From Maricaulis sp. (lineage in GTDB: Bacteria; Pseudomonadota; Alphaproteobacteria; Caulobacterales; Maricaulaceae): a DNA stretch of 64,000 bases. The stretch lies in assembly GCF_017643475.1 (NCBI RefSeq), contig NZ_JAEPNI010000003.1, forward strand, positions 1 through 64,000, read 5' to 3'. Below the pieces are notes generated by a model that was not told the DNA's origin, searched no databases, and was given only the letters and a program-made list of their open reading frames with translations. Position numbers and translations under genes: made by a program. This document shows, piece after piece, positions 1 through 64,000 of this stretch (position 1 is the first letter of the stretch; the number at the start of each line of letters is the position of its first letter).

Positions 1-501
1 CTGATGCCCAATCATGTCCACCTGGTTCTGGAACCGGCCGATGAGGGCGGTCTGTCCCGGGCGGTGGCGCAGGCGCATCAGCGCTATACCCGACATATCA
101 ATGCGCGCGAGGGATGGACCGGTTATCTCTGGCAGGGGCGGTTTTCATCCTGTGCGATGGATGAGGCGCACGCGCTGACGGCGGTGCGCTATGTCGAGCT
201 CAACCCGGTGAAGGCGCGGCTGAGCCCGCGTGCGCAGGACTGGGCGTGGTCAAGCGCGCGCTATCATCTCGGCGGCTGGACGGACGGCCTGACGACGGCA
301 ATCGAATATCTGGCGCGCGTGCCTGACTGGCGCCGATATCTTGCGGACGAATTGAGTGCAGAGGAAGAGGCGCGGCTGGGATATTTCACCGAGACGGGCT
401 ATCCGATGGGCGCTCCGGACTGGCTGGCCGGGCTGGAGACGAAGTCGTCGCGTCCACTACGCCCCCGCGCACGTGGACGCCCGCGTCTGGACAAGGAATA
501 A
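1..501 (+). CDS. RAYT/IS200-like (Y1) transposase, 5' end outside window
   Basis: This is the C-terminal part of a single-strand DNA transposase of the IS200/IS605 or REP-associated (RAYT) type. The frame is open from base 1, so the true start lies outside the window. The motif PNHVHLV contains the HUH metal-binding pair (HVH), and YVELNPVKARL about 60 residues later carries the likely catalytic tyrosine in the context typical of RAYTs. The tail is rich in Arg and Pro. These enzymes nick and join single-stranded DNA at hairpin targets and usually occur as single domesticated copies near REP sequences. A 42-bp tandem repeat begins inside the last codons, and a REP-like stem-loop lies 0.9 kb downstream. 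Family membership is clear; current activity is unknown. Confidence 0.85.
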   Translation: MMPNHVHLVLEPADEGGLSRAVAQAHQRYTRHINAREGWTGYLWQGRFSSCAMDEAHALTAVRYVELNPVKARLSPRAQDWAWSSARYHLGGWTDGLTTAIEYLARVPDWRRYLADELSAEEEARLGYFTETGYPMGAPDWLAGLETKSSRPLRPRARGRPRLDKE

Positions 502-565
502 ATGGTGTGTGTCCCTGTTTTTTCGCGTCTGGACAAGGAATAAATGGTGTGTGTCCCTGTTTTTT
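482..565. repeat. Exact 42-bp tandem repeat at the transposase 3' end
   Basis: Two identical 42-bp units lie head to tail (482-523 and 524-565). The first includes the last codons and stop of the transposase; the second repeats the same tail sequence. Each unit holds AATGGTGTGTGTCCC followed by six T. A related sequence recurs at 1431-1450. Tails of this kind are often seen beside RAYT genes, so this may be the element end or a recognised target. Confidence 0.85.
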
Positions 566-585
566 CCGTCATGTTCGAGAAACTT

Positions 586-601
586 GTTCAGTGTTCTGAA
601 C
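586..601. promoter_or_regulatory. Short inverted repeat upstream of the hypothetical gene
   Basis: GTTCAG-TGTT-CTGAAC is a perfect 6-bp dyad 23 bp before the GTG start of the next gene. It could be an operator. It is not a LexA box, because the spacing between the GTTC units is wrong. Support is only the symmetry and position. Confidence 0.25.
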
Positions 602-623
602 CGAGCAAACTAACAAAAGTGGG

Positions 624-1382
624 GTGAGCGTGCGTAGGTCATTCGCAGATCATATAGATTTTTGTCTTGAAGAAATTGCTGATTTTGAAGGAGGAATTTC
701 TACTCAAGCTAGCGATAATCCGCCTGCGCAAATTTCGCTCTTTTCCTATTTGCGAAGGTTTCGATTCGAGCTCGCTTTGTTGCGGTGGCGTCAAGGCGAG
801 ATTGCCGCGAGTGTGAGTGAGTTTGAGAAATGCCTCGAAACATATGAAATTCAGAAAGAGCTGGCGAAATCGAGTAGTAAGGCATTGGTCGAGTTTGAGC
901 GCACATATAGAGATCAAATCGCGTTTGTTTACTATGCAGCCCTCTTTACTGGGAGGGAGGTGAGCAAGCTTGTGCCGGGAATAGATTTCATAAAGCGCGA
1001 TGCAACAACACTCGACGGCATGGACAGCCTCATGTCCGAAGCTCTTCTTTTTGAAGATGAGGTTGACTGGGGAGCAGTCATTCGTGACATGCGGCGGGCG
1101 GCGAACGATGTCTATACAAAGCACTATGCGTTTTACGCGGATCTGTTGCAGAAGAAGAAAGTCGTAGCAGCAGACCTCGAAAAGCATCTCACTCTATTCC
1201 TCGAAAGAAAAACCCACAGTGGGTTCGAAGAGGCTCATTTAATGGGGGGAGGAGAGTACAATGAGTACATACCGGACTATCGCCTCGCCGCGATCTTGAT
1301 GAGATATGCGCCAGACGCAGAAGGCCCGCATGCTTGGAAAAGGTCGGGGGTGAATAAATTGGGGCTGACACATTCTCTCTGA
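624..1382 (+). CDS. Hypothetical protein, AT-rich, possibly acquired
   Basis: A 252-residue protein that I do not recognise. It appears almost entirely alpha-helical, with no signal peptide, membrane segment or cysteine motif. Residues about 40-110 (FRFELALLRWRQGEIAASV onward) read like a helical-repeat region. Base composition is visibly more AT-rich and codon use more relaxed than in the housekeeping genes, which suggests transfer. The GTG start at 624 follows AGTGGGG, a weak ribosome site. The last codons (GLTHSL) lie inside the left arm of a REP-like stem-loop at 1361-1445, so the native C-terminus may have been altered. The general look recalls all-helical immunity proteins of polymorphic toxin systems, but no toxin is adjacent and I cannot assign it. 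Confidence 0.55.
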   Translation: MSVRRSFADHIDFCLEEIADFEGGISTQASDNPPAQISLFSYLRRFRFELALLRWRQGEIAASVSEFEKCLETYEIQKELAKSSSKALVEFERTYRDQIAFVYYAALFTGREVSKLVPGIDFIKRDATTLDGMDSLMSEALLFEDEVDWGAVIRDMRRAANDVYTKHYAFYADLLQKKKVVAADLEKHLTLFLERKTHSGFEEAHLMGGGEYNEYIPDYRLAAILMRYAPDAEGPHAWKRSGVNKLGLTHSL

Positions 1383-1445
1383 TCTTTCGGCCCCTCCGAC
1401 AAGTGACGGAGCGCGAGTTTGCGGCCCGAAAAATGTGTGTGCCCC
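1361..1445. repeat. REP-like composite stem-loop
   Basis: Three nested stems form one long imperfect palindrome. The outer arms are 1361-1374 and 1432-1445 (12 of 14 pairs). The middle arms are 1385-1392 and 1423-1431, with a one-base bulge. The inner arms are 1394-1398 and 1407-1411, around an 8-base loop. The right arm, AATGTGTGTGCCCC followed by ATTTTT, resembles the repeat at 482-565. It covers the end of the upstream ORF and the start of the downstream one. The shape and the nearby RAYT gene suggest a REP/REPIN-type element. Confidence 0.55.
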
Positions 1446-1732
1446 ATTTTTCCGAAAAGGTAGCTGAATTGCGGTTCGTAGACTCTTACACCGACACAGA
1501 CGGTCAGTACTCGCTTGGCCGTGACTCAGAAACGTCAGATTACTACCTGTCGATACCTGTCTCCAACAGGTTGGTTGACTACGAAGAGTATTATCGCCTG
1601 TCCCGAGACCTGTTTGGTGTTTTTCTGCAGGATCGATCTAAAGCCCTTGGGTTTGCGGATCGTTGCCGCGCGAGAGAATGTGATGATCTGCTCATACTGC
1701 AACCAGGTGCCGATCGGGGGGAGCCGCGGTAG
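1403..1732 (+). CDS. Short conserved-looking hypothetical protein, N-terminus uncertain
   Basis: The open frame gives 109 residues, but the first 22 codons lie in or beside the stem-loop at 1361-1445 and look non-native. A TTG at 1469 would start the protein at LRFVDSYTDTDGQYSLGRD. The remainder is acidic and Tyr/Asp/Arg-rich: IPVSNRLVDYEEYYRLSRD, then FADRCRARECDDLLILQPG and a closing DRGEPR. It has no signal or membrane segment. I have the impression of a small conserved family but cannot name it. It may be the surviving 3' part of a gene interrupted by the repeat element. Whether it is translated is uncertain. Confidence 0.4.
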   Translation: MTEREFAARKMCVPHFSEKVAELRFVDSYTDTDGQYSLGRDSETSDYYLSIPVSNRLVDYEEYYRLSRDLFGVFLQDRSKALGFADRCRARECDDLLILQPGADRGEPR

Positions 1733-1939
1733 TCGAGGCTTCGAAGCCGGCCTCCGGTGCCCAAGGAACGCAGTTCCTACAACCCCAAACCCCTCGACAA
1801 ACCGCTCCCCAACCTTCGTCGGGACCACCCCACCACCCCAAAATCCCGCCCTCCAGGTGCAAGTGACACCTCCAGCTCCTTGTCACGGCGCGCAGAAGTC
1901 GTCTAACTGGCACAAACCTTCCTGACTGGACGAATTTCC

Positions 1940-3274
1940 ATGCGCCTTTCCCGCTATTTCCTGCCCGTACTGAAGGAAACCCCTTCGGACGCCCAGATTG
2001 TTTCTCACCAGCTGATGCTGCGCGCCGGCATGATCCGCCAGCAATCCGCGGGGATTTATTCCTGGCTGCCGCTGGGCATGAAAGTACTCAAGAAGGTCGA
2101 GCAGATCGTGCGCGAGGAGCAGAACCGCGCCGGTGCGGTGGAAATGCTGATGCCGACCATCCAGTCCGCTGATCTGTGGCGGGAGAGTGGTCGTTATGAC
2201 GATTATGGCCAGGAGATGCTGCGCATCACCGACCGGCATGAGCGCGAGATGCTGTTCGGGCCGACAAACGAGGAGATGATCACCGAGATCTTCCGCTCCT
2301 ATTGCCGGTCCTACAAGGATCTGCCGAAAATGCTCTATCACATCCAGTGGAAGTTCCGCGACGAGATCCGTCCGCGTTTCGGCGTCATGCGCGGCCGCGA
2401 ATTCCTGATGAAGGATACCTATTCCTTCGATATCGACGAGGCGGCGGCGCGCCACTCCTATAACCGCATGTTCGTGGCCTATCTCAACACGTTTGCGCGC
2501 ATGGGCCTCAAGGCCGTGCCGATGCGGGCCGATACCGGTCCGATCGGGGGTGACCTGTCCCACGAGTTTATCGTCCTGGCCGAAACCGGCGAGAGCGAGG
2601 TCTTCTGTCATGCCGACCTGGTGGAAATGGCTGTTCCGGGGGCGGATGTGGATTTCGAGGGAGATCTCCAGCCGCTGGTGGATCAGCGCACCGCGCTTTA
2701 TGCCGCCACCGAGGAAATGCACGACGCGGATGAATTCGCCAAGGTTCCCGCCGACCGCCAGCTGTCCGCGCGCGGCATTGAAGTCGGCCACATCTTCTAT
2801 TTTGGCACCAAGTATTCCGAGCCGATGAAGGCCATGGTCATGCACCAGGACCAGAAAGAACACGCGGTTCACATGGGCTCCTATGGTGTTGGCGTGTCGC
2901 GTCTTCTCGGCGCGATCATTGAAGCGCATCACGACGATAAGGGCTGTATCTGGCCGGAAAGCGTCGCACCGTTCGGGGCGGGCATTCTCAACCTGCGTGC
3001 CGGCGACGACGCGGCGGATACGGCCTGTGAGGATGCTTACGCCAAACTGTCGGCGGCCGGGCTCGATCCGCTTTACGACGACACCAAGGAACGTCCGGGC
3101 GGCAAGTTCGCGACCGCTGACCTGATCGGCCTGCCGTATCAGCTGGTGATCGGTCCGCGCGGCCTTAAAGAGAACAAGGTTGAGGTCAAGATCCGTCGTT
3201 CCGGTGAGACGCATGAGATGTCGCCGGAAGACGCGGTCAACCGTCTCGCAGAAGGTGCCTTCTCGAATGGATAA
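1940..3274 (+). CDS. proS: Prolyl-tRNA synthetase (short alphaproteobacterial type)
   Basis: Charges tRNA-Pro with proline in the cytoplasm. At 444 residues it is the short form without the editing insertion between motifs 2 and 3, as is usual in alphaproteobacteria. GPTNEE is at about 107-112, class II motif 2 ([17 protein letters not shown]) at about 139-155 and motif 3 ([13 protein letters not shown]) near 313. The C-terminal anticodon-binding domain includes [17 protein letters not shown]. The ATG at 1940 gives the usual family start ([15 protein letters not shown]). The stop overlaps the lolC/E start by 8 bp, and proS-lolC-lolD is a common gene order in this class. A 207-bp pyrimidine-rich region without a convincing gene precedes it. 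Confidence 0.97.
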
Positions 3275-4586
3275 TCCTGCCGCCGGCAAGACGTCTGGCG
3301 CATTGCCGTTCAGCCCGTATGAATTCATGATTGCGGGGCGTTTTGTCGGCGCAACCCGCAAGGATGGCGGCGTCGCGCTGATTGCGATTATCTCCTTCAT
3401 CGGCGTGGCCCTGGCCGTTGCGGCCCTGATCACCGTCATGTCGGTCATGAACGGCTTTCGCACCCAGCTCTATGAACAGCTGCTCGGTGCGCAGCCACAT
3501 GTCTATGTCGATGCCCGAGTAATGACGCCCGATGACGTGTCCGAGCTTGTCGTCGAGCTGGAAGCCATGCCTGGCGTTGAAAGCGCCGACCCGGTTGTCC
3601 AGGGGCAGGTCATGGCGGTGTCTGATCGTTATGAGACCGTGATCCAGGTGCTCGCCGTGGAACCCTCCGATCTCGCACAGATGGAACTGGTGACGCAGGG
3701 CGAGACAGCCGGCAGCCTGACGGGGATTATTGCAGGCTCTCTGGGGCGTTTTGGCAGTGGGCGTTATGGCGGCAATGGCATCGTGCTCGGCCGCGGCGTC
3801 GCCCGCCAGCTCGGCGTCAGCATTGATGACCGCGTGACCTTCATCACCACCGCCATGCGCAACACGCCGGCGGGAAGTATCCCCACGCAGAAGGCCTATT
3901 ATGTCGACGCCATCATCTCGACCGGTGTCTCAACCATTGATGATGCGCTGGCCTTCATGCCGCTGGAGCAGGGCAATCTCTTTTTCCAGAAAAACGGGGT
4001 GGTGGACCTGATCCAGATCCGTCTGGATGATCCGATGTTGTCGGCCAGTTTTGTGGCGCCCATCCAGGAACGCGCCGGGGTGAATTCCTCGGTCTTTGAT
4101 TTCACAGGCCAGAACCCGGCGTTTTTTGATGCCCTGCAGATGGAGCGCTCGATGATGCGGCTCCTCCTCTCTGTGGTGATCGGCATAACCGCGATGAACA
4201 TCATCGGCGGGCTGGTCATGCTGGTGAAGGTCAAGAGCGGTGACATCGCCATCCTGCGCACGGTGGGCGCGACGCGCGCCTCGATCATGCGGATCTTCCT
4301 CCTGGTCGGCGCGACGATCGGCATGCTGGGTACGCTTTGCGGGATCATCCTGGGCGTCGTTCTGGTGCTCAATATCGGGCCGATCCAGGATGTTCTGAAC
4401 GCGCTGACCGGTGGTCCGGTATTTGATCCGTCGGTCTATTATCTCTACCGGATCCCGGCCGAGCTCGATGTCGGCGAGATCTTCTTCGTTTCCATTTTTG
4501 GCCTGATCATGTCCCTGGCTGTCACGGTCATCCCGGCCTGGCTGGCCTCCCGTCTCGATCCTGTGGAGGCGCTTCGTTATGAGTGA
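3267..4586 (+). CDS. lolC: Lipoprotein-releasing system permease LolC/LolE
   Basis: Inner-membrane subunit of the LolCDE transporter, which extracts outer-membrane lipoproteins from the inner membrane and hands them to LolA. The 439-residue protein has one membrane helix near residues 37-60, a large periplasmic MacB-like domain, and three C-terminal FtsX-type helices ending in [13 protein letters not shown], the typical LolC/E end. The open frame extends back to 3180, but the ATG at 3267 gives the normal N-terminus ([18 protein letters not shown]) and overlaps the proS stop. One permease gene is present, so LolC and LolE cannot be separated here; a homodimer or a second copy elsewhere is possible. 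It overlaps lolD by 8 bp, implying coupled translation. Confidence 0.93.
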
Positions 4587-5268
4587 TGCCGTTCTCGAAC
4601 TGCGCGATATCGAGCGGACCTATGTCACCGAGGCTGGCAATCTGACGGTCCTGCGCGGGGCCAGCCTGACGCTGAACCCGGGAGAAATTGTCGGCCTGAT
4701 CGGGCCCTCCGGTTCCGGCAAGTCCTCCCTGTTGCATGCTGCGGGGCTGCTGGAGCGCCCCGACGCCGGGGAAGTGGTCATTGCGGGTGAGAACACCCGA
4801 GAACTCTCTGACCGCGGACGCACGGCGCTGCGCCGCTCTGAGGTCGGATTTGTCTACCAGTTCCACCACTTGCTGCCTGAGTTCGACGCGCTGGAAAACG
4901 TCGTCCTGCCACAGCTCGTAGGCGGCAAGGGTGTGCGCACGGCACGCAAGCATGCCACCGAGCTTCTGACTGGGCTCGGTCTCGGCGAACGCCTCACGCA
5001 CGCGCCGTCTCAATTGTCCGGCGGTGAGCAGCAGAGAGTCGCCATCGCACGTGCCCTGGCCAATGAACCACGGGTACTGCTGGCGGATGAGCCGACGGGC
5101 AATCTTGATCCGGCGACGTCGGAGAGCGTCTTCCTGGCGCTTCAGTCCGCCGTGAAGGAGAGGGGCGCTGCGGCTCTTATCGCCACGCACAATCACCAGC
5201 TGGCAGAGCGCATGGATCGCGTTGTCACGCTGGATAACGGTCGCCTGACGGCCTTCGATCCGGCCTGA
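4579..5268 (+). CDS. lolD: Lipoprotein-releasing system ATPase LolD
   Basis: ATPase that powers lipoprotein release with the permease encoded just upstream. In 229 residues it shows Walker A ([11 protein letters not shown]), the signature [15 protein letters not shown], Walker B ([12 protein letters not shown]) and the H-loop ATHN. This is the MacB/LolD subclass of ABC ATPases. The start overlaps the lolC/E end (ATGAGTGA). It is followed by an SOS-type regulatory region, so the proS-lolC/E-lolD unit probably ends here. Confidence 0.95.
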
Positions 5269-5273
5269 CTGCG

Positions 5274-5288
5274 GAACAAATCTGGAAC
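5274..5288. promoter_or_regulatory. LexA box 1 (GAAC-N7-GAAC)
   Basis: GAACAAATCTGGAAC matches the direct-repeat SOS box of alphaproteobacteria (GTTC-N7-GTTC on the other strand). It starts 6 bp after the lolD stop and lies upstream of the -35 hexamer of the small-protein promoter. Confidence 0.8.
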
Positions 5289-5306
5289 AAAAATTCGAAT
5301 CAGGTG

Positions 5307-5347
5307 TTGACGGCGGCCTTTATCGTCGAATAGAACAAATCAGGAAC
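5307..5347 (+). promoter_or_regulatory. SOS promoter with LexA box 2 over the -10
   Basis: A TTGACG -35 (5307-5312), 18-bp spacer and TAGAAC -10 (5331-5336) form a promoter. The second LexA box, GAACAAATCAGGAAC (5333-5347), begins inside the -10, so LexA would block RNA polymerase. The lexA gene at 29.6 kb has the same hexamers (TTGACG, TAGAAC) with a box in the same place. Both boxes share the spacer AAATC-G. Confidence 0.75.
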
Positions 5348-5366
5348 ATTGGTTTGGGAGGGCGAT

Positions 5367-5462
5367 ATGCGCCGCATGATTCAAGATATGTCCGCTGCTA
5401 CTGCAATTCTTGGCTTCACCTGGATGATCACGATGTGGGGCTCTATTTTAGGCGCGTCCTGA
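5367..5462 (+). CDS. sidA: SidA-like SOS-induced 31-residue membrane peptide
   Basis: A 31-codon ORF starts at ATG 5367 after a good ribosome site (GGGAGGG, 5356-5362) and ends at TGA 5460-5462. Residues 1-7 are basic/polar (MRRMIQD). Residues 8-29 form one hydrophobic helix (AATAILGFTWMITMWGSIL). Two LexA boxes and a promoter precede it. Caulobacter SidA is a 29-residue single-helix inner-membrane peptide, repressed by LexA, that blocks division through FtsW; as I recall it is also encoded next to dnaE. Size, topology, SOS control and position before dnaE all fit. I infer orthology from these features and did not compare sequences. The dnaE start is 66 bp downstream, so SOS readthrough into dnaE is possible. 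Confidence 0.8.
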   Translation: MRRMIQDMSAATAILGFTWMITMWGSILGAS

Positions 5463-5528
5463 TCGCGCTAGTCTGCCAGGATTCGAGCGTCGCCTAGCGG
5501 CGCGGGTCCGGGCACTCAGGAGATCAAC

Positions 5529-8500
5529 ATGGACAAGAAGCTTCCCTTTGTGCATCTGCGCGTCCGGTCTCCTTATTCGCTCCTAGAAGGGGCGATCCGC
5601 ATTCCCAAAATGGTCGATGCCTGCCAGGCCTATGGCATGCCCGCCATCGCGCTGACCGATACGAATAATCTTTTCGGTGCGCTGGAATTCTCCGAGAAAA
5701 TGGCCGAGGCCGGGATCCAGCCCATTGTCGGCATCACCCTCTCGGTCCGTGTGTCTGACCCGCATCCCGGAGAGCGCGCAGAACCGGATGGCACGCTGGC
5801 GCTCTACGCCCAGAATGCCGAGGGTTATCTCAACCTCATGGCGCTGACCTCTGCCGCCTTCCTCGATGTGGACGGCGCGGAGGAGCCGCAGGTCGCGCTG
5901 GACAATGTGCTGGAACATAGTGCGGGTCTGATTGCGCTGACCGGCGGGCCTGACGGGATTCTCAACAAGTATGTTGTGACTGGACGAGAGGCGGAAGCGG
6001 CTGATGTGCTGGGGCGATACCAGGTGGCATTCGGAGATCGTCTCTATGTCGAACTACAGCGCCACGGTCTGGCCGAAGAACTGACCGCCGAGGACTGGCT
6101 CGTCGACGAAGCTTATGCCCGTGACCTGCCACTGGTCGCCACAAACGAGGCCTTTTTCCCGGACCAGGGCATGCACCGCGCCCATGACGCGCTTCTGTGC
6201 ATTTCCGAAAGTACCTATGTCTCGGTCCAGGAGCGGCGCAAGGTCACCGCAGATCACCATCTCGCCACGCCGGACGAGATGCGGGAACGCTTCAAGGACT
6301 TGCCCGAAGCGCTTGAGAACACGATAGAAGTCGCCAGTCGTTGTGCCTATCGTGTACGCACGCACCCGCCCATCCTGCCCAGTTTTGAAACCGCCGAGGG
6401 CCGGGACGAGGCGGAGGAACTGGTCGCCCGCGCCCATGACGGTCTGACCGACCGTATTGCCGCGGGGCAGGCAAATTCCCTGCCGGAAAGCGAGTATCGC
6501 GAGCGCCTGGATTTCGAGCTCAACATCATCAAGCAGATGGGGTTCCCGGGTTATTTCCTGATCGTCTCGGACTTTATCCAGTGGTCCAAGGAAAACGATA
6601 TTCCGGTCGGTCCCGGCCGTGGTTCCGGTGCGGGCTCGCTGGTGGCCTATGCCCTGACCATTACCGATCTCGATCCCTTGCGGTTTGGCCTCCTGTTCGA
6701 GCGTTTCCTCAACCCCGAACGTGTTTCCATGCCCGACTTCGACGTCGACTTCTGCCAGGAACGGCGCGGCGAAGTGATCCGTTATGTGCAGGACAAGTAT
6801 GGCCACGACCGGGTCGCCCAGATCATCACCTTCGGAACACTCCAGGCCCGTGCCGTGGTGCGCGATGTTGGGCGTGTGCTGCAATTGCCGTTCGGTCTTG
6901 TCGACAAGCTCGCCAAGCTGATCCCGGCTAATCCGGCCAATCCGGTTACCCTGGCCGAGGCGCTCAATATCGAGCCGCGCCTGAATGAGATGCGGGCCGA
7001 GGACCAGGCCGTCGACAGCCTGCTGGAAGTGGCGCTGAAGCTGGAAGGCTTTTTCCGCAACGCCTCCACCCACGCCGCCGGTGTTGTCATCGGTGACCGC
7101 AAGCTGTCCGAACTTGTTCCGCTCTATCGCGATCCGCGTTCCGATATTCCCGCCACCCAGTTCAACATGAAATGGGTGGAGCCGGCCGGTCTCGTGAAAT
7201 TCGACTTTCTCGGACTGAAAACCCTGACGGTGATCGCGCGGGCGCTGGGCTATATCGCGTCAGCGGGCAAGGAGGTCCCCGATATCGAGGCGGTCAGCCT
7301 GGAAGATCGCCCGACGTACGAACTCCTGGCCTCGGGAAATGCCATCGGCGTGTTCCAGCTCGAGAGCTCGGGCATGCGCGATACGCTTAAAAAGATGAAG
7401 CCTGACGCGATCGAGGATCTGATCGCGCTCATCTCGCTTTATCGACCGGGCCCTATGAAGAACATCGACGTCTATGTCGACCGCAAGTTCGGCCGCGCCG
7501 AGGTGGATTGTCTTCACCCGGACCTGGAAGGCGTCTTGTCGGAAACCTACGGGGTCATCATCTATCAGGAACAGGTGATGCAGATCGCCCAGATCCTGTC
7601 GGGCTATTCGCTCGGTGAGGCCGACCTTCTTCGCCGCGCCATGGGCAAGAAGAAAAAGGAGGAGATGGACAAGCAGAAAGTCCGTTTCCTTGATGGTGCC
7701 GAAGAGAATGGCGTTGATCGTGCCAAATCCTCGTACATTTTCGAACTTGTTGCCGAGTTCGCCGGTTATGGTTTCAACAAGTCTCACGCTGCGGCCTACG
7801 CCGTCATTGCCTACCGAACCGCATTTCTGAAGGCGAACTACCCTGTTGAATTGATGGCCGCGCTGATGTCGCTCGACGCCGCTAACACTGACAAGCTTGC
7901 TGCTTTCCACCAGGAAATCCGCCGCATGGGCATCACGGTTCGACCGCCGGATGTAAACGCATCCAATGCCGATTTCTCGGTCGAGGAGGGCTGTGTACGT
8001 TTTGCCCTGGGCGCCATCCGCAATGTCGGTTTTTCTGCGATGGAACACATTGTTGCCGAACGCGATGCCAAGGGGCCGTTCAAGGATCTCTACGACTTTG
8101 CCGAGCGCATTGATCCACGTCAGGTCAATCGTCGCACGTTCGAAAACCTTGCCAAAGCGGGCGCTTTCGACACCATGGAACCCGACCGGGCCAAGGTCAT
8201 CGCGTCTGCGGAAATCCTGCTCTCCATGGCCCAGCACACTGCTGAACAGCGCGAGAGCGCCCAGGCCAGCCTGTTTGGCGGCGGTGGTGGCGAGGTCGAG
8301 CTACAGCGGCCCAACCTGCCCGAACCTGAACCTTTTACCGCCCAGCAGCGTCTGGACGAGGAATTGTCAGCCATCGGCTTTTATCTCTCCGGCCACCCGT
8401 TGGACGATCTGACGGAACAACTGGCAGGCCGCGGCGTAGTGATGTTCGCGGAAAGCACGGGCCGCGTGCTTGAAGGCGCTACGGCCTTGCGATTGAGCGG

Positions 8501-8981
8501 AGTGGTCCGTCGGCGTCAGGAGCGTGTATCCAACAAGTCCGGCGAACGTTTTGCCTGGGTCACCCTGTCCGACCCGACGGGCGAGTTCGAGGTCTTTGTG
8601 GCGCCGGAGCTTCTGCGCACCTCTCGAGACCAGCTGGAAAGTGGTACAGCCGTTCTGGTCAATTGCCGTGTCGATAATCGAGACGAGCAAATCAGCTTCT
8701 TTGCTGACCGGCTGGAAGTTCTCGATACCCGGATGGCGGCGCACAGTCTGAAAATCCGTCTCGACGACCCTTCCGCTCTGGCCGGGATCAAGGCGCGGCT
8801 CGACCGGGCCAACTCCCGTTCGGATGCCCAACTGGACGCGGCGGTCAATCTGTTCGTGCCGCTGCGCGATGGTGGGGAAGCCGAGATCCGGCTGCCGGGG
8901 CGCCATTGCGCTGATGCTGCGGTGCAAGCCGCGCTTCGTGCGGTGAGGGGCGTTGCCAGCATTGATGCGGAGCTGGCGTGA
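5529..8981 (+). CDS. dnaE: DNA polymerase III alpha subunit
   Basis: Replicative polymerase subunit, 1150 residues, the usual DnaE1 length. The N-terminal PHP domain ([16 protein letters not shown]) has lost the second histidine of HxH; E. coli DnaE also has a degenerate site. [14 protein letters not shown] near 362-375 and PDFDVDFC near 402-409 belong to the palm and supply two catalytic aspartates. The third is in [11 protein letters not shown] near 559. A helix-hairpin-helix region follows, then an OB fold ([20 protein letters not shown]) near 980. AQASLFGG near 910 resembles a beta-clamp binding motif. The start at 5529 follows CAGGAGATC. It lies behind the SOS small-protein gene. Confidence 0.97.
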
Positions 8982-9407
8982 TCCGCCCTGGTTCGCATTG
9001 ATTGAAATGACACCGATCCATCTTAAGCACGCCACCAAAGACGGGCTGGATGGCATTGGCTTTTTTGTTCCGGGCTTTGCCTTGGCAGAGGATCATGATC
9101 AAGTGCGCATCAGGCTTGAACGCTCTGCTCGACAAGCGTTTGAACGCCATCGTCTTCGTCATCCGGACATCAAAGGCCAACCGATCATCACTACCGATGG
9201 CGTCAGGAAGTGTAACTGGCTCGTTTTCATTGTGCTGCGTGGCAGCAGATTGTTTCCAGTAGGCATGGATTTCACCTGGTATCCTGCTGAAAACGACAGA
9301 CCAGAGCCCTGATCTGACGATCAATCTCGCTATTCGTTTTCGTGCGGAGCCATGCCGTGCATCTCACCCCTGCATAATTGATAGCACAAAAGCCGGATGA
9401 GCCTGCT
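8982..9407. other. Gap between dnaE and the rpsB promoter, no firm gene
   Basis: About 425 bp contain two opposed open frames, neither convincing. The plus-strand frame would run from ATG 9007 to 9312 (101 codons). The minus-strand frame runs from 9324 into the end of dnaE at 8845. Neither has a clear ribosome site, signal sequence or motif that I recognise, and the minus one overlaps dnaE by 137 bp. The region may hold the remains of a gene. No terminator hairpin with a T-tract is evident after dnaE. Confidence 0.4.
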
Positions 9408-9435
9408 TGCATTACTCAAAAGAGGTGCCTATAAG
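9408..9435 (+). promoter_or_regulatory. rpsB promoter
   Basis: TTGCAT (9408-9413), 16-bp spacer and TATAAG (9430-9435) make a good sigma-70-type promoter. The predicted start near 9442 puts the structured leader at the very 5' end of the mRNA and leaves a leader of about 105 nt before rpsB. Confidence 0.6.
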
Positions 9436-9450
9436 CCGCCTCATTACGCA

Positions 9451-9521
9451 CACGGAGCTCCGGCGGGCGCCTTGTCTGCCGCTCCGGTGTCGTTTGTTTG
9501 CGCAAGCGACTCCGCTCCGTG
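9451..9521 (+). ncRNA. Structured rpsB leader (predicted three-way junction)
   Basis: A perfect 8-bp closing stem pairs 9451-9458 (CACGGAGC) with 9514-9521 (GCTCCGTG). It encloses two hairpins: 9460-9487, closed by CCGG/CCGG, and 9489-9510, a 7-bp stem with one G-U pair and an 8-nt loop. Junction linkers are only 1, 1 and 3 nt. The structure ends 26 nt before the rpsB ATG. In E. coli, S2 represses rpsB-tsf through the rpsB leader; a similar autogenous site here is inferred from position and form only. Confidence 0.5.
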
Positions 9522-9547
9522 GAGGCCAACCGGAAAAGGATACATCG

Positions 9548-10402
9548 ATGGCTCTCCCTGAATTCAGCATGCGCCAGCTGCTCGAAGCTGGTTGTCACTT
9601 CGGACACCAGACCCACCGCTGGAACCCGAAGATGAAAGACTACATCTTCGGCGATCGCGCCAACATCCACATTCTTGACCTGTCCCAGACGGTGCCGCTG
9701 TTGCACCAGGCCCTGGTCAAGGTCCGCGATACTGCTGCCAAGGGTGGCCGTATTCTCTTCGTCGGCACCAAGCGCCAGGCCTCCGACCCGGTTGCCGCGG
9801 CTGCTTCTCGCTGTGCGCAGTACTATATGAACCAGCGCTGGCTCGGCGGTACGCTGACCAACTGGGCCACGATTTCCAACTCCATCGCGCGTCTGCGTGA
9901 GCTGGAAGCCATGTTTGATAGCGAAGGCGGTGTTGACGGCCTGACCAAGAAAGAACAGCTGATGCTCACCCGTGAGCGCGAGAAGCTGGAGCGCTCCCTG
10001 GGCGGTATCAAGGACATGGGCGGTACGCCGGACCTGATGTTCGTGATCGACACCAACAAGGAAGCGATCGCCATCCAGGAAGCCAAGAAGCTGGGCATCC
10101 CGGTCGTTGCTATCGTTGACACCAATTGTGATCCGGACCCGATCGACATGCCGATCCCGGGCAATGATGACGCATCCCGCGCGATCTCGCTGTATTGCGA
10201 CCTGATCGCCGACGCTGTTCTGGACGGTATGGCAGACAGCCAGCTGGCCATGGGCGTTGATCTGGGTGAAGCAGAAGCTCCGGTTGAAGCCATGCTGGCT
10301 GCCGAAGACGCTCCGGCGGAAGAGGCGGCTCCGGCTGCTGAAGCCGCCGAAGAGGCTGCTGCTCCGGAAGCGTCCTCTAAATCTGACAAGACCGAAGCAT
10401 AA
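9548..10402 (+). CDS. rpsB: 30S ribosomal protein S2
   Basis: Small-subunit ribosomal protein at the head-neck interface. The 284-residue protein starts [19 protein letters not shown] and carries the S2 signatures [11 protein letters not shown] and [12 protein letters not shown]. The C-terminal 45 or so residues form an Ala/Glu/Pro-rich acidic tail, as in many alphaproteobacterial S2 proteins. The frame is open back to 9407, but ATG 9548 has the ribosome site AAAAGGA and the conserved N-terminus; the upstream stretch is the structured leader. tsf follows after 37 bp, the universal rpsB-tsf pair. Confidence 0.97.
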
Positions 10403-10439
10403 GCTTCGTTAGCAACTCTATTTATTCCAGGAGAATCCG

Positions 10440-11375
10440 ATGGCCGCGATTACTGCTGCTCTCGTGAAGGAACTTCGCGAAAAAACCGGCGTTGGCATGA
10501 TGGACTGCAAGAAGGCGCTGAACGAGACGGACGGCGATTTCGAAGCCGCTGTTGACTGGCTGCGCAAGAAAGGTCTGTCCAAGGCCGCCAAGAAAGCTGA
10601 CCGCGTTGCTGCGGAAGGCCTGGTTGCCGTAGCGACCGATGGTGCCAATGGCGCTGTTGTAGAGGTCAACTCTGAAACCGATTTCGTTGCCCGCAACGAA
10701 AAGTTCCAGGCTGCTGTTGCCGAGATCGCCAAGCTGGCCCTGACCACCGACGCGACAGTCGAAGCGCTCAACGCTGCGACCCTGCCGTCCGGTGAAACGG
10801 TTGAAGCGACACTGACGAACCTGATCGCCACGATCGGTGAGAACATGTCCCTGCGCCGCGTCTTCAAGCTGGACGCCGGAACGGGTGTTGTTTCCTCCTA
10901 CGTGCACAATGCTGCTGCTGACGGCATGGGCGCGCTGGGCGTTATCGTTGCGCTCAAGTCCGAAGGCGATGCCGGCAAGCTGGCCGAGCTGGGCCGCAAG
11001 ATCGCCATGCACGTCGCTGCCGGTTCCCCGGCTGTTGCCGTTGCCGTTGATACCGATGGTGTCGACAGCGCGATCGCTGACAAGGAACGCGAAGTGTTCG
11101 CTGACCAGGCACGTCAGTCCGGCAAGCCGGAGCAGATCGTCGAGAAAATGGTCGAAGGCCGTATGCGCAAATTCTACGAAGAAGTTGTGCTGCTGAAACA
11201 ATCCTTCGTCATGGACCCGGACAACACGATTGAACAGGTTCTGGCCAACGCTTCCAAAGAACTGGGCACGCCGGTTGAGATCGTTGGCTTCCAGCGCGTC
11301 GCCCTGGGCGAAGGCGTTGAGAAGAAAGAAGAAGACTTCGCCGCTGAAGTTGCTGCTGCAACTGGCCAGGCCTAA
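10440..11375 (+). CDS. tsf: Elongation factor Ts
   Basis: Nucleotide exchange factor that releases GDP from EF-Tu. The 311-residue protein begins with the UBA-like domain ([19 protein letters not shown]). The core follows, with TDFVARN near residue 81 contacting EF-Tu. Two dimerisation subdomains are present. The ribosome site CAGGAGAATCCG sits just before ATG 10440. A strong terminator hairpin follows the stop by 13 bp, so much rpsB-tsf mRNA probably ends here. Confidence 0.97.
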
Positions 11376-11388
11376 GTCAAAAACAGCC

Positions 11389-11420
11389 AGCGCCGGAGCT
11401 TTTCAGCTCCGGCGCTTTCT
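11389..11420 (+). terminator. Terminator after tsf
   Basis: A perfect 12-bp stem (11389-11400 with 11405-11416) has the tetraloop TTTC and a short T-rich tail (TTTCT). The tail is weak, so partial readthrough into pyrH, whose start is only about 15 bp on, is likely. Confidence 0.8.
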
Positions 11421-11435
11421 GTATGCTGCCAGACC

Positions 11436-12209
11436 GTGACCGACTCAGCTTCCTCCACGCCATCAGGCGCCAGCAATCCGCCGCAATTCCGGCGGGTTCT
11501 TCTTAAGGTTTCCGGTGAAGCCCTCATGGGCCGCCAACAATTTGGTATCGACCTGGAAACCGCCAATCGTATCGCGCAAGAAGTCAAACAGGCCGTCGAA
11601 GGCGGCACCGAGATGTGCCTCGTCATCGGCGGCGGCAATATCTTTCGGGGATTGTCTGGCGCCGCCAAGGGCATGGACCGCACCGCTGCCGATTATATGG
11701 GCATGCTGGCGACGGTGATGAATGCCTTGGCCATGCAAACCGCTCTTGAAAGCATTGGTGTTCAGACCCGTGTGCAGTCGGCCATACCGATGACCACTGT
11801 GTGCGAACCCTATATCCGTCGCCGCGCCACGCGGCACATGGAAAAGGGGCGTGTTGTCATCTTTGCTGCCGGGACCGGAAACCCGTTTTTCACTACCGAC
11901 ACGGCTGCTGCGTTGCGCGCCGCCGAGATGGGCTGTGATGCTCTGTTCAAGGGCACCCAGGTCGACGGTGTCTATACGGATGACCCGAGGACGAATTCGG
12001 ACGCGGAACGTTATGATAAACTCGATTACCTCGATGTCCTGACCCGCGACTTGCGCGTGATGGATGCCTCGGCCGTGACGCTGATGCGCGAAAACCGTAT
12101 TCCGATCGTGGTGTTCAGCATCCATGAACAGGGCGGCCTGGCCAAGGTTCTGGCCGGTGAGGGTGTGTGTACGACTATCGGCAAGGTGCGTTCGCAAGAA
12201 ACCGCCTGA
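11436..12209 (+). CDS. pyrH: Uridylate kinase
   Basis: Phosphorylates UMP to UDP, the committed step to UTP and CTP. The protein has 257 residues from GTG 11436, with a polar Ser/Pro-rich extension of about 18 residues before the conserved core ([14 protein letters not shown]). GGGNIFRG binds phosphate, and [17 protein letters not shown] and [14 protein letters not shown] are amino-acid-kinase family motifs. The GTG start is the only sensible one before the core, but it has no good ribosome site and lies just behind the tsf terminator. Expression therefore depends on readthrough or a promoter inside tsf. frr follows 26 bp later. Confidence 0.95.
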
Positions 12210-12235
12210 CCGCAACAGAATAAGGGGAGAGACCC

Positions 12236-12793
12236 ATGAGCGATTATGACGAGGACGATCTGAAACGCCGCATGGAAGGCGCGATCGATTCGCTGCGCAA
12301 GGAGTTTGCCGGTCTGAGAACGGGACGCGCCAGCGCCAATCTGCTCGACCCGATCAAGGTTGAAGCCTATGGCACGCCGACCCCGATCAACCAGGTTGGC
12401 ACGGTCTCCGTTCCGGAGCCGCGCATGATTTCGGTTCAGATCTGGGACAAGGACATGGTGGGCGCTGTCGACAAGGCGATCCGTAATTCCCAGCTTGGTC
12501 TTAACCCGGTTGTTGAAGGTCAGCTTCTGCGGATTCCGATCCCGCCGCTCAACGAGGAGCGTCGCGCCGAGCTGGCCAAGCTGGCCGGTAGCTATGCTGA
12601 GAACGCCCGCGTTGCTGTGCGCAATGTACGCCGCGACGGCATGGATGGTCTGAAAAAGCTGGAAAAGGATGGCACGCTGTCCGAGGACGAACACAAGTCC
12701 TTTGCCGACGACGTCCAGAAACTGACGGATGACGCGATCAAGAAGATCGACGAAAACCTGAAGACCAAACAAGAAGAAATCATGCAGGTCTGA
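12236..12793 (+). CDS. frr: Ribosome recycling factor
   Basis: Splits post-termination ribosomes with EF-G. The 185-residue length is typical. [20 protein letters not shown] near residues 28-47 and [11 protein letters not shown] near 100 are conserved RRF segments. The protein folds as a three-helix bundle plus a small beta domain. ATG 12236 follows AAGGGGAGAGACCC, a strong ribosome site. It sits in the pyrH-frr-uppS-cdsA order, which is widespread in bacteria. Confidence 0.97.
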
Positions 12794-12817
12794 CGACCTG
12801 AGCGAGGCGACACTTCT

Positions 12818-13555
12818 ATGAGCGAGACCGCATCGGACAAAACGAGCGTTCCGCAGCATGTCGCCATCATCATGGATGGGAATGGCCGCTGGGCGCAGCA
12901 GCGCGGCCGGCCCCGTACTTTCGGTCATTCCAAGGGTGTTGAGGCTGTCCGCCGGGTCGTTGAAGCCGCCGGAGACATGGGGATTCACACCCTGACCCTG
13001 TTCAGCTTTTCAACCGAGAACTGGAACCGTCCCGCCGATGAGGTCGGGGCGTTGTTCGAGTTGATGAAACGCTATGTTGCCGCGGACCTGAAATCGCTCA
13101 AACAGCGTGGTGTGCGTATTCGCATCATCGGTCGGCGGGAGGACTTGCGGGAGGACCTGGCGGAGATTGTGGGCCAGGCCGAGGCCGAAACCGCCAGCAA
13201 TACCGATTTCAACCTCAATATCGCATTCAATTATGGGGGCCGGGACGAGATCCTGCGTGCGGCACAAAACCTGGCGCGCGCTATCCACGCCGGTGATCTA
13301 AGCGTTGACGCGATCGATGAGGGCCGTTTTTCCGGAGCTCTTGATACGGCGGGGCTGCCCGATGTGGATCTGATGATCCGCACGAGCGGTGAACAGCGCA
13401 TTTCCAACTTCCTGCTCTGGCAGGCCGCTTATGCGGAGTTCCACTTCACCGATGTGTTGTGGCCCGATTTCGACGAGGCCGAGCTGGCTCGAGCGCTGGA
13501 GGCCTTCAAGAACCGCGACCGGCGTTATGGAGGCGTTGATGCCGGAGCGGCATGA
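12818..13555 (+). CDS. uppS: Undecaprenyl diphosphate synthase
   Basis: Cis-prenyltransferase that makes the C55 lipid carrier for peptidoglycan and O-antigen. In 245 residues, IIMDGNGRWAQQRG holds the catalytic aspartate and substrate-binding residues. LFSFSTENWNRP follows, and RTSGEQRISNFLLWQ is the C-terminal diphosphate site. The start at 12818 is preceded by GAGCGAGGCGAC. The last 17 bp overlap the cdsA start, suggesting translational coupling. Confidence 0.96.
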   Translation: MSETASDKTSVPQHVAIIMDGNGRWAQQRGRPRTFGHSKGVEAVRRVVEAAGDMGIHTLTLFSFSTENWNRPADEVGALFELMKRYVAADLKSLKQRGVRIRIIGRREDLREDLAEIVGQAEAETASNTDFNLNIAFNYGGRDEILRAAQNLARAIHAGDLSVDAIDEGRFSGALDTAGLPDVDLMIRTSGEQRISNFLLWQAAYAEFHFTDVLWPDFDEAELARALEAFKNRDRRYGGVDAGAA

Positions 13556-14339
13556 TCCGGTCTTCAAGCGCCGTCTGGTCTCCGCCCTCATTCTCGGTCC
13601 TCTGGCAGTTTTCCTGCTCTGGATGGGTGGATTGTTCTTCACCGCTTGGGTGGCGGCTTTTGCAGCCGCCATGGCGTGGGAATGGATCCAGATGTCCGAC
13701 GAGGACGCGCCGCCTGTTGCCTATGCAATCGCCTGCGCAACCGCATCTGGCGCCGTTTTGCTGGCTGGACAGACAAGCATTCAGGAAGCGCTCGTGTGGG
13801 GCGCGCTGGGAACGGCTGCATCCGGCGCCGAGCGTTGGCGTCGTGGCTGGTCGATCGAGGTGCTCGGCATTCTTTATGTCTCGCTGAGCGCTGGTCTTCT
13901 GGCGGCTATGCGCGCCGAGGGCGGGCACGGACTTGAGGCCGTGATCCTGTTATTCGCGATCGTGTGGGCGGCGGATAGTTTCGCCTATCTGGTCGGAACC
14001 TGGATTGGTGGCCCCAAGCTTCTGCCCCAGGCCAGTCCGAACAAGACCTGGTCGGGTTTGTTGGCCGGTGTGACGGCTGGCGGCGCGGCTGGATACGCAG
14101 TCGGACTGCTGTTCGGTCTGTCCACCGAGGGGGTGATCCTCTTCTCGGTCCTGGTCGCCTTTGCCTCTGTTGGCGGGGATCTGGCGATGTCACTGTTCAA
14201 AAGATCCTTCGGCGTGAAGGATTCAGGTACACTCATCCCCGGACACGGGGGTGTTCTTGATCGCGTGGATGCGCTGATGCTGGCCGTCGTGACGGCTGTG
14301 ATCGCGTCACGTTTCATCGATCTTGGCTGGTCGGCATAA
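13539..14339 (+). CDS. cdsA: Phosphatidate cytidylyltransferase
   Basis: Makes CDP-diacylglycerol from phosphatidate and CTP at the inner membrane. The 266-residue protein has about seven to eight hydrophobic segments. The C-terminal CDS signature is KDSGTLIPGHGGVLDRVDAL, with the catalytic acidic residues. The frame is open much further upstream inside uppS. ATG 13539 has the ribosome site TGGAGG and gives the normal length; an in-frame ATG a few codons upstream is possible. It overlaps uppS by 17 bp and the dxr start by one base. Confidence 0.94.
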   Translation: MPERHDPVFKRRLVSALILGPLAVFLLWMGGLFFTAWVAAFAAAMAWEWIQMSDEDAPPVAYAIACATASGAVLLAGQTSIQEALVWGALGTAASGAERWRRGWSIEVLGILYVSLSAGLLAAMRAEGGHGLEAVILLFAIVWAADSFAYLVGTWIGGPKLLPQASPNKTWSGLLAGVTAGGAAGYAVGLLFGLSTEGVILFSVLVAFASVGGDLAMSLFKRSFGVKDSGTLIPGHGGVLDRVDALMLAVVTAVIASRFIDLGWSA

Positions 14340-15523
14340 TGGCAAAGACAAGAAAAATCAGTGTGCTCGGGGCGACGGGTTCGGTTGGTGCAGCCACGCT
14401 GGACCTGATCGAGCGTGCTCCGGCCGGGGCGTTTGAACTCGCCGCGCTGACGGCGCATACCAATGTGGACGAGCTTATCCGCCTGGCCCTCAAATTCCGC
14501 CCAGAAATGGTAGCACTGGCCGATTCCAGCGGCGAAGCGAAACTGCGGGATGCGCTGGACGGACTCGGGATCGCGATTGCCTGCGGTGAAGGCGCTGTTG
14601 TTGAAGCCGCACGACGTCCGGCGGACTGGACGATGGCAGCAATCGTGGGGGCAGCGGGTCTGCGGCCGACGCTGGAAGCTCTGAAACAGGGAAATGCGCT
14701 GGCCTTTGCCAACAAGGAGTGCCTGGTCTGTGCCGGCGGGCTTTTCATGCAGGCCGCGACCAAGGCAGGGACCGAGCTGCTTCCGGTTGATTCCGAACAC
14801 AACGCCATCTTCCAGGTTTTCGACAATCGGCAGAAAAAGCAGATCGACAAGATCACCCTGACCGCGTCCGGAGGACCGTTCCGGACCTGGACGTCTCAGC
14901 AGATGGACAACGCACGCCGCGCTGATGCGCTGGCGCACCCAACCTGGGAGATGGGCGCGAAGATCACGATCGATAGCGCCACCATGATGAACAAGGGACT
15001 CGAGATCATCGAGGCATGCTGGCTGTTTGACCTGCCCGAAACCCGCGTCGATGTGGCTGTTCATCCGCAGTCCATCGTCCACGGGTTAGTGCATTATGCA
15101 GATGGCAGTGTGCTGGCGCAGATGGGATCGCCGGACATGCGGACGCCGATCGCAAACGCATTGTCCTGGCCGCAACGCATGCAGGCGCCGGTCAAACCCC
15201 TGGACCTGTGTGCCATTTCGAGGCTGGATTTCGAGGCGCCGGATCTCGCGCGTTTTCCTGCCATGCGTCTGGCGCGCGAGGCGGTCGGGCAGGGTGGGAT
15301 TTTACCGGCAGTGCTTAATGCTGCCAATGAAATAGCTGTCGACGCCTTCCTGGCCGAACGGATCGGTTTCCTGGACATTGCCGGGACGGTCGAGAATGTG
15401 ATGGAAGCCGCACTGGGTGATGCGGACATGCCGCAACAGCTGTCGTCATTTGACGATGTTTATGCGATCGATCATCGTGCCCGGGAATTGGCACGCGACT
15501 TGATTGCTGTTGCCGCAGCATAA
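14339..15523 (+). CDS. dxr: 1-deoxy-D-xylulose 5-phosphate reductoisomerase
   Basis: Second enzyme of the MEP isoprenoid pathway; converts DXP to MEP with NADPH. In 394 residues, VLGATGSVGAATLDLI at the N-terminus binds NADPH. NKECLVCAG, PVDSEHNAIFQ (metal and substrate residues) and HPTWEMGAKITIDSATM are family hallmarks. The start overlaps the cdsA stop (TAATG). The gene stands next to uppS, which uses the pathway's products. Confidence 0.97.
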   Translation: MAKTRKISVLGATGSVGAATLDLIERAPAGAFELAALTAHTNVDELIRLALKFRPEMVALADSSGEAKLRDALDGLGIAIACGEGAVVEAARRPADWTMAAIVGAAGLRPTLEALKQGNALAFANKECLVCAGGLFMQAATKAGTELLPVDSEHNAIFQVFDNRQKKQIDKITLTASGGPFRTWTSQQMDNARRADALAHPTWEMGAKITIDSATMMNKGLEIIEACWLFDLPETRVDVAVHPQSIVHGLVHYADGSVLAQMGSPDMRTPIANALSWPQRMQAPVKPLDLCAISRLDFEAPDLARFPAMRLAREAVGQGGILPAVLNAANEIAVDAFLAERIGFLDIAGTVENVMEAALGDADMPQQLSSFDDVYAIDHRARELARDLIAVAAA

Positions 15524-15541
15524 CAGAATACGGATCGTTTC

Positions 15542-16735
15542 ATGAGTGCCATTGCGGGTCTCCTGCTAGGAACATTCTCCTTTATCTTCCTGATCTCCCT
15601 GGTCGTGGTTATCCACGAGCTCGGCCATTATTGGGCGGGGCGGATGTGTGGGGTTCACGCCGAGGCCTTTTCCATGGGATTTGGCCCGACACTCTGGTCA
15701 CGCCGGGACAAGAACGGCACTGTCTGGCGCATCGCGGCTTTCCCGCTGGGTGGATATGTGAAGTTTCTCGGCGATGCCGGTGCTGCGAGCGAGCCCGATG
15801 CCGACAAGCTGGCAGAATTGCGCGAACGCATGGGGCCTGCCGCCGACCAGTGTTACCACTTCAAGCCGATCTGGGCGCGCAGTTTCATTACCGCCGCTGG
15901 CCCGATCGCGAACTTCATTCTCGCGATCGTCATTTTTGCCGTGCTGGCATTGAGTATTGGCGGCCCTCAATATCAGCCGGCTGTGGTTGGCTCGGTTGCG
16001 GAGGGATCTGCCGCTGAAGAGGCTGGATTCCTTGAAGGGGATGAAATTCTTGCGATTAATGGCAGTGATATCCACAGTTTTCAGGAAATCATTACGGAAG
16101 TGATCTGGCGCCCGGGGCAGGAGATCACTTTTGACGTTTCCAGGGGCGAACAGCAGGTCACCCTGTTCGCAACGCCTCGCGCAACCGAGGTCGAGGACGA
16201 GTTTGGCGGAACACGCACATTCGGCCAGCTTGGCATTGGTAATGTCCCACAGCTGATCCGGCGTGATGAGTACGCGATCTCACCGGGTGGTATCGTCTCG
16301 GCGATCGGGCATGGTGCGGATCGCACCTGGGATGCCGTCTCGATGACCGGCCGCTATGTCGGACACATAGTAACCGGTCGCGCATCGACAGATCTGCTGA
16401 ACGGTCCTCTGGGAATCGCGGAAGCGGCAGGGCAGACCGCTCAGCGTAGCGTCGAGGCCGGACGGACTCCGCTGGAAAGCACGTTATTGCTGTTTATTAA
16501 CCTCATTCAGCTGGCCGGGTATCTGTCCGTCGGACTGGGATTGGTGAACTTATTGCCGATACCGATCCTCGACGGCGGGCATCTTGTGTATTACGCATAT
16601 GAGGCAGTGGCGCGTCGTCCGCTGAGCATGAAGGCACAGGCCATCGGTTTTCGATTGGGGCTTGTCTTTGTGCTCATGATGATGCTTTTAGCCACCTGGA
16701 ACGATATTAACTACAAGCTCAGTCAATTCTTCTGA
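15542..16735 (+). CDS. rseP: RIP metalloprotease RseP
   Basis: Site-2 intramembrane protease that cleaves anti-sigma factors and signal-peptide remnants in the inner membrane. In 397 residues, IHELGHYWAG near 24-33 is the zinc HExxH motif in the first membrane helix. A single clear PDZ domain (GSVAEGSAAEEAGFLEGDEI) lies near 148-167. NLLPIPILDGGHL near 335 carries the third zinc ligand. The gene sits directly before bamA, the usual rseP-bamA order. A short T-rich gap separates it from bamA. Confidence 0.95.
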   Translation: MSAIAGLLLGTFSFIFLISLVVVIHELGHYWAGRMCGVHAEAFSMGFGPTLWSRRDKNGTVWRIAAFPLGGYVKFLGDAGAASEPDADKLAELRERMGPAADQCYHFKPIWARSFITAAGPIANFILAIVIFAVLALSIGGPQYQPAVVGSVAEGSAAEEAGFLEGDEILAINGSDIHSFQEIITEVIWRPGQEITFDVSRGEQQVTLFATPRATEVEDEFGGTRTFGQLGIGNVPQLIRRDEYAISPGGIVSAIGHGADRTWDAVSMTGRYVGHIVTGRASTDLLNGPLGIAEAAGQTAQRSVEAGRTPLESTLLLFINLIQLAGYLSVGLGLVNLLPIPILDGGHLVYYAYEAVARRPLSMKAQAIGFRLGLVFVLMMMLLATWNDINYKLSQFF

Positions 16736-16761
16736 TTGAGCGGAGAGAACGGCGATCTTCC

Positions 16762-19122
16762 ATGGCGAGTGTTTTGCGTGTGCTCTTTGCAGCCCTGATG
16801 ACCTTTAGCCTCGGCGCAGTTGCGTCGGCGCAGGCTCAACCGGCACAAGGGGAGGCGGCGGCTGTCCAAGCACCCGCTCGCCCAGTTGTCCGGCAGATCC
16901 TGGTAGAAGGCAATCAGCGCGTCGAAGCTGACACGGTTTTGTCCTATCTGCTGATTCAGCCGGGCCAGTATGCGGATCCGCGCTCGATCAACCTCTCCAT
17001 CCAGACGCTGTTTGCGACGGGCCTCTTCTCTGATGTTCAGATCGAAGATGGCGGCGAGATCGTTACCATTCGTGTCCAGGAAAACCCGATCATCAACCGC
17101 GTGGTGCTGGAAGGTAACCGCGCCATGGATGACGACAAAATCACGGACGAAATCCAGGCTCAGCCCCGCGCGATTTTCACACGCGCACGGGTCCAGAGTG
17201 ATGTCCAGCGTATCATCGAGGTCTATCGCCGCTCTGGTCGCTTTGCGGCGTCCGTGACACCCCAGATTATCGAGCTGCCGCAGAACCGTGTGGATCTGAT
17301 CTTCGAGATCTCTGAGGGGCCGGTTACCGGCGTTCGCCGCATCAATTTCATCGGCAATGAGAGTTTCTCGGATCGTCGTCTTCGTCGTGAACTGGTGACA
17401 GAGGAATCGCGTTGGTGGCGGTTCTTCAGCTCCAATGACAATTACGACCCGGATCGCCTGGAATATGACCGCGAACTGCTGCGCCAATTCTATCAGAATC
17501 AGGGTTATGCGAATTTCCGTGTGCTCAGCGCCGTTGCCGAACTGACGCCGGATCAGGAGAGCTTCTACATCACGATCACGATCGATGAGGGCGAAGTATA
17601 CAGTTTCGGCGAGGTCACAGTGACCAGCGCTATCGAGGACCTGAACGAGGAATATCTCGAGGCAATCGTACCCACCCGCGAGGGGGCGACCTATCAAGGC
17701 CAGCTCATTGAAGATGCAATCGACACGGTGACATTCGCTGCGGGTGCGTCTGGCTATGCCTTCGTCAACGTGCGTCCGATCACGCGTCGCAACCGCGAAA
17801 CGCGGACTGTTGATGTGGAATATGTCATCGACGAGGGCCCGCGGGTCTATATCGAGCGCATCGACATCGTGAACAACACGCGGACGCTCGACCGGGTGAT
17901 CCGTCGCGAGCTGGACATTGTCGAGGGTGATGCCTTCAACCGCGTCCTGATCGATCGTTCCCGCAATAATATCCGTCGTCTTGGTTTCTTTGAGGAAGTC
18001 GAAATCACGGAAACGCCGGGCTCGACACCGGACCGTGCGCGCCTGCAGGTCGATGTGTCGGAACAGCCGACCGGCGAACTGGCCTTCGGTGCCGGTTTCT
18101 CATCCACCGATGCTTTCCTGGTGGACCTCTCAATCTCGGAGCGAAATCTGCGCGGTCGGGGCCAGTTCCTTCGCTTGCGGATTTCGGCGAGCTCGCGCCG
18201 CGAGACGATCGATATTCGCTTCACAGAACCGCGATTCATGGATCGCAATCTGGCCGCTGGTTTTGACCTCTTCCGCGTGAACTCAGATTTCCTCAGCGAA
18301 GCCTCGTTCCAGACGGAATCGACAGGTGGCAGTATTCGTCTTGGCTTCCCAGTCACGCGGCAGACCAATCTGCAACTGCGCTATACCCTGCGAAACGATA
18401 ATGTCATTGTCTTCAGCAGCGCGTCACAGGCGCTGCGAAACCAGGCCGGATCGCGTACAACCTCTGTTGTGGGCTACACTTTCCAGTGGTCGCGCCTGAA
18501 TGATCCGGTCGAACCGAGTGACGGTTTCCGTTTCGTTTTGAACCAGGACCTCGCCGGATTTGGCGGCGATGTGCGCTATCTGCGCACCGAGATCCAGTCG
18601 GCTTACTATCACGAGATCTTCCGCGGCTGGGTTGCGAGCTTCACGGGTAATGCCGGTTTCGCAGTCGGCTGGGGCGGTGATGGTATCCGCATCAACGACC
18701 GTTTCTTCAAGGGTGGCAACTCTTTCCGCGGGTTTGACGTCGGTGGTCTCGGTCCGCGCACAGTGCAGCGTGATACGTCGACAGGCGAGCTGGTCCGGGG
18801 CGACTCTCTGGGTGGCAGGCTTTATGCAATTGGTGCCGTTGAGCTGACGCTGCCAAGTTTCCTGCCAGAGCAATACGGTATCCGGGGCGCGTTGTTCACT
18901 GAATTCGGTACGCTGGGCATGCTCGACTCCGCGGACCAGATAGACGAGGGTACGTCAACGATCTTCACAGTCGATGATTTGGCGCTGCGGGCGTCAGCCG
19001 GTCTGAGTGTCTTCTGGGACTCTCCGTTCGGCCCGGTCCGTTTCGACTTTGCAGAGGCATTTATGGCGGAAGAATACGACCGTACGGAGTTCTTCCGCTT
19101 CAGTACAAGAACAGGGTTCTAG
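16762..19122 (+). CDS. bamA: Outer-membrane assembly factor BamA
   Basis: Central Omp85 component of the BAM complex that folds beta-barrel proteins into the outer membrane. The 786-residue precursor has a signal peptide (about 1-24, cut after ASAQA). Five POTRA domains cover about 35-430: the first reads RQILVEGNQRVEADTV, the last includes RSRNNIRRLGFFEEVEI. A 16-strand barrel follows. The C-terminal residue is Phe (STRTGF), as expected for a barrel substrate of BAM. ompH/skp follows after three bases. Confidence 0.97.
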   Translation: MASVLRVLFAALMTFSLGAVASAQAQPAQGEAAAVQAPARPVVRQILVEGNQRVEADTVLSYLLIQPGQYADPRSINLSIQTLFATGLFSDVQIEDGGEIVTIRVQENPIINRVVLEGNRAMDDDKITDEIQAQPRAIFTRARVQSDVQRIIEVYRRSGRFAASVTPQIIELPQNRVDLIFEISEGPVTGVRRINFIGNESFSDRRLRRELVTEESRWWRFFSSNDNYDPDRLEYDRELLRQFYQNQGYANFRVLSAVAELTPDQESFYITITIDEGEVYSFGEVTVTSAIEDLNEEYLEAIVPTREGATYQGQLIEDAIDTVTFAAGASGYAFVNVRPITRRNRETRTVDVEYVIDEGPRVYIERIDIVNNTRTLDRVIRRELDIVEGDAFNRVLIDRSRNNIRRLGFFEEVEITETPGSTPDRARLQVDVSEQPTGELAFGAGFSSTDAFLVDLSISERNLRGRGQFLRLRISASSRRETIDIRFTEPRFMDRNLAAGFDLFRVNSDFLSEASFQTESTGGSIRLGFPVTRQTNLQLRYTLRNDNVIVFSSASQALRNQAGSRTTSVVGYTFQWSRLNDPVEPSDGFRFVLNQDLAGFGGDVRYLRTEIQSAYYHEIFRGWVASFTGNAGFAVGWGGDGIRINDRFFKGGNSFRGFDVGGLGPRTVQRDTSTGELVRGDSLGGRLYAIGAVELTLPSFLPEQYGIRGALFTEFGTLGMLDSADQIDEGTSTIFTVDDLALRASAGLSVFWDSPFGPVRFDFAEAFMAEEYDRTEFFRFSTRTGF

Positions 19123-19125
19123 GTT

Positions 19126-19716
19126 ATGAAATTCATTCAATCACTTCTGCTGCTGCCAGTTGCTGTGTTGAGCCTCGCGGCTCCGGCGCTGGCGCAAACG
19201 AACATCGCGGTGATGAGCGAAGAACGTGTACTGCGGGAAAGCGCAGTGGGTATTCACATCCAGACACGTCTGGCGGCTATCGCACAGGAAGTTGACGCGG
19301 AACTCCAGGCCATGGGCCAGCCCCTGGCTCAAGAGCGTGAAGCGCTCAATGCTGAAACCGCAGCCATGACGATGGCAGCAATCCAGGCGCGTCCGGATCT
19401 CGTCCAGCGTATCGAAACCCTGAACCAGCAGGCTCAGGCTTTCGAGGTTCAGCGCCAGATTCGTCAGCGTGAGCTTGTTGCCACCGAGCAGTCTGCAATG
19501 CGCCCGGTTTATGAGAGCCTTGGTCCTATCCTAGAAGAAGTTGTCGCTGCACGCGGCATCGACATTCTGGTCGATCGTTCCAACCTGGTTTTCGCCAGCC
19601 CGGAAGTTGATATCTCCGAAGAGGTTATCAATATCCTGAATACGCGCCTGCCGACGGTTTCTGTAAACCGCGTGCGCCTGCCGCAGGATGGCGGTCAGGC
19701 TGAGGCCGCTCAATAA
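19126..19716 (+). CDS. ompH: Periplasmic chaperone OmpH/Skp
   Basis: Holds unfolded outer-membrane proteins in the periplasm. The 196-residue precursor has a signal peptide (1-23, ending APALAQ). A long helical coiled-coil region rich in Gln, Glu and Ala covers about 50-150, as expected for the Skp tentacles. The short ILVDRSNLVFASPEVDISE segment is the conserved C-terminal core. Position between bamA and lpxD is standard. Confidence 0.92.
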   Translation: MKFIQSLLLLPVAVLSLAAPALAQTNIAVMSEERVLRESAVGIHIQTRLAAIAQEVDAELQAMGQPLAQEREALNAETAAMTMAAIQARPDLVQRIETLNQQAQAFEVQRQIRQRELVATEQSAMRPVYESLGPILEEVVAARGIDILVDRSNLVFASPEVDISEEVINILNTRLPTVSVNRVRLPQDGGQAEAAQ

Positions 19717-19724
19717 GACTGGAT

Positions 19725-20750
19725 GTGAACGTGGCTGACCCGAGATTTTTTGATCGGCTCGGTCCTGTCGCAGTATCAAAGATCGCCGCGCTTTCGGGTG
19801 CGGCGATTTCTGATTCTTCGGGAGGCGAAGTCGAGGATGTTGCTGATCTGGCGGATGTGAGACCCGGTGCCATCAGCTATCTGGAATCTGACAAGTTCTT
19901 CGGCCTTCTGGACGGCAAGTCCATGCGGGGCATAGTCCTCCTGGTCACCGCAGCATTCGCCGGTGATGAGCGTCTGGCCGGAGCAACACTCCTGGTCCAT
20001 GATAATCCGAGGGCGGCATTCGCTCTTGTCGCCAATCATCTCTACACGCTCAGGGAAGCCGGGTTTGGTGATGCGGACGCGTCGTCCGCCCGGGTGGACG
20101 CGAGTGCTCGCATCGCGGCGACCGCAGTAATCGGTGAGGGCGCCGTAATCGGCGCAAATGTCACGATCGGCCCAGGCGCGCACATCGGTCCCGGTGTGAC
20201 GATCGGGACAGGGTCGCGGGTTGGAGCCAATGCCTCGGTCATCTGTGCGGATATCGGCGAAAACTGCAACATTCTGGCAGGAGCTGTGATTGGCGAAGCC
20301 GGCTTTGGCGTTGCAATGTCCAAGTCCGGCTCGATTGACGTGCCGCATCTGGGTCAAGTGACCCTGGGGAATAATGTGACTATCGGAGCCAATTCCTGCG
20401 TGGATCGGGCGGTGTTCGGTTCGACCAGGCTCGCCGACGGCGTCAAGATCGATAATCTCTGCCACATCGCTCATAATGTGTCGGTGGGAGAGAATACGTT
20501 GATGGCAGCGTTTGCAGGCGTTTCCGGAAGCACGACGATCGGCCAGCGGGTCATGTTCGGAGGCCGTGTCGGTGTCGCGGATCATGTCGATATTGTCGAT
20601 GACGTCATTGTTGGTGGTGGCGCGGCGGTCATGAAGAGCCTTCCAAAGGCAGGGGCGTATTCGGGTATGCCGGCCCAACCCCTTCGAGATTACATGCGCG
20701 AGGTTGCCGAGATCCGGCGCCTTGTTCGTTCCAAGAACAAAAAGACTTAG
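19725..20750 (+). CDS. lpxD: UDP-3-O-(3-hydroxyacyl)glucosamine N-acyltransferase
   Basis: Third enzyme of lipid A synthesis; adds the N-linked hydroxyacyl chain using acyl-ACP. In 341 residues, a uridine-binding N-terminal domain is followed from about residue 115 by hexapeptide repeats (GEGAVIGANVTIGPGAHIGP) forming a left-handed beta helix. The catalytic His is in the CHIAHNVSVGENT segment. GTG 19725 or GTG 19731 can start the protein; the ribosome site is poor for both. It lies in the lpxD-fabZ-lpxA-lpxI-lpxB run. Confidence 0.95.
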   Translation: MNVADPRFFDRLGPVAVSKIAALSGAAISDSSGGEVEDVADLADVRPGAISYLESDKFFGLLDGKSMRGIVLLVTAAFAGDERLAGATLLVHDNPRAAFALVANHLYTLREAGFGDADASSARVDASARIAATAVIGEGAVIGANVTIGPGAHIGPGVTIGTGSRVGANASVICADIGENCNILAGAVIGEAGFGVAMSKSGSIDVPHLGQVTLGNNVTIGANSCVDRAVFGSTRLADGVKIDNLCHIAHNVSVGENTLMAAFAGVSGSTTIGQRVMFGGRVGVADHVDIVDDVIVGGGAAVMKSLPKAGAYSGMPAQPLRDYMREVAEIRRLVRSKNKKT

Positions 20751-20758
20751 GATCCACC

Positions 20759-21205
20759 ATGAGTGACCGAATTGAGAGCGCTGAAATCCAGACTCTGCTG
20801 CCGCATCGCTATCCGTTTCTGCTAATCGATGCAGCCGAGGACTATGTCGAAGGTGAGAGCATTACAGGCATCAAGGGAGTGACGTTTAACGAGCCCTTTT
20901 TCCCTGGCCACTTCCCCGGCAATCCGGTGATGCCCGGCGTCTTGATGATCGAGGCCATGGCGCAGGCAGGCGCGGTTCTCATGTACAAGACGCTCAAAGC
21001 CTCTCCTGCGGATGCCACGGTCTTCTTCATGGGTGCTGACAAGGTGAAGTTCAGGGCTCCCGTGCGCCCGGGAATGATGTTGCGCATGCCGGTTAAGGTG
21101 AATGTTGCACGCCATGGCGTGTTCAAGTTTTCCGGCGAAGTCTACGCTGATGGTGTCAAAGCCGTTCAGGCAGAGTTTGCAGCCAAGGCGATGCCCCACT
21201 CATGA
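20759..21205 (+). CDS. fabZ: 3-hydroxyacyl-ACP dehydratase FabZ
   Basis: Dehydrates 3-hydroxyacyl-ACP in fatty acid elongation and competes with LpxA/LpxD for the same substrates. The 148-residue hotdog protein has the catalytic His51 ([14 protein letters not shown]) and Glu65 (MIEAMAQ). [12 protein letters not shown] is the usual N-terminal segment. ATG 20759 follows AGGATCCACC. The end overlaps lpxA by 4 bp (ATGA). Confidence 0.97.
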
Positions 21206-21996
21206 GTGCCAAGATCCATCCGTCTGCGGTCGTTGATCCGGCTGCTGAACTCGGCCAGGACGTCGAGATCGGTCCCTTCTGTGTAATTGGTCCTAAAGTC
21301 GTTCTGAAAGACCGCGTGCGTGTCATTTCAAACGCGACGGTAGCCGGGTTGACCGAGGTTGGGCATGACTGTGTCCTTTATCCCGGCGTGCACCTGGGCC
21401 ACCCTCCGCAGGATTTCAAGTATCAGGGCGAAGATACGACGCTGACTATCGGTGATCGCAATGTAATGCGCGAGAATGTCACCATGCACCCCGGCACAAG
21501 TGTCGGCGGCGGGGCCACGCGCATTGGCCATGATGGATACTTTATGGTCGGCGCACATGTGTCTCACGACAGCCAGGTGGGCGATCGTGTGGTTTTCGCC
21601 AATGGCGCGGCCATTGGCGGCTGCAGTCACATCGAGGACCACGTCATCCTTGGCGGTTATGCAGGAATACATCAATTCAGCCGCATCGGGCGTCACGCCT
21701 TCATCGGGGCGATGGCCATGGTCACCGCGGATGTGATTCCCTATGGTTCGGTCATCGGCAATCATGCGCATCTTGCGGGACTGAATGTTGTCGGTCTGAA
21801 ACGCAGAGGCATGCCGCGGGAAACCCTGCGCGAGTTGCGGACAGCCTATCGACTGCTCTTCGCGGAGGAGGGTACGTTTCAGGAACGACTGGACGATGTG
21901 GCCCGGGACTACTCTGAGAATGCTCCGGTGATGGAAATTATCAACTTCATTCGTGCGGCGGATGCCAAACGCTCGCTTTGCATGCCCAATGGCTGA
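21202..21996 (+). CDS. lpxA: UDP-N-acetylglucosamine acyltransferase
   Basis: First enzyme of lipid A synthesis; transfers the 3-hydroxyacyl chain from ACP to UDP-GlcNAc. In 264 residues, hexapeptide repeats start at once ([20 protein letters not shown]). [19 protein letters not shown] carries the catalytic His region. The C-terminal helical domain includes [12 protein letters not shown]. The start overlaps the fabZ stop and the end overlaps lpxI by 8 bp, so translation is probably coupled. Confidence 0.97.
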
Positions 21997-22852
21997 GTCT
22001 CCGGCAATATCTGGCAGATGGTCACGCCTTGGTATCCTGGCGGGGGGGGGTGACCTTCCCAGACTCATTGCCGAGGCCGAAGCTGAACGATCCCCGCTGG
22101 TTGTCGAACTCACCGGATTTGTGGACCGCGAATTTCCCGAGTTCGAGACCGCGCAGTTTTCAGTCGGGCAGATCGGTGCGATCTGCAAGGCCCTGAAAGC
22201 CGGCGGCTGTGACGCCGTCTGTTTTGCTGGTTACATTCAGCGCCCTGACATCAAAACACTCAAACTGGATGCGCGTGGCATGATCATGGTGCCCAAGGCG
22301 CTGGCCGCTGGACGGAAGGGTGATGATGCGCTGTTGCGGGTGGTCGTCGGCGAGTTTGAAACACAGGGTTTCAAGGTTGTTGGCGCGAACGAGGTGCTCG
22401 AGAGCCTGACACCGGATGCCGCAGCCGGCTTCAATTCCCAATCAGTACCCGAACACCAGCATGATGTCGTAAAGGCCTGTGCTGTCGCGCGCGAAATCGG
22501 CCGTCTGGATATCGGTCAGGGCGCTGTGGTCGCCGATGGGCTGGTTCTAGCCGTGGAAGCCCAGGAAGGCACAAACCAAATGCTGGAACGGGTCGCCGGC
22601 CTTCGGGCTGAGGTCCGTGGAACACCGCAGGCGCGACGCGGCGTGCTCGCCAAAATGCCCAAACCGATCCAGGAGCGTCGAATCGATCTGCCGACAATGG
22701 GTGTGGAGACCATCGAGCGTGCGTCTGCGGCAGGCCTTGCCGGTATCGCCCTGCAGGAGGGTGCGGCCCTCATCGTCAATCGAGATGCCGTTGAGGCCGC
22801 CCTTCGCGAACATGACATGTTCCTGGCGATCGTGGAGCCGGCGGATGAGTGA
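21989..22852 (+). CDS. lpxI: UDP-2,3-diacylglucosamine diphosphatase LpxI
   Basis: Hydrolyses UDP-diacylglucosamine to lipid X plus UMP. It is the alphaproteobacterial replacement for LpxH and is unrelated to it. The 287-residue protein starts [19 protein letters not shown] after a short leader. The C-terminal catalytic domain contains [18 protein letters not shown] and [15 protein letters not shown]. The frame is open back to 21953, but ATG 21989 (overlapping the end of lpxA) gives the normal N-terminus. A run of eight G near 22040 is a place to check for sequencing or phase error; the frame reads cleanly across it. Confidence 0.93.
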
Positions 22853-24005
22853 GGACACTCCGCTGATCTATGTGGTCGCAGCGGAACGGTCCGGCGATCT
22901 ACTCGGCGCCGGCCTCATCAAGGCAATGCGTTCGCGATACGGTAATGGCGTGAGTTTTCGCGGCATGGGCGGTGAGGCGATGGCAGAGGGGGGCGTGCCC
23001 TCTACAGTGAGTATCGAAGGCCTCTCCATTCTGGGTTTTTTCGACGGACTCAAGGCGTTTTCGCGCATCAAGGAACGTGTCGCCGAAGTTGTCGCGGATA
23101 TCATCCGACACAAACCCGACGCGGTCGTGCTGATTGACAGTTGGGGGTTCATGCTGCGTGTCGCTCAGGGCGTGCGCGAAGCAGATCCTTCCATCAAGTT
23201 GATTAAATATGTCGGTCCGCAGGTGTTTGCGACGCGTCCCGGTCGCGCCAAGACCCTCGCCGAAACGGTGGACCATCTCATGTCCATTCTCAGTTTCGAC
23301 GAGCGCTATTATCGTCCTTTCGGCCTGCCGGTGACCTTTGTCGGCAATCCCACACTCGATCGGATCGAACCGGGGGATGGCGCAACCTTCCGCGCTCGCC
23401 ATGGGATAGCTGCCGATGCCCACACCGTCCTGGTCCTGTTCGGGAGTCGGAAATCGGAAATCGATCGTATCGGGCCGGCCTTTGTTGCCTCGCTGGAGCA
23501 ATTGAAGGCGGAACGCGAAGTGACGCCGATCATAATCGTCGCTGGTGCCGTGAAGGACCAGCTCGCACCTGTCCTGGACCATGCGCGCAGTGAGTTTGGC
23601 GCTGTCATCGTTGATGAAGCTGAAAAAACCGATGCCTTCGCTGCCGCCGACGTCGCGTTGGCCTGTTCTGGGACCGTTGTTACCGAGCTCGCGACCGCTG
23701 GCGTTCCAACCGTGACGGCCTACAAGCTGGGCTGGCTGACCTGGGCGATTATCCGAGCCTTCAACATCATGAAAGCGCCTTATATCAGCCTGGTGAATAT
23801 CGCGGCTGATGAAATGCTGGTCCCGGAATTTGTCCAGACCCGCTGCCGCGGCGGTCTGCTGGCCGCGGAAGTCTCTGCACTTCTCGATGACCCGAAACGC
23901 CGAGAACGCCTGCACAGTGAACTGGCAGCCGCGACAGACAAACTGCGCGGCGAGGGCGATGCCAGCGAGAATGCGGCGCAGACCGTGTTTGAACTGACCC
24001 AATAA
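22845..24005 (+). CDS. lpxB: Lipid-A-disaccharide synthase
   Basis: Joins lipid X with UDP-diacylglucosamine to form the lipid A disaccharide at the inner membrane. The 386-residue GT-B glycosyltransferase begins PLIYVVAAERSGDLLGAGLI; most homologues have AGEASGD here. GSRKSEIDRIGPAF and ACSGTVVTELATAGVPTV are the donor-site motifs. The start at ATG 22845 overlaps the lpxI stop (ATGAGTGA). It is the last gene of the long operon and is followed by a terminator. Confidence 0.95.
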   Translation: MSEDTPLIYVVAAERSGDLLGAGLIKAMRSRYGNGVSFRGMGGEAMAEGGVPSTVSIEGLSILGFFDGLKAFSRIKERVAEVVADIIRHKPDAVVLIDSWGFMLRVAQGVREADPSIKLIKYVGPQVFATRPGRAKTLAETVDHLMSILSFDERYYRPFGLPVTFVGNPTLDRIEPGDGATFRARHGIAADAHTVLVLFGSRKSEIDRIGPAFVASLEQLKAEREVTPIIIVAGAVKDQLAPVLDHARSEFGAVIVDEAEKTDAFAAADVALACSGTVVTELATAGVPTVTAYKLGWLTWAIIRAFNIMKAPYISLVNIAADEMLVPEFVQTRCRGGLLAAEVSALLDDPKRRERLHSELAAATDKLRGEGDASENAAQTVFELTQ

Positions 24006-24007
24006 AA

Positions 24008-24035
24008 AAGGCCGCTCGATTGAGCGGCCTTCTTC
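24008..24035. terminator. Bidirectional terminator between lpxB and gltA
   Basis: A perfect 10-bp stem (24008-24017 with 24022-24031) with loop GATT is flanked by an A-tract on the left and TTCTTCTT on the right. It can end lpxB on the plus strand and gltA on the minus strand. Confidence 0.88.
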
Positions 24036-24051
24036 TTGTACCGAGTAAAGC

Positions 24052-25356
24052 CTAGCGCTTGCCCAGCGGGACGTAGTCGCGGGACTGGGCGCCGGTGAAG
24101 AGCTGGCGCGGGCGGCCGATTTTCTGGGACGGATCGCCCAGCATTTCTGACCACTGCGCGATCCAGCCGACCGTACGTGCCAGGGCGAAGAGAACGGTGA
24201 ACATCTCGGTCGGGAAACCCATCGCCTTCAGCGTGATGCCAGAATAGAAGTCGATGTTCGGATAGAGCTTCTTCTCGACGAAATACTCGTCTTCCAGCGC
24301 GATGCGCTCCAGCTCCATGGCGACCTGCAGGGTCGGGTCATTGCGAACGCCCAGTACGTCGAGGACCTCGTGACAGGTTTCACGCATGACTTTCGCACGC
24401 GGATCGTAATTCTTGTAGACGCGGTGACCAAAGCCCATCAGGCGGAACGGGTCGGACTTGTCCTTGGCCTTGGCAACGTATTCCGGGATCTTGTCGACGG
24501 AACCGATCTCGTTGAGCATGTTCAGCGCGGCTTCGTTGGCACCACCGTGTGCCGGCCCCCACAGGGAGGCGATGCCGGCTGCGATACAGGCAAACGGGTT
24601 GGCACCGGAAGAACCGGCCAGGCGAACCGTGGACGTCGATGCATTCTGCTCGTGGTCGGCGTGCAGGATGAAGATCTTGTCCATCGCCTTGGCGAGAACC
24701 GCATTGCTTTCATAATCCTCGGCCGGAACAGCAAAACACATGCGCAGGAAGTTAGCGGCATAGTCCAGCTCGTTGCGCGGGCTGATGAAAGGCTGTCCGA
24801 TGGCATACTTGTAAGCGCGGGCGGCGATTGTCGGCATTTTCGCAATCATGCGATGGCTGGCGATGGTGCGCGCTTCGGGGTCATTGATGTCGGTTGAGTC
24901 GTGATAGAAGGCCGAGAGGGCGCCGACCGTACCCACCATGATGGCCATCGGATGCGCATCGCGGCGGAAACCGCGGAAGAACATCTCGAACTGGTCATGC
25001 AGCATGGAGTGGCGACGGATCGTCCAGTCGAAATCATCCAGCTCTTTTTGTTCCGGCAGACGGCCATTCATCAACAGGTAGCAGACCTCGATGAAGCTCG
25101 ATTGTTCGGCCAGCTGGTCGATCGGGTAGCCGCGATAAAGAAGTGTGCCTTCATCGCCGTCGATATAGGTGATCTGGCTTTCACAGCTGGCGGTCGAGGT
25201 GAAACCCGGATCATATGTGAACGCCCCGGTCTGGGCGTACAGCTTGCGGATATCGATGACATCCGGCCCGATCTCACCGCTGAAGACCGGCAGTTCGATG
25301 CTCTGGCCATTATAGTTCAGGGTGGCGGAGCCGTTCGGCTTTGCTTTGCTTTCCAT
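24052..25356 (-). CDS. gltA: Citrate synthase
   Basis: Condenses acetyl-CoA with oxaloacetate at the entry to the TCA cycle. The 434 residues fit the hexameric type II enzyme with an N-terminal beta domain. [20 protein letters not shown] holds the first catalytic His, [14 protein letters not shown] the second, and the catalytic Asp follows near the C-terminal third. The start at 25356 follows GAGGGAAGACGTC. The acetyl-CoA-forming pdh genes are about 20 kb away. Confidence 0.97.
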
Positions 25357-25385
25357 GACGTCTTCCCTCTACGCGTGGCGGGCAG

Positions 25386-26789
25386 TTAGCTGCCCTGCGA
25401 CATTTGATCTTTGATGCGATCCAGCGCTTCGTCGCGGCCGAGGAAGACCATGACTTGTGCCAGATCGGGGGCGGGTGCCCCTCCGGTCAAAGCCGCGCGG
25501 AGCGGTTGACCTACTTTACCGAAACCAACCTCTTCAGCGTCGGCGAAATCCTGCAGGGCCTTTGCCAGCACCTCTTCTGTCCAGTCCGTGGTGTCGGACA
25601 GAGTGGTGAAAAGGCGGTTAAGACGTTCTCTTGCGTCTTCTTTGAGCGCCTTGGCGGCCTTGCCGGAAAATACGAATGGACGAGATTTGATCAGAAAATA
25701 GCCTTGCTGAGCCAACTCATCCAGTCTTGATGCGCGGGTTTTCAATACCGGCATCGCGCGCATGTAACGCGCCTTGATCACTTCAAGGTCCTCGAGCCGT
25801 TCCTCGAGGCCCTCAATCCAGGGCCAGCTCAGCTCCAGCAGCCGAGAATCATCGGCCAGGCCGATATGGTGGCTGTTGATGTGAGCGAGCTTGTCAAAAT
25901 CCATGCGAGCCGGGGCCTTGTTCAGGCCGCCCATGTCAAAGGCCGCAATGGCTTCCTCGTCGGTGAACAATTCCTGGTCACCATGGGCCCAGCCGAGGCG
26001 CAGCAGGTAATTGCGCATGCCTTCAGATAGATAACCCTGGTCCCGATATTCTTGAGCGCCCAGTGCGCCGTGGCGTTTGGACAATTTCTTGCCGTCATCA
26101 CCATGGATCAGTGGGATATGCGCGAAAACCGGGCGTTCCCAGCCCATCGCATCATAGATCTGGCTCTGGCGGCCACCGTTTACCAGGTGATCATCACCGC
26201 GAATAATGTGGGTGATGCCCATGTCATGGTCATCCACAACAACCGCGAGATTATAGGTCGGTGTGCCATCGCTGCGCAGCAGGATAAGATCATCAAAATC
26301 CTTGGCAGCCCACTTCACCGTGCCCTGCACAGCGTCTTCGATCACGGTATCGTCATCACTGGCGCGGAAACGGATGGTGAAAGCCTGTCCGTCCTGTTCC
26401 GCGCCCGGCTGCTTGTCGCGCCAGGGTGAGCGAAGGGCGCGGCCTTCCTCGAACGCTTTGTCGCGCAGGGTCTGGGTTTCTTCCGGGCTCAGATAACAGC
26501 GGAATGCCTTGCCGCGTTCGAGCAGAGCGTTGGCAACCTCGACATGGCGATCAGCCTGGGCAAATTGCGACACGGCATCACCGGTCCAGTCCAGGCCCAG
26601 CCACTCCAGTCCTTCGCCAATTGCATCAACGGCTTCCTGGGTCAGGCGCTTGCGGTCCGTGTCCTCGATTCGCAGCAGGAACTCGCCGCCATGATGTTTG
26701 GCGAACAACCAGTTGAACAAGGCGGTACGGGCGCCGCCAATGTGCAGAAAGCCCGTCGGAGAAGGTGCGAAGCGAGTTCGGATCGTCAT
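25386..26789 (-). CDS. gltX: Glutamyl-tRNA synthetase
   Basis: Charges tRNA-Glu, and in many alphaproteobacteria also tRNA-Gln for later amidation. It is a class I synthetase. FAPSPTGFLHIGGARTALF contains the HIGH motif in the form HIGG. LLRIEDTDR follows, and DGKKLSKRHGAL contains the KMSKS motif as KLSKR. I chose the ATG at 26789 (MTIRTRFAPSPTG, 467 residues). The frame is open to 26828 with two more ATGs, and no start has a strong ribosome site. The order gltX then gltA downstream on the same strand (29-bp gap) suggests cotranscription. Confidence 0.95.
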   Translation of the reverse strand: MTIRTRFAPSPTGFLHIGGARTALFNWLFAKHHGGEFLLRIEDTDRKRLTQEAVDAIGEGLEWLGLDWTGDAVSQFAQADRHVEVANALLERGKAFRCYLSPEETQTLRDKAFEEGRALRSPWRDKQPGAEQDGQAFTIRFRASDDDTVIEDAVQGTVKWAAKDFDDLILLRSDGTPTYNLAVVVDDHDMGITHIIRGDDHLVNGGRQSQIYDAMGWERPVFAHIPLIHGDDGKKLSKRHGALGAQEYRDQGYLSEGMRNYLLRLGWAHGDQELFTDEEAIAAFDMGGLNKAPARMDFDKLAHINSHHIGLADDSRLLELSWPWIEGLEERLEDLEVIKARYMRAMPVLKTRASRLDELAQQGYFLIKSRPFVFSGKAAKALKEDARERLNRLFTTLSDTTDWTEEVLAKALQDFADAEEVGFGKVGQPLRAALTGGAPAPDLAQVMVFLGRDEALDRIKDQMSQGS

Positions 26790-26887
26790 TTGGTTTTGTT
26801 GCACCTGCGAAATCATGTTGCGCTGCAAGGAAGGAATTCAGGTGTTAGCATGATTAACTCCTCGAGCGATAGAGCGAAGGCACAGAC

Positions 26888-28924
26888 ATGTCTCTTGGTG
26901 TGCACGGGTTCAAGCGTTTGAAAGCAGTCCTGGATCCGCCGACGCATACGCGGCCGGTCGCACCAGCCCTCCTGCTCGCGCTCGGGCTGGCAGCCGGGGC
27001 TGTGCTGTATTTCTCGGCCGGACAACGCCCTGGCTCAGTGTGGACCGGGGGGGCAAAGGTCATGGCTCTGTGCGGGTTTGCCGCACTTTTCCTGCTCCCC
27101 GAACTTCGAAAACTGGCCCTGATCCTTACAGGAGTAGCCTCGGGATTGCTGGTTTCGGACATGCGCCTGTCCTCGATTGAAAGCGTTCTGCCCGGGCATC
27201 AGTTGTCCGGGCGCAACGAGATCACCGGTTGGTTGGAGCGGATCGAGCGCAGCGGATCTGGTCGCTCCCGTCTTATCATCAGGATCGAGGAGGCGGATCG
27301 CTGGCACCGCGTGCGTGTGCTGGCTCGTCCGGGCGAGGCCCGCCCGGGAGACAGGCTGTCCCTGTCCGCCATGCTTGAACCGCCGCGGGGCGCGGTGGTC
27401 CCGGGTGGATATGACGGGCGTTATTACGCCTGGTTCCAACGAATACGCGGTTCGGGTTGGGCGTTGTCTCTGCCTGAGCGTCTGGAAGACGAAGACCGGC
27501 GGGGTCCGCCACGTTTACTGGCCCGCTGGCGATATGACATGGCCGAGACCATTCGTGCTCGCATCAACGGACCGGCGTCAGGAATCGCAGCAGCGCTGCT
27601 GGTCGGGGATCGCTCCGGCATTGACCCGGAGACGGCGGAAAGCCTTCGCGTGGCAGGGCTTGGCCATATTCTGGCGATATCCGGGTTACACATGGCATTG
27701 ATGGCCGGCGGAACCTTCTTTGCGGTTCGTCTCGGGCTTTCCGCTATTAATCGGCTCGCACGCAGACAGGATGTGGCGCGACTCGCCGCGATTGTTGCTC
27801 TGGTGGTTTCGGTCGCCTACCTGCTGATTTCCGGTGCCGGAATTCCGACACAGCGGGCTTTTGTCGTCACCGTGGTGGCACTGGGAGCGATGATCGCGGG
27901 GCGACGAGCGTTTTCCCTGCAATCCTTTGCGCTCGCGTTAGGGGCTGTCGTGCTGATCCAGCCTGAAAGTGTGATCTCACCCGGCTTCCAGATGTCTTTC
28001 AGCGCGGTGGGGGCCCTTATTGCCGTTCACGAATGGCGACGTTCCAGAGAGGATGTCATGGAACGGCGATTGCCCGGTTTCCTGCGCCCTTTCTGGGAAC
28101 TGACGCTTACAAGTTTTGTGGCCGGAACCGCTACGGCAGTTATCGGTGCTTTCCACTTCCATCGCCTGGCCAGTTACGGGCTCCTGGGCAATTTGCTTGC
28201 GATGCCGGTGTTTTCATTCCTGGTCATGCCGGCGGGCGTTCTGGGGCTGTTGCTGATGCCTGTGGGACTGGACGCTCCGGCCTTTGCTCTGATGGAGCTG
28301 GGACTTAACACCATTCTCAGTATCTCACGATGGATCGAGGCCTTGCCTACAGCGGCGCGTGCCGTGCCGTCTGTTCCGGGGTGGTGGCTGGCGCTTTATA
28401 TCGCTCTCGCAGCGTTGTTGATCCTGGGGCGCGGGCTGCTGGCCCGTCTTGTCGCGGGCGGCGTGGCTGCGACGCTGGTCGGACTCTGGGCGCTCTGGCC
28501 GCAACCGGATGTCTTCATCAGCGCCGATGGGGTTGTGGTAGCTCGGTCGGGCGAGGGATGGACCGCCAACACGTTGCGTCGTGGCCGGTTCGGGCGCCAG
28601 GTCTTCCTGGAGCGGTCTGCCATGGCGGGGCAAACCGGGGAGAGGGCGGCCTGTGATGATCTGGGTTGCCTGCTTGAAACCGACTATCTGCGCATTGCAG
28701 TGCCCAGTCGGATTGAGGCCTTGCAGGAGGATTGCGAGCGCGCCGACCTGGTCGTGCTTTCCGCGGACACACCGCGTTGGATTGGGCGCCGATGCGGGCG
28801 TCCGGTCATTGCACTGTCTGAACTCGCCGAACGCGGCAATGCCCTGGTCTGGCTCAACAACAGCGGTGTCGCCCGTATCCGCTATGTGGATGCGGCGGAA
28901 ACCAGCTGGCCCTGGCAGACCTGA
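26888..28924 (+). CDS. comEC: ComEC/Rec2-family DNA-uptake channel protein
   Basis: Polytopic inner-membrane protein of the DNA-uptake channel family. The 678 residues include two N-terminal helices around 20-65, then an OB-like periplasmic domain (DUF4131, about 90-200). The Competence domain with many helices follows (about 225-510: AAALLVGDRSGIDPETAESL, GLGHILAISGLHMALMAGG). The C-terminal 150 residues resemble the metallo-beta-lactamase-like domain but are short and lack HxHxDH, so nuclease activity is unlikely. It is divergent from gltX and convergent with lexA (3-bp gap). Function in uptake is inferred; no other competence gene is present here. Confidence 0.9.
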   Translation: MSLGVHGFKRLKAVLDPPTHTRPVAPALLLALGLAAGAVLYFSAGQRPGSVWTGGAKVMALCGFAALFLLPELRKLALILTGVASGLLVSDMRLSSIESVLPGHQLSGRNEITGWLERIERSGSGRSRLIIRIEEADRWHRVRVLARPGEARPGDRLSLSAMLEPPRGAVVPGGYDGRYYAWFQRIRGSGWALSLPERLEDEDRRGPPRLLARWRYDMAETIRARINGPASGIAAALLVGDRSGIDPETAESLRVAGLGHILAISGLHMALMAGGTFFAVRLGLSAINRLARRQDVARLAAIVALVVSVAYLLISGAGIPTQRAFVVTVVALGAMIAGRRAFSLQSFALALGAVVLIQPESVISPGFQMSFSAVGALIAVHEWRRSREDVMERRLPGFLRPFWELTLTSFVAGTATAVIGAFHFHRLASYGLLGNLLAMPVFSFLVMPAGVLGLLLMPVGLDAPAFALMELGLNTILSISRWIEALPTAARAVPSVPGWWLALYIALAALLILGRGLLARLVAGGVAATLVGLWALWPQPDVFISADGVVVARSGEGWTANTLRRGRFGRQVFLERSAMAGQTGERAACDDLGCLLETDYLRIAVPSRIEALQEDCERADLVVLSADTPRWIGRRCGRPVIALSELAERGNALVWLNNSGVARIRYVDAAETSWPWQT

Positions 28925-28927
28925 AAT

Positions 28928-29629
28928 CTAGTGATAGCTACGCAGCAGGCCGACGAGCTTGCCCTGAACCTTCACCCGGTGTGGCGGGAAGATACGGGTC
29001 TCGTATTCCGGATTAGCCGCTTCAAGCGCGACAGACCCGCCTTTCTTGCGCAGCTTCTTCAGCGTGGCTTCCTCGTCATCGACCAGCGCGACAACGATGT
29101 CGCCTGTATCGGCCACATCGCAGCGACGGATGAGGACCGTGTCACCATCGAGAATACCGGCCTCGATCATGGAATCGCCGTTCACTTCGAGCGCGAAATG
29201 CTCGCCATTGCCCAGCATGTCAGCCGCGACGGGCAGGCGATCGGTTTCGTGCTGGATGGCAGAAATGGGAACACCGGCAGCAATACGCCCCAGCATGGGA
29301 ACCTCGATCGTGCCGCGATCATCGGAGGGGGCTGCACCCTGGCCTGTGAAATCAGCGCGCACCACATTGGGACCAAGATCGGCTGATTTTTCCTCGGTGT
29401 TTTCAGCGGCGGCGCTTTCGGGAAGCTTGAGGACCTCCAGTGCGCGGGCGCGGTGGGCAAGACGGCGGATGAAACCGCGTTCTTCCAGTGCCGTGATCAG
29501 GCGGTGAACGCCGGATTTCGAGGCCAGGCTGAGTGCACCTTTCATCTCGTCAAAGGAGGGTGAGACACCGGTTTCCTTGATGCGCTCATGGATGAACAAA
29601 AGCAGTTCATGTTGCTTGCGGGTCAGCAC
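28928..29629 (-). CDS. lexA: SOS repressor LexA
   Basis: Represses DNA-damage genes and cleaves itself with RecA-ssDNA. I start the protein at GTG 29629, which follows GGAGGGAG; the open frame continues 10 codons upstream without a better site. The 233 residues contain an N-terminal winged helix ([16 protein letters not shown]), the cleavage site Ala118-Gly119 (RIAAGVPIS), catalytic Ser153 (GDSMIEAG) and Lys191 (EEATLKKL). The linker is long, about 40 residues. A LexA box overlaps its own promoter. It lies behind trpC on the same strand. Confidence 0.95.
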
Positions 29630-29653
29630 AGCTCGACTCCCTCCAATTCGCCG

Positions 29654-29668
29654 GAACAAAGCGGCAAC
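29654..29668. promoter_or_regulatory. Degenerate second LexA box before lexA
   Basis: GAAC-AAAGCGG-CAAC differs from the box consensus at one base of the second half-site. It lies between the promoter and the lexA start. It may strengthen autoregulation, or be chance. Confidence 0.35.
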
Positions 29669-29677
29669 TTGATGGGT

Positions 29678-29706
29678 GTTCTACATGTGTTCTATTTTGT
29701 CGTCAA
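29678..29706 (-). promoter_or_regulatory. lexA promoter with LexA box
   Basis: On the minus strand, TTGACG (29706-29701), a 17-bp spacer and TAGAAC (29683-29678) form the promoter. The box GTTC-TACATGT-GTTC (29678-29692) covers the -10. The hexamers are identical to those of the small SOS gene at 5.3 kb. Negative autoregulation is expected. Confidence 0.8.
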
Positions 29707-29712
29707 CAGGGG

Positions 29713-30516
29713 CTAATAGGCCGCCATCAGCGTTTTCGTTGCCTGTTCGACATCAGTCTGACGCATCAGGCTCTCGCCGACCAGCAAGGCTCCGGCGCCT
29801 GAAAGCTTCAGCCGCGCAGCATCATCAGCCGTGAATATCCCGCTTTCGGCTACCATGAACTGGTCGTCCGGCACGAGTGTGGACAAACGCTCGAAAGTGC
29901 TGAGCGAGGTTTCGAATGTCCGCAGGTCACGATTGTTGACGCCGATCAGCGGTGCCTCTAGGGCGAGCGCTCGGTCCAGCTCCGCCTCGTCATGGACTTC
30001 CACAAGCGCGTCGAGTGACCACTTGTCGGCTTCATCCATGAGCTCGCGGGCACAGGCATCATCAACGGCCGCCATGATGACCAGGATTGCGTCAGCGCCG
30101 AGCGCTCGGGCTTCCGCGACCTGGTAGCGGTCATAGAGAAAGTCCTTGCGCAGCGCGGGAAGCCCGGTGGCATCGCGTGCCGCGGCCAGGAAGCTGTCAT
30201 CACCCTGGAAGCTTGGCGTATCAGTCAGCACGGAAAGGCAGGTGGCTCCACCGTCTTCATAGGCCTTGGCCAGTACCGGAGGATTGAAGTCCTCGCGGAT
30301 AAGACCCTTGGAGGGGCTGGCCTTCTTGACCTCGGCGATAAGGGCCAGGCCGCGTTCGCGCGCATCGCGTCGAAGTGCATCGAAGAAGCCGCGCACCGGA
30401 GGCTGATCGGCAGCGAGCGCGGCGATGTCCTCATAGGAACGCTGCGCCTTGCAGGCCTGGATATGGTCCAACTTGTAGGCGGTGATGCGCGCAAGTGCGT
30501 CAGGCATCTGGTTCAT
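29713..30516 (-). CDS. trpC: Indole-3-glycerol phosphate synthase
   Basis: Fourth step of tryptophan synthesis; closes the indole ring. The 267-residue TIM barrel has [19 protein letters not shown] (catalytic Lys and Glu), [20 protein letters not shown], and [12 protein letters not shown]. It is monofunctional, with no fused TrpF. The start overlaps the trpD stop by 4 bp (ATGA), so trpD-trpC are coupled. lexA follows on the same strand from its own promoter. Confidence 0.96.
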
Positions 30517-31538
30517 GCGTCGACCCCCTGCGAGGTGATTGCGATCATCTGCTCGAGCGTTTTACGGGCACGTCCGTCAACGATAGCGGCCCTGGCCTTG
30601 GTGATGCCGTCGGCTAGATCGTTGGCCAGGTCAGCGATTACGAGCGCGGCCCCGGCGTTGAGGACGACGATGTCGTGAAAAGCGCCGGGCTCACCATCGA
30701 GCAAGGCCCGGATCGCCTTTGCGTTAAACTCCGGATCGCCGCCCTGGAGGTCTGCCTCGCTGGCCTTGGCGATGCCGTATTCTGCCGGATCGACGACAAA
30801 GCGCGTGATCTCGCCATTCTTCAGCTCAGCGACCTGGGTCGTGGTCGTTGTCGTGATTTCATCCATGCCGTCATCACCGATCATTACCCAGGCACGTTCG
30901 CAGCCCAGGTCACGCAGGGCTTCGGCCATGGGCTCAAGCCAGCGCTCGTCGAAGACACCCAGCAATTGCCGTTTGACCCCCGCCGGATTGGAAAGCGGAC
31001 CTAGGAGGTTGAAGACGGTGCGCACACCCAGGCTCTTGCGGGCGCTGGCCACGTGGCGAACGGCGCTGTGGTGGGCTGGCGCAAAAAGGAAACCAGCACC
31101 GGCCTTTTCGAGGCTTTCCTCGACCGTTTGCGGGCCCACGTCCAGGCGTACGCCCAATGCCGCGAGAACATCCGAAGACCCCGATTTCGAACTGGCAGCG
31201 CGATTGCCGTGTTTGGCGACGTTGGCGCCGGCGCCAGCAGCGACAATCGCGGCAGCGGTGGAAATATTGTAGGCACCCTTGCCATCACCACCGGTTCCGC
31301 AGGTGTCGATGGCCCCGTCAGGCGCGTTGATCCGGGTCATGCGGCCACGCATCACGCGAGCGCCCGCTGCGATGTCTGCCGGACTTTCTCCAAGTGCGGC
31401 AAGCCCCATCAGGAAGCCACCAATCGCGGCATCGGGCGCATCACCTTCCATCAGGAGGTTGAAGGCGGCTTCAATCTGTTTCGTGTCCGGTCGTTGCCCG
31501 CGGCTCATGGCCTGCAGGCAGATAGCGAGCTCTGTCAT
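30513..31538 (-). CDS. trpD: Anthranilate phosphoribosyltransferase
   Basis: Second step of tryptophan synthesis; joins anthranilate to PRPP. ATG 31538 gives 341 residues starting [18 protein letters not shown], the family N-terminus. The frame is open to 31673, but that part looks non-coding. Motifs are [15 protein letters not shown] (PRPP loop), [15 protein letters not shown] and [19 protein letters not shown]. The purine-rich GAACAAGAGAGAGCG precedes the start. trpG, which usually lies just before trpD, is separated by a 243-bp gap. Confidence 0.95.
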
Positions 31539-31647
31539 CGCTCTCTCTTGTTCAGTTTGTCTGGAGAAGGGTGGGCTAGCAGGGCAAGCTGCGCCATCGC
31601 CGATCCAGCACACGGCATCGAACGCGCGATGACGGCATGACTGACGC

Positions 31648-31666
31648 CACTGCCGGATCGGCAGTG
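31648..31666. repeat. Hairpin in the trpG-trpD gap
   Basis: CACTGCCG-GAT-CGGCAGTG is a perfect 8-bp stem with a 3-base loop in the 243-bp gap between trpG and trpD. There is no T-tract on either side in the direction of trpD. It could be part of a leader or a processing site. I found no clear tryptophan leader peptide. Confidence 0.35.
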
Positions 31667-31781
31667 AAGGCATTCAGGACATGTCGGTTCAGGATCGGCA
31701 TACCGGCTGGCTCAGGTTGAACTTCGCGAACCCGGCAAATCTAGCTGGCTGTGGCAGAAATTCAATCGCCCGCGATGGGTC

Positions 31782-32372
31782 TCACGCAGCTGTTTTCAGT
31801 GGCGTGCCAGCCAATTCCAGGAAGTTGCGCAGCAATTGATGGCCGTGTTCCGACGCGATGGACTCCGGGTGGAATTGCACCCCGTGAACCGGTCGCTCGA
31901 CATGATGTACGCCCATGATCTCGCCATCGGCGGTCCAGGCATTGGCCTTGAGTTCAGCGGGCAGGCTGTTCGGTTCGATGGCCAGGCTGTGGTAACGTGT
32001 TGCCTCAAAAGGTGAGGGCAAGTCTTTGAAAACACCGGTGCCGGCATGGGTGACCGGACTGGTTTTCCCGTGCATGATTTCCTTGGCGGAAACAACCTTG
32101 CCCCCGAAGATCTGACCGATGGACTGATGACCCAGGCAGACGCCCAGGATCGGCATGTCGTCTGGCGATTGGGCAATCAGGTCGAGACAGATGCCGGCAC
32201 GGTCAGGATCACACGGACCCGGTGAGAGCACGATGGCTGACGGGCCAAGAGCCAGCGCTTCATTGACGCTCAACGCATCGTTGCGATGCACAGCAATATC
32301 AGCTCCGAGCTCCTGGAAATAGTGCACCAGGTTGAAGGTGAAGCTGTCATAATTGTCGATCATCAAGAGCAT
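31782..32372 (-). CDS. trpG: Anthranilate synthase glutamine amidotransferase subunit
   Basis: Supplies ammonia from glutamine to TrpE. In 196 residues the class I amidotransferase motifs are present: [15 protein letters not shown] with the nucleophilic Cys, and [14 protein letters not shown] with the catalytic His. [20 protein letters not shown] is the usual start. The related PabA may share the same function. Its partner trpE is 1.1 kb away, behind an oppositely oriented gene, rather than adjacent. Confidence 0.95.
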
Positions 32373-32469
32373 TGCGGGCCTCCGCGGCCAAACTAGGCGC
32401 TTCGGTTGTCAGGGCCAATCCCTGCTACTGCTTAACGGATGATTTACCGACTCCCTTCGCACTAGCAGC

Positions 32470-33495
32470 ATGAGACGACGCCATCCGAATCGCTTCCGAG
32501 TTCTGCAATCTGCAACGCCGGCTTTTGCCAGTGTTGTGGCTGCTGCGGCCTATGGTGTGGGTGCGATCGTCTTCTCGTTTACCAGCAAGGCCGACCCGGC
32601 GGACCTGCCGGAGTTTTCCCTGAGCTACGATCCGCCGAGCCTGTATGTAAGTGGGATTGCTGATCCGGCTGAGACGGACCTGGTCGCGCTTGCTGCGCCG
32701 GAGGAGGTTGCAAGCTCACAGGTCGTTGTGCCCGAGATTGATGAAATGCTCGAGGCGCAGCCTGCCAGTTACCCAGTGCCCACTGCAAACACGCCGCCAC
32801 GGATTGCTCTGGTGATTGATGATGTCGGGTTGGATCGTGACGCTGCACGGCGGACTTCGGAGCTCGGTGTTCCGATCTCCATGGCGGTGCTGCCCTATGC
32901 CGATGCGTCCCGTGATGTTTCACGGCAGGTCCGTGAAGCAGGGCACGATCTTTTGCTGCACATGCCGATGGAACCACTTGGACTGGCAGATCCTGGGCCG
33001 CATGCCTTGCGGGTAGGCCAGAGTGAGGACGAGCTGCGCCTGCGTGTGCGCTGGGCCTTTGCCCGCGTGCCTGGCGCGATCGGTATGAACAATCACATGG
33101 GCAGTCGATTGACGCAGGATACCAGTGCTCTGCGGCCGGTTCTTGAAGCTCTTTCTCAGGAGGCGGGCCTGTTCCTGGACTCCATGACGACTGCAGAAAG
33201 TCGTGGCGCTGCGGTAGCGCGCGGACTTGGTCTGACAGCGCTGGAACGAGATATTTTCCTTGATCACACCATCGAGGTGGCGGCGATCAATGCCCGGCTG
33301 GCCGAGGTTGAGGCGCTGGCCTCACTGCGTGGTTGGGCGATAGCGATCGGTCATCCGCATGACGAAACCCTGGAAGCGCTGGAGAGCTGGATCGCCGAGG
33401 CAGAAGCACGCGGCTTTGAATTCGTCACGCTGACAGAGCTCGCTCGTTCGCTGGAAACGCCATCCCAGCAAATCGTGGAAGCCTCAATCCGCTAG
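32470..33495 (+). CDS. Divergent polysaccharide deacetylase family protein
   Basis: Protein of the divergent polysaccharide deacetylase family (DUF610, YibQ-like). The 341 residues have one N-terminal membrane anchor (about 15-40), a Pro/Ala/Glu-rich linker, then the deacetylase-like domain from about 113. Key segments are RIALVIDDVGLDRDAARR (metal Asp pair), LLLHMPMEPLG, GAIGMNNHMGSRLTQD and AIAIGHPHDETLEAL. Acting on cell-envelope carbohydrate is inferred from the fold. Its last 12 bp overlap the convergent trpE end. It is transcribed divergently from trpG. Confidence 0.85.
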   Translation: MRRRHPNRFRVLQSATPAFASVVAAAAYGVGAIVFSFTSKADPADLPEFSLSYDPPSLYVSGIADPAETDLVALAAPEEVASSQVVVPEIDEMLEAQPASYPVPTANTPPRIALVIDDVGLDRDAARRTSELGVPISMAVLPYADASRDVSRQVREAGHDLLLHMPMEPLGLADPGPHALRVGQSEDELRLRVRWAFARVPGAIGMNNHMGSRLTQDTSALRPVLEALSQEAGLFLDSMTTAESRGAAVARGLGLTALERDIFLDHTIEVAAINARLAEVEALASLRGWAIAIGHPHDETLEALESWIAEAEARGFEFVTLTELARSLETPSQQIVEASIR

Positions 33496-34986
33496 TGAGT
33501 CTTCAGCAGCCCGGAAAAGTGCGGCGGCCTTGTTGCAGCATTCCTCGTGTTCCGATGCTGGGTCGGAATCCAGAACAACGCCGGCCCCTGCTTGAACATT
33601 CATCTGGCCATCCTTGAACACCGCTGTGCGCAGGGCGATACAGGTATCCATCGAGCCATCAGCACCGAAATAGCCTACCGCGCCGGCATATACGCCGCGT
33701 CGGTGAGGTTCCAGCTCGTCAATAAGCTCCATGGCGCGAACCTTGGGAGCACCGGAAACCGTGCCAGCCGGGAAACCGGCGAAAAGTGCTGATACCGCAT
33801 CCTGATCGTCCGCGAGGTCACCTTCGACATTGGAAACGATATGCATGACGTGGCTGTAGCGCTCGACGATCTCGCGCGCGGTGATGCGGACGCTGCCGGG
33901 TTTGGAAATCCGTCCGACGTCATTGCGACCGAGATCGAGCAACATGAGGTGTTCGGAGCGCTCCTTCGGATCCGCGAGCAGATCTGCCTCCAAAGCGTCG
34001 TCCTCGGCCGGAGACTTGCCACGCGGGCGGGTGCCGGCGATCGGGCGGATCGTCGCGACACCGTCGCGCAGTCGCACCAGAATTTCCGGGCTTGAGCCGA
34101 CAATCTCGAACCCGTCCATGCGGAAGAAGAAGAGGAAAGGCGAGGGGTTCAGGCGGCGCAATGATCGGTAAACCCAGAACGAGTCTGCAGGGTAATCGGC
34201 GCTGAAACGCTGGCTGGGAACGACCTGGAAGGCATCGCCGGCCCGGATGTAGTCCCGCGCCTTGTCGACAGCAGCCATATAGGTTGCCGGTGACTGGTTC
34301 GAGCGTATCTCGCCCAGCTCGCCTTGCGCGCGTTCGATCTCGGGCATCTTGCCCGCCAGCGTCCGAAAAACGGCATCAATACGTTCGCATGCGGCATCAT
34401 AGGCTTCACGCGGTGTAAACCCGTCGGTGCGGATCGGGCAAAAGACCTGGATCTCCTGTTTCAGGGAATCAAAGACAACGATCGTGCGAGGACGCATCAG
34501 GACCGATTCTGGCAGATCCAGCGGTTCCGCCGCAGCCTGTTCCGGAAGGCGCTCCATGTAGCGCACCATGTCGTAACCGAGATAGCCGAAAAGGCCGGCG
34601 CCGATCGGAGCTGAACCGTCAGGCAGGGTGCAACGCGCGCTTTCGATGACATCGCGCAGGGCCTGCATGGGGTGGTCGTCCAGCGGCTCAAATGTCTTGT
34701 CCACCAGATTTTCGCCCGTGCAGACTGCGGCTTGGCCGTCGCGGCAACGCCAGATGAGATCCGGATCGAGCCCTATCGCTGAATAACGTCCGCGCCACGC
34801 ACCGCCTTCCACCGATTCCAGCAGGAAGGTATGCGGGGAGGAGCCGGCGAGCTTCAGATAGGCCCCGACAGGTGTCAGTAGATCGTCTGCACGGCGTGCC
34901 GTTACGACAATGGTTTCACCGCGCTGGCAGGCAGCTTCGACGGTACGAAAATCCGGGATTACGACCGGCGCTCGGGCCGGCGTCAC
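33484..34986 (-). CDS. trpE: Anthranilate synthase component I
   Basis: Converts chorismate to anthranilate with TrpG. In 500 residues the C-terminal chorismate-binding domain has IAGTRPRGKSPAEDDALEAD, LLDLGRNDVGRISKPGSV and FPAGTVSGAPKVRAMELID. The GTG start at 34986 overlaps the stop of the upstream ppiD gene (GTGA), so trpE is translationally linked to a protein-folding gene. This ppiD-trpE arrangement is seen in other alphaproteobacteria, as far as I recall. The end overlaps the oppositely oriented deacetylase gene. Confidence 0.95.
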   Translation of the reverse strand: MTPARAPVVIPDFRTVEAACQRGETIVVTARRADDLLTPVGAYLKLAGSSPHTFLLESVEGGAWRGRYSAIGLDPDLIWRCRDGQAAVCTGENLVDKTFEPLDDHPMQALRDVIESARCTLPDGSAPIGAGLFGYLGYDMVRYMERLPEQAAAEPLDLPESVLMRPRTIVVFDSLKQEIQVFCPIRTDGFTPREAYDAACERIDAVFRTLAGKMPEIERAQGELGEIRSNQSPATYMAAVDKARDYIRAGDAFQVVPSQRFSADYPADSFWVYRSLRRLNPSPFLFFFRMDGFEIVGSSPEILVRLRDGVATIRPIAGTRPRGKSPAEDDALEADLLADPKERSEHLMLLDLGRNDVGRISKPGSVRITAREIVERYSHVMHIVSNVEGDLADDQDAVSALFAGFPAGTVSGAPKVRAMELIDELEPHRRGVYAGAVGYFGADGSMDTCIALRTAVFKDGQMNVQAGAGVVLDSDPASEHEECCNKAAALFRAAEDSLAD

Positions 34987-36926
34987 CGGTTGGCGTTGGA
35001 ATCGCGGCCCAGTGCCTGGTCAACCAGACGGGCGTCGATGCCACCTTCTTCGTCCTGACCATATTCTGCAAGCAGCGCTGCCTGGGTCATGATCAACATG
35101 TCCTCCTGCATCTCGCCAAGAATGGTCGTGCTGAGCAGCCCCATCTCCCCGAGTGCCGCTGCGGCCGGATCCACGTGTACAATGTCGTCGACAACGAGGA
35201 TGACCCGAAGGCCATCACCTGTTCCCGATGCGATGACCGGTTGACCGGGTTCGGCGAAGAAAGCTTCCCGAACGACTGTCCCGGCGAATTCGCCTGCGCT
35301 TTCGTCACGTTTCAGTGTGGCGGTCTCGACCCGGCCTCCAGAGGTCAGCGCGACAATATCCATGTCCTCTCCGGCCTCGAGCTGGGCGAGGGCCTCCTCG
35401 GCGCGCGCCTGTAGCTGAATGCCGATCTGGGACTGGCGCCACAGTATTTCCGCTTCTTCGCGAACCTCGGAGAGTTCCAGATCACGACTTTCGACGATGC
35501 TGTCGACGCGAACAATGAAGAAATCGGTGTCATTGAATTGCTGCATATCGGTCGCAAGCCCTTCGAACTGATCGAAGGCGGACGGCAGGATGTCAGCCGA
35601 AAGAGCGGCGTAGCGCGGGAAGTTGAATTCACGATCCGCACCACGTGCGACGCGATCCATAGGGGCGAACATTTCCAGCGGGCTCCCCGAGGCCGCAGCG
35701 GCTTCCTCAAGGGTGGCGCCGGAATCGAGAGCGTCCTGGAACAAGCCCATTGTGTTGTACATGACGTCGAGTGCCTGTTCGCGCGCAGCAGCCTGGCGCA
35801 GTTCGGGCAATTGCTCCTGGAAGGACGGTGTCACCGCATCCGTACCGCTGGTGACCTGTACGGCGTAGGTGGCAAAGGCGCCTTCCACGACGATCGTTTC
35901 ACCTACGGCGGCAGCGAAGACGGCGTCAGCCAGCGCCTGATCTGGCACCTGGTAGGCAAGCGACTCAGTCTGTTCAAACGGTGCCGGCAGGCCGAGATCG
36001 TTGGCGATGTCCAAAGCGACTTCGCCGGCGGTGAGACGATCCACGACCTGGCTGGCCGTTTCAGTGTCGTTGACGACGAGCTGGAGGAAACCGCGTGTTG
36101 CCGGCGTGCCGATTTGTCCCGTCTCGAGCTGATAATCATAAAACTCGCGCAGCGGTTCTTCGTCGACGGTCTCGTTGGCAGTGAAGTCATCGAGCTGGAA
36201 ACGAACGAGCGTGATCCCGCGTAGTTCCGTGCCGGTGAAGACAGGCAGGCCCAGCTGATCAGTCGCTTGCCGGTTTTCATCGATGAATGCCTGAAGCTCT
36301 TCATCGGTGGGCGGCTCGATCGCGTCTGCGGTGGAAGCATCAATGAACAATCCCCGCATGGACCGACGCTCCTCGGTCACTCGATAGCGGTTGCTGGCAA
36401 ATTCAGCGGGAACGGAAATTCCGCCAGCCAGCGTCGAGGTGAATTGGGCTCTGAGCACATCATCCGCCAGCTCTTCCTCGAACTGACGTGGTGTGTAGCC
36501 GAGCTGCCGCAGATACTCGCGACCGGCTGCAAAACTGTAGTCGCCCGTTGCAGGGTCCTGGAAAATGTCAAACTGCGAAGCGGCTTCCAGCAAGGCCTGG
36601 TCAGAGACAGACAGGCCAAGTTCTTCAGCCTTGGCAGAAAAGGCGGCAAGCACGATTAGACGATTGAGAACCTGGTTTTCCCGTTCTTCAGCGAGGGCCT
36701 GCTCGCGCGTGAAGGTCGGATCCTGCTGCTGGATATTGCGGATCTCGCTTTCGAAAGCGCGCGAGAACTGGCTGACACTGACTTGCTGATTGCCAACGAC
36801 GGCAATCGCGGTTCCGGTTCCCGTAAAGACGCCTCCGACGCCGGTCAGGGCGAAGGCGAGAACGAGAAGTCCAATGATAACAATCGCCCAGGGTGATTTG
36901 GCGAAAGCTCGTAGCAGGGTCAGCAT
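34983..36926 (-). CDS. ppiD: SurA/PpiD-type peptidyl-prolyl isomerase
   Basis: Membrane-anchored periplasmic folding factor at the Sec exit. In 647 residues, a single helix at about 12-33 (AIVIIGLLVLAFALTG) is followed by a SurA-N-type chaperone domain (about 35-200) and a parvulin-like central domain. A long acidic C-terminal region completes it. The parvulin part is divergent, and I cannot confirm the active site. Start at ATG 36926, divergent from tpiA. It overlaps trpE at its end. Confidence 0.88.
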   Translation of the reverse strand: MLTLLRAFAKSPWAIVIIGLLVLAFALTGVGGVFTGTGTAIAVVGNQQVSVSQFSRAFESEIRNIQQQDPTFTREQALAEERENQVLNRLIVLAAFSAKAEELGLSVSDQALLEAASQFDIFQDPATGDYSFAAGREYLRQLGYTPRQFEEELADDVLRAQFTSTLAGGISVPAEFASNRYRVTEERRSMRGLFIDASTADAIEPPTDEELQAFIDENRQATDQLGLPVFTGTELRGITLVRFQLDDFTANETVDEEPLREFYDYQLETGQIGTPATRGFLQLVVNDTETASQVVDRLTAGEVALDIANDLGLPAPFEQTESLAYQVPDQALADAVFAAAVGETIVVEGAFATYAVQVTSGTDAVTPSFQEQLPELRQAAAREQALDVMYNTMGLFQDALDSGATLEEAAAASGSPLEMFAPMDRVARGADREFNFPRYAALSADILPSAFDQFEGLATDMQQFNDTDFFIVRVDSIVESRDLELSEVREEAEILWRQSQIGIQLQARAEEALAQLEAGEDMDIVALTSGGRVETATLKRDESAGEFAGTVVREAFFAEPGQPVIASGTGDGLRVILVVDDIVHVDPAAAALGEMGLLSTTILGEMQEDMLIMTQAALLAEYGQDEEGGIDARLVDQALGRDSNANR

Positions 36927-37082
36927 TGTACACAGGCCTTAAGAATAGTGAGAGCGGGAACGTAGCGACACACCCATTGGGATACAAGCGCTCTGGGCTG
37001 TGGTTGAAGCATTGCCTCACATGGGCTCCCGCCGTAATGCTGGTTCGATAACATATCGGCATCGCGACAACTTGGGGGAGAC

Positions 37083-37808
37083 ATGGCGCGGCAACTCATC
37101 GCTGGCAATTGGAAGATGAACGGGCTCAGTAGCCAACTCAGCTTCTTTGACGATCTCGTGAATGCTGTCGGCGACAGTCCAGCCGAGCTGTTGATCTGTC
37201 CTCCGGCAACTCTGATCGAGCGCTGTTCCCGAGCCGCCGACGGCAGCGGGATCGCAATCGGTGCCCAGGATTGTCACGTCAGTGCAAGTGGCGCCCATAC
37301 CGGAGATCTTTCCGTTGCCATGCTGGCGGACGCCGGAGCGCGCTTCGTGATTCTCGGACATTCCGAGCGCCGGGCTGATCATGGGGAAACCAGCGCCGAG
37401 GTTAAGGCGAAAGCCGAAGCTGTACTCGCGGGTGGGCTGACATCGATAATCTGCGTGGGCGAGACATTGAAACAGAGGGAGCAGGGCAACGCCGAAACCG
37501 TCGTTACCGAGCAATTGCTGGCGTCCCTTCCGGAAAATGCCGGGGACAGGTGCGAGATTGCCTACGAGCCTGTCTGGGCCATCGGAACTGGCCGCACGGC
37601 CTCGTCAGCAGACATTGTCGCCATGCACGGCGCTCTGAAGGCGGCGCTTCCGGCGGACGTCAATGCTCGCATCCTCTATGGCGGATCGGTGAAGCCCCAG
37701 AATGCCGAAGAGATACTCGGGCTCGACAACGTTGACGGTGCGCTCGTCGGCGGGGCCAGTCTGAATCCGGTGGACTTTGCTGGCATCATAAAAAATACAA
37801 GGTGTTGA
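37083..37808 (+). CDS. tpiA: Triosephosphate isomerase
   Basis: Interconverts dihydroxyacetone phosphate and glyceraldehyde 3-phosphate. In 241 residues, GNWKMNG contains the Asn/Lys catalytic residues, ILGHSERR the catalytic His, YEPVWAIGTG the catalytic Glu, and YGGSVKP the phosphate site. ATG 37083 follows GGGGGAGAC, a strong ribosome site. A 156-bp divergent promoter region separates it from ppiD. Confidence 0.97.
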   Translation: MARQLIAGNWKMNGLSSQLSFFDDLVNAVGDSPAELLICPPATLIERCSRAADGSGIAIGAQDCHVSASGAHTGDLSVAMLADAGARFVILGHSERRADHGETSAEVKAKAEAVLAGGLTSIICVGETLKQREQGNAETVVTEQLLASLPENAGDRCEIAYEPVWAIGTGRTASSADIVAMHGALKAALPADVNARILYGGSVKPQNAEEILGLDNVDGALVGGASLNPVDFAGIIKNTRC

Positions 37809-37895
37809 GGGGCTGGTAAGGCGATTGAAACCAATTGAATCCATGATGTTCATTCGTTTGTCCTGAGTATTCGCCTTAACGGAGCTCCCCAGCGC

Positions 37896-38915
37896 ATGGC
37901 CGAACCCGACTACGCCCGAGCCCCAGTTCTTCTGTTTGATCCCGTTCATGCCAACCAGCGAACGACGCGTTATGCGCTTTTCGAAATCGGTTTTCGGCAG
38001 ATTGAGTGTGTGTCGACACTGGAAGATCTGAAGGCCGGGATCACGGACAGCAATCCGCTGATGATCGTCGCCGAAAGCAGCGCAACCGATGCTGATGTGT
38101 TTCGAATTGTACGTTCAATCCGGCGTTCTGAACTGGGGAATAACCCCTTCGTCGTGATCCTGTTGACAACATGGAGCCGGGACACGCTGCATATCCGCAA
38201 AGCCATCGAGTGCGGTGCCGATGATCTCATCGTGAGGCCGTTCTCGACCATGTTTGCCGAAGAACGTGTCCGCACCCTGATCAAGGGACGCAAGAGTTTC
38301 ATCGTGACCAGCGATTATATCGGCCCCGATCGGCGCAAGGCCAATGACCGGTCTTCCTCCGCTCAGTCGCTGGAGGTCCCCAATCTTCTACAGGCTGTCG
38401 TCGAGGGTGATACCGAAGCGCTGGCCAAGGGAAGCCAGTGGATCCAGGCGGCAAAATCGACTGTCAACGCGGAACGTATTCGCCGGGTTGCCATGCGCAT
38501 TGTGGTGGGAGTCGAGCTGTTCCTGTCTGGAGCCAAGGACGGGGCGACACCTAAACTGGACCTGGAGGACATGGCCAAGACGGCGCGCGAGCTGCGGGCC
38601 CAGATGATCAAGGCCAACCGCGCTGAGGCTGCGGAAGTGGCCCAGGCACTCATCGACCAGATCGGTGCAATCAATCCAGCAGAAGTCTCGCCGGCCACGC
38701 TCAAACTGGTCAAGGAATTGTCGATGGGCGCCTATGCGGCCTTTGCCAATGGAGATGGCCTGGAGAAATCCCGTGACGAGATCGACCGTACGGTTGCCAG
38801 CCTGCGTAAACGCCTGCAGGCGCGCGCTGCTGCAGTCCAGGCTCAGCAAGCAGCGCAAGCAGCAGATGATGCTGGCCAAGGCGAACAAGCTGCTATAAAA
38901 CGCGCCGCCATGTAA
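37896..38915 (+). CDS. Receiver-like protein without the usual phospho-aspartate
   Basis: The first 125 or so residues of this 339-residue protein have a response-regulator receiver fold: PVLLFDPVHANQRTTRYAL, then LMIVAESSATDADVFRIV, then VILLTTWSRDTLHIRKAIEC and GADDLIVRPFS with the conserved Lys replaced by Arg. The phospho-acceptor Asp expected near residue 59-60 is missing (VAESS; Ala or Glu there). YIGPDRRKAN near 145 is a motif common behind alphaproteobacterial signalling domains. The rest is helical, with a Gln/Ala-rich coiled-coil end. It probably works as a protein-protein switch rather than by phosphorylation. Partner unknown. Confidence 0.75.
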   Translation: MAEPDYARAPVLLFDPVHANQRTTRYALFEIGFRQIECVSTLEDLKAGITDSNPLMIVAESSATDADVFRIVRSIRRSELGNNPFVVILLTTWSRDTLHIRKAIECGADDLIVRPFSTMFAEERVRTLIKGRKSFIVTSDYIGPDRRKANDRSSSAQSLEVPNLLQAVVEGDTEALAKGSQWIQAAKSTVNAERIRRVAMRIVVGVELFLSGAKDGATPKLDLEDMAKTARELRAQMIKANRAEAAEVAQALIDQIGAINPAEVSPATLKLVKELSMGAYAAFANGDGLEKSRDEIDRTVASLRKRLQARAAAVQAQQAAQAADDAGQGEQAAIKRAAM

Positions 38916-38916
38916 A

Positions 38917-38939
38917 TTCGTCCCTATATGGTGGACGAA
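38917..38939. promoter_or_regulatory. Inverted repeat before secG
   Basis: TTCGTCC-N9-GGACGAA begins two bases after the stop of the receiver-like gene and ends 20 bp before secG. It may be a weak terminator or an operator in the secG promoter region; no T-tract follows. Confidence 0.35.
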
Positions 38940-38959
38940 GACAGAGAACGGCGAGTTTC

Positions 38960-39280
38960 ATGACAACGGTACTGCTCATCATTCAGCTTCTGGTCGCGGC
39001 AGCCCTGATCGCGGTTATTCTCCTTCAGCGTTCTGAAGGTGGCGCGCTCGGTATGGGTGGCGGCGGCGGTGGTGGTGCCGGTGGCATGATGACCGGCCGC
39101 GGCGCGGCAAACCTGCTGACCCGAACCACGATGGTGCTCGCTGCGGTCTTCATCGGCAACTCGATCGCTCTGGCCATTCTGACCGGCGCTGATTCCGGTG
39201 ATAATCTGCGTCTGGACCAGGACTTCGACACTCCGGTGGTCGAAGAAGAGGCAACTGATCAGGTTCCCACCGACGGCTAG
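38960..39280 (+). CDS. secG: Preprotein translocase subunit SecG
   Basis: Small SecYEG subunit that aids protein export. The 106 residues have two membrane helices (about 3-21 and 52-74) joined by a Gly-rich loop (LGMGGGGGGGAGGMMTGRG) that faces the cytoplasm, and an acidic C-terminal tail. LLQRSEGGALGMGG is the family signature. ATG 38960 follows GAACGGCGAG. The secG-pyrG order is common in this class. Confidence 0.95.
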   Translation: MTTVLLIIQLLVAAALIAVILLQRSEGGALGMGGGGGGGAGGMMTGRGAANLLTRTTMVLAAVFIGNSIALAILTGADSGDNLRLDQDFDTPVVEEEATDQVPTDG

Positions 39281-39301
39281 TCCGTATCAAATTTTACCTG
39301 A

Positions 39302-40984
<1,683 letters not shown>

Positions 40985-40995
40985 TTTTTCCCGGG

Positions 40996-41018
40996 GGGAC
41001 GCATCCAAAACGCGTCCC
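40996..41018 (+). terminator. Possible weak terminator after pyrG
   Basis: GGGACGC (40996-41002) and GCGTCCC (41012-41018) form a 7-bp stem with a 9-base loop, 12 bp after the pyrG stop. There is no T-run after it, so it may only stabilise the mRNA end. Confidence 0.4.
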
Positions 41019-41095
41019 GGATGCATCCTATTGTCAGCTGCACTAGTTTCGCGCGTGCAGACAGGACAAGTGTCGATAGTGACAGGGATGGAAAA

Positions 41096-41737
41096 ATGAA
41101 ACTCTCAGCTTTTCTGGCAAGTGCGGCTGCCATAGCGATGACCTCGACGGCGATCGCGCAGGACAGCCAGAATGTAGATGTCGAAAGCTTTTCCCGAATT
41201 AATGCGGGCGGCGGATACCGTCTGGTCGTAACTCAGGGGGACAGTTACACGCTTCGCCTTGATGGCGACGGCGATGACTTCTCCAAGGTTGAGATCGATG
41301 TCCGCCGTGACGGCCTTTATATCGAGCAACAATCCCGCCTGTTCGGTCGCAATCGCGGCCTGGACGTAACAGTGCATGTCACTGTGCCGTCTCTGGACGA
41401 GCTGGACTTCTCTCGCGGCCTGCGGGCTGACGTTGAGGGATTCGAGTTTTCTGCTCTTGAGGTGGATGTCAGCACCGGAAGTTTCGTGTCTATGGCAGGA
41501 AGTTGCGGTGAACTCGACGTCAGCGGTTCCACAGGTGCAGTTTTTGATGGTCGGGACCTGGAGTGCCAGATTGTTGACGTGTCGACGTCCACGGGTGCCT
41601 CAGCGCGCGTACACGCCGCTCAGTCGGTCGATGCCAGTGCTTCTCTCGGCGGAGACGTTGTTGTTTATGGCAGCCCGCGCTCTCACGACAGTTCCGAGAC
41701 GATGGGCGGCAATGTCCGCTTTGACCGCAACGGCTGA
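41096..41737 (+). CDS. Secreted DUF2807 (head GIN) domain protein
   Basis: A 213-residue exported protein. The signal peptide covers about 1-22 (FLASAAAIAMTSTAIAQ). The mature part is a DUF2807 beta-solenoid-like domain: INAGGGYRLVVTQGDSYTLR, then FSRGLRADVEGFEFSALEVD and repeated VDVSTSTGAS units. The frame opens at 41021, but ATG 41096 has the signal peptide and follows GGGATGGAAAA. Domains of this kind are found on cell surfaces and in the periplasm; precise roles are unknown. It has no obvious link to pyrG or rpmF. Its short Asp/Ser-rich repeats recall the three beta-solenoid proteins at 55-60 kb. Confidence 0.8.
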   Translation: MKLSAFLASAAAIAMTSTAIAQDSQNVDVESFSRINAGGGYRLVVTQGDSYTLRLDGDGDDFSKVEIDVRRDGLYIEQQSRLFGRNRGLDVTVHVTVPSLDELDFSRGLRADVEGFEFSALEVDVSTGSFVSMAGSCGELDVSGSTGAVFDGRDLECQIVDVSTSTGASARVHAAQSVDASASLGGDVVVYGSPRSHDSSETMGGNVRFDRNG

Positions 41738-41865
41738 TCTAAGCCGCTGACAGCATGGAGCGCAGGCAAGTGCTTGCGCTCCCCCTGCGAAGCAGGTATA
41801 CGGCGCGGCTCGAATGGATGGCAAATCGCCGTCCCCAGACAGTTTTCTACACGGTGGAGAGGCTC

Positions 41866-42048
41866 ATGGCCGTCCCTAAGAGTAAAATCACAAAGATGAA
41901 GCGTGGCTTCCGTCGTAGCCACGATGCCCTGACGGCGTCTGCCTATGTCGAGGACAAGGACAGCGGTGAGCTGCGTCGTCCGCACCACATCGACCTGAAG
42001 TCCGGCATGTATCGCGGCCGTCAGATCCTGGATCCGCAGGACGACTAA
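41866..42048 (+). CDS. rpmF: 50S ribosomal protein L32
   Basis: Large-subunit protein of 60 residues starting [20 protein letters not shown], the standard L32 N-terminus. It lacks the zinc-binding Cys pairs. The frame opens at 41755 but the conserved start is ATG 41866, preceded by GGAGAGGCTC. In many bacteria rpmF is followed by plsX; here a terminator follows instead. Confidence 0.96.
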
Positions 42049-42073
42049 GGTCTATGTGCCGTAAAGGTTCAAG

Positions 42074-42104
42074 AGCGCGGTTGGCTTTGGCCAGCCGCGC
42101 TTTT
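42074..42104 (+). terminator. Terminator after rpmF
   Basis: A 12-bp stem (42074-42085 with 42090-42101, one G-U pair) with a 4-base loop is followed by TTTTCTTGTTT. It lies between the convergent rpmF and decarboxylase genes. Confidence 0.88.
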
Positions 42105-42115
42105 CTTGTTTCTGC

Positions 42116-43519
42116 CTAAATCCGCGTCGAGATTTCCTCGATGACGGCAATCGCTGTCTCCACATCCTCCCGGCGGGTCTCGAACTGTCCGACCTGGAAG
42201 CGAATCACGAAATCGCCGCGGTGCTTCGTCTGAGTGAGATAAATTCGGCCATCATCATTGATGGCTTCCAGCAGCGCCATGCTGGCCTCATCGCCATCAC
42301 GGCCCTCAGGTTCCCAGCGGAAGCTGAACAGACTGAAACGGCTGTTCGATGTGATCGTGAAACCAGGCAGGGCGGCAATCCTTTGTTCCGCTAGCTTTGC
42401 CCAGGCGATGTGATTGCGGATGCGTTCGCGCAAGCCCTCCAGTCCATAGCTGCGAATGAGAAACCAGAGCTTCAGTGCACGAAAACGGCGTCCTAGGGGC
42501 ACTGTCCACTCGCTGTAATTGACGATCTCGTCCTGGCCGAGCGTTTCCAGATAGTCCGGGCGCAGACCCAGCGTGCGCACCTGTTCTTCGGGGTGCCGCA
42601 GGAACTGGATCGAGCAATCAAACTGCGCGCCCAGCCATTTGTGCGGGTTGAATACAATCGAATCGGCGCGTTCAACGCCGCGCCAGTGAACCCGCTGTTC
42701 TTCACAGATCATCGCGGAACCGGCCCACGCTGCGTCGACATGGACGTAGAGCCCTTCGGTCTCGGCGATGTCCATGATAGCGTCTATCCTGTCGCAGGCT
42801 CCGATGGATGTGCCGCCCGTGCAGGCGACGATTCCGGCCGGCAGATATCCTGTTGCGCGATCTGACTTGATCTGCGCTGCCAGAGCGTCGGGTTTCATCG
42901 ACCAGTTCCCGTCGGTCTCGATCTTAATCAGATTGTCCTGACCGATGCCGGCGATCCAGACCGCCTTGTCGATGGAGGAATGGGTCTGGGCGGATGCATA
43001 GATGCGCGGTTGGCCCTGGCCGGCAGCACCGCTCTTGATGCCGGCCCAGTCCAGCGCACGTTCGCGCATGGTCAGCACCGCGGCCAGCGTTGCTGATGAA
43101 GCGCTGTCATGGATCACCCCCCGCAGGTTTTCTGGCAAGCCAAGGGCCTGACGCATCCATTCGACCATGCGTGTTTCCATCTCGTTCGCTGCAGGAGAGG
43201 TCTGCCACAACATGCATTGCGCTGCGATTGCCGAGACCAATTGCTCCGCGAGCAGGGACGGCGGGGTTGTATTGGCCGGGAAATAGGCAAAGAAACGCGG
43301 GTGCTGCCAATGGGTCATGCCTTCCGGGACGATGCGTTCGAAGTCCTTGAAGATCTCGGCCATGTCCTCGCCTGTCTCCGGAGGGGCAAGAGGAAGCTGG
43401 TGGAGCGTGTCTCCGGGCTGTGCCGGCGAGCGAACCGGTCGCTCCCTAAGGCCCTCGTAGTATTGTACCGTCCAGTCGACCAGGCGCTTGGCCCAGTCAT
43501 GATACTCAGACATCAACAT
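42116..43519 (-). CDS. PLP-dependent group II decarboxylase (aromatic-L-amino-acid type)
   Basis: Pyridoxal-phosphate enzyme of the DOPA/tyrosine/tryptophan decarboxylase group, 467 residues. FNPHKWLGAQFDCS contains the PLP-binding Lys. HVDAAWAGSAMICEE has the Asp that holds the pyridine ring. WQHPRFFAYFPANTTPPSLLAE is the N-terminal substrate segment typical of aromatic decarboxylases. Substrate cannot be fixed from sequence; phenylalanine, tyrosine, tryptophan or DOPA are candidates. The start at 43519 has GGGGAGAAAC upstream; MSEY two codons in is an alternative. It is divergent from eno. Confidence 0.88.
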   Translation of the reverse strand: MLMSEYHDWAKRLVDWTVQYYEGLRERPVRSPAQPGDTLHQLPLAPPETGEDMAEIFKDFERIVPEGMTHWQHPRFFAYFPANTTPPSLLAEQLVSAIAAQCMLWQTSPAANEMETRMVEWMRQALGLPENLRGVIHDSASSATLAAVLTMRERALDWAGIKSGAAGQGQPRIYASAQTHSSIDKAVWIAGIGQDNLIKIETDGNWSMKPDALAAQIKSDRATGYLPAGIVACTGGTSIGACDRIDAIMDIAETEGLYVHVDAAWAGSAMICEEQRVHWRGVERADSIVFNPHKWLGAQFDCSIQFLRHPEEQVRTLGLRPDYLETLGQDEIVNYSEWTVPLGRRFRALKLWFLIRSYGLEGLRERIRNHIAWAKLAEQRIAALPGFTITSNSRFSLFSFRWEPEGRDGDEASMALLEAINDDGRIYLTQTKHRGDFVIRFQVGQFETRREDVETAIAVIEEISTRI

Positions 43520-43656
43520 GGTGGTGTTTCTCCCCGATTTGGCCTCGTTGGTATCATGCGTCGGGAGGCGGGCAACGCCTGCGACAACCTCAAAACCGCA
43601 GCCGGGAAGCGGCTATGCGTAGATATCCTGCAGAAAAGGCGGCAGGTTTGCGCTAA

Positions 43657-45012
<1,356 letters not shown>

Positions 45013-45094
45013 TCCGGTAACGCTTCCTTCACGCTGATCGCGTCTAGTTGGAACCCTAGACACGGCGAATGGCCGGCAGACAGGGTGACCAGCG

Positions 45095-45400
45095 GTGGAC
45101 GCGATCAAGCGCTTCATACCGAGCTTTTTTATCGCTATGGCGATTGCCTATTTTGGCTATCACGCCCTGACCGGTGAGCAGGGCGTGCTCAACTGGCTCG
45201 TCATCGAAAACGAAATCCGCGAGACGGAAATCCAGCTGGCCGAGGCCCGCGCTGAGCGCGAGCGTATGGAAGAAGTCGCGGCGCGGCTGCGTTCTGACAG
45301 CCTGGATCTGGATTATCTGGATGAGCGGGCTCGTGATGTGCTCAATGTAGCCCATCCTCGCGATTTCATTGTCGAAATCGACACGACCAACCGTCGTTAA
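45095..45400 (+). CDS. ftsB: Septum formation initiator FtsB/DivIC
   Basis: Small bitopic division protein that joins FtsL and FtsQ at the septum. The 101 residues have a short cytoplasmic end, a membrane helix at about 8-25 (IPSFFIAMAIAYFGYHAL), and a periplasmic coiled coil (ENEIRETEIQLAEARAERE). A conserved LDLDYLDERARDVLNVAHP segment ends the domain. GTG start. It lies between eno and pdhA as in many relatives, which supports the assignment over other small coiled-coil proteins. Confidence 0.9.
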   Translation: MDAIKRFIPSFFIAMAIAYFGYHALTGEQGVLNWLVIENEIRETEIQLAEARAERERMEEVAARLRSDSLDLDYLDERARDVLNVAHPRDFIVEIDTTNRR

Positions 45401-45476
45401 CTTTTCTTCGCACACGGAATAGCTCGAGCGAAAGTCCGATTTGCGTGCTTTCTTGGCAAATGGACCGGGTTTGATC

Positions 45477-45504
45477 TTGCAGAGTTACCGCAAACTCTGA
45501 TAAG
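45477..45504 (+). promoter_or_regulatory. pdhA promoter with dyad operator
   Basis: TTGCAG (45477-45482) and GATAAG (45499-45504) with a 16-bp spacer form a likely promoter. A 7-bp dyad, CAGAGTT-N6-AACTCTG (45480-45499), fills the space between them, a position suited to a repressor. TTTGC-N11-GCAAA lies just upstream (45440-45460). Confidence 0.5.
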
Positions 45505-45539
45505 TCGCAGCTCAATTCCCGGCGCGTCTGCGTCAATTA

Positions 45540-45555
45540 ATTTCGCGAGCGAAAT
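45540..45555. promoter_or_regulatory. Palindrome touching the pdhA start codon
   Basis: ATTTCGC-GA-GCGAAAT is a perfect 7-bp dyad ending directly before ATG 45556. No clear Shine-Dalgarno sequence is present. The core TTCGC-NN-GCGAA recurs upstream of pdhC at 49992-50003. It may be an operator, or an RNA hairpin that covers the start. Confidence 0.6.
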
Positions 45556-46548
45556 ATGCCAGCCAAACGTACTGCCGCCAAAGGCGCTTCGAAAGAGCAA
45601 ATGCTTCAATACTATCGGGACATGCTGCTGATGCGGCGGTTCGAGGAAAAAGCAGGTCAGCTCTACGGCATGGGTCTCATCGCCGGTTTCTGTCACCTCT
45701 ATATCGGCCAGGAGGCGGTTGTCGTGGGTGTCCAGGCGGCGCTGGAAGAGGGCGATCAGGTCATCACCGGTTATCGTGATCACGCGCATATGCTGGCCTG
45801 TGGCATGGACGCGAATGGCGTCATGGCCGAGCTGACGGGGCGCGAGGGCGGCTATTCCCGCGGCAAGGGCGGCTCCATGCACATGTTCTCCCGCGAGAAG
45901 AACTTCTATGGTGGCCACGGCATTGTCGGCGCGCAGGTCGCGCTGGGTACCGGTCTGGGCTTTGCCAACTGGTACAAGGACAATGGCAAGGTCTCCGTTG
46001 CCTATTTCGGCGATGGCGCGGCCAACCAGGGCCAGGTGTATGAGAGTTTCAACATGGCCAAGCTCTGGAATCTGCCGGTCATCTATGTGATCGAGAACAA
46101 CCAGTACGCCATGGGCACCGCGGTCAAGCGGGCCTCCTCCGAGACTGAGTTGCACAAGCGTGGCATCTCCTTCGGTATCCCGGGCGAGGCCGTGGACGGC
46201 ATGGATGTTGAAGCGGTGCGCAAGGCCGCCGACAAGGCAGCCAAACACGCACGCTCCGGCAAGGGCCCCTACATCCTGGAAATGAAGACCTATCGCTATC
46301 GCGGTCACTCCATGTCCGACCCGGCCAAATACCGCTCGCGCGAAGAGGTCGATGAAGTGCGCTCGCACCACGACCCGATTGACATGGTCAAGGAAAAGAT
46401 CCTCGAGAAGAAATGGGCCAGCGAAGACGAGCTCAAGGCCATGGACAAAGAGGTCAAGGCCATCGTCAATGAGAGCGCCGAATTCGCCAAGACGTCGCCC
46501 GAACCGGATCCGTCCGAGCTTTATACCGACGTTCTGGTGGAGGTTTGA
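45556..46548 (+). CDS. pdhA: Pyruvate dehydrogenase E1 component, alpha subunit
   Basis: Thiamine-diphosphate-binding half of E1, which decarboxylates pyruvate and acetylates the lipoyl domain. The 330 residues contain RRFEEKAGQLYGMGLIAGFC, GHGIVGAQVALGTGLG and the TPP motif GDGAANQGQVYES to IENNQYAMGT. YRYRGHSMSDPAKYR is the regulatory loop segment. ATG 45556 gives the family start despite the missing ribosome site. It is the first gene of the pdhA-NTF2-pdhB unit. Confidence 0.96.
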   Translation: MPAKRTAAKGASKEQMLQYYRDMLLMRRFEEKAGQLYGMGLIAGFCHLYIGQEAVVVGVQAALEEGDQVITGYRDHAHMLACGMDANGVMAELTGREGGYSRGKGGSMHMFSREKNFYGGHGIVGAQVALGTGLGFANWYKDNGKVSVAYFGDGAANQGQVYESFNMAKLWNLPVIYVIENNQYAMGTAVKRASSETELHKRGISFGIPGEAVDGMDVEAVRKAADKAAKHARSGKGPYILEMKTYRYRGHSMSDPAKYRSREEVDEVRSHHDPIDMVKEKILEKKWASEDELKAMDKEVKAIVNESAEFAKTSPEPDPSELYTDVLVEV

Positions 46549-46550
46549 GC

Positions 46551-46961
46551 ATGACTCCACAGGTGCAACATTTCCTCGATGAATGGCATGGCGCGGTGGA
46601 AAACCGCGATCATAACCGTCTCGAGGCGATTATTGCCGAGGGCTGCGAGCTGCACTCCCCGGTCGTCTGGAAGCCGAGCGCGGACAAGCATTACCTGCTG
46701 CACATCCTGATGGGCGTGATCACCACGATCGATGGGTTCCAATACCGCGATCAGTGGGTCAAGGATAACGAGATCATTCTTGAGTTCACCGGCACGGTTG
46801 ATGGCAAGGGACTGTCTGCCATCGACCGCATCACCCTGAATGACGAGGGCAAGATGTGCCGGATCGAAGTGATGATCCGCCCGCTCAACACGCTGATCGA
46901 ATTTGCCACACGCATGCGCGAACACGCGCTGCGTTACGAGCCTGAAGCCGCAAACGGCTAA
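46551..46961 (+). CDS. NTF2-like (SnoaL-fold) protein inside the pdh operon
   Basis: A 136-residue protein of the nuclear-transport-factor-2-like fold: QHFLDEWHGAVENRDHNRLE, IIAEGCELHSPVVWKP, then LTLNDEGKMCRIEVMIRPLN. These small cone-shaped domains often bind or isomerise small ligands. The ATG at 46551 follows the pdhA stop by two bases, and pdhB starts 18 bp after it, so it is translated with E1. I know of no assigned role in the PDH complex. No conserved catalytic Asp/His pair can be asserted. Confidence 0.85.
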   Translation: MTPQVQHFLDEWHGAVENRDHNRLEAIIAEGCELHSPVVWKPSADKHYLLHILMGVITTIDGFQYRDQWVKDNEIILEFTGTVDGKGLSAIDRITLNDEGKMCRIEVMIRPLNTLIEFATRMREHALRYEPEAANG

Positions 46962-46979
46962 TCCTGCAGGACTGAAGAT

Positions 46980-48356
46980 ATGTCGATTGAAATCCTGATG
47001 CCCGCCCTGTCTCCGACCATGGAAGAGGGCACGCTCGCCAAGTGGAATATCAAGGAAGGCGACACCGTCGAGAGCGGTGACGTGATTGCCGAGATCGAGA
47101 CCGACAAGGCGACAATGGAAGTTGAAGCCGTCGAAGAAGGCACCGTCGCCAAGCTTCTGGTCGAGGAAGGTGCCGAGAACGTCAAGGTCAACGCCGTCAT
47201 CGCCATCCTGGCAGAAGAGGGCGAGGACGTGTCTGCAGCGGCTGCCGCACCGTCTGCGCCGGTTGCAGAGGCAGCGCCTGTTGAAGCCGCACCGGCTATC
47301 GATGAACGCCCGGCGATGATGCAGACCAATGTCGCGTCGCTGGCCGACCCGGATATTCCGGCCGGAACCAGCTTCACCTCCACCACGGTCCGTGACGCCC
47401 TGCGTGACGCGATGGCTGAGGAAATGCGCCGTGACGACACGGTGTTTGTCATGGGTGAGGAAGTCGCTGAATACCAGGGCGCCTACAAGGTGACCCGCGA
47501 ACTCCTGCAGGAGTTTGGGCCCAAGCGCGTGGTCGACACGCCGATTACCGAACACGGCTTTGCCGGTCTGGGTGTGGGCGCTGCCTTCAACGGTCTCAAG
47601 CCGATCGTTGAATTCATGACCTTCAACTTCGCCATGCAGGCGATCGATCACATCATCAACTCTGCCGCCAAGACGCTCTACATGTCCGGTGGCCAGATGG
47701 GTTGCCCGATCGTGTTCCGCGGCCCTAACTCGGCCGCCAGCCGCGTGGGTGCCCAGCACTCCCAGGACTATTCTTCCTGGTATGGCAATGTGCCGGGCCT
47801 CAAGGTCGTCGCGCCGTATGACGCTGCTGACGCCAAGGGCCTCCTGAAGGCCGCCATTCGTGACCCGAACCCGGTCGTCTTCCTCGAGCACGAGCTGATC
47901 TATGGCGAGAGCTTTGATGTGCCGGACCTGGACGATTACGTCCTGCCGCTCGGCAAGGCCAAGGTTCGTCGCGAAGGCACGGATGTCACCATCACCGCGC
48001 ATTCCCGCATGGTCGGTTTCGCGCTCGAGGCTGCAGAGACCCTGGCAGGTCAGGGCATCTCCGCCGAGGTCATCGACCTGCGCACCATCCGTCCGCTCGA
48101 TACCGACACCGTTGTTCAGTCCGTCATGAAGACCAACCGCCTGGTCACTGTCGAGGAAGGCTGGGGCCGTATGGGTGTCGGCGCCGAGATCGCAGCTGTC
48201 GTGACCAAGGACGCGTTCGACTATCTCGACGCGCCGCCGGTTCGCGTCCACCAGGAAGACGTCCCGTTGCCCTATGCCGGCAATCTGGAAGCCCTGTCCC
48301 TGCCGAATACGGATGATATTGTCCGCGCGGTGAAGGAAGTTTGTTACGTAGGCTGA
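46980..48356 (+). CDS. pdhB: Pyruvate dehydrogenase E1 beta subunit with N-terminal lipoyl domain
   Basis: Second half of E1, 458 residues. An N-terminal lipoyl domain (1-80) has the modified Lys in [12 protein letters not shown]. An Ala/Pro/Glu linker (about 83-125) follows, then the transketolase-like beta domain ([38 protein letters not shown]). A lipoyl domain on E1-beta is known in several alphaproteobacteria, where E1 and E2 both carry it. Residues 1-52 differ from those of PdhC only at residue 2. Confidence 0.96.
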
Positions 48357-48360
48357 GGCA

Positions 48361-48768
48361 ATGACCAATTCCCCTGAGAAATCCTGGCGCCATGGTGAGT
48401 GTCACTGCGGTGAAGTCGGTTTTGCAGTTAACTTGCCGGATCATGTCGTGGCGTTGTCGTGCAATTGCTCGATCTGCGCCAAGACGGGGTTCATCCATCT
48501 CATTGTCGAGAAGGATGATTTCAAGATCGAACGGGGTGCGGAAAGCCTGACGAATTACCAGTTCGGGTCGAAGACAGCGAAACATTTCTTCTGTTCCAAG
48601 TGCGGCGTGAAACCCTTCTATGTGCCTCGCTCGCACCCGGATGGCTGGTCGGTAAATCTGCGCGCCCTCGATGCAGAGGCGAACCTGCAATTGCGCTTCC
48701 AGGAGTTTGACGGTGCCAACTGGGAAAAGAATATCGACCAGATCGCCGGCGACAAAGGCCAGGCCTGA
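48361..48768 (+). CDS. GFA-family protein (CENP-V/glutathione-dependent formaldehyde-activating fold)
   Basis: A 135-residue zinc protein of the GFA/CENP-V family. Cys ligands appear in GECHCGEVGF, SCNCSICAKTG and FFCSKCGVKPFY, matching the family's two zinc sites. Some members bind S-hydroxymethylglutathione, but many have no known substrate. It starts 4 bp after pdhB and probably shares its transcript. A link to pyruvate metabolism is not evident. Confidence 0.88.
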   Translation: MTNSPEKSWRHGECHCGEVGFAVNLPDHVVALSCNCSICAKTGFIHLIVEKDDFKIERGAESLTNYQFGSKTAKHFFCSKCGVKPFYVPRSHPDGWSVNLRALDAEANLQLRFQEFDGANWEKNIDQIAGDKGQA

Positions 48769-48864
48769 CACCTGCCCACCTTTCTGAAACGCAATCTGGC
48801 TGACATCTCCGTGTTTTGACGTGCATGGCAATTTGCCCGCGCTCACACAGCTCGGGGATTGTCC

Positions 48865-49917
48865 ATGTTCCAACATCTACTTGCCGGCGCCGCTGCGCTG
48901 GCCATTTCCACGTCTGCCTTCGCCCAGGACCGGTGTGAGGAATATCCGCTTGCACCCGCCACAGATCCGGCTGCGCTCGGATTTTCCGAAACCGACCTCG
49001 CTGGCCTGAACCAGCTCGCAACCGATCTCGAATCCACCGCGATGATGATCGTGCGGGGCGGTGAGGTGGTTTTCTCCCACGGAGAGACCGATCGCCTGAT
49101 CATGGTGCATTCCCTGCGCAAGTCGCTGATGAGCGGGCTGATGGGCATTGCCGTGGATGCCGGTGCTGTGCAGCTCGACCAGACGCTGGCGGAGCTGGGG
49201 GTGGATGATCTTGTCGGTCTGACCGAACAGGAACGCTCGGCCACGGTCCGCGACATCATCACCTCCATGTCCGGTGTCTACATCCCGTCGGCGGCAGAAA
49301 CGCCGCAAATGCGCGAGAGCCGACCGGAGCGCGGTGAATACGCGCCGGGTGAGCACTGGTATTACAATAACTGGGACTTCAACGTCGCCGGCCACATTTT
49401 CGAGCGCTCGACCGGGCGCAATTACGACAGCGCTTTCCTGCGCCTGTTCGCCGAGCCGCTCTGCATGCCTGATTTCGACGTATTCGAGACCCATCGCCAG
49501 CATGCGCCCGGCACAATGTTCTCTGCCTATCACATGCGCCTGTCTGCGCGGGATGTGGCCCTGTTCGGCCAGCTCTACCTACAAAATGGCGAGTGGGACG
49601 GCGAACAAATCCTCTCCCAGGACTGGGTCCGCGAAAGCACGGGCGATCATGCCGACACCGGATGGCCGGGCGCCTGGATGGGTGGATACGGCTTCATGTG
49701 GTGGAAAGTGCCGGATGAAGCAACTGCCGAAGAGTTTGGCCTTCCTCAGGACATGTATACGGGTGCCGCTTATGGCGGTCAGTATGTGACTGTGATCCCG
49801 AGCCTGGACATGGTCATCGTCAATCGCATGAACACGGATATCCAGGGCGGCCCGCGCATGGGTGGCCGGGATTATACCCGGGTCCTGCAAGCAGCGATCC
49901 GTGCTGCCCGGGACTAA
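48865..49917 (+). CDS. Secreted serine hydrolase, beta-lactamase/DD-peptidase fold
   Basis: Class C beta-lactamase-like serine hydrolase of 350 residues with a signal peptide (1-20, ending STSAFA). The nucleophile motif is Ser83-Leu-Arg-Lys86 (HSLRKSLMS), and YYNNWDF gives the Tyr-x-Asn element. These enzymes include esterases, D-aminopeptidases and lactamases; the substrate is not predictable. ATG 48865 follows CTCGGGGATTGTCC. It ends in a terminator, separating it from pdhC. Confidence 0.86.
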   Translation: MFQHLLAGAAALAISTSAFAQDRCEEYPLAPATDPAALGFSETDLAGLNQLATDLESTAMMIVRGGEVVFSHGETDRLIMVHSLRKSLMSGLMGIAVDAGAVQLDQTLAELGVDDLVGLTEQERSATVRDIITSMSGVYIPSAAETPQMRESRPERGEYAPGEHWYYNNWDFNVAGHIFERSTGRNYDSAFLRLFAEPLCMPDFDVFETHRQHAPGTMFSAYHMRLSARDVALFGQLYLQNGEWDGEQILSQDWVRESTGDHADTGWPGAWMGGYGFMWWKVPDEATAEEFGLPQDMYTGAAYGGQYVTVIPSLDMVIVNRMNTDIQGGPRMGGRDYTRVLQAAIRAARD

Positions 49918-49939
49918 AGCAACTGAGTGCTCGTGACGG

Positions 49940-49969
49940 AAAGCCCGGGGCTGCTGGCCCGGGCTTTTT
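49940..49969 (+). terminator. Terminator after the serine hydrolase
   Basis: AAAGCCCGGG (49940-49949) pairs perfectly with CCCGGGCTTT (49958-49967), followed by T. It isolates pdhC from the upstream genes. Confidence 0.88.
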
Positions 49970-49980
49970 CCGTGTGCGCA

Positions 49981-50051
49981 GCAAATAAACATTCGCTAGC
50001 GAAGCAAATGCCTCCAAACGTGTTGTGTGCCCGGATTGTTTGCGCTATCTC
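49981..50051 (+). promoter_or_regulatory. pdhC upstream region with shared pdh palindrome
   Basis: TTCGC-TA-GCGAA (49992-50003) matches the core of the palindrome at pdhA. GCAAAT repeats flank it (49981-49986, 50004-50009). TTTGC-N12-GCAAA follows near 50039-50060. A weak promoter, TTGTGT (50023-50028) with 17 bp to TATCTC (50046-50051), can be proposed. GGGGGTCT before ATG 50084 is the ribosome site. Confidence 0.5.
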
Positions 50052-50083
50052 GGGTGCAAATCATTCCTTTTTGGGGGTCTCCC

Positions 50084-51391
50084 ATGCCAATCGAAATCCT
50101 GATGCCCGCCCTGTCTCCGACCATGGAAGAGGGCACACTGGCCAAGTGGAACATCAAGGAAGGCGATACCGTCGAGAGCGGCGATGTCATTGCCGAGATC
50201 GAGACTGACAAGGCGACAATGGAAGTTGAAGCCGTCGACGAGGGCACCGTTGGCAAGATCCTGGTTGAAGAAGGCACGGAAGGCGTCAAGGTCAATGAAC
50301 TGATCGCGCTGTTGCTCGAAGATGGCGAGGATACGTCTGCGCTGGATAATGCCGGTTCGGCACCGGTCGCGGCGGCTCCTGCACCAGCTCCGGTTGCTGC
50401 TGCTCCGGCACCTGCTGCACCCACGCCTGCCGCTCCGGCTCCAGCTCTGGCGGCTCCGGTCGCTGCCTCGGGAGACCGAATCAAGGCCAGCCCGCTTGCC
50501 CGTCGTATTGCCGCAGACAAGGGTCTGGACCTCGCCAGCCTGACGGGCTCCGGCCCCTATGGCCGTATCGTCAAGCGCGATGTCGAAGGCGCCAGCGTGA
50601 CAGCCCCCGTTGCGGCGCCGCAAGCAGCGGCGACGCCGTCCGCGCCGGCTGCGGTCATCGATCATGACGAGCCGCTGGCAGCCTATGGTATCCCGGCTGA
50701 GCGTTATGAGGTCGTCAAGGCGGACAATATCACCAAGATCTCGGCCAAACGCCTGTCCGAGAGCTTCCGCGATATCCCGCATTTCCCGCTCAATATCGAT
50801 TGTAATATCGACAAGCTGCTGGATTTCCGCAAACGCGTGAACGCCGCTGCCGAGGCAGAAGGCGCCAAGGTTTCTGTCAATGACATCCTGATTAAGTGCG
50901 CCGGCCTGGCGCTCAAAAAGGTGCCGGCCGCAAACGCGTCCTGGATCGAGGATGGCCGCATTGCCATGCACAAACACGCCGACGTTTCCATGGCCGTCGC
51001 CATCGAGGGCGGCCTGATCACGCCGATTATCAAGGATGCGGATCAAAAGGGTCTCGTCGAGATCTCCCGCGAGTCCAAGGACCTGGCGATGCGTGCGCGC
51101 GACCGCAAGCTGGCACCGGAGGAATTCCAGGGCGGCACATTCTCGCTCTCCAATCTGGGCATGTTCGGCATCAAGTCCTTCGCCTCCATCATCAACCCGC
51201 CGCAGGGCATGATCATGTCGGTTGGCGCTGGCGAGCAGCGTCCCGTCGTCAAGGATGGCGCGCTGGCGATCGCCAATGTCATGACCGTCACCCTGACCTG
51301 TGACCACCGCGTGGTGGATGGTGCAACCGGTGCGAAATGGCTGGCCGCATTCAAGACCTTCGTTGAAGACCCGATGACGATGCTGATGTAG
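50084..51391 (+). CDS. pdhC: Pyruvate dehydrogenase E2, dihydrolipoamide acetyltransferase
   Basis: Core of the PDH complex; moves the acetyl group from lipoyl to CoA. In 435 residues, a lipoyl domain (1-78, Lys in [12 protein letters not shown]) is followed by a Pro/Ala linker (about 85-125) and the peripheral subunit-binding domain ([20 protein letters not shown]). The catalytic domain ends with the His motif [16 protein letters not shown]. Only one lipoyl domain is present. The frame opens at 50027, but ATG 50084 is right. It has its own promoter region, unlike in operons where it directly follows pdhB. Confidence 0.96.
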
Positions 51392-51401
51392 GCAGATCAT
51401 C

Positions 51402-52184
51402 ATGCCCATCACCTCCCAACTTGCCGAGATTCGCCATACCGATCTGGTGTTCCCGGAACAGACCAATCATCAGGGTACGTATTTTGGTGGTGCGGCGATG
51501 GCGGTGATGGACAAGGTGGCTTTCCTGGTCTCCGCGCGTCACGCCCGCCGGCCGTTTGTAACGGCATCCTGCGACCGTATCGATTTCCGCAATCCGGCCT
51601 ATGTCGGCAATATGATCGAATTGTCCGGCCAGGTGCGTCTTGTAGGTCGGTCTTCACTCGTCGTGGACGTGGAGCTTGCAGCAGAAGACCTGCGCACAGG
51701 CGAGCGGCGCATCTGTACGCGTGGTGCCTTCACCATGGTCGCGGCAGACCGAAAGACCAATCCGGAACGCCTGCCTCCAGCCCCCGATGCCAAGCCCGAA
51801 TTTGCGCCATCACCGGTCGGGTCTGCGCGGACGCTGCGCCTGGTCTTCCCTGGCGATACCAATCATCTGGGCCAGCTGTTTGGTGGCGGGGCGATGTCGA
51901 TCATGGGCAAGGCTGCCTATATCGCCGCGTCACGGCATGCCCGCTGTGAGATCGGCATGGCGGCGTCCGACAAGATCGATTTCATCGCCCCCACCCAGGA
52001 AGGCGAAATGCTTGATGTCGTTGCAGAAGTCCGTGAGGTTGGACGCTCTTCACTGCGTGTTGGCGTGCGGGCGGAAGCGGAAAACCTGATGACGGCCGAG
52101 CGGCGTCTGGTCGGTGAGGCAGAGTACGTTATGGTCGCCCTGGATGACGAGGGCAATCCAACAACGGCGCCCCCACTGGCCTAG
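51402..52184 (+). CDS. Acyl-CoA thioesterase with two hotdog domains
   Basis: A 260-residue protein with two hotdog domains in tandem. The first is FPEQTNHQGTYFGGAAMAVMDK, the second FPGDTNHLGQLFGGGAMSIMGK, the same motif about 140 residues apart. This is the ACOT/BFIT-type arrangement that hydrolyses acyl-CoA to free acid and CoA. It starts 10 bp after pdhC. Location with the acetyl-CoA-producing complex suggests control of acyl-CoA pools, but this is inference. Confidence 0.85.
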   Translation: MPITSQLAEIRHTDLVFPEQTNHQGTYFGGAAMAVMDKVAFLVSARHARRPFVTASCDRIDFRNPAYVGNMIELSGQVRLVGRSSLVVDVELAAEDLRTGERRICTRGAFTMVAADRKTNPERLPPAPDAKPEFAPSPVGSARTLRLVFPGDTNHLGQLFGGGAMSIMGKAAYIAASRHARCEIGMAASDKIDFIAPTQEGEMLDVVAEVREVGRSSLRVGVRAEAENLMTAERRLVGEAEYVMVALDDEGNPTTAPPLA

Positions 52185-52235
52185 GGCGGGCGACTCTCTC
52201 TACCTCTAGTGCGTGCCCGCTACTGGAGATCGCCG

Positions 52236-52607
52236 ATGACCGTGAAGTCCATTTCCCTGAACGAAAAACACAGCCAGTTCGAAGCGCCGTGGTCACCCAA
52301 GCGCATCGCCACGGTGGACAATTACGACATCAAGCTGGCCAAGGCCGAAGGTCATTTCGACTGGCACAAACATGATGATGAAGACGAGATGTTCTTCATT
52401 TCGCGTGGTTTGCTGGAAATCGAGATCGAGGGACAGGACCCGGTCATTCTTGGACCCGGTGAGCTCTGTGTGATCCCCAAGGGAATCCGTCATCGCCCGG
52501 TCGCCAAGACCGAGGAAGTCCACATCATGCTGTTCGAAAAGGCCGGGGTCACGAACACCGGCGATAATCCCGACAGTGACCTGACCCAGACCATCGAGGA
52601 TATCTAG
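52236..52607 (+). CDS. Small cupin-domain protein
   Basis: A 123-residue single-cupin protein. The first cupin motif (AEGHFDWHKHDDEDEMFFISRG) has the His/His/Glu metal ligands, and the second, LGPGELCVIPKGIRHRP, has the last His. ATG 52236 follows CTGGAGATCGCC. It overlaps the end of the convergent dehalogenase by 4 bp. Small cupins of this kind are often isomerases, sensors or dioxygenase relatives; no function is assigned. Confidence 0.85.
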   Translation: MTVKSISLNEKHSQFEAPWSPKRIATVDNYDIKLAKAEGHFDWHKHDDEDEMFFISRGLLEIEIEGQDPVILGPGELCVIPKGIRHRPVAKTEEVHIMLFEKAGVTNTGDNPDSDLTQTIEDI

Positions 52608-53524
52608 GGCTTTTGGTCCAGACCAAAGCGCTCTACGGCGGCCCGGGCAATGGGTTCACCCCATTCCTGGACAAAGTGACCGCCGTCAGCAATTTCCATC
52701 GGTTCCGGACAATTCCTGATCAGGCGTTGGAGTGATCGCATGGCTGGTGGGCCCAACACAGGGTCCTGCATCCCGATCGCCATGAAACTCTCGCCCTGCC
52801 AGTCTTGCTTCCAGAATTTCGCAGCGGCCAGTCCTGTGTCCACACCTTCCATTTCCGGGGAGGTCTGTACCAGCATGGGGAAACGGCGGACGCCAGCCTT
52901 GTAATCATCCGACGGGAAGGGAGCGTTATAGGCCGCGACTTCGGCCTCGTTCAGAACAGGTGTCGCGCGCGCCATCAAGCCACCGACGTCGAAATTGGGT
53001 GTCGTGGCGACGTAATTGCGCCAGGCGTCAAAACCGTCCCCGGCAGGGCGTCCGACACCCAGCCCGGTATTCATCACCAGCAGGCGTGTAAAGCGATCCG
53101 GATAGTCCTTGGGGATGGTCAGCCCCAGAAGCCCACCCCAGTCCTGGCAGACCAGGCAGACATCCTGGATGTCCATGCGCTCGAGAAAGGCCTTGAGCAT
53201 GTTGCGGTGGAAATGGAATGTGTAGTCAGCGTCTTGGACCGGCTTGTCGGAGCGCCCGAAACCGAGAAAATCAGGCGCAATCACGCGGGCACCGGCTTCA
53301 AGGAAGACCGGGATCATCTTCCTGTAGAGGAATGACCAGCTGGGCTCGCCGTGCAGACACAGGAAGACGGGTGCGTCCGATTTCGGTCCTTCATCCACAT
53401 AGTGTACGCGAAGGCCTTCATATCCAGGCAGCTCATCCACATAGTTTGGTGCATAGGGCCAGTCAGGCAGATCCGCAAAACGATCATCATCGGTGCGGAG
53501 CGCTTTAAGTACTGTATCGACCAT
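52604..53524 (-). CDS. Haloalkane dehalogenase (DhlA-like, HLD-I)
   Basis: Alpha/beta hydrolase that replaces halogen by hydroxyl in haloalkanes. The 306 residues align from memory with Xanthobacter DhlA across the whole length. Asp128 in CQDWGG is the nucleophile, with Trp129 and Trp168 (DAWRN) as halide-binding partners. Asp254 (GMQDPVLGP) lies 29 residues before His283 (DGGHFVQEWG), the DhlA spacing. HGEPSWSFLYRKMIP is the oxyanion segment. The substrate is unknown. It is divergent from lpdA. Confidence 0.93.
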   Translation of the reverse strand: MVDTVLKALRTDDDRFADLPDWPYAPNYVDELPGYEGLRVHYVDEGPKSDAPVFLCLHGEPSWSFLYRKMIPVFLEAGARVIAPDFLGFGRSDKPVQDADYTFHFHRNMLKAFLERMDIQDVCLVCQDWGGLLGLTIPKDYPDRFTRLLVMNTGLGVGRPAGDGFDAWRNYVATTPNFDVGGLMARATPVLNEAEVAAYNAPFPSDDYKAGVRRFPMLVQTSPEMEGVDTGLAAAKFWKQDWQGESFMAIGMQDPVLGPPAMRSLQRLIRNCPEPMEIADGGHFVQEWGEPIARAAVERFGLDQKP

Positions 53525-53582
53525 AATTTTCCTCCCGTTTATCGCGCGTCAGAGTAATCCCCGTCCGCGGGCCTCGCCAGCA

Positions 53583-53634
53583 TTGATCCGAACCGGGTTC
53601 GCTGCTAGGAGAAAAATCGAATTCCGCAAATTCG
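53583..53634 (+). promoter_or_regulatory. lpdA promoter region with dyads
   Basis: TTGATC (53583-53588), 17 bp, TAGGAG (53606-53611) is a weak promoter candidate, with the dyad CGAAC-CGG-GTTCG (53589-53601) in the spacer. A second dyad, CGAATT-CCGCA-AATTCG (53618-53634), shares CCGCAAA with the pdhA operator. Confidence 0.4.
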
Positions 53635-53659
53635 TTCACACGCGAAGAAAGTCACGCCC

Positions 53660-55060
53660 ATGCCTGCAACAGCTTATGATGTTATCGTTATCGGTGGTGG
53701 TCCCGGCGGCTATGTCGCCGCGATCCGGGCAGCCCAGCTGGGCATGAAGGTGGCCGTCGTCGAGCGGGAGCATTTGGGTGGTATCTGTCTGAACTGGGGC
53801 TGTATCCCGACCAAGGCCCTTTTGCGGACCTCCGAGGTCTATCATCTCATGCAGCACGCGTCTGATTTCGGTCTAAAGGCAGAGAAGATCAGTTACGACA
53901 TCGAGGCAATCGTCAAACGCTCGCGCGGTGTTGCCAACCGCCTCTCGAGCGGGATCGGCATGCTTCTGAAAAAGAACAAGGTCGACGTGATCGAGGGTGA
54001 GGCCAAGCTGAGCAAGGGCGGCGTGGCTCCGAACGTCGTTGTGGCCGGCAAGTCCTACTCTGCCAAACACGTCATCCTGGCCACGGGAGCCCGGGCGCGC
54101 ACCGTGCCGGCAGCAGGACTTGAGCCGGACGGTGACAAGATCTGGACCTATCGTGAAGCCATGGTGCCCAAGGAGATGCCGAAATCTCTGCTGGTCATCG
54201 GTTCGGGCGCGATCGGGATCGAGTTCGCGAGTTTCTACAAGACGATGGGCGCGGATGTAACTGTTGTCGAAATGATGGATCGTGTCCTGCCGGTCGAGGA
54301 TGAGGAAATTTCCAAGCTCGCTGCGAAGGCTTTCAAGAAACAGGGCATGAATCTGATGACAGGAGCCCAGGTCGAAAAGCTCGACAAGGGCCCCAAGACC
54401 GTCAAGGTTCACGTCAAGGACGCCAAGGGCAAGGTCCAGATTGTCGAGGTCGAGAAAGTCATCCTGGCGATCGGTATTGTCGGCAATGTCGAGAATCTCG
54501 GCCTTGAAGCGCTGGGTGCCAAGGTCGACCGTGGCCATATCGTCAATGATGGTTTCGGACGCACCAATGTAAAAGGCCTCTATGCCATCGGTGATGTCGC
54601 CGGGCCGCCCTGGCTGGCCCACAAGGCGTCTCACGAAGGTGTGGTCTGTGTTGAGAAGATCGCCGGCCTCGATGTTCACGCCTTCGAGACGTCGAATATC
54701 CCGGGATGTACGTATTGCCACCCGCAGGTCGCTTCGGTCGGTCTCACCGAGGCCAAGGCTAAGGAAGCCGGCTACGACATTAAGGTTGGTCGGTTCCCCT
54801 TTGTGGGTAACGGCAAGGCTATCGCGCTGGGTGACGACCAGGGCTTGGTGAAGACGATTTTCGACAAGAAAACCGGTGAACTCCTGGGCGCTCACATGAT
54901 CGGTGCGGAAGTCACCGAGATGATCCAGGGTTATGTCGTTGCGCGTCAGCTGGAAACGACCGAGGAAGACCTCATGCACACTGTCTTCCCGCACCCGACC
55001 TTGTCGGAAATGATGCACGAAAGCGTCCTCGACGCCTATGACAAGGTCATCCACATGTAG
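53660..55060 (+). CDS. lpdA: Dihydrolipoamide dehydrogenase (E3)
   Basis: FAD enzyme that reoxidises the dihydrolipoyl groups of PDH and related complexes, giving NADH. The 466 residues have IGGGPGGYVAAIRAAQLGMK (FAD), the redox pair Cys43/Cys48 (GGICLNWGCIPTKALL), GSGAIGIEFASFY (NAD) and the C-terminal His-Glu pair (HPHPTLSEMMHE). It completes the complex encoded at 45.5-51.4 kb. It may also serve the 2-oxoglutarate dehydrogenase complex. Confidence 0.97.
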   Translation: MPATAYDVIVIGGGPGGYVAAIRAAQLGMKVAVVEREHLGGICLNWGCIPTKALLRTSEVYHLMQHASDFGLKAEKISYDIEAIVKRSRGVANRLSSGIGMLLKKNKVDVIEGEAKLSKGGVAPNVVVAGKSYSAKHVILATGARARTVPAAGLEPDGDKIWTYREAMVPKEMPKSLLVIGSGAIGIEFASFYKTMGADVTVVEMMDRVLPVEDEEISKLAAKAFKKQGMNLMTGAQVEKLDKGPKTVKVHVKDAKGKVQIVEVEKVILAIGIVGNVENLGLEALGAKVDRGHIVNDGFGRTNVKGLYAIGDVAGPPWLAHKASHEGVVCVEKIAGLDVHAFETSNIPGCTYCHPQVASVGLTEAKAKEAGYDIKVGRFPFVGNGKAIALGDDQGLVKTIFDKKTGELLGAHMIGAEVTEMIQGYVVARQLETTEEDLMHTVFPHPTLSEMMHESVLDAYDKVIHM

Positions 55061-55096
55061 GAGTTCGGGGCAGGGGATGTGTTCAGGAGCATTCCC

Positions 55097-55122
55097 TGCA
55101 TGCAAAATCGTCTCCGCATGCA
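55097..55122. promoter_or_regulatory. Inverted repeat between lpdA and the lipoprotein gene
   Basis: TGCATGC-N12-GCATGCA is a 7-bp dyad 37 bp after lpdA and 37 bp before the next start. Too little T for a terminator. A possible operator for the lipoprotein gene. Confidence 0.35.
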
Positions 55123-55158
55123 TCATAGGGTCTGAAAGCACACCCTGCGGAGGACATC

Positions 55159-55848
55159 ATGTTGCGCAATCTGGCGATAATCACGGTTTCGGCCCTGGCC
55201 GTATCAGCCTGCACCTATTCCAGCTATGGTCCGGATGAGCACCGTTCCGTTGAATCTGCCGGACTGGTTTCCTCACGCAATGTCGATGTAACCGGAGATG
55301 CCGAGTTTGCCGGCATGATCGTGCGTGCTGACGGTGATATTGATGGCGATCTGGACGTGGCGGGTGCCACAGTGCGTTCCAACGCCGACGTCGGCGGCAA
55401 TCTCTCAGCTGCCGGAGCACGTCTTCGGTTCAACGGAACTGTCGCGGGTGATGCCGAAATCGCTGCTGCCACTGCGCATGTCGATGCGATCATCGAAGGC
55501 CATACGGAAATTGCCGCGGCACGACTGCGTCTGGATGGTGAAATGCGCGGCCCGGTCGAGATCGCGGCCTCTCGCGCCACGATTCGCGGTCGTTTTCTCC
55601 AGGGCTTCGAATTTGAGGGGCATGGGAACCGCAAGAGCGGTGACCTGACGCTGGCGGGTGAATTTCTGGGCGGTGGAGCCATTTGTTCAACCGAGATCGA
55701 AATCACCAGCGCCGCGCGTTTCGAGGGCGATTTTCTCTTTGTCTCGGACAGCCGGCCGGATCGCTTGCCGTCCGGCGCGGAGTTCATTGATCTCGACGGA
55801 CGCGATTGCGAGAAATTCGAACACGAACGTTTCAGTCGCCACGGCTAG
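55159..55848 (+). CDS. Lipoprotein with beta-solenoid (bactofilin-like) repeats
   Basis: A 229-residue putative lipoprotein. Residues 1-18 are a signal with lipobox (AVSAC, Cys18). From about 40 to 160 short repeats of 15-20 residues run on: NVDVTGDAEFAGMIVRADG, DIDGDLDVAGATVRSNADVG and so on, the pattern of a right-handed beta-solenoid like bactofilins. A C-terminal part with three Cys follows. ATG 55159 follows GCGGAGGAC. Two proteins with the same repeat style lie at 57.8 and 58.6 kb. Polymer formation in the envelope is a guess from the fold. Confidence 0.75.
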   Translation: MLRNLAIITVSALAVSACTYSSYGPDEHRSVESAGLVSSRNVDVTGDAEFAGMIVRADGDIDGDLDVAGATVRSNADVGGNLSAAGARLRFNGTVAGDAEIAAATAHVDAIIEGHTEIAAARLRLDGEMRGPVEIAASRATIRGRFLQGFEFEGHGNRKSGDLTLAGEFLGGGAICSTEIEITSAARFEGDFLFVSDSRPDRLPSGAEFIDLDGRDCEKFEHERFSRHG

Positions 55849-55867
55849 GAACTGACAACATCAAAAG

Positions 55868-55894
55868 AAAAGGCCCGGATTGTCCGGGCCTTTT
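55868..55894. terminator. Bidirectional terminator
   Basis: AAAAGGCCCGGA (55868-55879) pairs perfectly with TCCGGGCCTTTT (55883-55894), loop TTG. A on one side and T on the other allow use for the lipoprotein gene and the convergent acyl-activating gene. Confidence 0.9.
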
Positions 55895-55915
55895 AGTGTC
55901 TGCATCTTTCAAGCG

Positions 55916-57574
55916 CTACTGCGCTGGCTCGGGCTCGACGGCTGTGACCGGTGGTTCGGCCATCGCCTCGTTTACCATGGCCTGGACACGGCCGTAATTG
56001 GTCTTGCCGGTTCCAAGAACAGGGATCTCGTCGACAATCACGATCTTCTTGGGCACTGCGAGCTCGGTCACGCCATGATTTTTCGCGAAGGCCAAAAAAT
56101 CAGCGCGCCCGGCATTCTTGTAGGTGGTCAGCAGAATGATTTGCTCTCCCTTGCGCTTGTCCGGGATCGCAGCTGCTGCATGCATGCTGTCGGGCCAAAG
56201 CGATGTTGCGCAATTTTCGACAACAGCGAGAGAGACCATTTCCCCACCAAGCTTGGCAAAGCGTTTGACCCGGCCGCGGATTCTGAGAAAGCCCTCGTCA
56301 TCGATCGCCACGATATCACCCGTGTCGTGCCAGCCGTCCGCCGGTTCTTCCAGAACCAGGGGCGCTGACGGGCGGATATAGCCACGCATGATATTGGGCC
56401 CTGAGATGTGAAGCTGTCCGCCATCATCAATTCCATTGACGGGAATCAGCTTTGCCTTGGCGCCAGGCAGGAGGCGACCAACGGTGCCAGGTTTGTTCGC
56501 GTCGGGCTGGTTCACGGCAAGCACCGGGGCCGCTTCGGTCAGGCCATAGCCTTCAACAATATCGACCTCGAACTTGTCCTTGAGCATGGTGCGGGTCTCG
56601 TCCTTGACGCGCTCGGCACCGCACACCGCCATGCGCAGGCTGGACAAATCCTTCTTGTCGGCCGCGCGGGCGTATTGATTGATAAAGGTGTCAGTGGCGA
56701 ACAGGATCGTTGCGCCTGTTTCGGCAACCCGTTTGACGATGGTCTTTGCCTGCAGCGGCGTCGGGTGACAGATCGCCGGTATGCCCAGGTTGATTGGTAA
56801 CAGAACCCCGCCCGTCAGGCCGAAACTGTGGAAGGTCGGCATCGGGTTGAAAAGCACATCTGTTGGCAGAAGCGTGATGTGATCACGGACCTGTTCAACA
56901 TTGGCCAGCAGATTGGCGTGGCTGAGCACCACGCCCTTCGGCTGCCCCTCGGTACCGGATGTGAAGAGGTAGACTGCTGCGTCATCAGGATCAGGCCATG
57001 CGCGGACCGCCCAGGGCGCGATCGTTCCAACTGCAGCCGCAATCTTGTCCTTGATGCTCAGATTCTCACGGACATCCTCGAGATAGATCATCTCATGGTC
57101 AGCCGCCAGCGACTCTTCGAGCGCCTGCAATTCGCCGAGTTCAATGAAGCGGTGCGCTGTCACGATGCGTTTGCATTTGCTGGCTATACAAGCGGACTTA
57201 ATCGCCGCCTCGCCCGCAGTGAAGTTCAGCATAGCCGGCACACGGCCATAGGCGGAGACTGCGAAGATAGATACGATTGCACCAACCCCGGTTGGCAGCA
57301 GGATCGCGACGGCTTCGCCCTTTTCAGTGCCCGCCTTGAGAGCATGACCGAGAGCAAATGCAGCCTGAATCAGTTCGTTGTAGCTGAGCTCGCGTCCATC
57401 CGCGTCGATCGCGGCAACCTTCTTGCCACCGTAACGGCCGCGTGATTGCAGCAGGCCTTCGAATATTGACTTGCGGATGCGGTTCTCGTCGAACTTGTCA
57501 CCCTCGTAAATCTTGTCGGCCGGTTGCTCGATTGCCGTCGCAATCGGTTCACCAGCGGCAGAATCAACCGCCAT
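55916..57574 (-). CDS. AMP-binding acyl-activating enzyme, Aas-like
   Basis: Acyl-CoA or acyl-ACP ligase of the ANL superfamily, 552 residues. YLFTSGTEGQPKGVVLSHAN is the P-loop-like A3 motif, GYGLTEAAPVLAVN the A5 motif, GWHDTGDIVAIDDEG the A7 motif, and IPVLGTGKTNYGRVQ the A10 Lys. It resembles the C-terminal synthetase half of E. coli Aas but lacks the acyltransferase half. It may recycle fatty acids released from envelope lipids. It is divergent from the 57.8-kb lipoprotein gene and convergent with the 55.2-kb one. Confidence 0.85.
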   Translation of the reverse strand: MAVDSAAGEPIATAIEQPADKIYEGDKFDENRIRKSIFEGLLQSRGRYGGKKVAAIDADGRELSYNELIQAAFALGHALKAGTEKGEAVAILLPTGVGAIVSIFAVSAYGRVPAMLNFTAGEAAIKSACIASKCKRIVTAHRFIELGELQALEESLAADHEMIYLEDVRENLSIKDKIAAAVGTIAPWAVRAWPDPDDAAVYLFTSGTEGQPKGVVLSHANLLANVEQVRDHITLLPTDVLFNPMPTFHSFGLTGGVLLPINLGIPAICHPTPLQAKTIVKRVAETGATILFATDTFINQYARAADKKDLSSLRMAVCGAERVKDETRTMLKDKFEVDIVEGYGLTEAAPVLAVNQPDANKPGTVGRLLPGAKAKLIPVNGIDDGGQLHISGPNIMRGYIRPSAPLVLEEPADGWHDTGDIVAIDDEGFLRIRGRVKRFAKLGGEMVSLAVVENCATSLWPDSMHAAAAIPDKRKGEQIILLTTYKNAGRADFLAFAKNHGVTELAVPKKIVIVDEIPVLGTGKTNYGRVQAMVNEAMAEPPVTAVEPEPAQ

Positions 57575-57721
57575 TCAATCCTCCCGGAAGTCCGCCATTC
57601 TAATGTTTTAGCGGCACACTTTTGATTGCTGGATATTACTGCGAACCGGCGGGGAGGGAAGAGCTGAGTGCCATTCCAGTTTGTGGACTAAAGCGCATTA
57701 TCTCGGAAAACATTAAATATT

Positions 57722-57770
57722 TATCGTTTATCAAAAAATTTCTTGATATCGTTTTTCGATAATGTAAGTT
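57722..57770 (+). promoter_or_regulatory. Dense operator/promoter before the beta-solenoid genes
   Basis: In an AT-rich 259-bp gap, TTGATA (57743-57748) with 16 bp to TAAGTT (57765-57770) is a possible promoter. The perfect dyad TATCG-TTTTT-CGATA (57747-57761) fills its spacer. A partial copy TATCGTTTATC lies at 57722-57732, and ATCAA-N8-TTGAT (57730-57747) overlaps both. A strong regulator site is likely; its protein is unknown. Confidence 0.55.
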
Positions 57771-57833
57771 CCCAATGAATGCTGGGGAGCGTCTAAAACA
57801 TCGCAGTAGCGACTGCGAACTTAGGAGATTCAA

Positions 57834-58598
57834 ATGCGTAAGGCCCTGATCGCAACCGCGTCAATGCTGGGAGCGACCCTTCTTTCCGGTTGCGTCATCG
57901 TTGTTGGCGACGACGATAGCAAAAGCTTCAATCCGGAAGTGCGACGTGATGGATATCTTGTTTTGGACCGCAGCGGCGATTTCAGCCGAATCGGCGGTGA
58001 TATTGATCTGCGCGGACAGCTCGGCGGCGATCTGAATCTGGTCAGCGGTGATGTCACGGCAGACGACCTGCAGGTCGGCGGCGGCGTGTCCATCGCTGCA
58101 GGTGACGTGGATTTCAGCGGCCGCGTGTCGAACGATGTGGCCATCGCCGGTGGCGACGTCAATTTTGACGGCATTGGCGAAGAAGATGTCGAGATCGCTG
58201 CGGGTGATCTCTTTGTGGCCGGCCAGGTGGGCCGGGACGGTTCCTTTGCGGCGGGGGACATGCTGATCGAAGCGTCGATCGGGCGTGACCTCAACGCGCA
58301 TGCGGACCACATGATTATTCGCAGCACCGTCGACGGAGAAGTCGAGCTGGTGGCTGCCAAGGAAATTCGCCGTCGTCGCAGGAACGATCCGGAGCACGGC
58401 CTGATCGTTATCTCTGGCGAGTTGCGTGGCGGTGGAGAAGTGTGCGGCATCACGATCGAGTTTGAACGTGGCGCCTCGGTAGGCGAAAGCCTGACGGTCT
58501 GGGCTGAAAACGAGCCTGATTCGTCGGATGTTCGGGGACGATCAAACATTTCCTATATTCCGCGTGATGGCGTCGATTGCGACGACCTGATCGACTGA
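57834..58598 (+). CDS. Lipoprotein with beta-solenoid repeats
   Basis: A 254-residue putative lipoprotein with signal and lipobox (LLSGC, Cys21). Regular repeats follow: GGDIDLRGQLGGDLNLVSGD, VTADDLQVGGGVSIAAGD, VDFSGRVSNDVAIAGGDVNF, of about 18-20 residues each, rich in Gly and Asp, matching a bactofilin-like solenoid. A C-terminal part holds two Cys. AGGAGATTCAA precedes ATG 57834. It is the first gene after the dyad-rich region and 47 bp before the membrane-linked homologue, so they likely form one operon. Confidence 0.78.
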   Translation: MRKALIATASMLGATLLSGCVIVVGDDDSKSFNPEVRRDGYLVLDRSGDFSRIGGDIDLRGQLGGDLNLVSGDVTADDLQVGGGVSIAAGDVDFSGRVSNDVAIAGGDVNFDGIGEEDVEIAAGDLFVAGQVGRDGSFAAGDMLIEASIGRDLNAHADHMIIRSTVDGEVELVAAKEIRRRRRNDPEHGLIVISGELRGGGEVCGITIEFERGASVGESLTVWAENEPDSSDVRGRSNISYIPRDGVDCDDLID

Positions 58599-58645
58599 AT
58601 TCAATTCGAAAACCTGTCTGCCGGGGGGCACAGGGAGCGAGACGC

Positions 58646-59989
58646 ATGAATATTAGACATATACTGACGGCCGGGGGGCTGGCCGTCCTGACGTTGGGAT
58701 CTTCAGCCGGCGCCCAGGTTATTGGCGGCGACCTGAACATCAATGGCTCCAGCGACGATGTGCACTTCTTCGGCGGTCAGATGCGCATCAATGGAGAGAT
58801 TGACGGCGATATCTTCGCCATCTCCGGTGATGGCGAGATCGACGCTACGGTGAACGGTAATCTCGAGGTCTTCGGTGGTGATCTGGAGCTTCATGGTCTG
58901 GTCATGGGCGATGTGGACCTGGCTGGCGGCGATATCGAAGTCACAGCCGAAATCCGCGAAACGATCAATGTCGGCGGTGGCAGCCTGCAGATCAGCGGCC
59001 CGGTGCACGGGGAGCTGAATGCAGCTGGTGGCAGTGTGGAAATAGGATCCACAGTAGGTGATGACGCCCATATTGCTGGCGGTTACATCCGCCTGACGGA
59101 TGCGAGCTCGATCGCAGGCAAAGCGGAGATAATCGGTGCTGAAGTCCATATGGATGGGCGCTTTGAAGGCCGAATCTCGATCGAAGCCGAGGAAGTTGTG
59201 CTCTCGGGCCGTTTCCTCGATGAAGTCGAGATTCTTGCTGAAGACGTACGCGTCGCCGCTGGTGCGGAGTTCTCGGCGCCGTTGCGGGTTCGTGGCCCGT
59301 CCGAGCCCGTGATCGAAGCGGGTGCGGTCGTTCCGGATGATTCCTACGAAGAAGAAGGGTTCAATTTTGGAGCCCGTCACTGGAACAAGGTCGATTTCCA
59401 AATCGACGGTCCAGTCAGACTAATGGGCTCTCCTGAGAAGTTTTTCGGAGCGACATTCTACGGGCTTTCATTCCTTCTCGGGGTGTTTGCAGTGCTCCTG
59501 ACCCCACGCGGTGTCGGCAAGATTGCGCGGACCTTCCGGTCTCGTCCGATCGCTTCCATGGTGCTCGGTTTTGTCGCTATTCCGATGTCGATCGTTGCAA
59601 TGGTGATGTTGACGGTACTTCTGGCGATAACAATTATCGGTATTCCGCTCATACTTTTGGTCTGGCCGCTTTATCCCTGGGTAATGCTGCTTGGTTTTGC
59701 ATTCGGTGGGATCGTGATTGGAGACCTCATCTTCAATCGCAGCCACGCGGAACGCGGATTGGGTTTGGCGATGCGATCACTGTCCTTGTTGTTGGTACTG
59801 GTCGCGCTCTTTGCTCTTTCGCAAGTTGGCGCCATTGGAATCCCGGTCGCGTTCCTGACCTGGGCCGCAGGTCTTGGCGCCTGGATGCTGTCCTTTGGTA
59901 ACAAGAATCAGGACGAGACATCCCAACGCTCCGAGCCGCCGCGCCGTGACCCGGAACCGGAAATTGAAGCCGAGCCAGACCCGGCATAA
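58646..59989 (+). CDS. Exported beta-solenoid protein fused to a membrane domain
   Basis: A 447-residue protein in two parts. After a signal (1-24, ending SSAGAQ), residues 25-250 form the same Gly/Asp-rich solenoid repeats (QMRINGEIDGDIFAISGDGE). Residues 280-420 form about five or six hydrophobic helices (FYGLSFLLGVFAVLLTP, then RSRPIASMVLGFVAIPMS). An acidic Pro-rich tail follows. The start is ATG 58646, after CAGGGAGCGAGACGC. This resembles polymer-forming proteins with an integral membrane part. It may anchor the two lipoproteins' solenoid in the inner membrane; that is inference. Confidence 0.78.
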   Translation: MNIRHILTAGGLAVLTLGSSAGAQVIGGDLNINGSSDDVHFFGGQMRINGEIDGDIFAISGDGEIDATVNGNLEVFGGDLELHGLVMGDVDLAGGDIEVTAEIRETINVGGGSLQISGPVHGELNAAGGSVEIGSTVGDDAHIAGGYIRLTDASSIAGKAEIIGAEVHMDGRFEGRISIEAEEVVLSGRFLDEVEILAEDVRVAAGAEFSAPLRVRGPSEPVIEAGAVVPDDSYEEEGFNFGARHWNKVDFQIDGPVRLMGSPEKFFGATFYGLSFLLGVFAVLLTPRGVGKIARTFRSRPIASMVLGFVAIPMSIVAMVMLTVLLAITIIGIPLILLVWPLYPWVMLLGFAFGGIVIGDLIFNRSHAERGLGLAMRSLSLLLVLVALFALSQVGAIGIPVAFLTWAAGLGAWMLSFGNKNQDETSQRSEPPRRDPEPEIEAEPDPA

Positions 59990-60006
59990 TTTCAATCATG
60001 ACATTT

Positions 60007-60036
60007 CAGTCAGGTGGGCTGGTGCCCGCCTGACTG
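60007..60036. terminator. Strong hairpin without T-tract after the solenoid gene
   Basis: CAGTCAGGTGGGC (60007-60019) pairs with GCCCGCCTGACTG (60024-60036), 13 bp with one G-U, loop TGGT. No T-run follows on either strand, so it may protect the mRNA 3' end or act with Rho. Confidence 0.5.
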
Positions 60037-60094
60037 ACCCTATACGCTCCGCCGCCGAGGGAACTAGCCTGCTCTAGAAACGAGGCGAGGGGAA

Positions 60095-62503
60095 ATGCGT
60101 ACACTTTCACTTATTGCATTGGCTGCATCCGTCGCGAGCTTCAGTCTCGCGGATGCCCAGCCAATCCGACAGACATCCAGCGATTGGCGGGATGCCTTCC
60201 GTCAGCTCGAAGACGAGGATTGGCCGTCTCCGAACCGCGAACGCCGTGCCACCGGCGCGCCGGGTCCGGACTACTGGCAGCAGGATGTCGATTACGACAT
60301 CGATGTTCACCTGAACGAGCGCACGGATGTCCTGACGGCGACCGAGACCGTCACCTATACAAACAATGCTCCGGACACGCTGGACTTCCTCTGGTTCCTG
60401 CTGGACCAGAACCGTTTCCGTCCCGACAGCATGGCGAATGTCACGGCCACGGCTGGAAATGGCGCTCCGGATGGTGTTTCCGCGTATTCCATGCGTCGCC
60501 GCCAGATGATCGAAGAGAATGGCTACGGTTTCAACGTCACCGCAGTCACGGATGCGAATGGCGAGCCGATGGATTTCACTATCGTCGACACGCTCATGCG
60601 TATCGATCTGGATGATGTCCTGGAAACCGGCGACAGCGTCACTTTCACGATCGAGTGGAATTATCGCCTTGTCGAGGCGCTTCGTATTGGCGGACGGGCC
60701 GGCAAGGAGTGTTTTGAGGAGACTGAGGATACGGGCGCGGACTGCATTTTCCAGGTTGCTCAGTGGTTTCCGCGTGCTGCTGTCTTTTCCGACTATGAAG
60801 GCTGGCACAACAAGGTCTTCCTGGGTGCCGGTGAATTCGGCCTGGAATTTGGCGACTATAATGTCTCCATCACCGTGCCGCAGGACTTCATCGTTGCTGC
60901 CACGGGTGAACTGACCAATGGCGAAGAGGTTCTGACCCAGGCGCAGCGTGAGCGTCTCGCCGAGGCCCGCACCGCAGATGAGCCGGTCTTCATCGTGACG
61001 CCTGCCGAGGCCCGCGCCAATGAACGCCGTGGTACACGGTCCGAGGCGACTTGGGAGTTTGCCGCGGCCAATGTCCGCGATTTCGCTTTCGCGGCATCCC
61101 GCAAGTTTATCTGGGACGCTCAGGGGATCGAGCAGGACGGTGAGGGCGATGCCCCTGATCTCGTTATGGCGATGTCCTTTTATCCGAACGAGAGCGAGCC
61201 GCTCTGGTCCACTTTCTCCACACGGGCTGTTGAGCATACGCTGAACGTCTACAACGATTTTGCCTTCCCGTATCCGTACCCGACAGCGCAGTCCGTTGCC
61301 GGTCCGGTTGGCGGTATGGAATACCCGATGATCACCTTCAATGGTGGCACCTATGGTCGTCCGACCGTGGATAGTGATGGCAACATGACCTATTCTCGTC
61401 GTGCCCGTAACGGCCTGATCGGTGTGATTATCCACGAGATTGGCCACATCTATTTCCCGATGGTCGTCAATTCCGACGAGCGCCAGTGGACCTGGATGGA
61501 TGAAGGCCTGAACTCCTTCCTCGAATACCAGGCCGAGCGCCAGTGGGAAGAAGACTGGGTGATGCGTCGCGGCGATCCGCACTCCGCAGTGACCTATATG
61601 ACGTCGTCCAATCAGATGCCGATCATGACGCAGTCTGACTCGATCCGTCAGTTTGGCTGGAATGCCTATGGCAAGCCGACCGTCGCGCTGAACATTCTGC
61701 GTGAGACGATCATGGGTCGCGAGCTGTTTGACGAGGCTTTCCGTACCTATTCCCGTCGCTGGCGTTTCAAGCGTCCGACGCCGTATGATTTCTTCCGCAC
61801 GATGGAAGAGGTTTCCGGTATGGATCTCGACTGGTTCTGGCGTGGCTGGTTCTACTCCACCGACCATGTCGATATCTCCATCGACAACGTCACCGAGGGA
61901 ATGTTCAACACCGAAAATCCGGAAATCGAGAACGCACTGGATCGTGCTGCCGATGAAGCGCGTGGCGAAAGCCGGACCCAGGCCTACAATATGGCTGAAG
62001 GCATTCGCTTCTACGCCGAGGACAATCCGGAAGTCGTCGACTTCTATTCCTCGCGTGATGTTCACACGGTGACCAATCGCGAGCGTGAAGCCTATGAGCG
62101 TTTCCGCGACGGTCTGGAAGATTATGAGCGTGACATCCTGGATAGCGGCGATCGTATCTATTACATCGAGCTGTCGAACCAGGGCGGCCTCGTCATGCCG
62201 GTCATCCTGGAATTCACCTTTGCAAACGGAAACACCGAGCTCGTTCGCATCCCGGCCGAAGTCTGGCGTTACAACCCGGCGAACATCACCTGGTCCTACA
62301 TCACCGATCAGGAGGTCGTTTCCGTCGAGCTGGACCCGCTGCACGAGACCGCTGATGCTGATCGTTCGGATAACCATTATCCGCCGCGCATTGAGCCGAC
62401 CCGTCTGGAGCTTTACCGTTCCGGTCAGGGCTCCCGCTCCAACATGATGAGCGATATGGACCGCCGCGTGAGCCGCGACAGCGTCCGCACGCGTTCGGAG
62501 TAA
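60095..62503 (+). CDS. Secreted M1-family metallopeptidase (aminopeptidase N-like)
   Basis: An 802-residue exported zinc peptidase. The signal peptide is 1-21 (SFSLADA). The zinc motif is HEIGH with His447, Glu448, His451 and the third ligand Glu470 (MDEGLN), the exact M1 spacing. GGMEYPMITF corresponds to the GAMEN exopeptidase motif. The N-terminal beta domain includes TYTNNAPDTLDFLWFLLDQN. Cys pairs suggest disulfides in the periplasm. The next gene (DUF6702) starts one base after the stop, and a paralogue follows at 63.05 kb. Confidence 0.92.
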   Translation: MRTLSLIALAASVASFSLADAQPIRQTSSDWRDAFRQLEDEDWPSPNRERRATGAPGPDYWQQDVDYDIDVHLNERTDVLTATETVTYTNNAPDTLDFLWFLLDQNRFRPDSMANVTATAGNGAPDGVSAYSMRRRQMIEENGYGFNVTAVTDANGEPMDFTIVDTLMRIDLDDVLETGDSVTFTIEWNYRLVEALRIGGRAGKECFEETEDTGADCIFQVAQWFPRAAVFSDYEGWHNKVFLGAGEFGLEFGDYNVSITVPQDFIVAATGELTNGEEVLTQAQRERLAEARTADEPVFIVTPAEARANERRGTRSEATWEFAAANVRDFAFAASRKFIWDAQGIEQDGEGDAPDLVMAMSFYPNESEPLWSTFSTRAVEHTLNVYNDFAFPYPYPTAQSVAGPVGGMEYPMITFNGGTYGRPTVDSDGNMTYSRRARNGLIGVIIHEIGHIYFPMVVNSDERQWTWMDEGLNSFLEYQAERQWEEDWVMRRGDPHSAVTYMTSSNQMPIMTQSDSIRQFGWNAYGKPTVALNILRETIMGRELFDEAFRTYSRRWRFKRPTPYDFFRTMEEVSGMDLDWFWRGWFYSTDHVDISIDNVTEGMFNTENPEIENALDRAADEARGESRTQAYNMAEGIRFYAEDNPEVVDFYSSRDVHTVTNREREAYERFRDGLEDYERDILDSGDRIYYIELSNQGGLVMPVILEFTFANGNTELVRIPAEVWRYNPANITWSYITDQEVVSVELDPLHETADADRSDNHYPPRIEPTRLELYRSGQGSRSNMMSDMDRRVSRDSVRTRSE

Positions 62504-62504
62504 G

Positions 62505-63014
62505 ATGAGCAAGCTTCGACTGATACTCGCAGTAATGGCAGGAGCCGTCCTCGTGACGGCTCCTGTTCAGGCTCACCGCATGAAAGCCGGCGCGACCGAG
62601 ATCGCGGTCAATGAACGCACCGGCGAAATGGAAATCATCCACCGGGTCTACGCCCACGACCTTCTTGAGGCGCTGGGAAACCTGGAACTGGATGAGACCG
62701 AACTCCTCTCCTCACAATCCGGCCTTGCGCAGATCGAGCAACTTGTACGCGCGGAGTTTCGCGTGGCTGAGGGAGACGGCCGGCTGCTTGAGCTGACCTA
62801 TGTTGGCGCCGAGCTGGACGGCGAGTTCGCCTGGATCTATTTCACCGCTTCGGCGCCAGAAGATACGTCCAGCTTTGTGGTCGATAATGACATTCTCTCG
62901 AACGCGTTCGAGGACCAGGTCATGATGACCAATTTCCGTTTCAACTCTGATGTTCGCACCGCGATGCAGGGGCCTGGCCGACGCGATCCGATCCGCGTCC
63001 GCTTCACGCAATAA
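62505..63014 (+). CDS. DUF6702-family exported protein
   Basis: A 169-residue protein with a signal peptide (1-23, ending APVQA). The mature part begins HRMKAGATEIAVNERTGEME and looks like an all-beta domain (IIHRVYAHDLLEALGN). It matches the DUF6702 family as I remember it, which is commonly found beside secreted M1 peptidases. The start at ATG 62505 is one base after the peptidase stop. The role is unknown; a partner or chaperone of the peptidases is a guess. Confidence 0.75.
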   Translation: MSKLRLILAVMAGAVLVTAPVQAHRMKAGATEIAVNERTGEMEIIHRVYAHDLLEALGNLELDETELLSSQSGLAQIEQLVRAEFRVAEGDGRLLELTYVGAELDGEFAWIYFTASAPEDTSSFVVDNDILSNAFEDQVMMTNFRFNSDVRTAMQGPGRRDPIRVRFTQ

Positions 63015-63053
63015 CGTCCCGACACCGGGATTGTCTCAAGGGGATTTGGGGAA

Positions 63054-64000
63054 ATGCGCAATCTAGCCATTGCCATGCTTGTCACGAGCGTGGGTTTTGC
63101 CGCCGTGGCGGAGGCTCAGCCTATCCGTCAGACGTCCAGCGACTGGCGCGACGCCTTTCGTCAGATGGAAGACGAGGACTGGCCGACACCCAATGATGAA
63201 CGCCGCGCGACGGGAGCGCCGGGACCGGCCTACTGGCAGCAACAGGTAGACTACGTTATCGAGGCGCGTCTGGACGAGAACTCCCACGTGATCACGGGCG
63301 CGGCGACGGTGACCTACACCAATAACGCGCCGGACACGCTGGATTTCCTCTGGTTCCACCTCGACCAGAACCGCTTCCGTCCGGACTCCATCGCGGTAAT
63401 GACCGAGACGATTGGTGGCGGTGAACGTGCCAGTTCGCGCCTTGGCCGCATCTCGACCGATGGTATCGCCGCGCGGGCTTTCAATCGCCGGCGCCTTGTT
63501 CGAGAGAACGGCTATGGCCAGAACATCACGGGTGTGACTGCAGCCGATGGGGAGACATTGGAATTCACCATCGTCGACACGCTGATGCGGGTGGATCTGG
63601 AAACGCCACTGGAAACCGGTGACAGCGTCACTTTCACCATCGACTGGAACCATCGTCTGCTGGAAACCCTGTGGGCCGGTGGCCGGGGTGGTGTCGAGTG
63701 TTTTGACGATTACGACAATTCAGGTGGCGATTGTATTTTCCAGGTCGCGCAATGGTATCCACGAGCGGCTGCCTTTACAGATTTCGAGGGTTGGCACAAC
63801 AAACCCTTCCTCTCTCGTGGTGAGTTCACGCTGGAGTTTGGCAATTACGATGTTTCGCTGACGGTTCCGCAGGACTTCATTGTTGCCGCGACAGGCGAGA
63901 TCCAGAATGCCGACGAGGTTCTGACCGAAGAGCAGAGAACACGCCTGGAACAGGCACGCACGGCAGACGAGCCGATGTTCATTGTGACCCCGGAAGAGGC
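63054..64000 (+). CDS. Second secreted M1-family metallopeptidase, 3' end outside window
   Basis: The first 315 codons of a paralogue of the 60-kb peptidase. ATG 63054 follows GGGGATTTGGGGAA. The signal peptide is 1-21 (VAEA), and the mature start QPIRQTSSDWRDAFRQ is identical to the paralogue. TYTNNAPDTLDFLWFHLDQN, IVDTLMRVDL and IFQVAQWYPRAA also match. The zinc motif lies beyond the window. Two peptidases around one DUF6702 gene suggest tandem duplication. Confidence 0.9.
   Translation, partial: MRNLAIAMLVTSVGFAAVAEAQPIRQTSSDWRDAFRQMEDEDWPTPNDERRATGAPGPAYWQQQVDYVIEARLDENSHVITGAATVTYTNNAPDTLDFLWFHLDQNRFRPDSIAVMTETIGGGERASSRLGRISTDGIAARAFNRRRLVRENGYGQNITGVTAADGETLEFTIVDTLMRVDLETPLETGDSVTFTIDWNHRLLETLWAGGRGGVECFDDYDNSGGDCIFQVAQWYPRAAAFTDFEGWHNKPFLSRGEFTLEFGNYDVSLTVPQDFIVAATGEIQNADEVLTEEQRTRLEQARTADEPMFIVTPEE

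Follow-up and report, generated by a model that had tools for sequence, protein, structure and literature searches.

A conserved 31-residue peptide gene behind LexA-type boxes and before dnaE in Maricaulis, probably a SidA-type division inhibitor

Layout of the locus

The window, which is the whole stretch of 64,000 nucleotides of Maricaulis sp. DNA analysed here, contains an ABC-transporter ATPase gene (4579-5268), presumably lolD-like, followed by two LexA-type boxes with a promoter, a short open reading frame (ORF) and dnaE (5529-8981). The ORF runs from the ATG at 5367 to the TGA at 5462 and encodes 31 amino acids, MRRMIQDMSAATAILGFTWMITMWGSILGAS; a gap of 66 bp separates its stop from dnaE on the same strand. 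Starting at a TTG codon 18 bp further upstream would lengthen the product to 37 residues; relatives keep the ATG. The dnaE of this genome shares 97% identity with the dnaE of a Maricaulis MAG. The features are listed below.

5274-5288, plus strand: LexA (SOS) box 1, GAACAAATCTGGAAC, exact GAACN7GAAC, upstream of the -35 element
5307-5312, plus strand: -35 element TTGACG (TTGAC in 12/12 genus members)
5331-5336, plus strand: -10 element TAGAAC, overlapping box 2 (TAGAAC in 11/12, AAGAAC in 1/12 genus members)
5333-5347, plus strand: LexA (SOS) box 2, GAACAAATCAGGAAC, exact GAACN7GAAC, covering the end of the -10 element
5356-5362, plus strand: ribosome binding site GGGAGGG, read from the sequence
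5367-5462, plus strand: 31-codon gene of a putative SidA-type single-helix membrane peptide (conservation, pN/pS, profile match, helix model)
5467-5474, plus strand: GCTAGTCT element just after the peptide stop, candidate -10 element for a promoter of dnaE's own (putative function)
5529-8981, plus strand: dnaE, DNA polymerase III alpha subunit, constant neighbour of the peptide gene
28934-29629, minus strand: lexA, presumed repressor, GTG start (TIGR00498, 180 bits over 28934-29626)
29678-29692, minus strand: LexA box of lexA, just upstream of lexA

LexA boxes and promoter

In Caulobacter, GTTCN7GTTC is reported as the LexA box consensus (PMC12700426). The two exact SOS boxes named by an earlier sequence-only reading of this DNA were found at 5274-5288 and 5333-5347, with box 1 sitting 59 nt upstream of box 2, and are conserved in the genus. 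The motif GAACN7GAAC occurs at 4 sites in the 64 kb window against 2.17 expected, at least 4 sites were obtained in 23 of 100 shuffles, and the motif count of the window is by itself not significant. Genome-wide there are 83 sites (45 forward, 38 reverse) versus 44 for the reversed control. The two boxes go beyond chance because they are conserved upstream of homologous peptides: within 150 bp upstream, an exact box is present at 39 of 55 loci and all 55 have one with at most one mismatch, as compared to 14 exact and 423 such sites among 11000 stretches of 150 bp drawn at random from these loci, which are related and non-independent. The fourth site of the window (63937-63951) lies within a long ORF (63054 onward) and is probably due to chance, and a palindromic GAACATGACATGTTC site is found at 22808-22822.

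The promoter whose -10 element overlaps the second box, as the same reading had described it, keeps its layout in all 12 genus members, each with TTGAC, a spacer of 18-19 nt and [T/A]AGAAC, the last overlapped by an exact box; in the window it reads TTGACG-18-TAGAAC. At least two exact boxes are present in 9/12 genus members with a pair spacing of 47, 48 or 59 nt, and a change in spacing by roughly one turn of the helix would leave the boxes on the same face of the DNA. A strict sigma-70 scan of 5200-5700 returned no promoter under a rule that demands T as the last base of the -10 element, which is C here.

The presumed regulators are found in the same genome. Its one lexA match lies inside the window on the minus strand, and the box just before it also reads TAGAAC. 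The recA match is preceded about 112 bp upstream by a box at C7:1378109-1378123, and ftsW is present with 348 bits. The distance between lexA and the peptide gene is about 24 kb.

Gene conservation and anatomy of the peptide

The 31-codon ORF (ATG 5367 to TGA 5462) with its ribosome site GGGAGGG at 5356-5362 was located as first described. Its absence from relatives with conserved boxes had been set beforehand as the outcome that would refute it, and the ORF was found to be conserved in them. Among the 200 genomes of the order, the profile matches the peptide in 12/12 genomes of its own genus and 34/40 of its own family. The 12 genus sequences gave an uncorrected pN/pS of 0.24, and the variable columns by codon position number 15, 5 and 24 of 30. 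These values indicate that the ORF is a real conserved gene and that its peptide sequence is under purifying selection.

The structure model consists of a single helix over residues 2-29 with a mean pLDDT of 93, which agrees with the single-helix product expected. Its hydropathy is moderate, towards the lower limit for membrane helices, with 1.45 over 19 residues versus a median of 1.96. In the 72 alignment rows, an acidic residue (D or E) is found at position 7 in 69/72 (96%), D7 in the window peptide, together with a small residue at position 10 in 93% and an aromatic residue at positions 17 (75%) and 24 (76%). In a helix, positions 7, 10, 17 and 24 would lie on one side, as in a binding face. 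A Pfam search gave no match for any of four peptides; such genes may be easily overlooked, and the wider family may be mostly unannotated.

Linkage to dnaE

Since a terminator scan of 5200-5700 found none between the peptide gene and dnaE, SOS read-through into dnaE would be possible. Compared with shuffled sequences, the predicted RNA fold of 5345-5545 shows no extra stability (z 1.21). The pattern [GC][CT]TAG.CT occurs at the peptide stop or directly behind it in 12/34 family loci, with 22/34 lacking it, as opposed to 11/5784 control stretches, an enrichment that is partly post hoc because the GCTAGNCT pattern was chosen after viewing the alignment. Being -10-like, the GCTAGNCT element may belong to a separate dnaE promoter; a search across the peptide stop for a promoter pattern containing TTG[AGT]C gave 0/93 loci versus 22/9300 controls.

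Distribution among the Alphaproteobacteria

Iterative profiles recognised the peptide in 55 of 81 sequences, namely the window and 80 named dnaE loci (the best 80 of 581), always before dnaE, and the 18064 six-frame segments of those 81 sequences contained no other match below E 0.01. Three further peptides were recognised by eye in the named loci (L070, L073, L088). By record title, the carriers include Maricaulis, Oceanicaulis, Robiginitomaculum, Caulobacter, Asticcacaulis, Brevundimonas, Phenylobacterium, Aquisalinus, a Parvularculaceae MAG, Tepidicaulis, Parvibaculum, a PS1-clade MAG, Pseudolabrys and Phreatobacter. The profile gave no match in loci titled Rhodospirillaceae (L085, L093, L098), Magnetospirillum, Phaeospirillum, Nioella, Maritalea and Hyphomonadaceae (L075, L079). 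These profiles carry a selection: the window peptide itself went into the seed and into alignment A1, as did rows picked for their likeness, the three recognised by eye were added to A1, and the A4 rows were gathered with profiles from the seed and A1.

The whole-genome searches use no positional information, and their genome sets overlap the named loci (G473/L031, G444/L070, G514/L073). In the order of the window genome, 78/200 genomes match, and 77 of the 79 matches share the strand of dnaE and precede the dnaE match by 20-352 nt, measured between matches; the exceptions are a match near a contig end, with no listed dnaE place (G508), and a second, unrelated-looking match (G356). Of the 122 profile-negative genomes of this order, 31 hand-picked from the listed dnaE places were inspected, without a random control, for exact boxes and for any ATG ORF (20-60 aa) containing a hydrophobic stretch, within 600 bp. 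Before dnaE, 6/6 genomes of the window's own family have a short, diverged hydrophobic ORF (exact box in 5), as do 12/12 of family f176 (box in 10) and 3/9 of f175, against 0/4 of f3. No peptide was found before dnaE in the f3 and f175 loci L228-L231, L207, L208, L210, L212, L213 and L215, the last of which has kept a box.

A second order (that of G361), termed Rhizobiales-type because its peptides equal those of the named Phreatobacter loci, contributed matches in 31/199 genomes from 12 families, obtained with a search profile (A2) that had one row in the wrong register. At 29 of 30 loci from this order dnaE follows on the same strand, an exact box is found at 26, and 25 combine the two.

In the class, 21/385 genomes match at E 0.01. 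Sixteen of these 23 matches lie before dnaE, 15 of them with an exact box; one of the remainder is cut by a contig end and has a box (L119), and the six others have neither dnaE nor box. A broader profile matched 23/367 class genomes; 10 of the 14 newly fetched loci have dnaE downstream, one near a contig end has boxes only (L277) and three have neither. At L131, a run of N follows the peptide and the dnaE match begins at residue 108. Among 55 genomes of the phylum, six match, comprising 5/14 alphaproteobacteria (window genome included) and 1/41 others at E 0.007; in G602, from this set, box and dnaE are both present. By profile search, the peptide is undetected in most class genomes, which for such a short and fast-changing peptide does not imply absence.

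Relation to Caulobacter SidA

SidA of Caulobacter is reported to be an SOS-induced protein of 29 aa that interacts with FtsW and arrests division via the FtsW/I/N complex (PMC4211646). Deletion of sidA is reported to relieve the filamentation of a lexA mutant (PMC12700426), and SidA has been modelled on TM7 of FtsW, without high confidence (PMC13396833). The window peptide resembles it in length (29-31 aa), in its one helix with a short charged start, in a LexA-type box near the promoter, in the acidic residue 7, F17 and W19, and in lying directly before dnaE, as in Caulobacter relatives (L035 and others). It differs in having W24, which is common in the family and missing in Caulobacter, and in the two exact boxes at its locus, whereas about 97% of Caulobacter SOS promoters are described as having one (PMC12700426).

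The proposal that the peptide is of the SidA type stood as far as LexA boxes, helix, size and place before dnaE are concerned, and is a fair description of how the peptide would work; a direct match to Caulobacter-derived models was not found. The curated model NF033228 (cut-off 35 bits) matches the Caulobacter peptide before dnaE (L035) at 72 bits, which marks the Caulobacter peptides in that position as SidA. It misses the window peptide at an E limit of 10, with filters that drop most weak matches, and has no match anywhere in the window genome. It exceeds its cut-off in 25/200 genomes of the order, none of them in the window's own family, and in 1/385 of the class; at E up to 1 it reaches 135/385 class genomes, of which all but that one stay below the cut-off and are nearly all taken for noise. 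A Caulobacteraceae-only profile places the window peptide at E 4.4, behind four chance segments.

Because NF033228 and the Caulobacteraceae-only profile miss it, the link of the window peptide to SidA would run through intermediates. With a Rhizobiales-type profile it ranks first of 1524 window segments (E 2.3e-7), and a profile without Maricaulaceae-type rows detects it at E 7e-12 (A4) or 6e-5 (A1). In the opposite direction, a profile lacking Caulobacteraceae recovers the peptide ORF from 27/37 Caulobacteraceae-type loci at E<0.01, and five further loci follow at values up to 0.051, with four uncounted, as the score was printed away from the peptide (L039, L063, L059) or the locus was unlisted there (L071); this profile gives E 3e-4 for L035 and E 1.8 for the Asticcacaulis locus L036. 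All these clade-out tests follow groupings by record title and likeness, and keep the selection described above, their rows having been collected with profiles that include the window peptide.

Judged by these profile matches, the window peptide appears tied to Caulobacter SidA via intermediates in the wider family, and the simplest reading would be a single family of which Caulobacter is a diverged branch. The window peptide shares 17-34% identity with the Caulobacteraceae-type peptides. It would belong to a broader, presumably older branch of the same syntenic family.

On balance, we favour the view that an old SOS division checkpoint, a LexA-controlled membrane peptide of about 30 residues beside dnaE, is common to a large share of the Alphaproteobacteria, with Caulobacter SidA as a derived member. 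It would rather likely span the Caulobacterales, a Parvularculaceae-type family, the Parvibaculum and Tepidicaulis types, the PS1 clade and about ten Rhizobiales-type families, and Caulobacter SidA would then, as we are inclined to believe, have given the family its name and a too narrow model. The titles and abstract openings of the open-licence literature searched do not name such a wider SidA family.

Proposed function and alternative explanations

We consider it quite probable that the locus is an SOS checkpoint gene whose LexA-released peptide halts division, most likely at FtsW. A SidA-like function is well supported by analogy in position, control, size and topology, and the role at FtsW and in division arrest is assigned to the window peptide because its synteny, control and anatomy are like those of SidA. 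In the proposed course of events, LexA on box 2, perhaps aided by box 1, would cover the -10 element of the promoter until DNA damage leads RecA to trigger LexA cleavage and the 31-residue peptide is made. The peptide would then enter the membrane as one helix with its N terminus inside, following the positive-inside rule, and bind the septal synthase complex, most likely FtsW, so that a late division step would stop until repair. LexA binding, induction, membrane insertion, division arrest and the target FtsW are steps that we infer.

The low identity to the Caulobacteraceae-type peptides would allow family members to have come to differ in their target. The peptide could be SOS-induced and act outside the divisome, for example on the membrane potential or another envelope protein; both the very low identity between the branches and the absence of W24 in Caulobacter would allow a change of partner, and the known target is that of the Caulobacter member only. 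We regard this as unlikely, since the Caulobacter peptides have the same synteny, LexA boxes and size, and likewise an acidic residue ahead of the helix.

An explanation in which the peptide itself is unimportant, and translation of a short upstream ORF tunes dnaE and brings the polymerase under SOS control, draws on the position directly before dnaE in nearly all cases (77/79 in the window's own order, 29/30 in the order of G361) and on the lack of a terminator in between. Purifying selection on the amino-acid sequence, a hydrophobic helix kept across orders, a distance to the dnaE match that varies from 20 to 352 nt and the possible separate dnaE promoter after the stop all argue against it, and we find it very improbable. 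A chance ORF downstream of SOS boxes, for which one could cite the shortness of 31 codons and the non-significant motif counts of the window, has practically no probability left: it is ruled out by the conservation across all 12 genus genomes and the pN/pS of 0.24, along with the codon-position pattern of the variable columns.

Should the wider family act as SidA does, the extent of division arrest after damage in Alphaproteobacteria would become directly testable, with gene, promoter and place predictable from dnaE. The roughly 70 divergent versions of this small helix that occur in nature, with the conserved face D7, A10, F17 and W24, would be useful for finding how a peptide of 30 residues blocks the septal synthase, and the almost invariable position beside dnaE suggests that the control of replication and that of division may be connected.

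Comparison with other damage-induced division inhibitors

SulA of Escherichia coli is a different, soluble protein. It is likewise described as a LexA-controlled division inhibitor, and differs in acting on FtsZ (PMC4211646). The family discussed here may represent the principal equivalent of SulA in Alphaproteobacteria, lost in some lineages. DidA of Caulobacter is reported as a small, DNA-damage-induced membrane division inhibitor of the FtsW/I/N complex as well (PMC4211646), but it is induced by DriD and not by LexA. YneA, SosA and ChiZ are also described as DNA-damage-induced small membrane division inhibitors; YneA is reported to interact with FtsW, and the same is predicted of SosA and ChiZ (PMC13396833). 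The genes yneA, chiZ and sidA are called unrelated (PMC4211646). YneA and ChiZ have a LysM domain.

A second SidA-like peptide was observed at one locus (L199, G397 C3); it comprises 37 aa, reaches 28.5 bits to NF033228 and has no exact LexA box within 150 bp, and its genome also carries a dnaE-linked copy.
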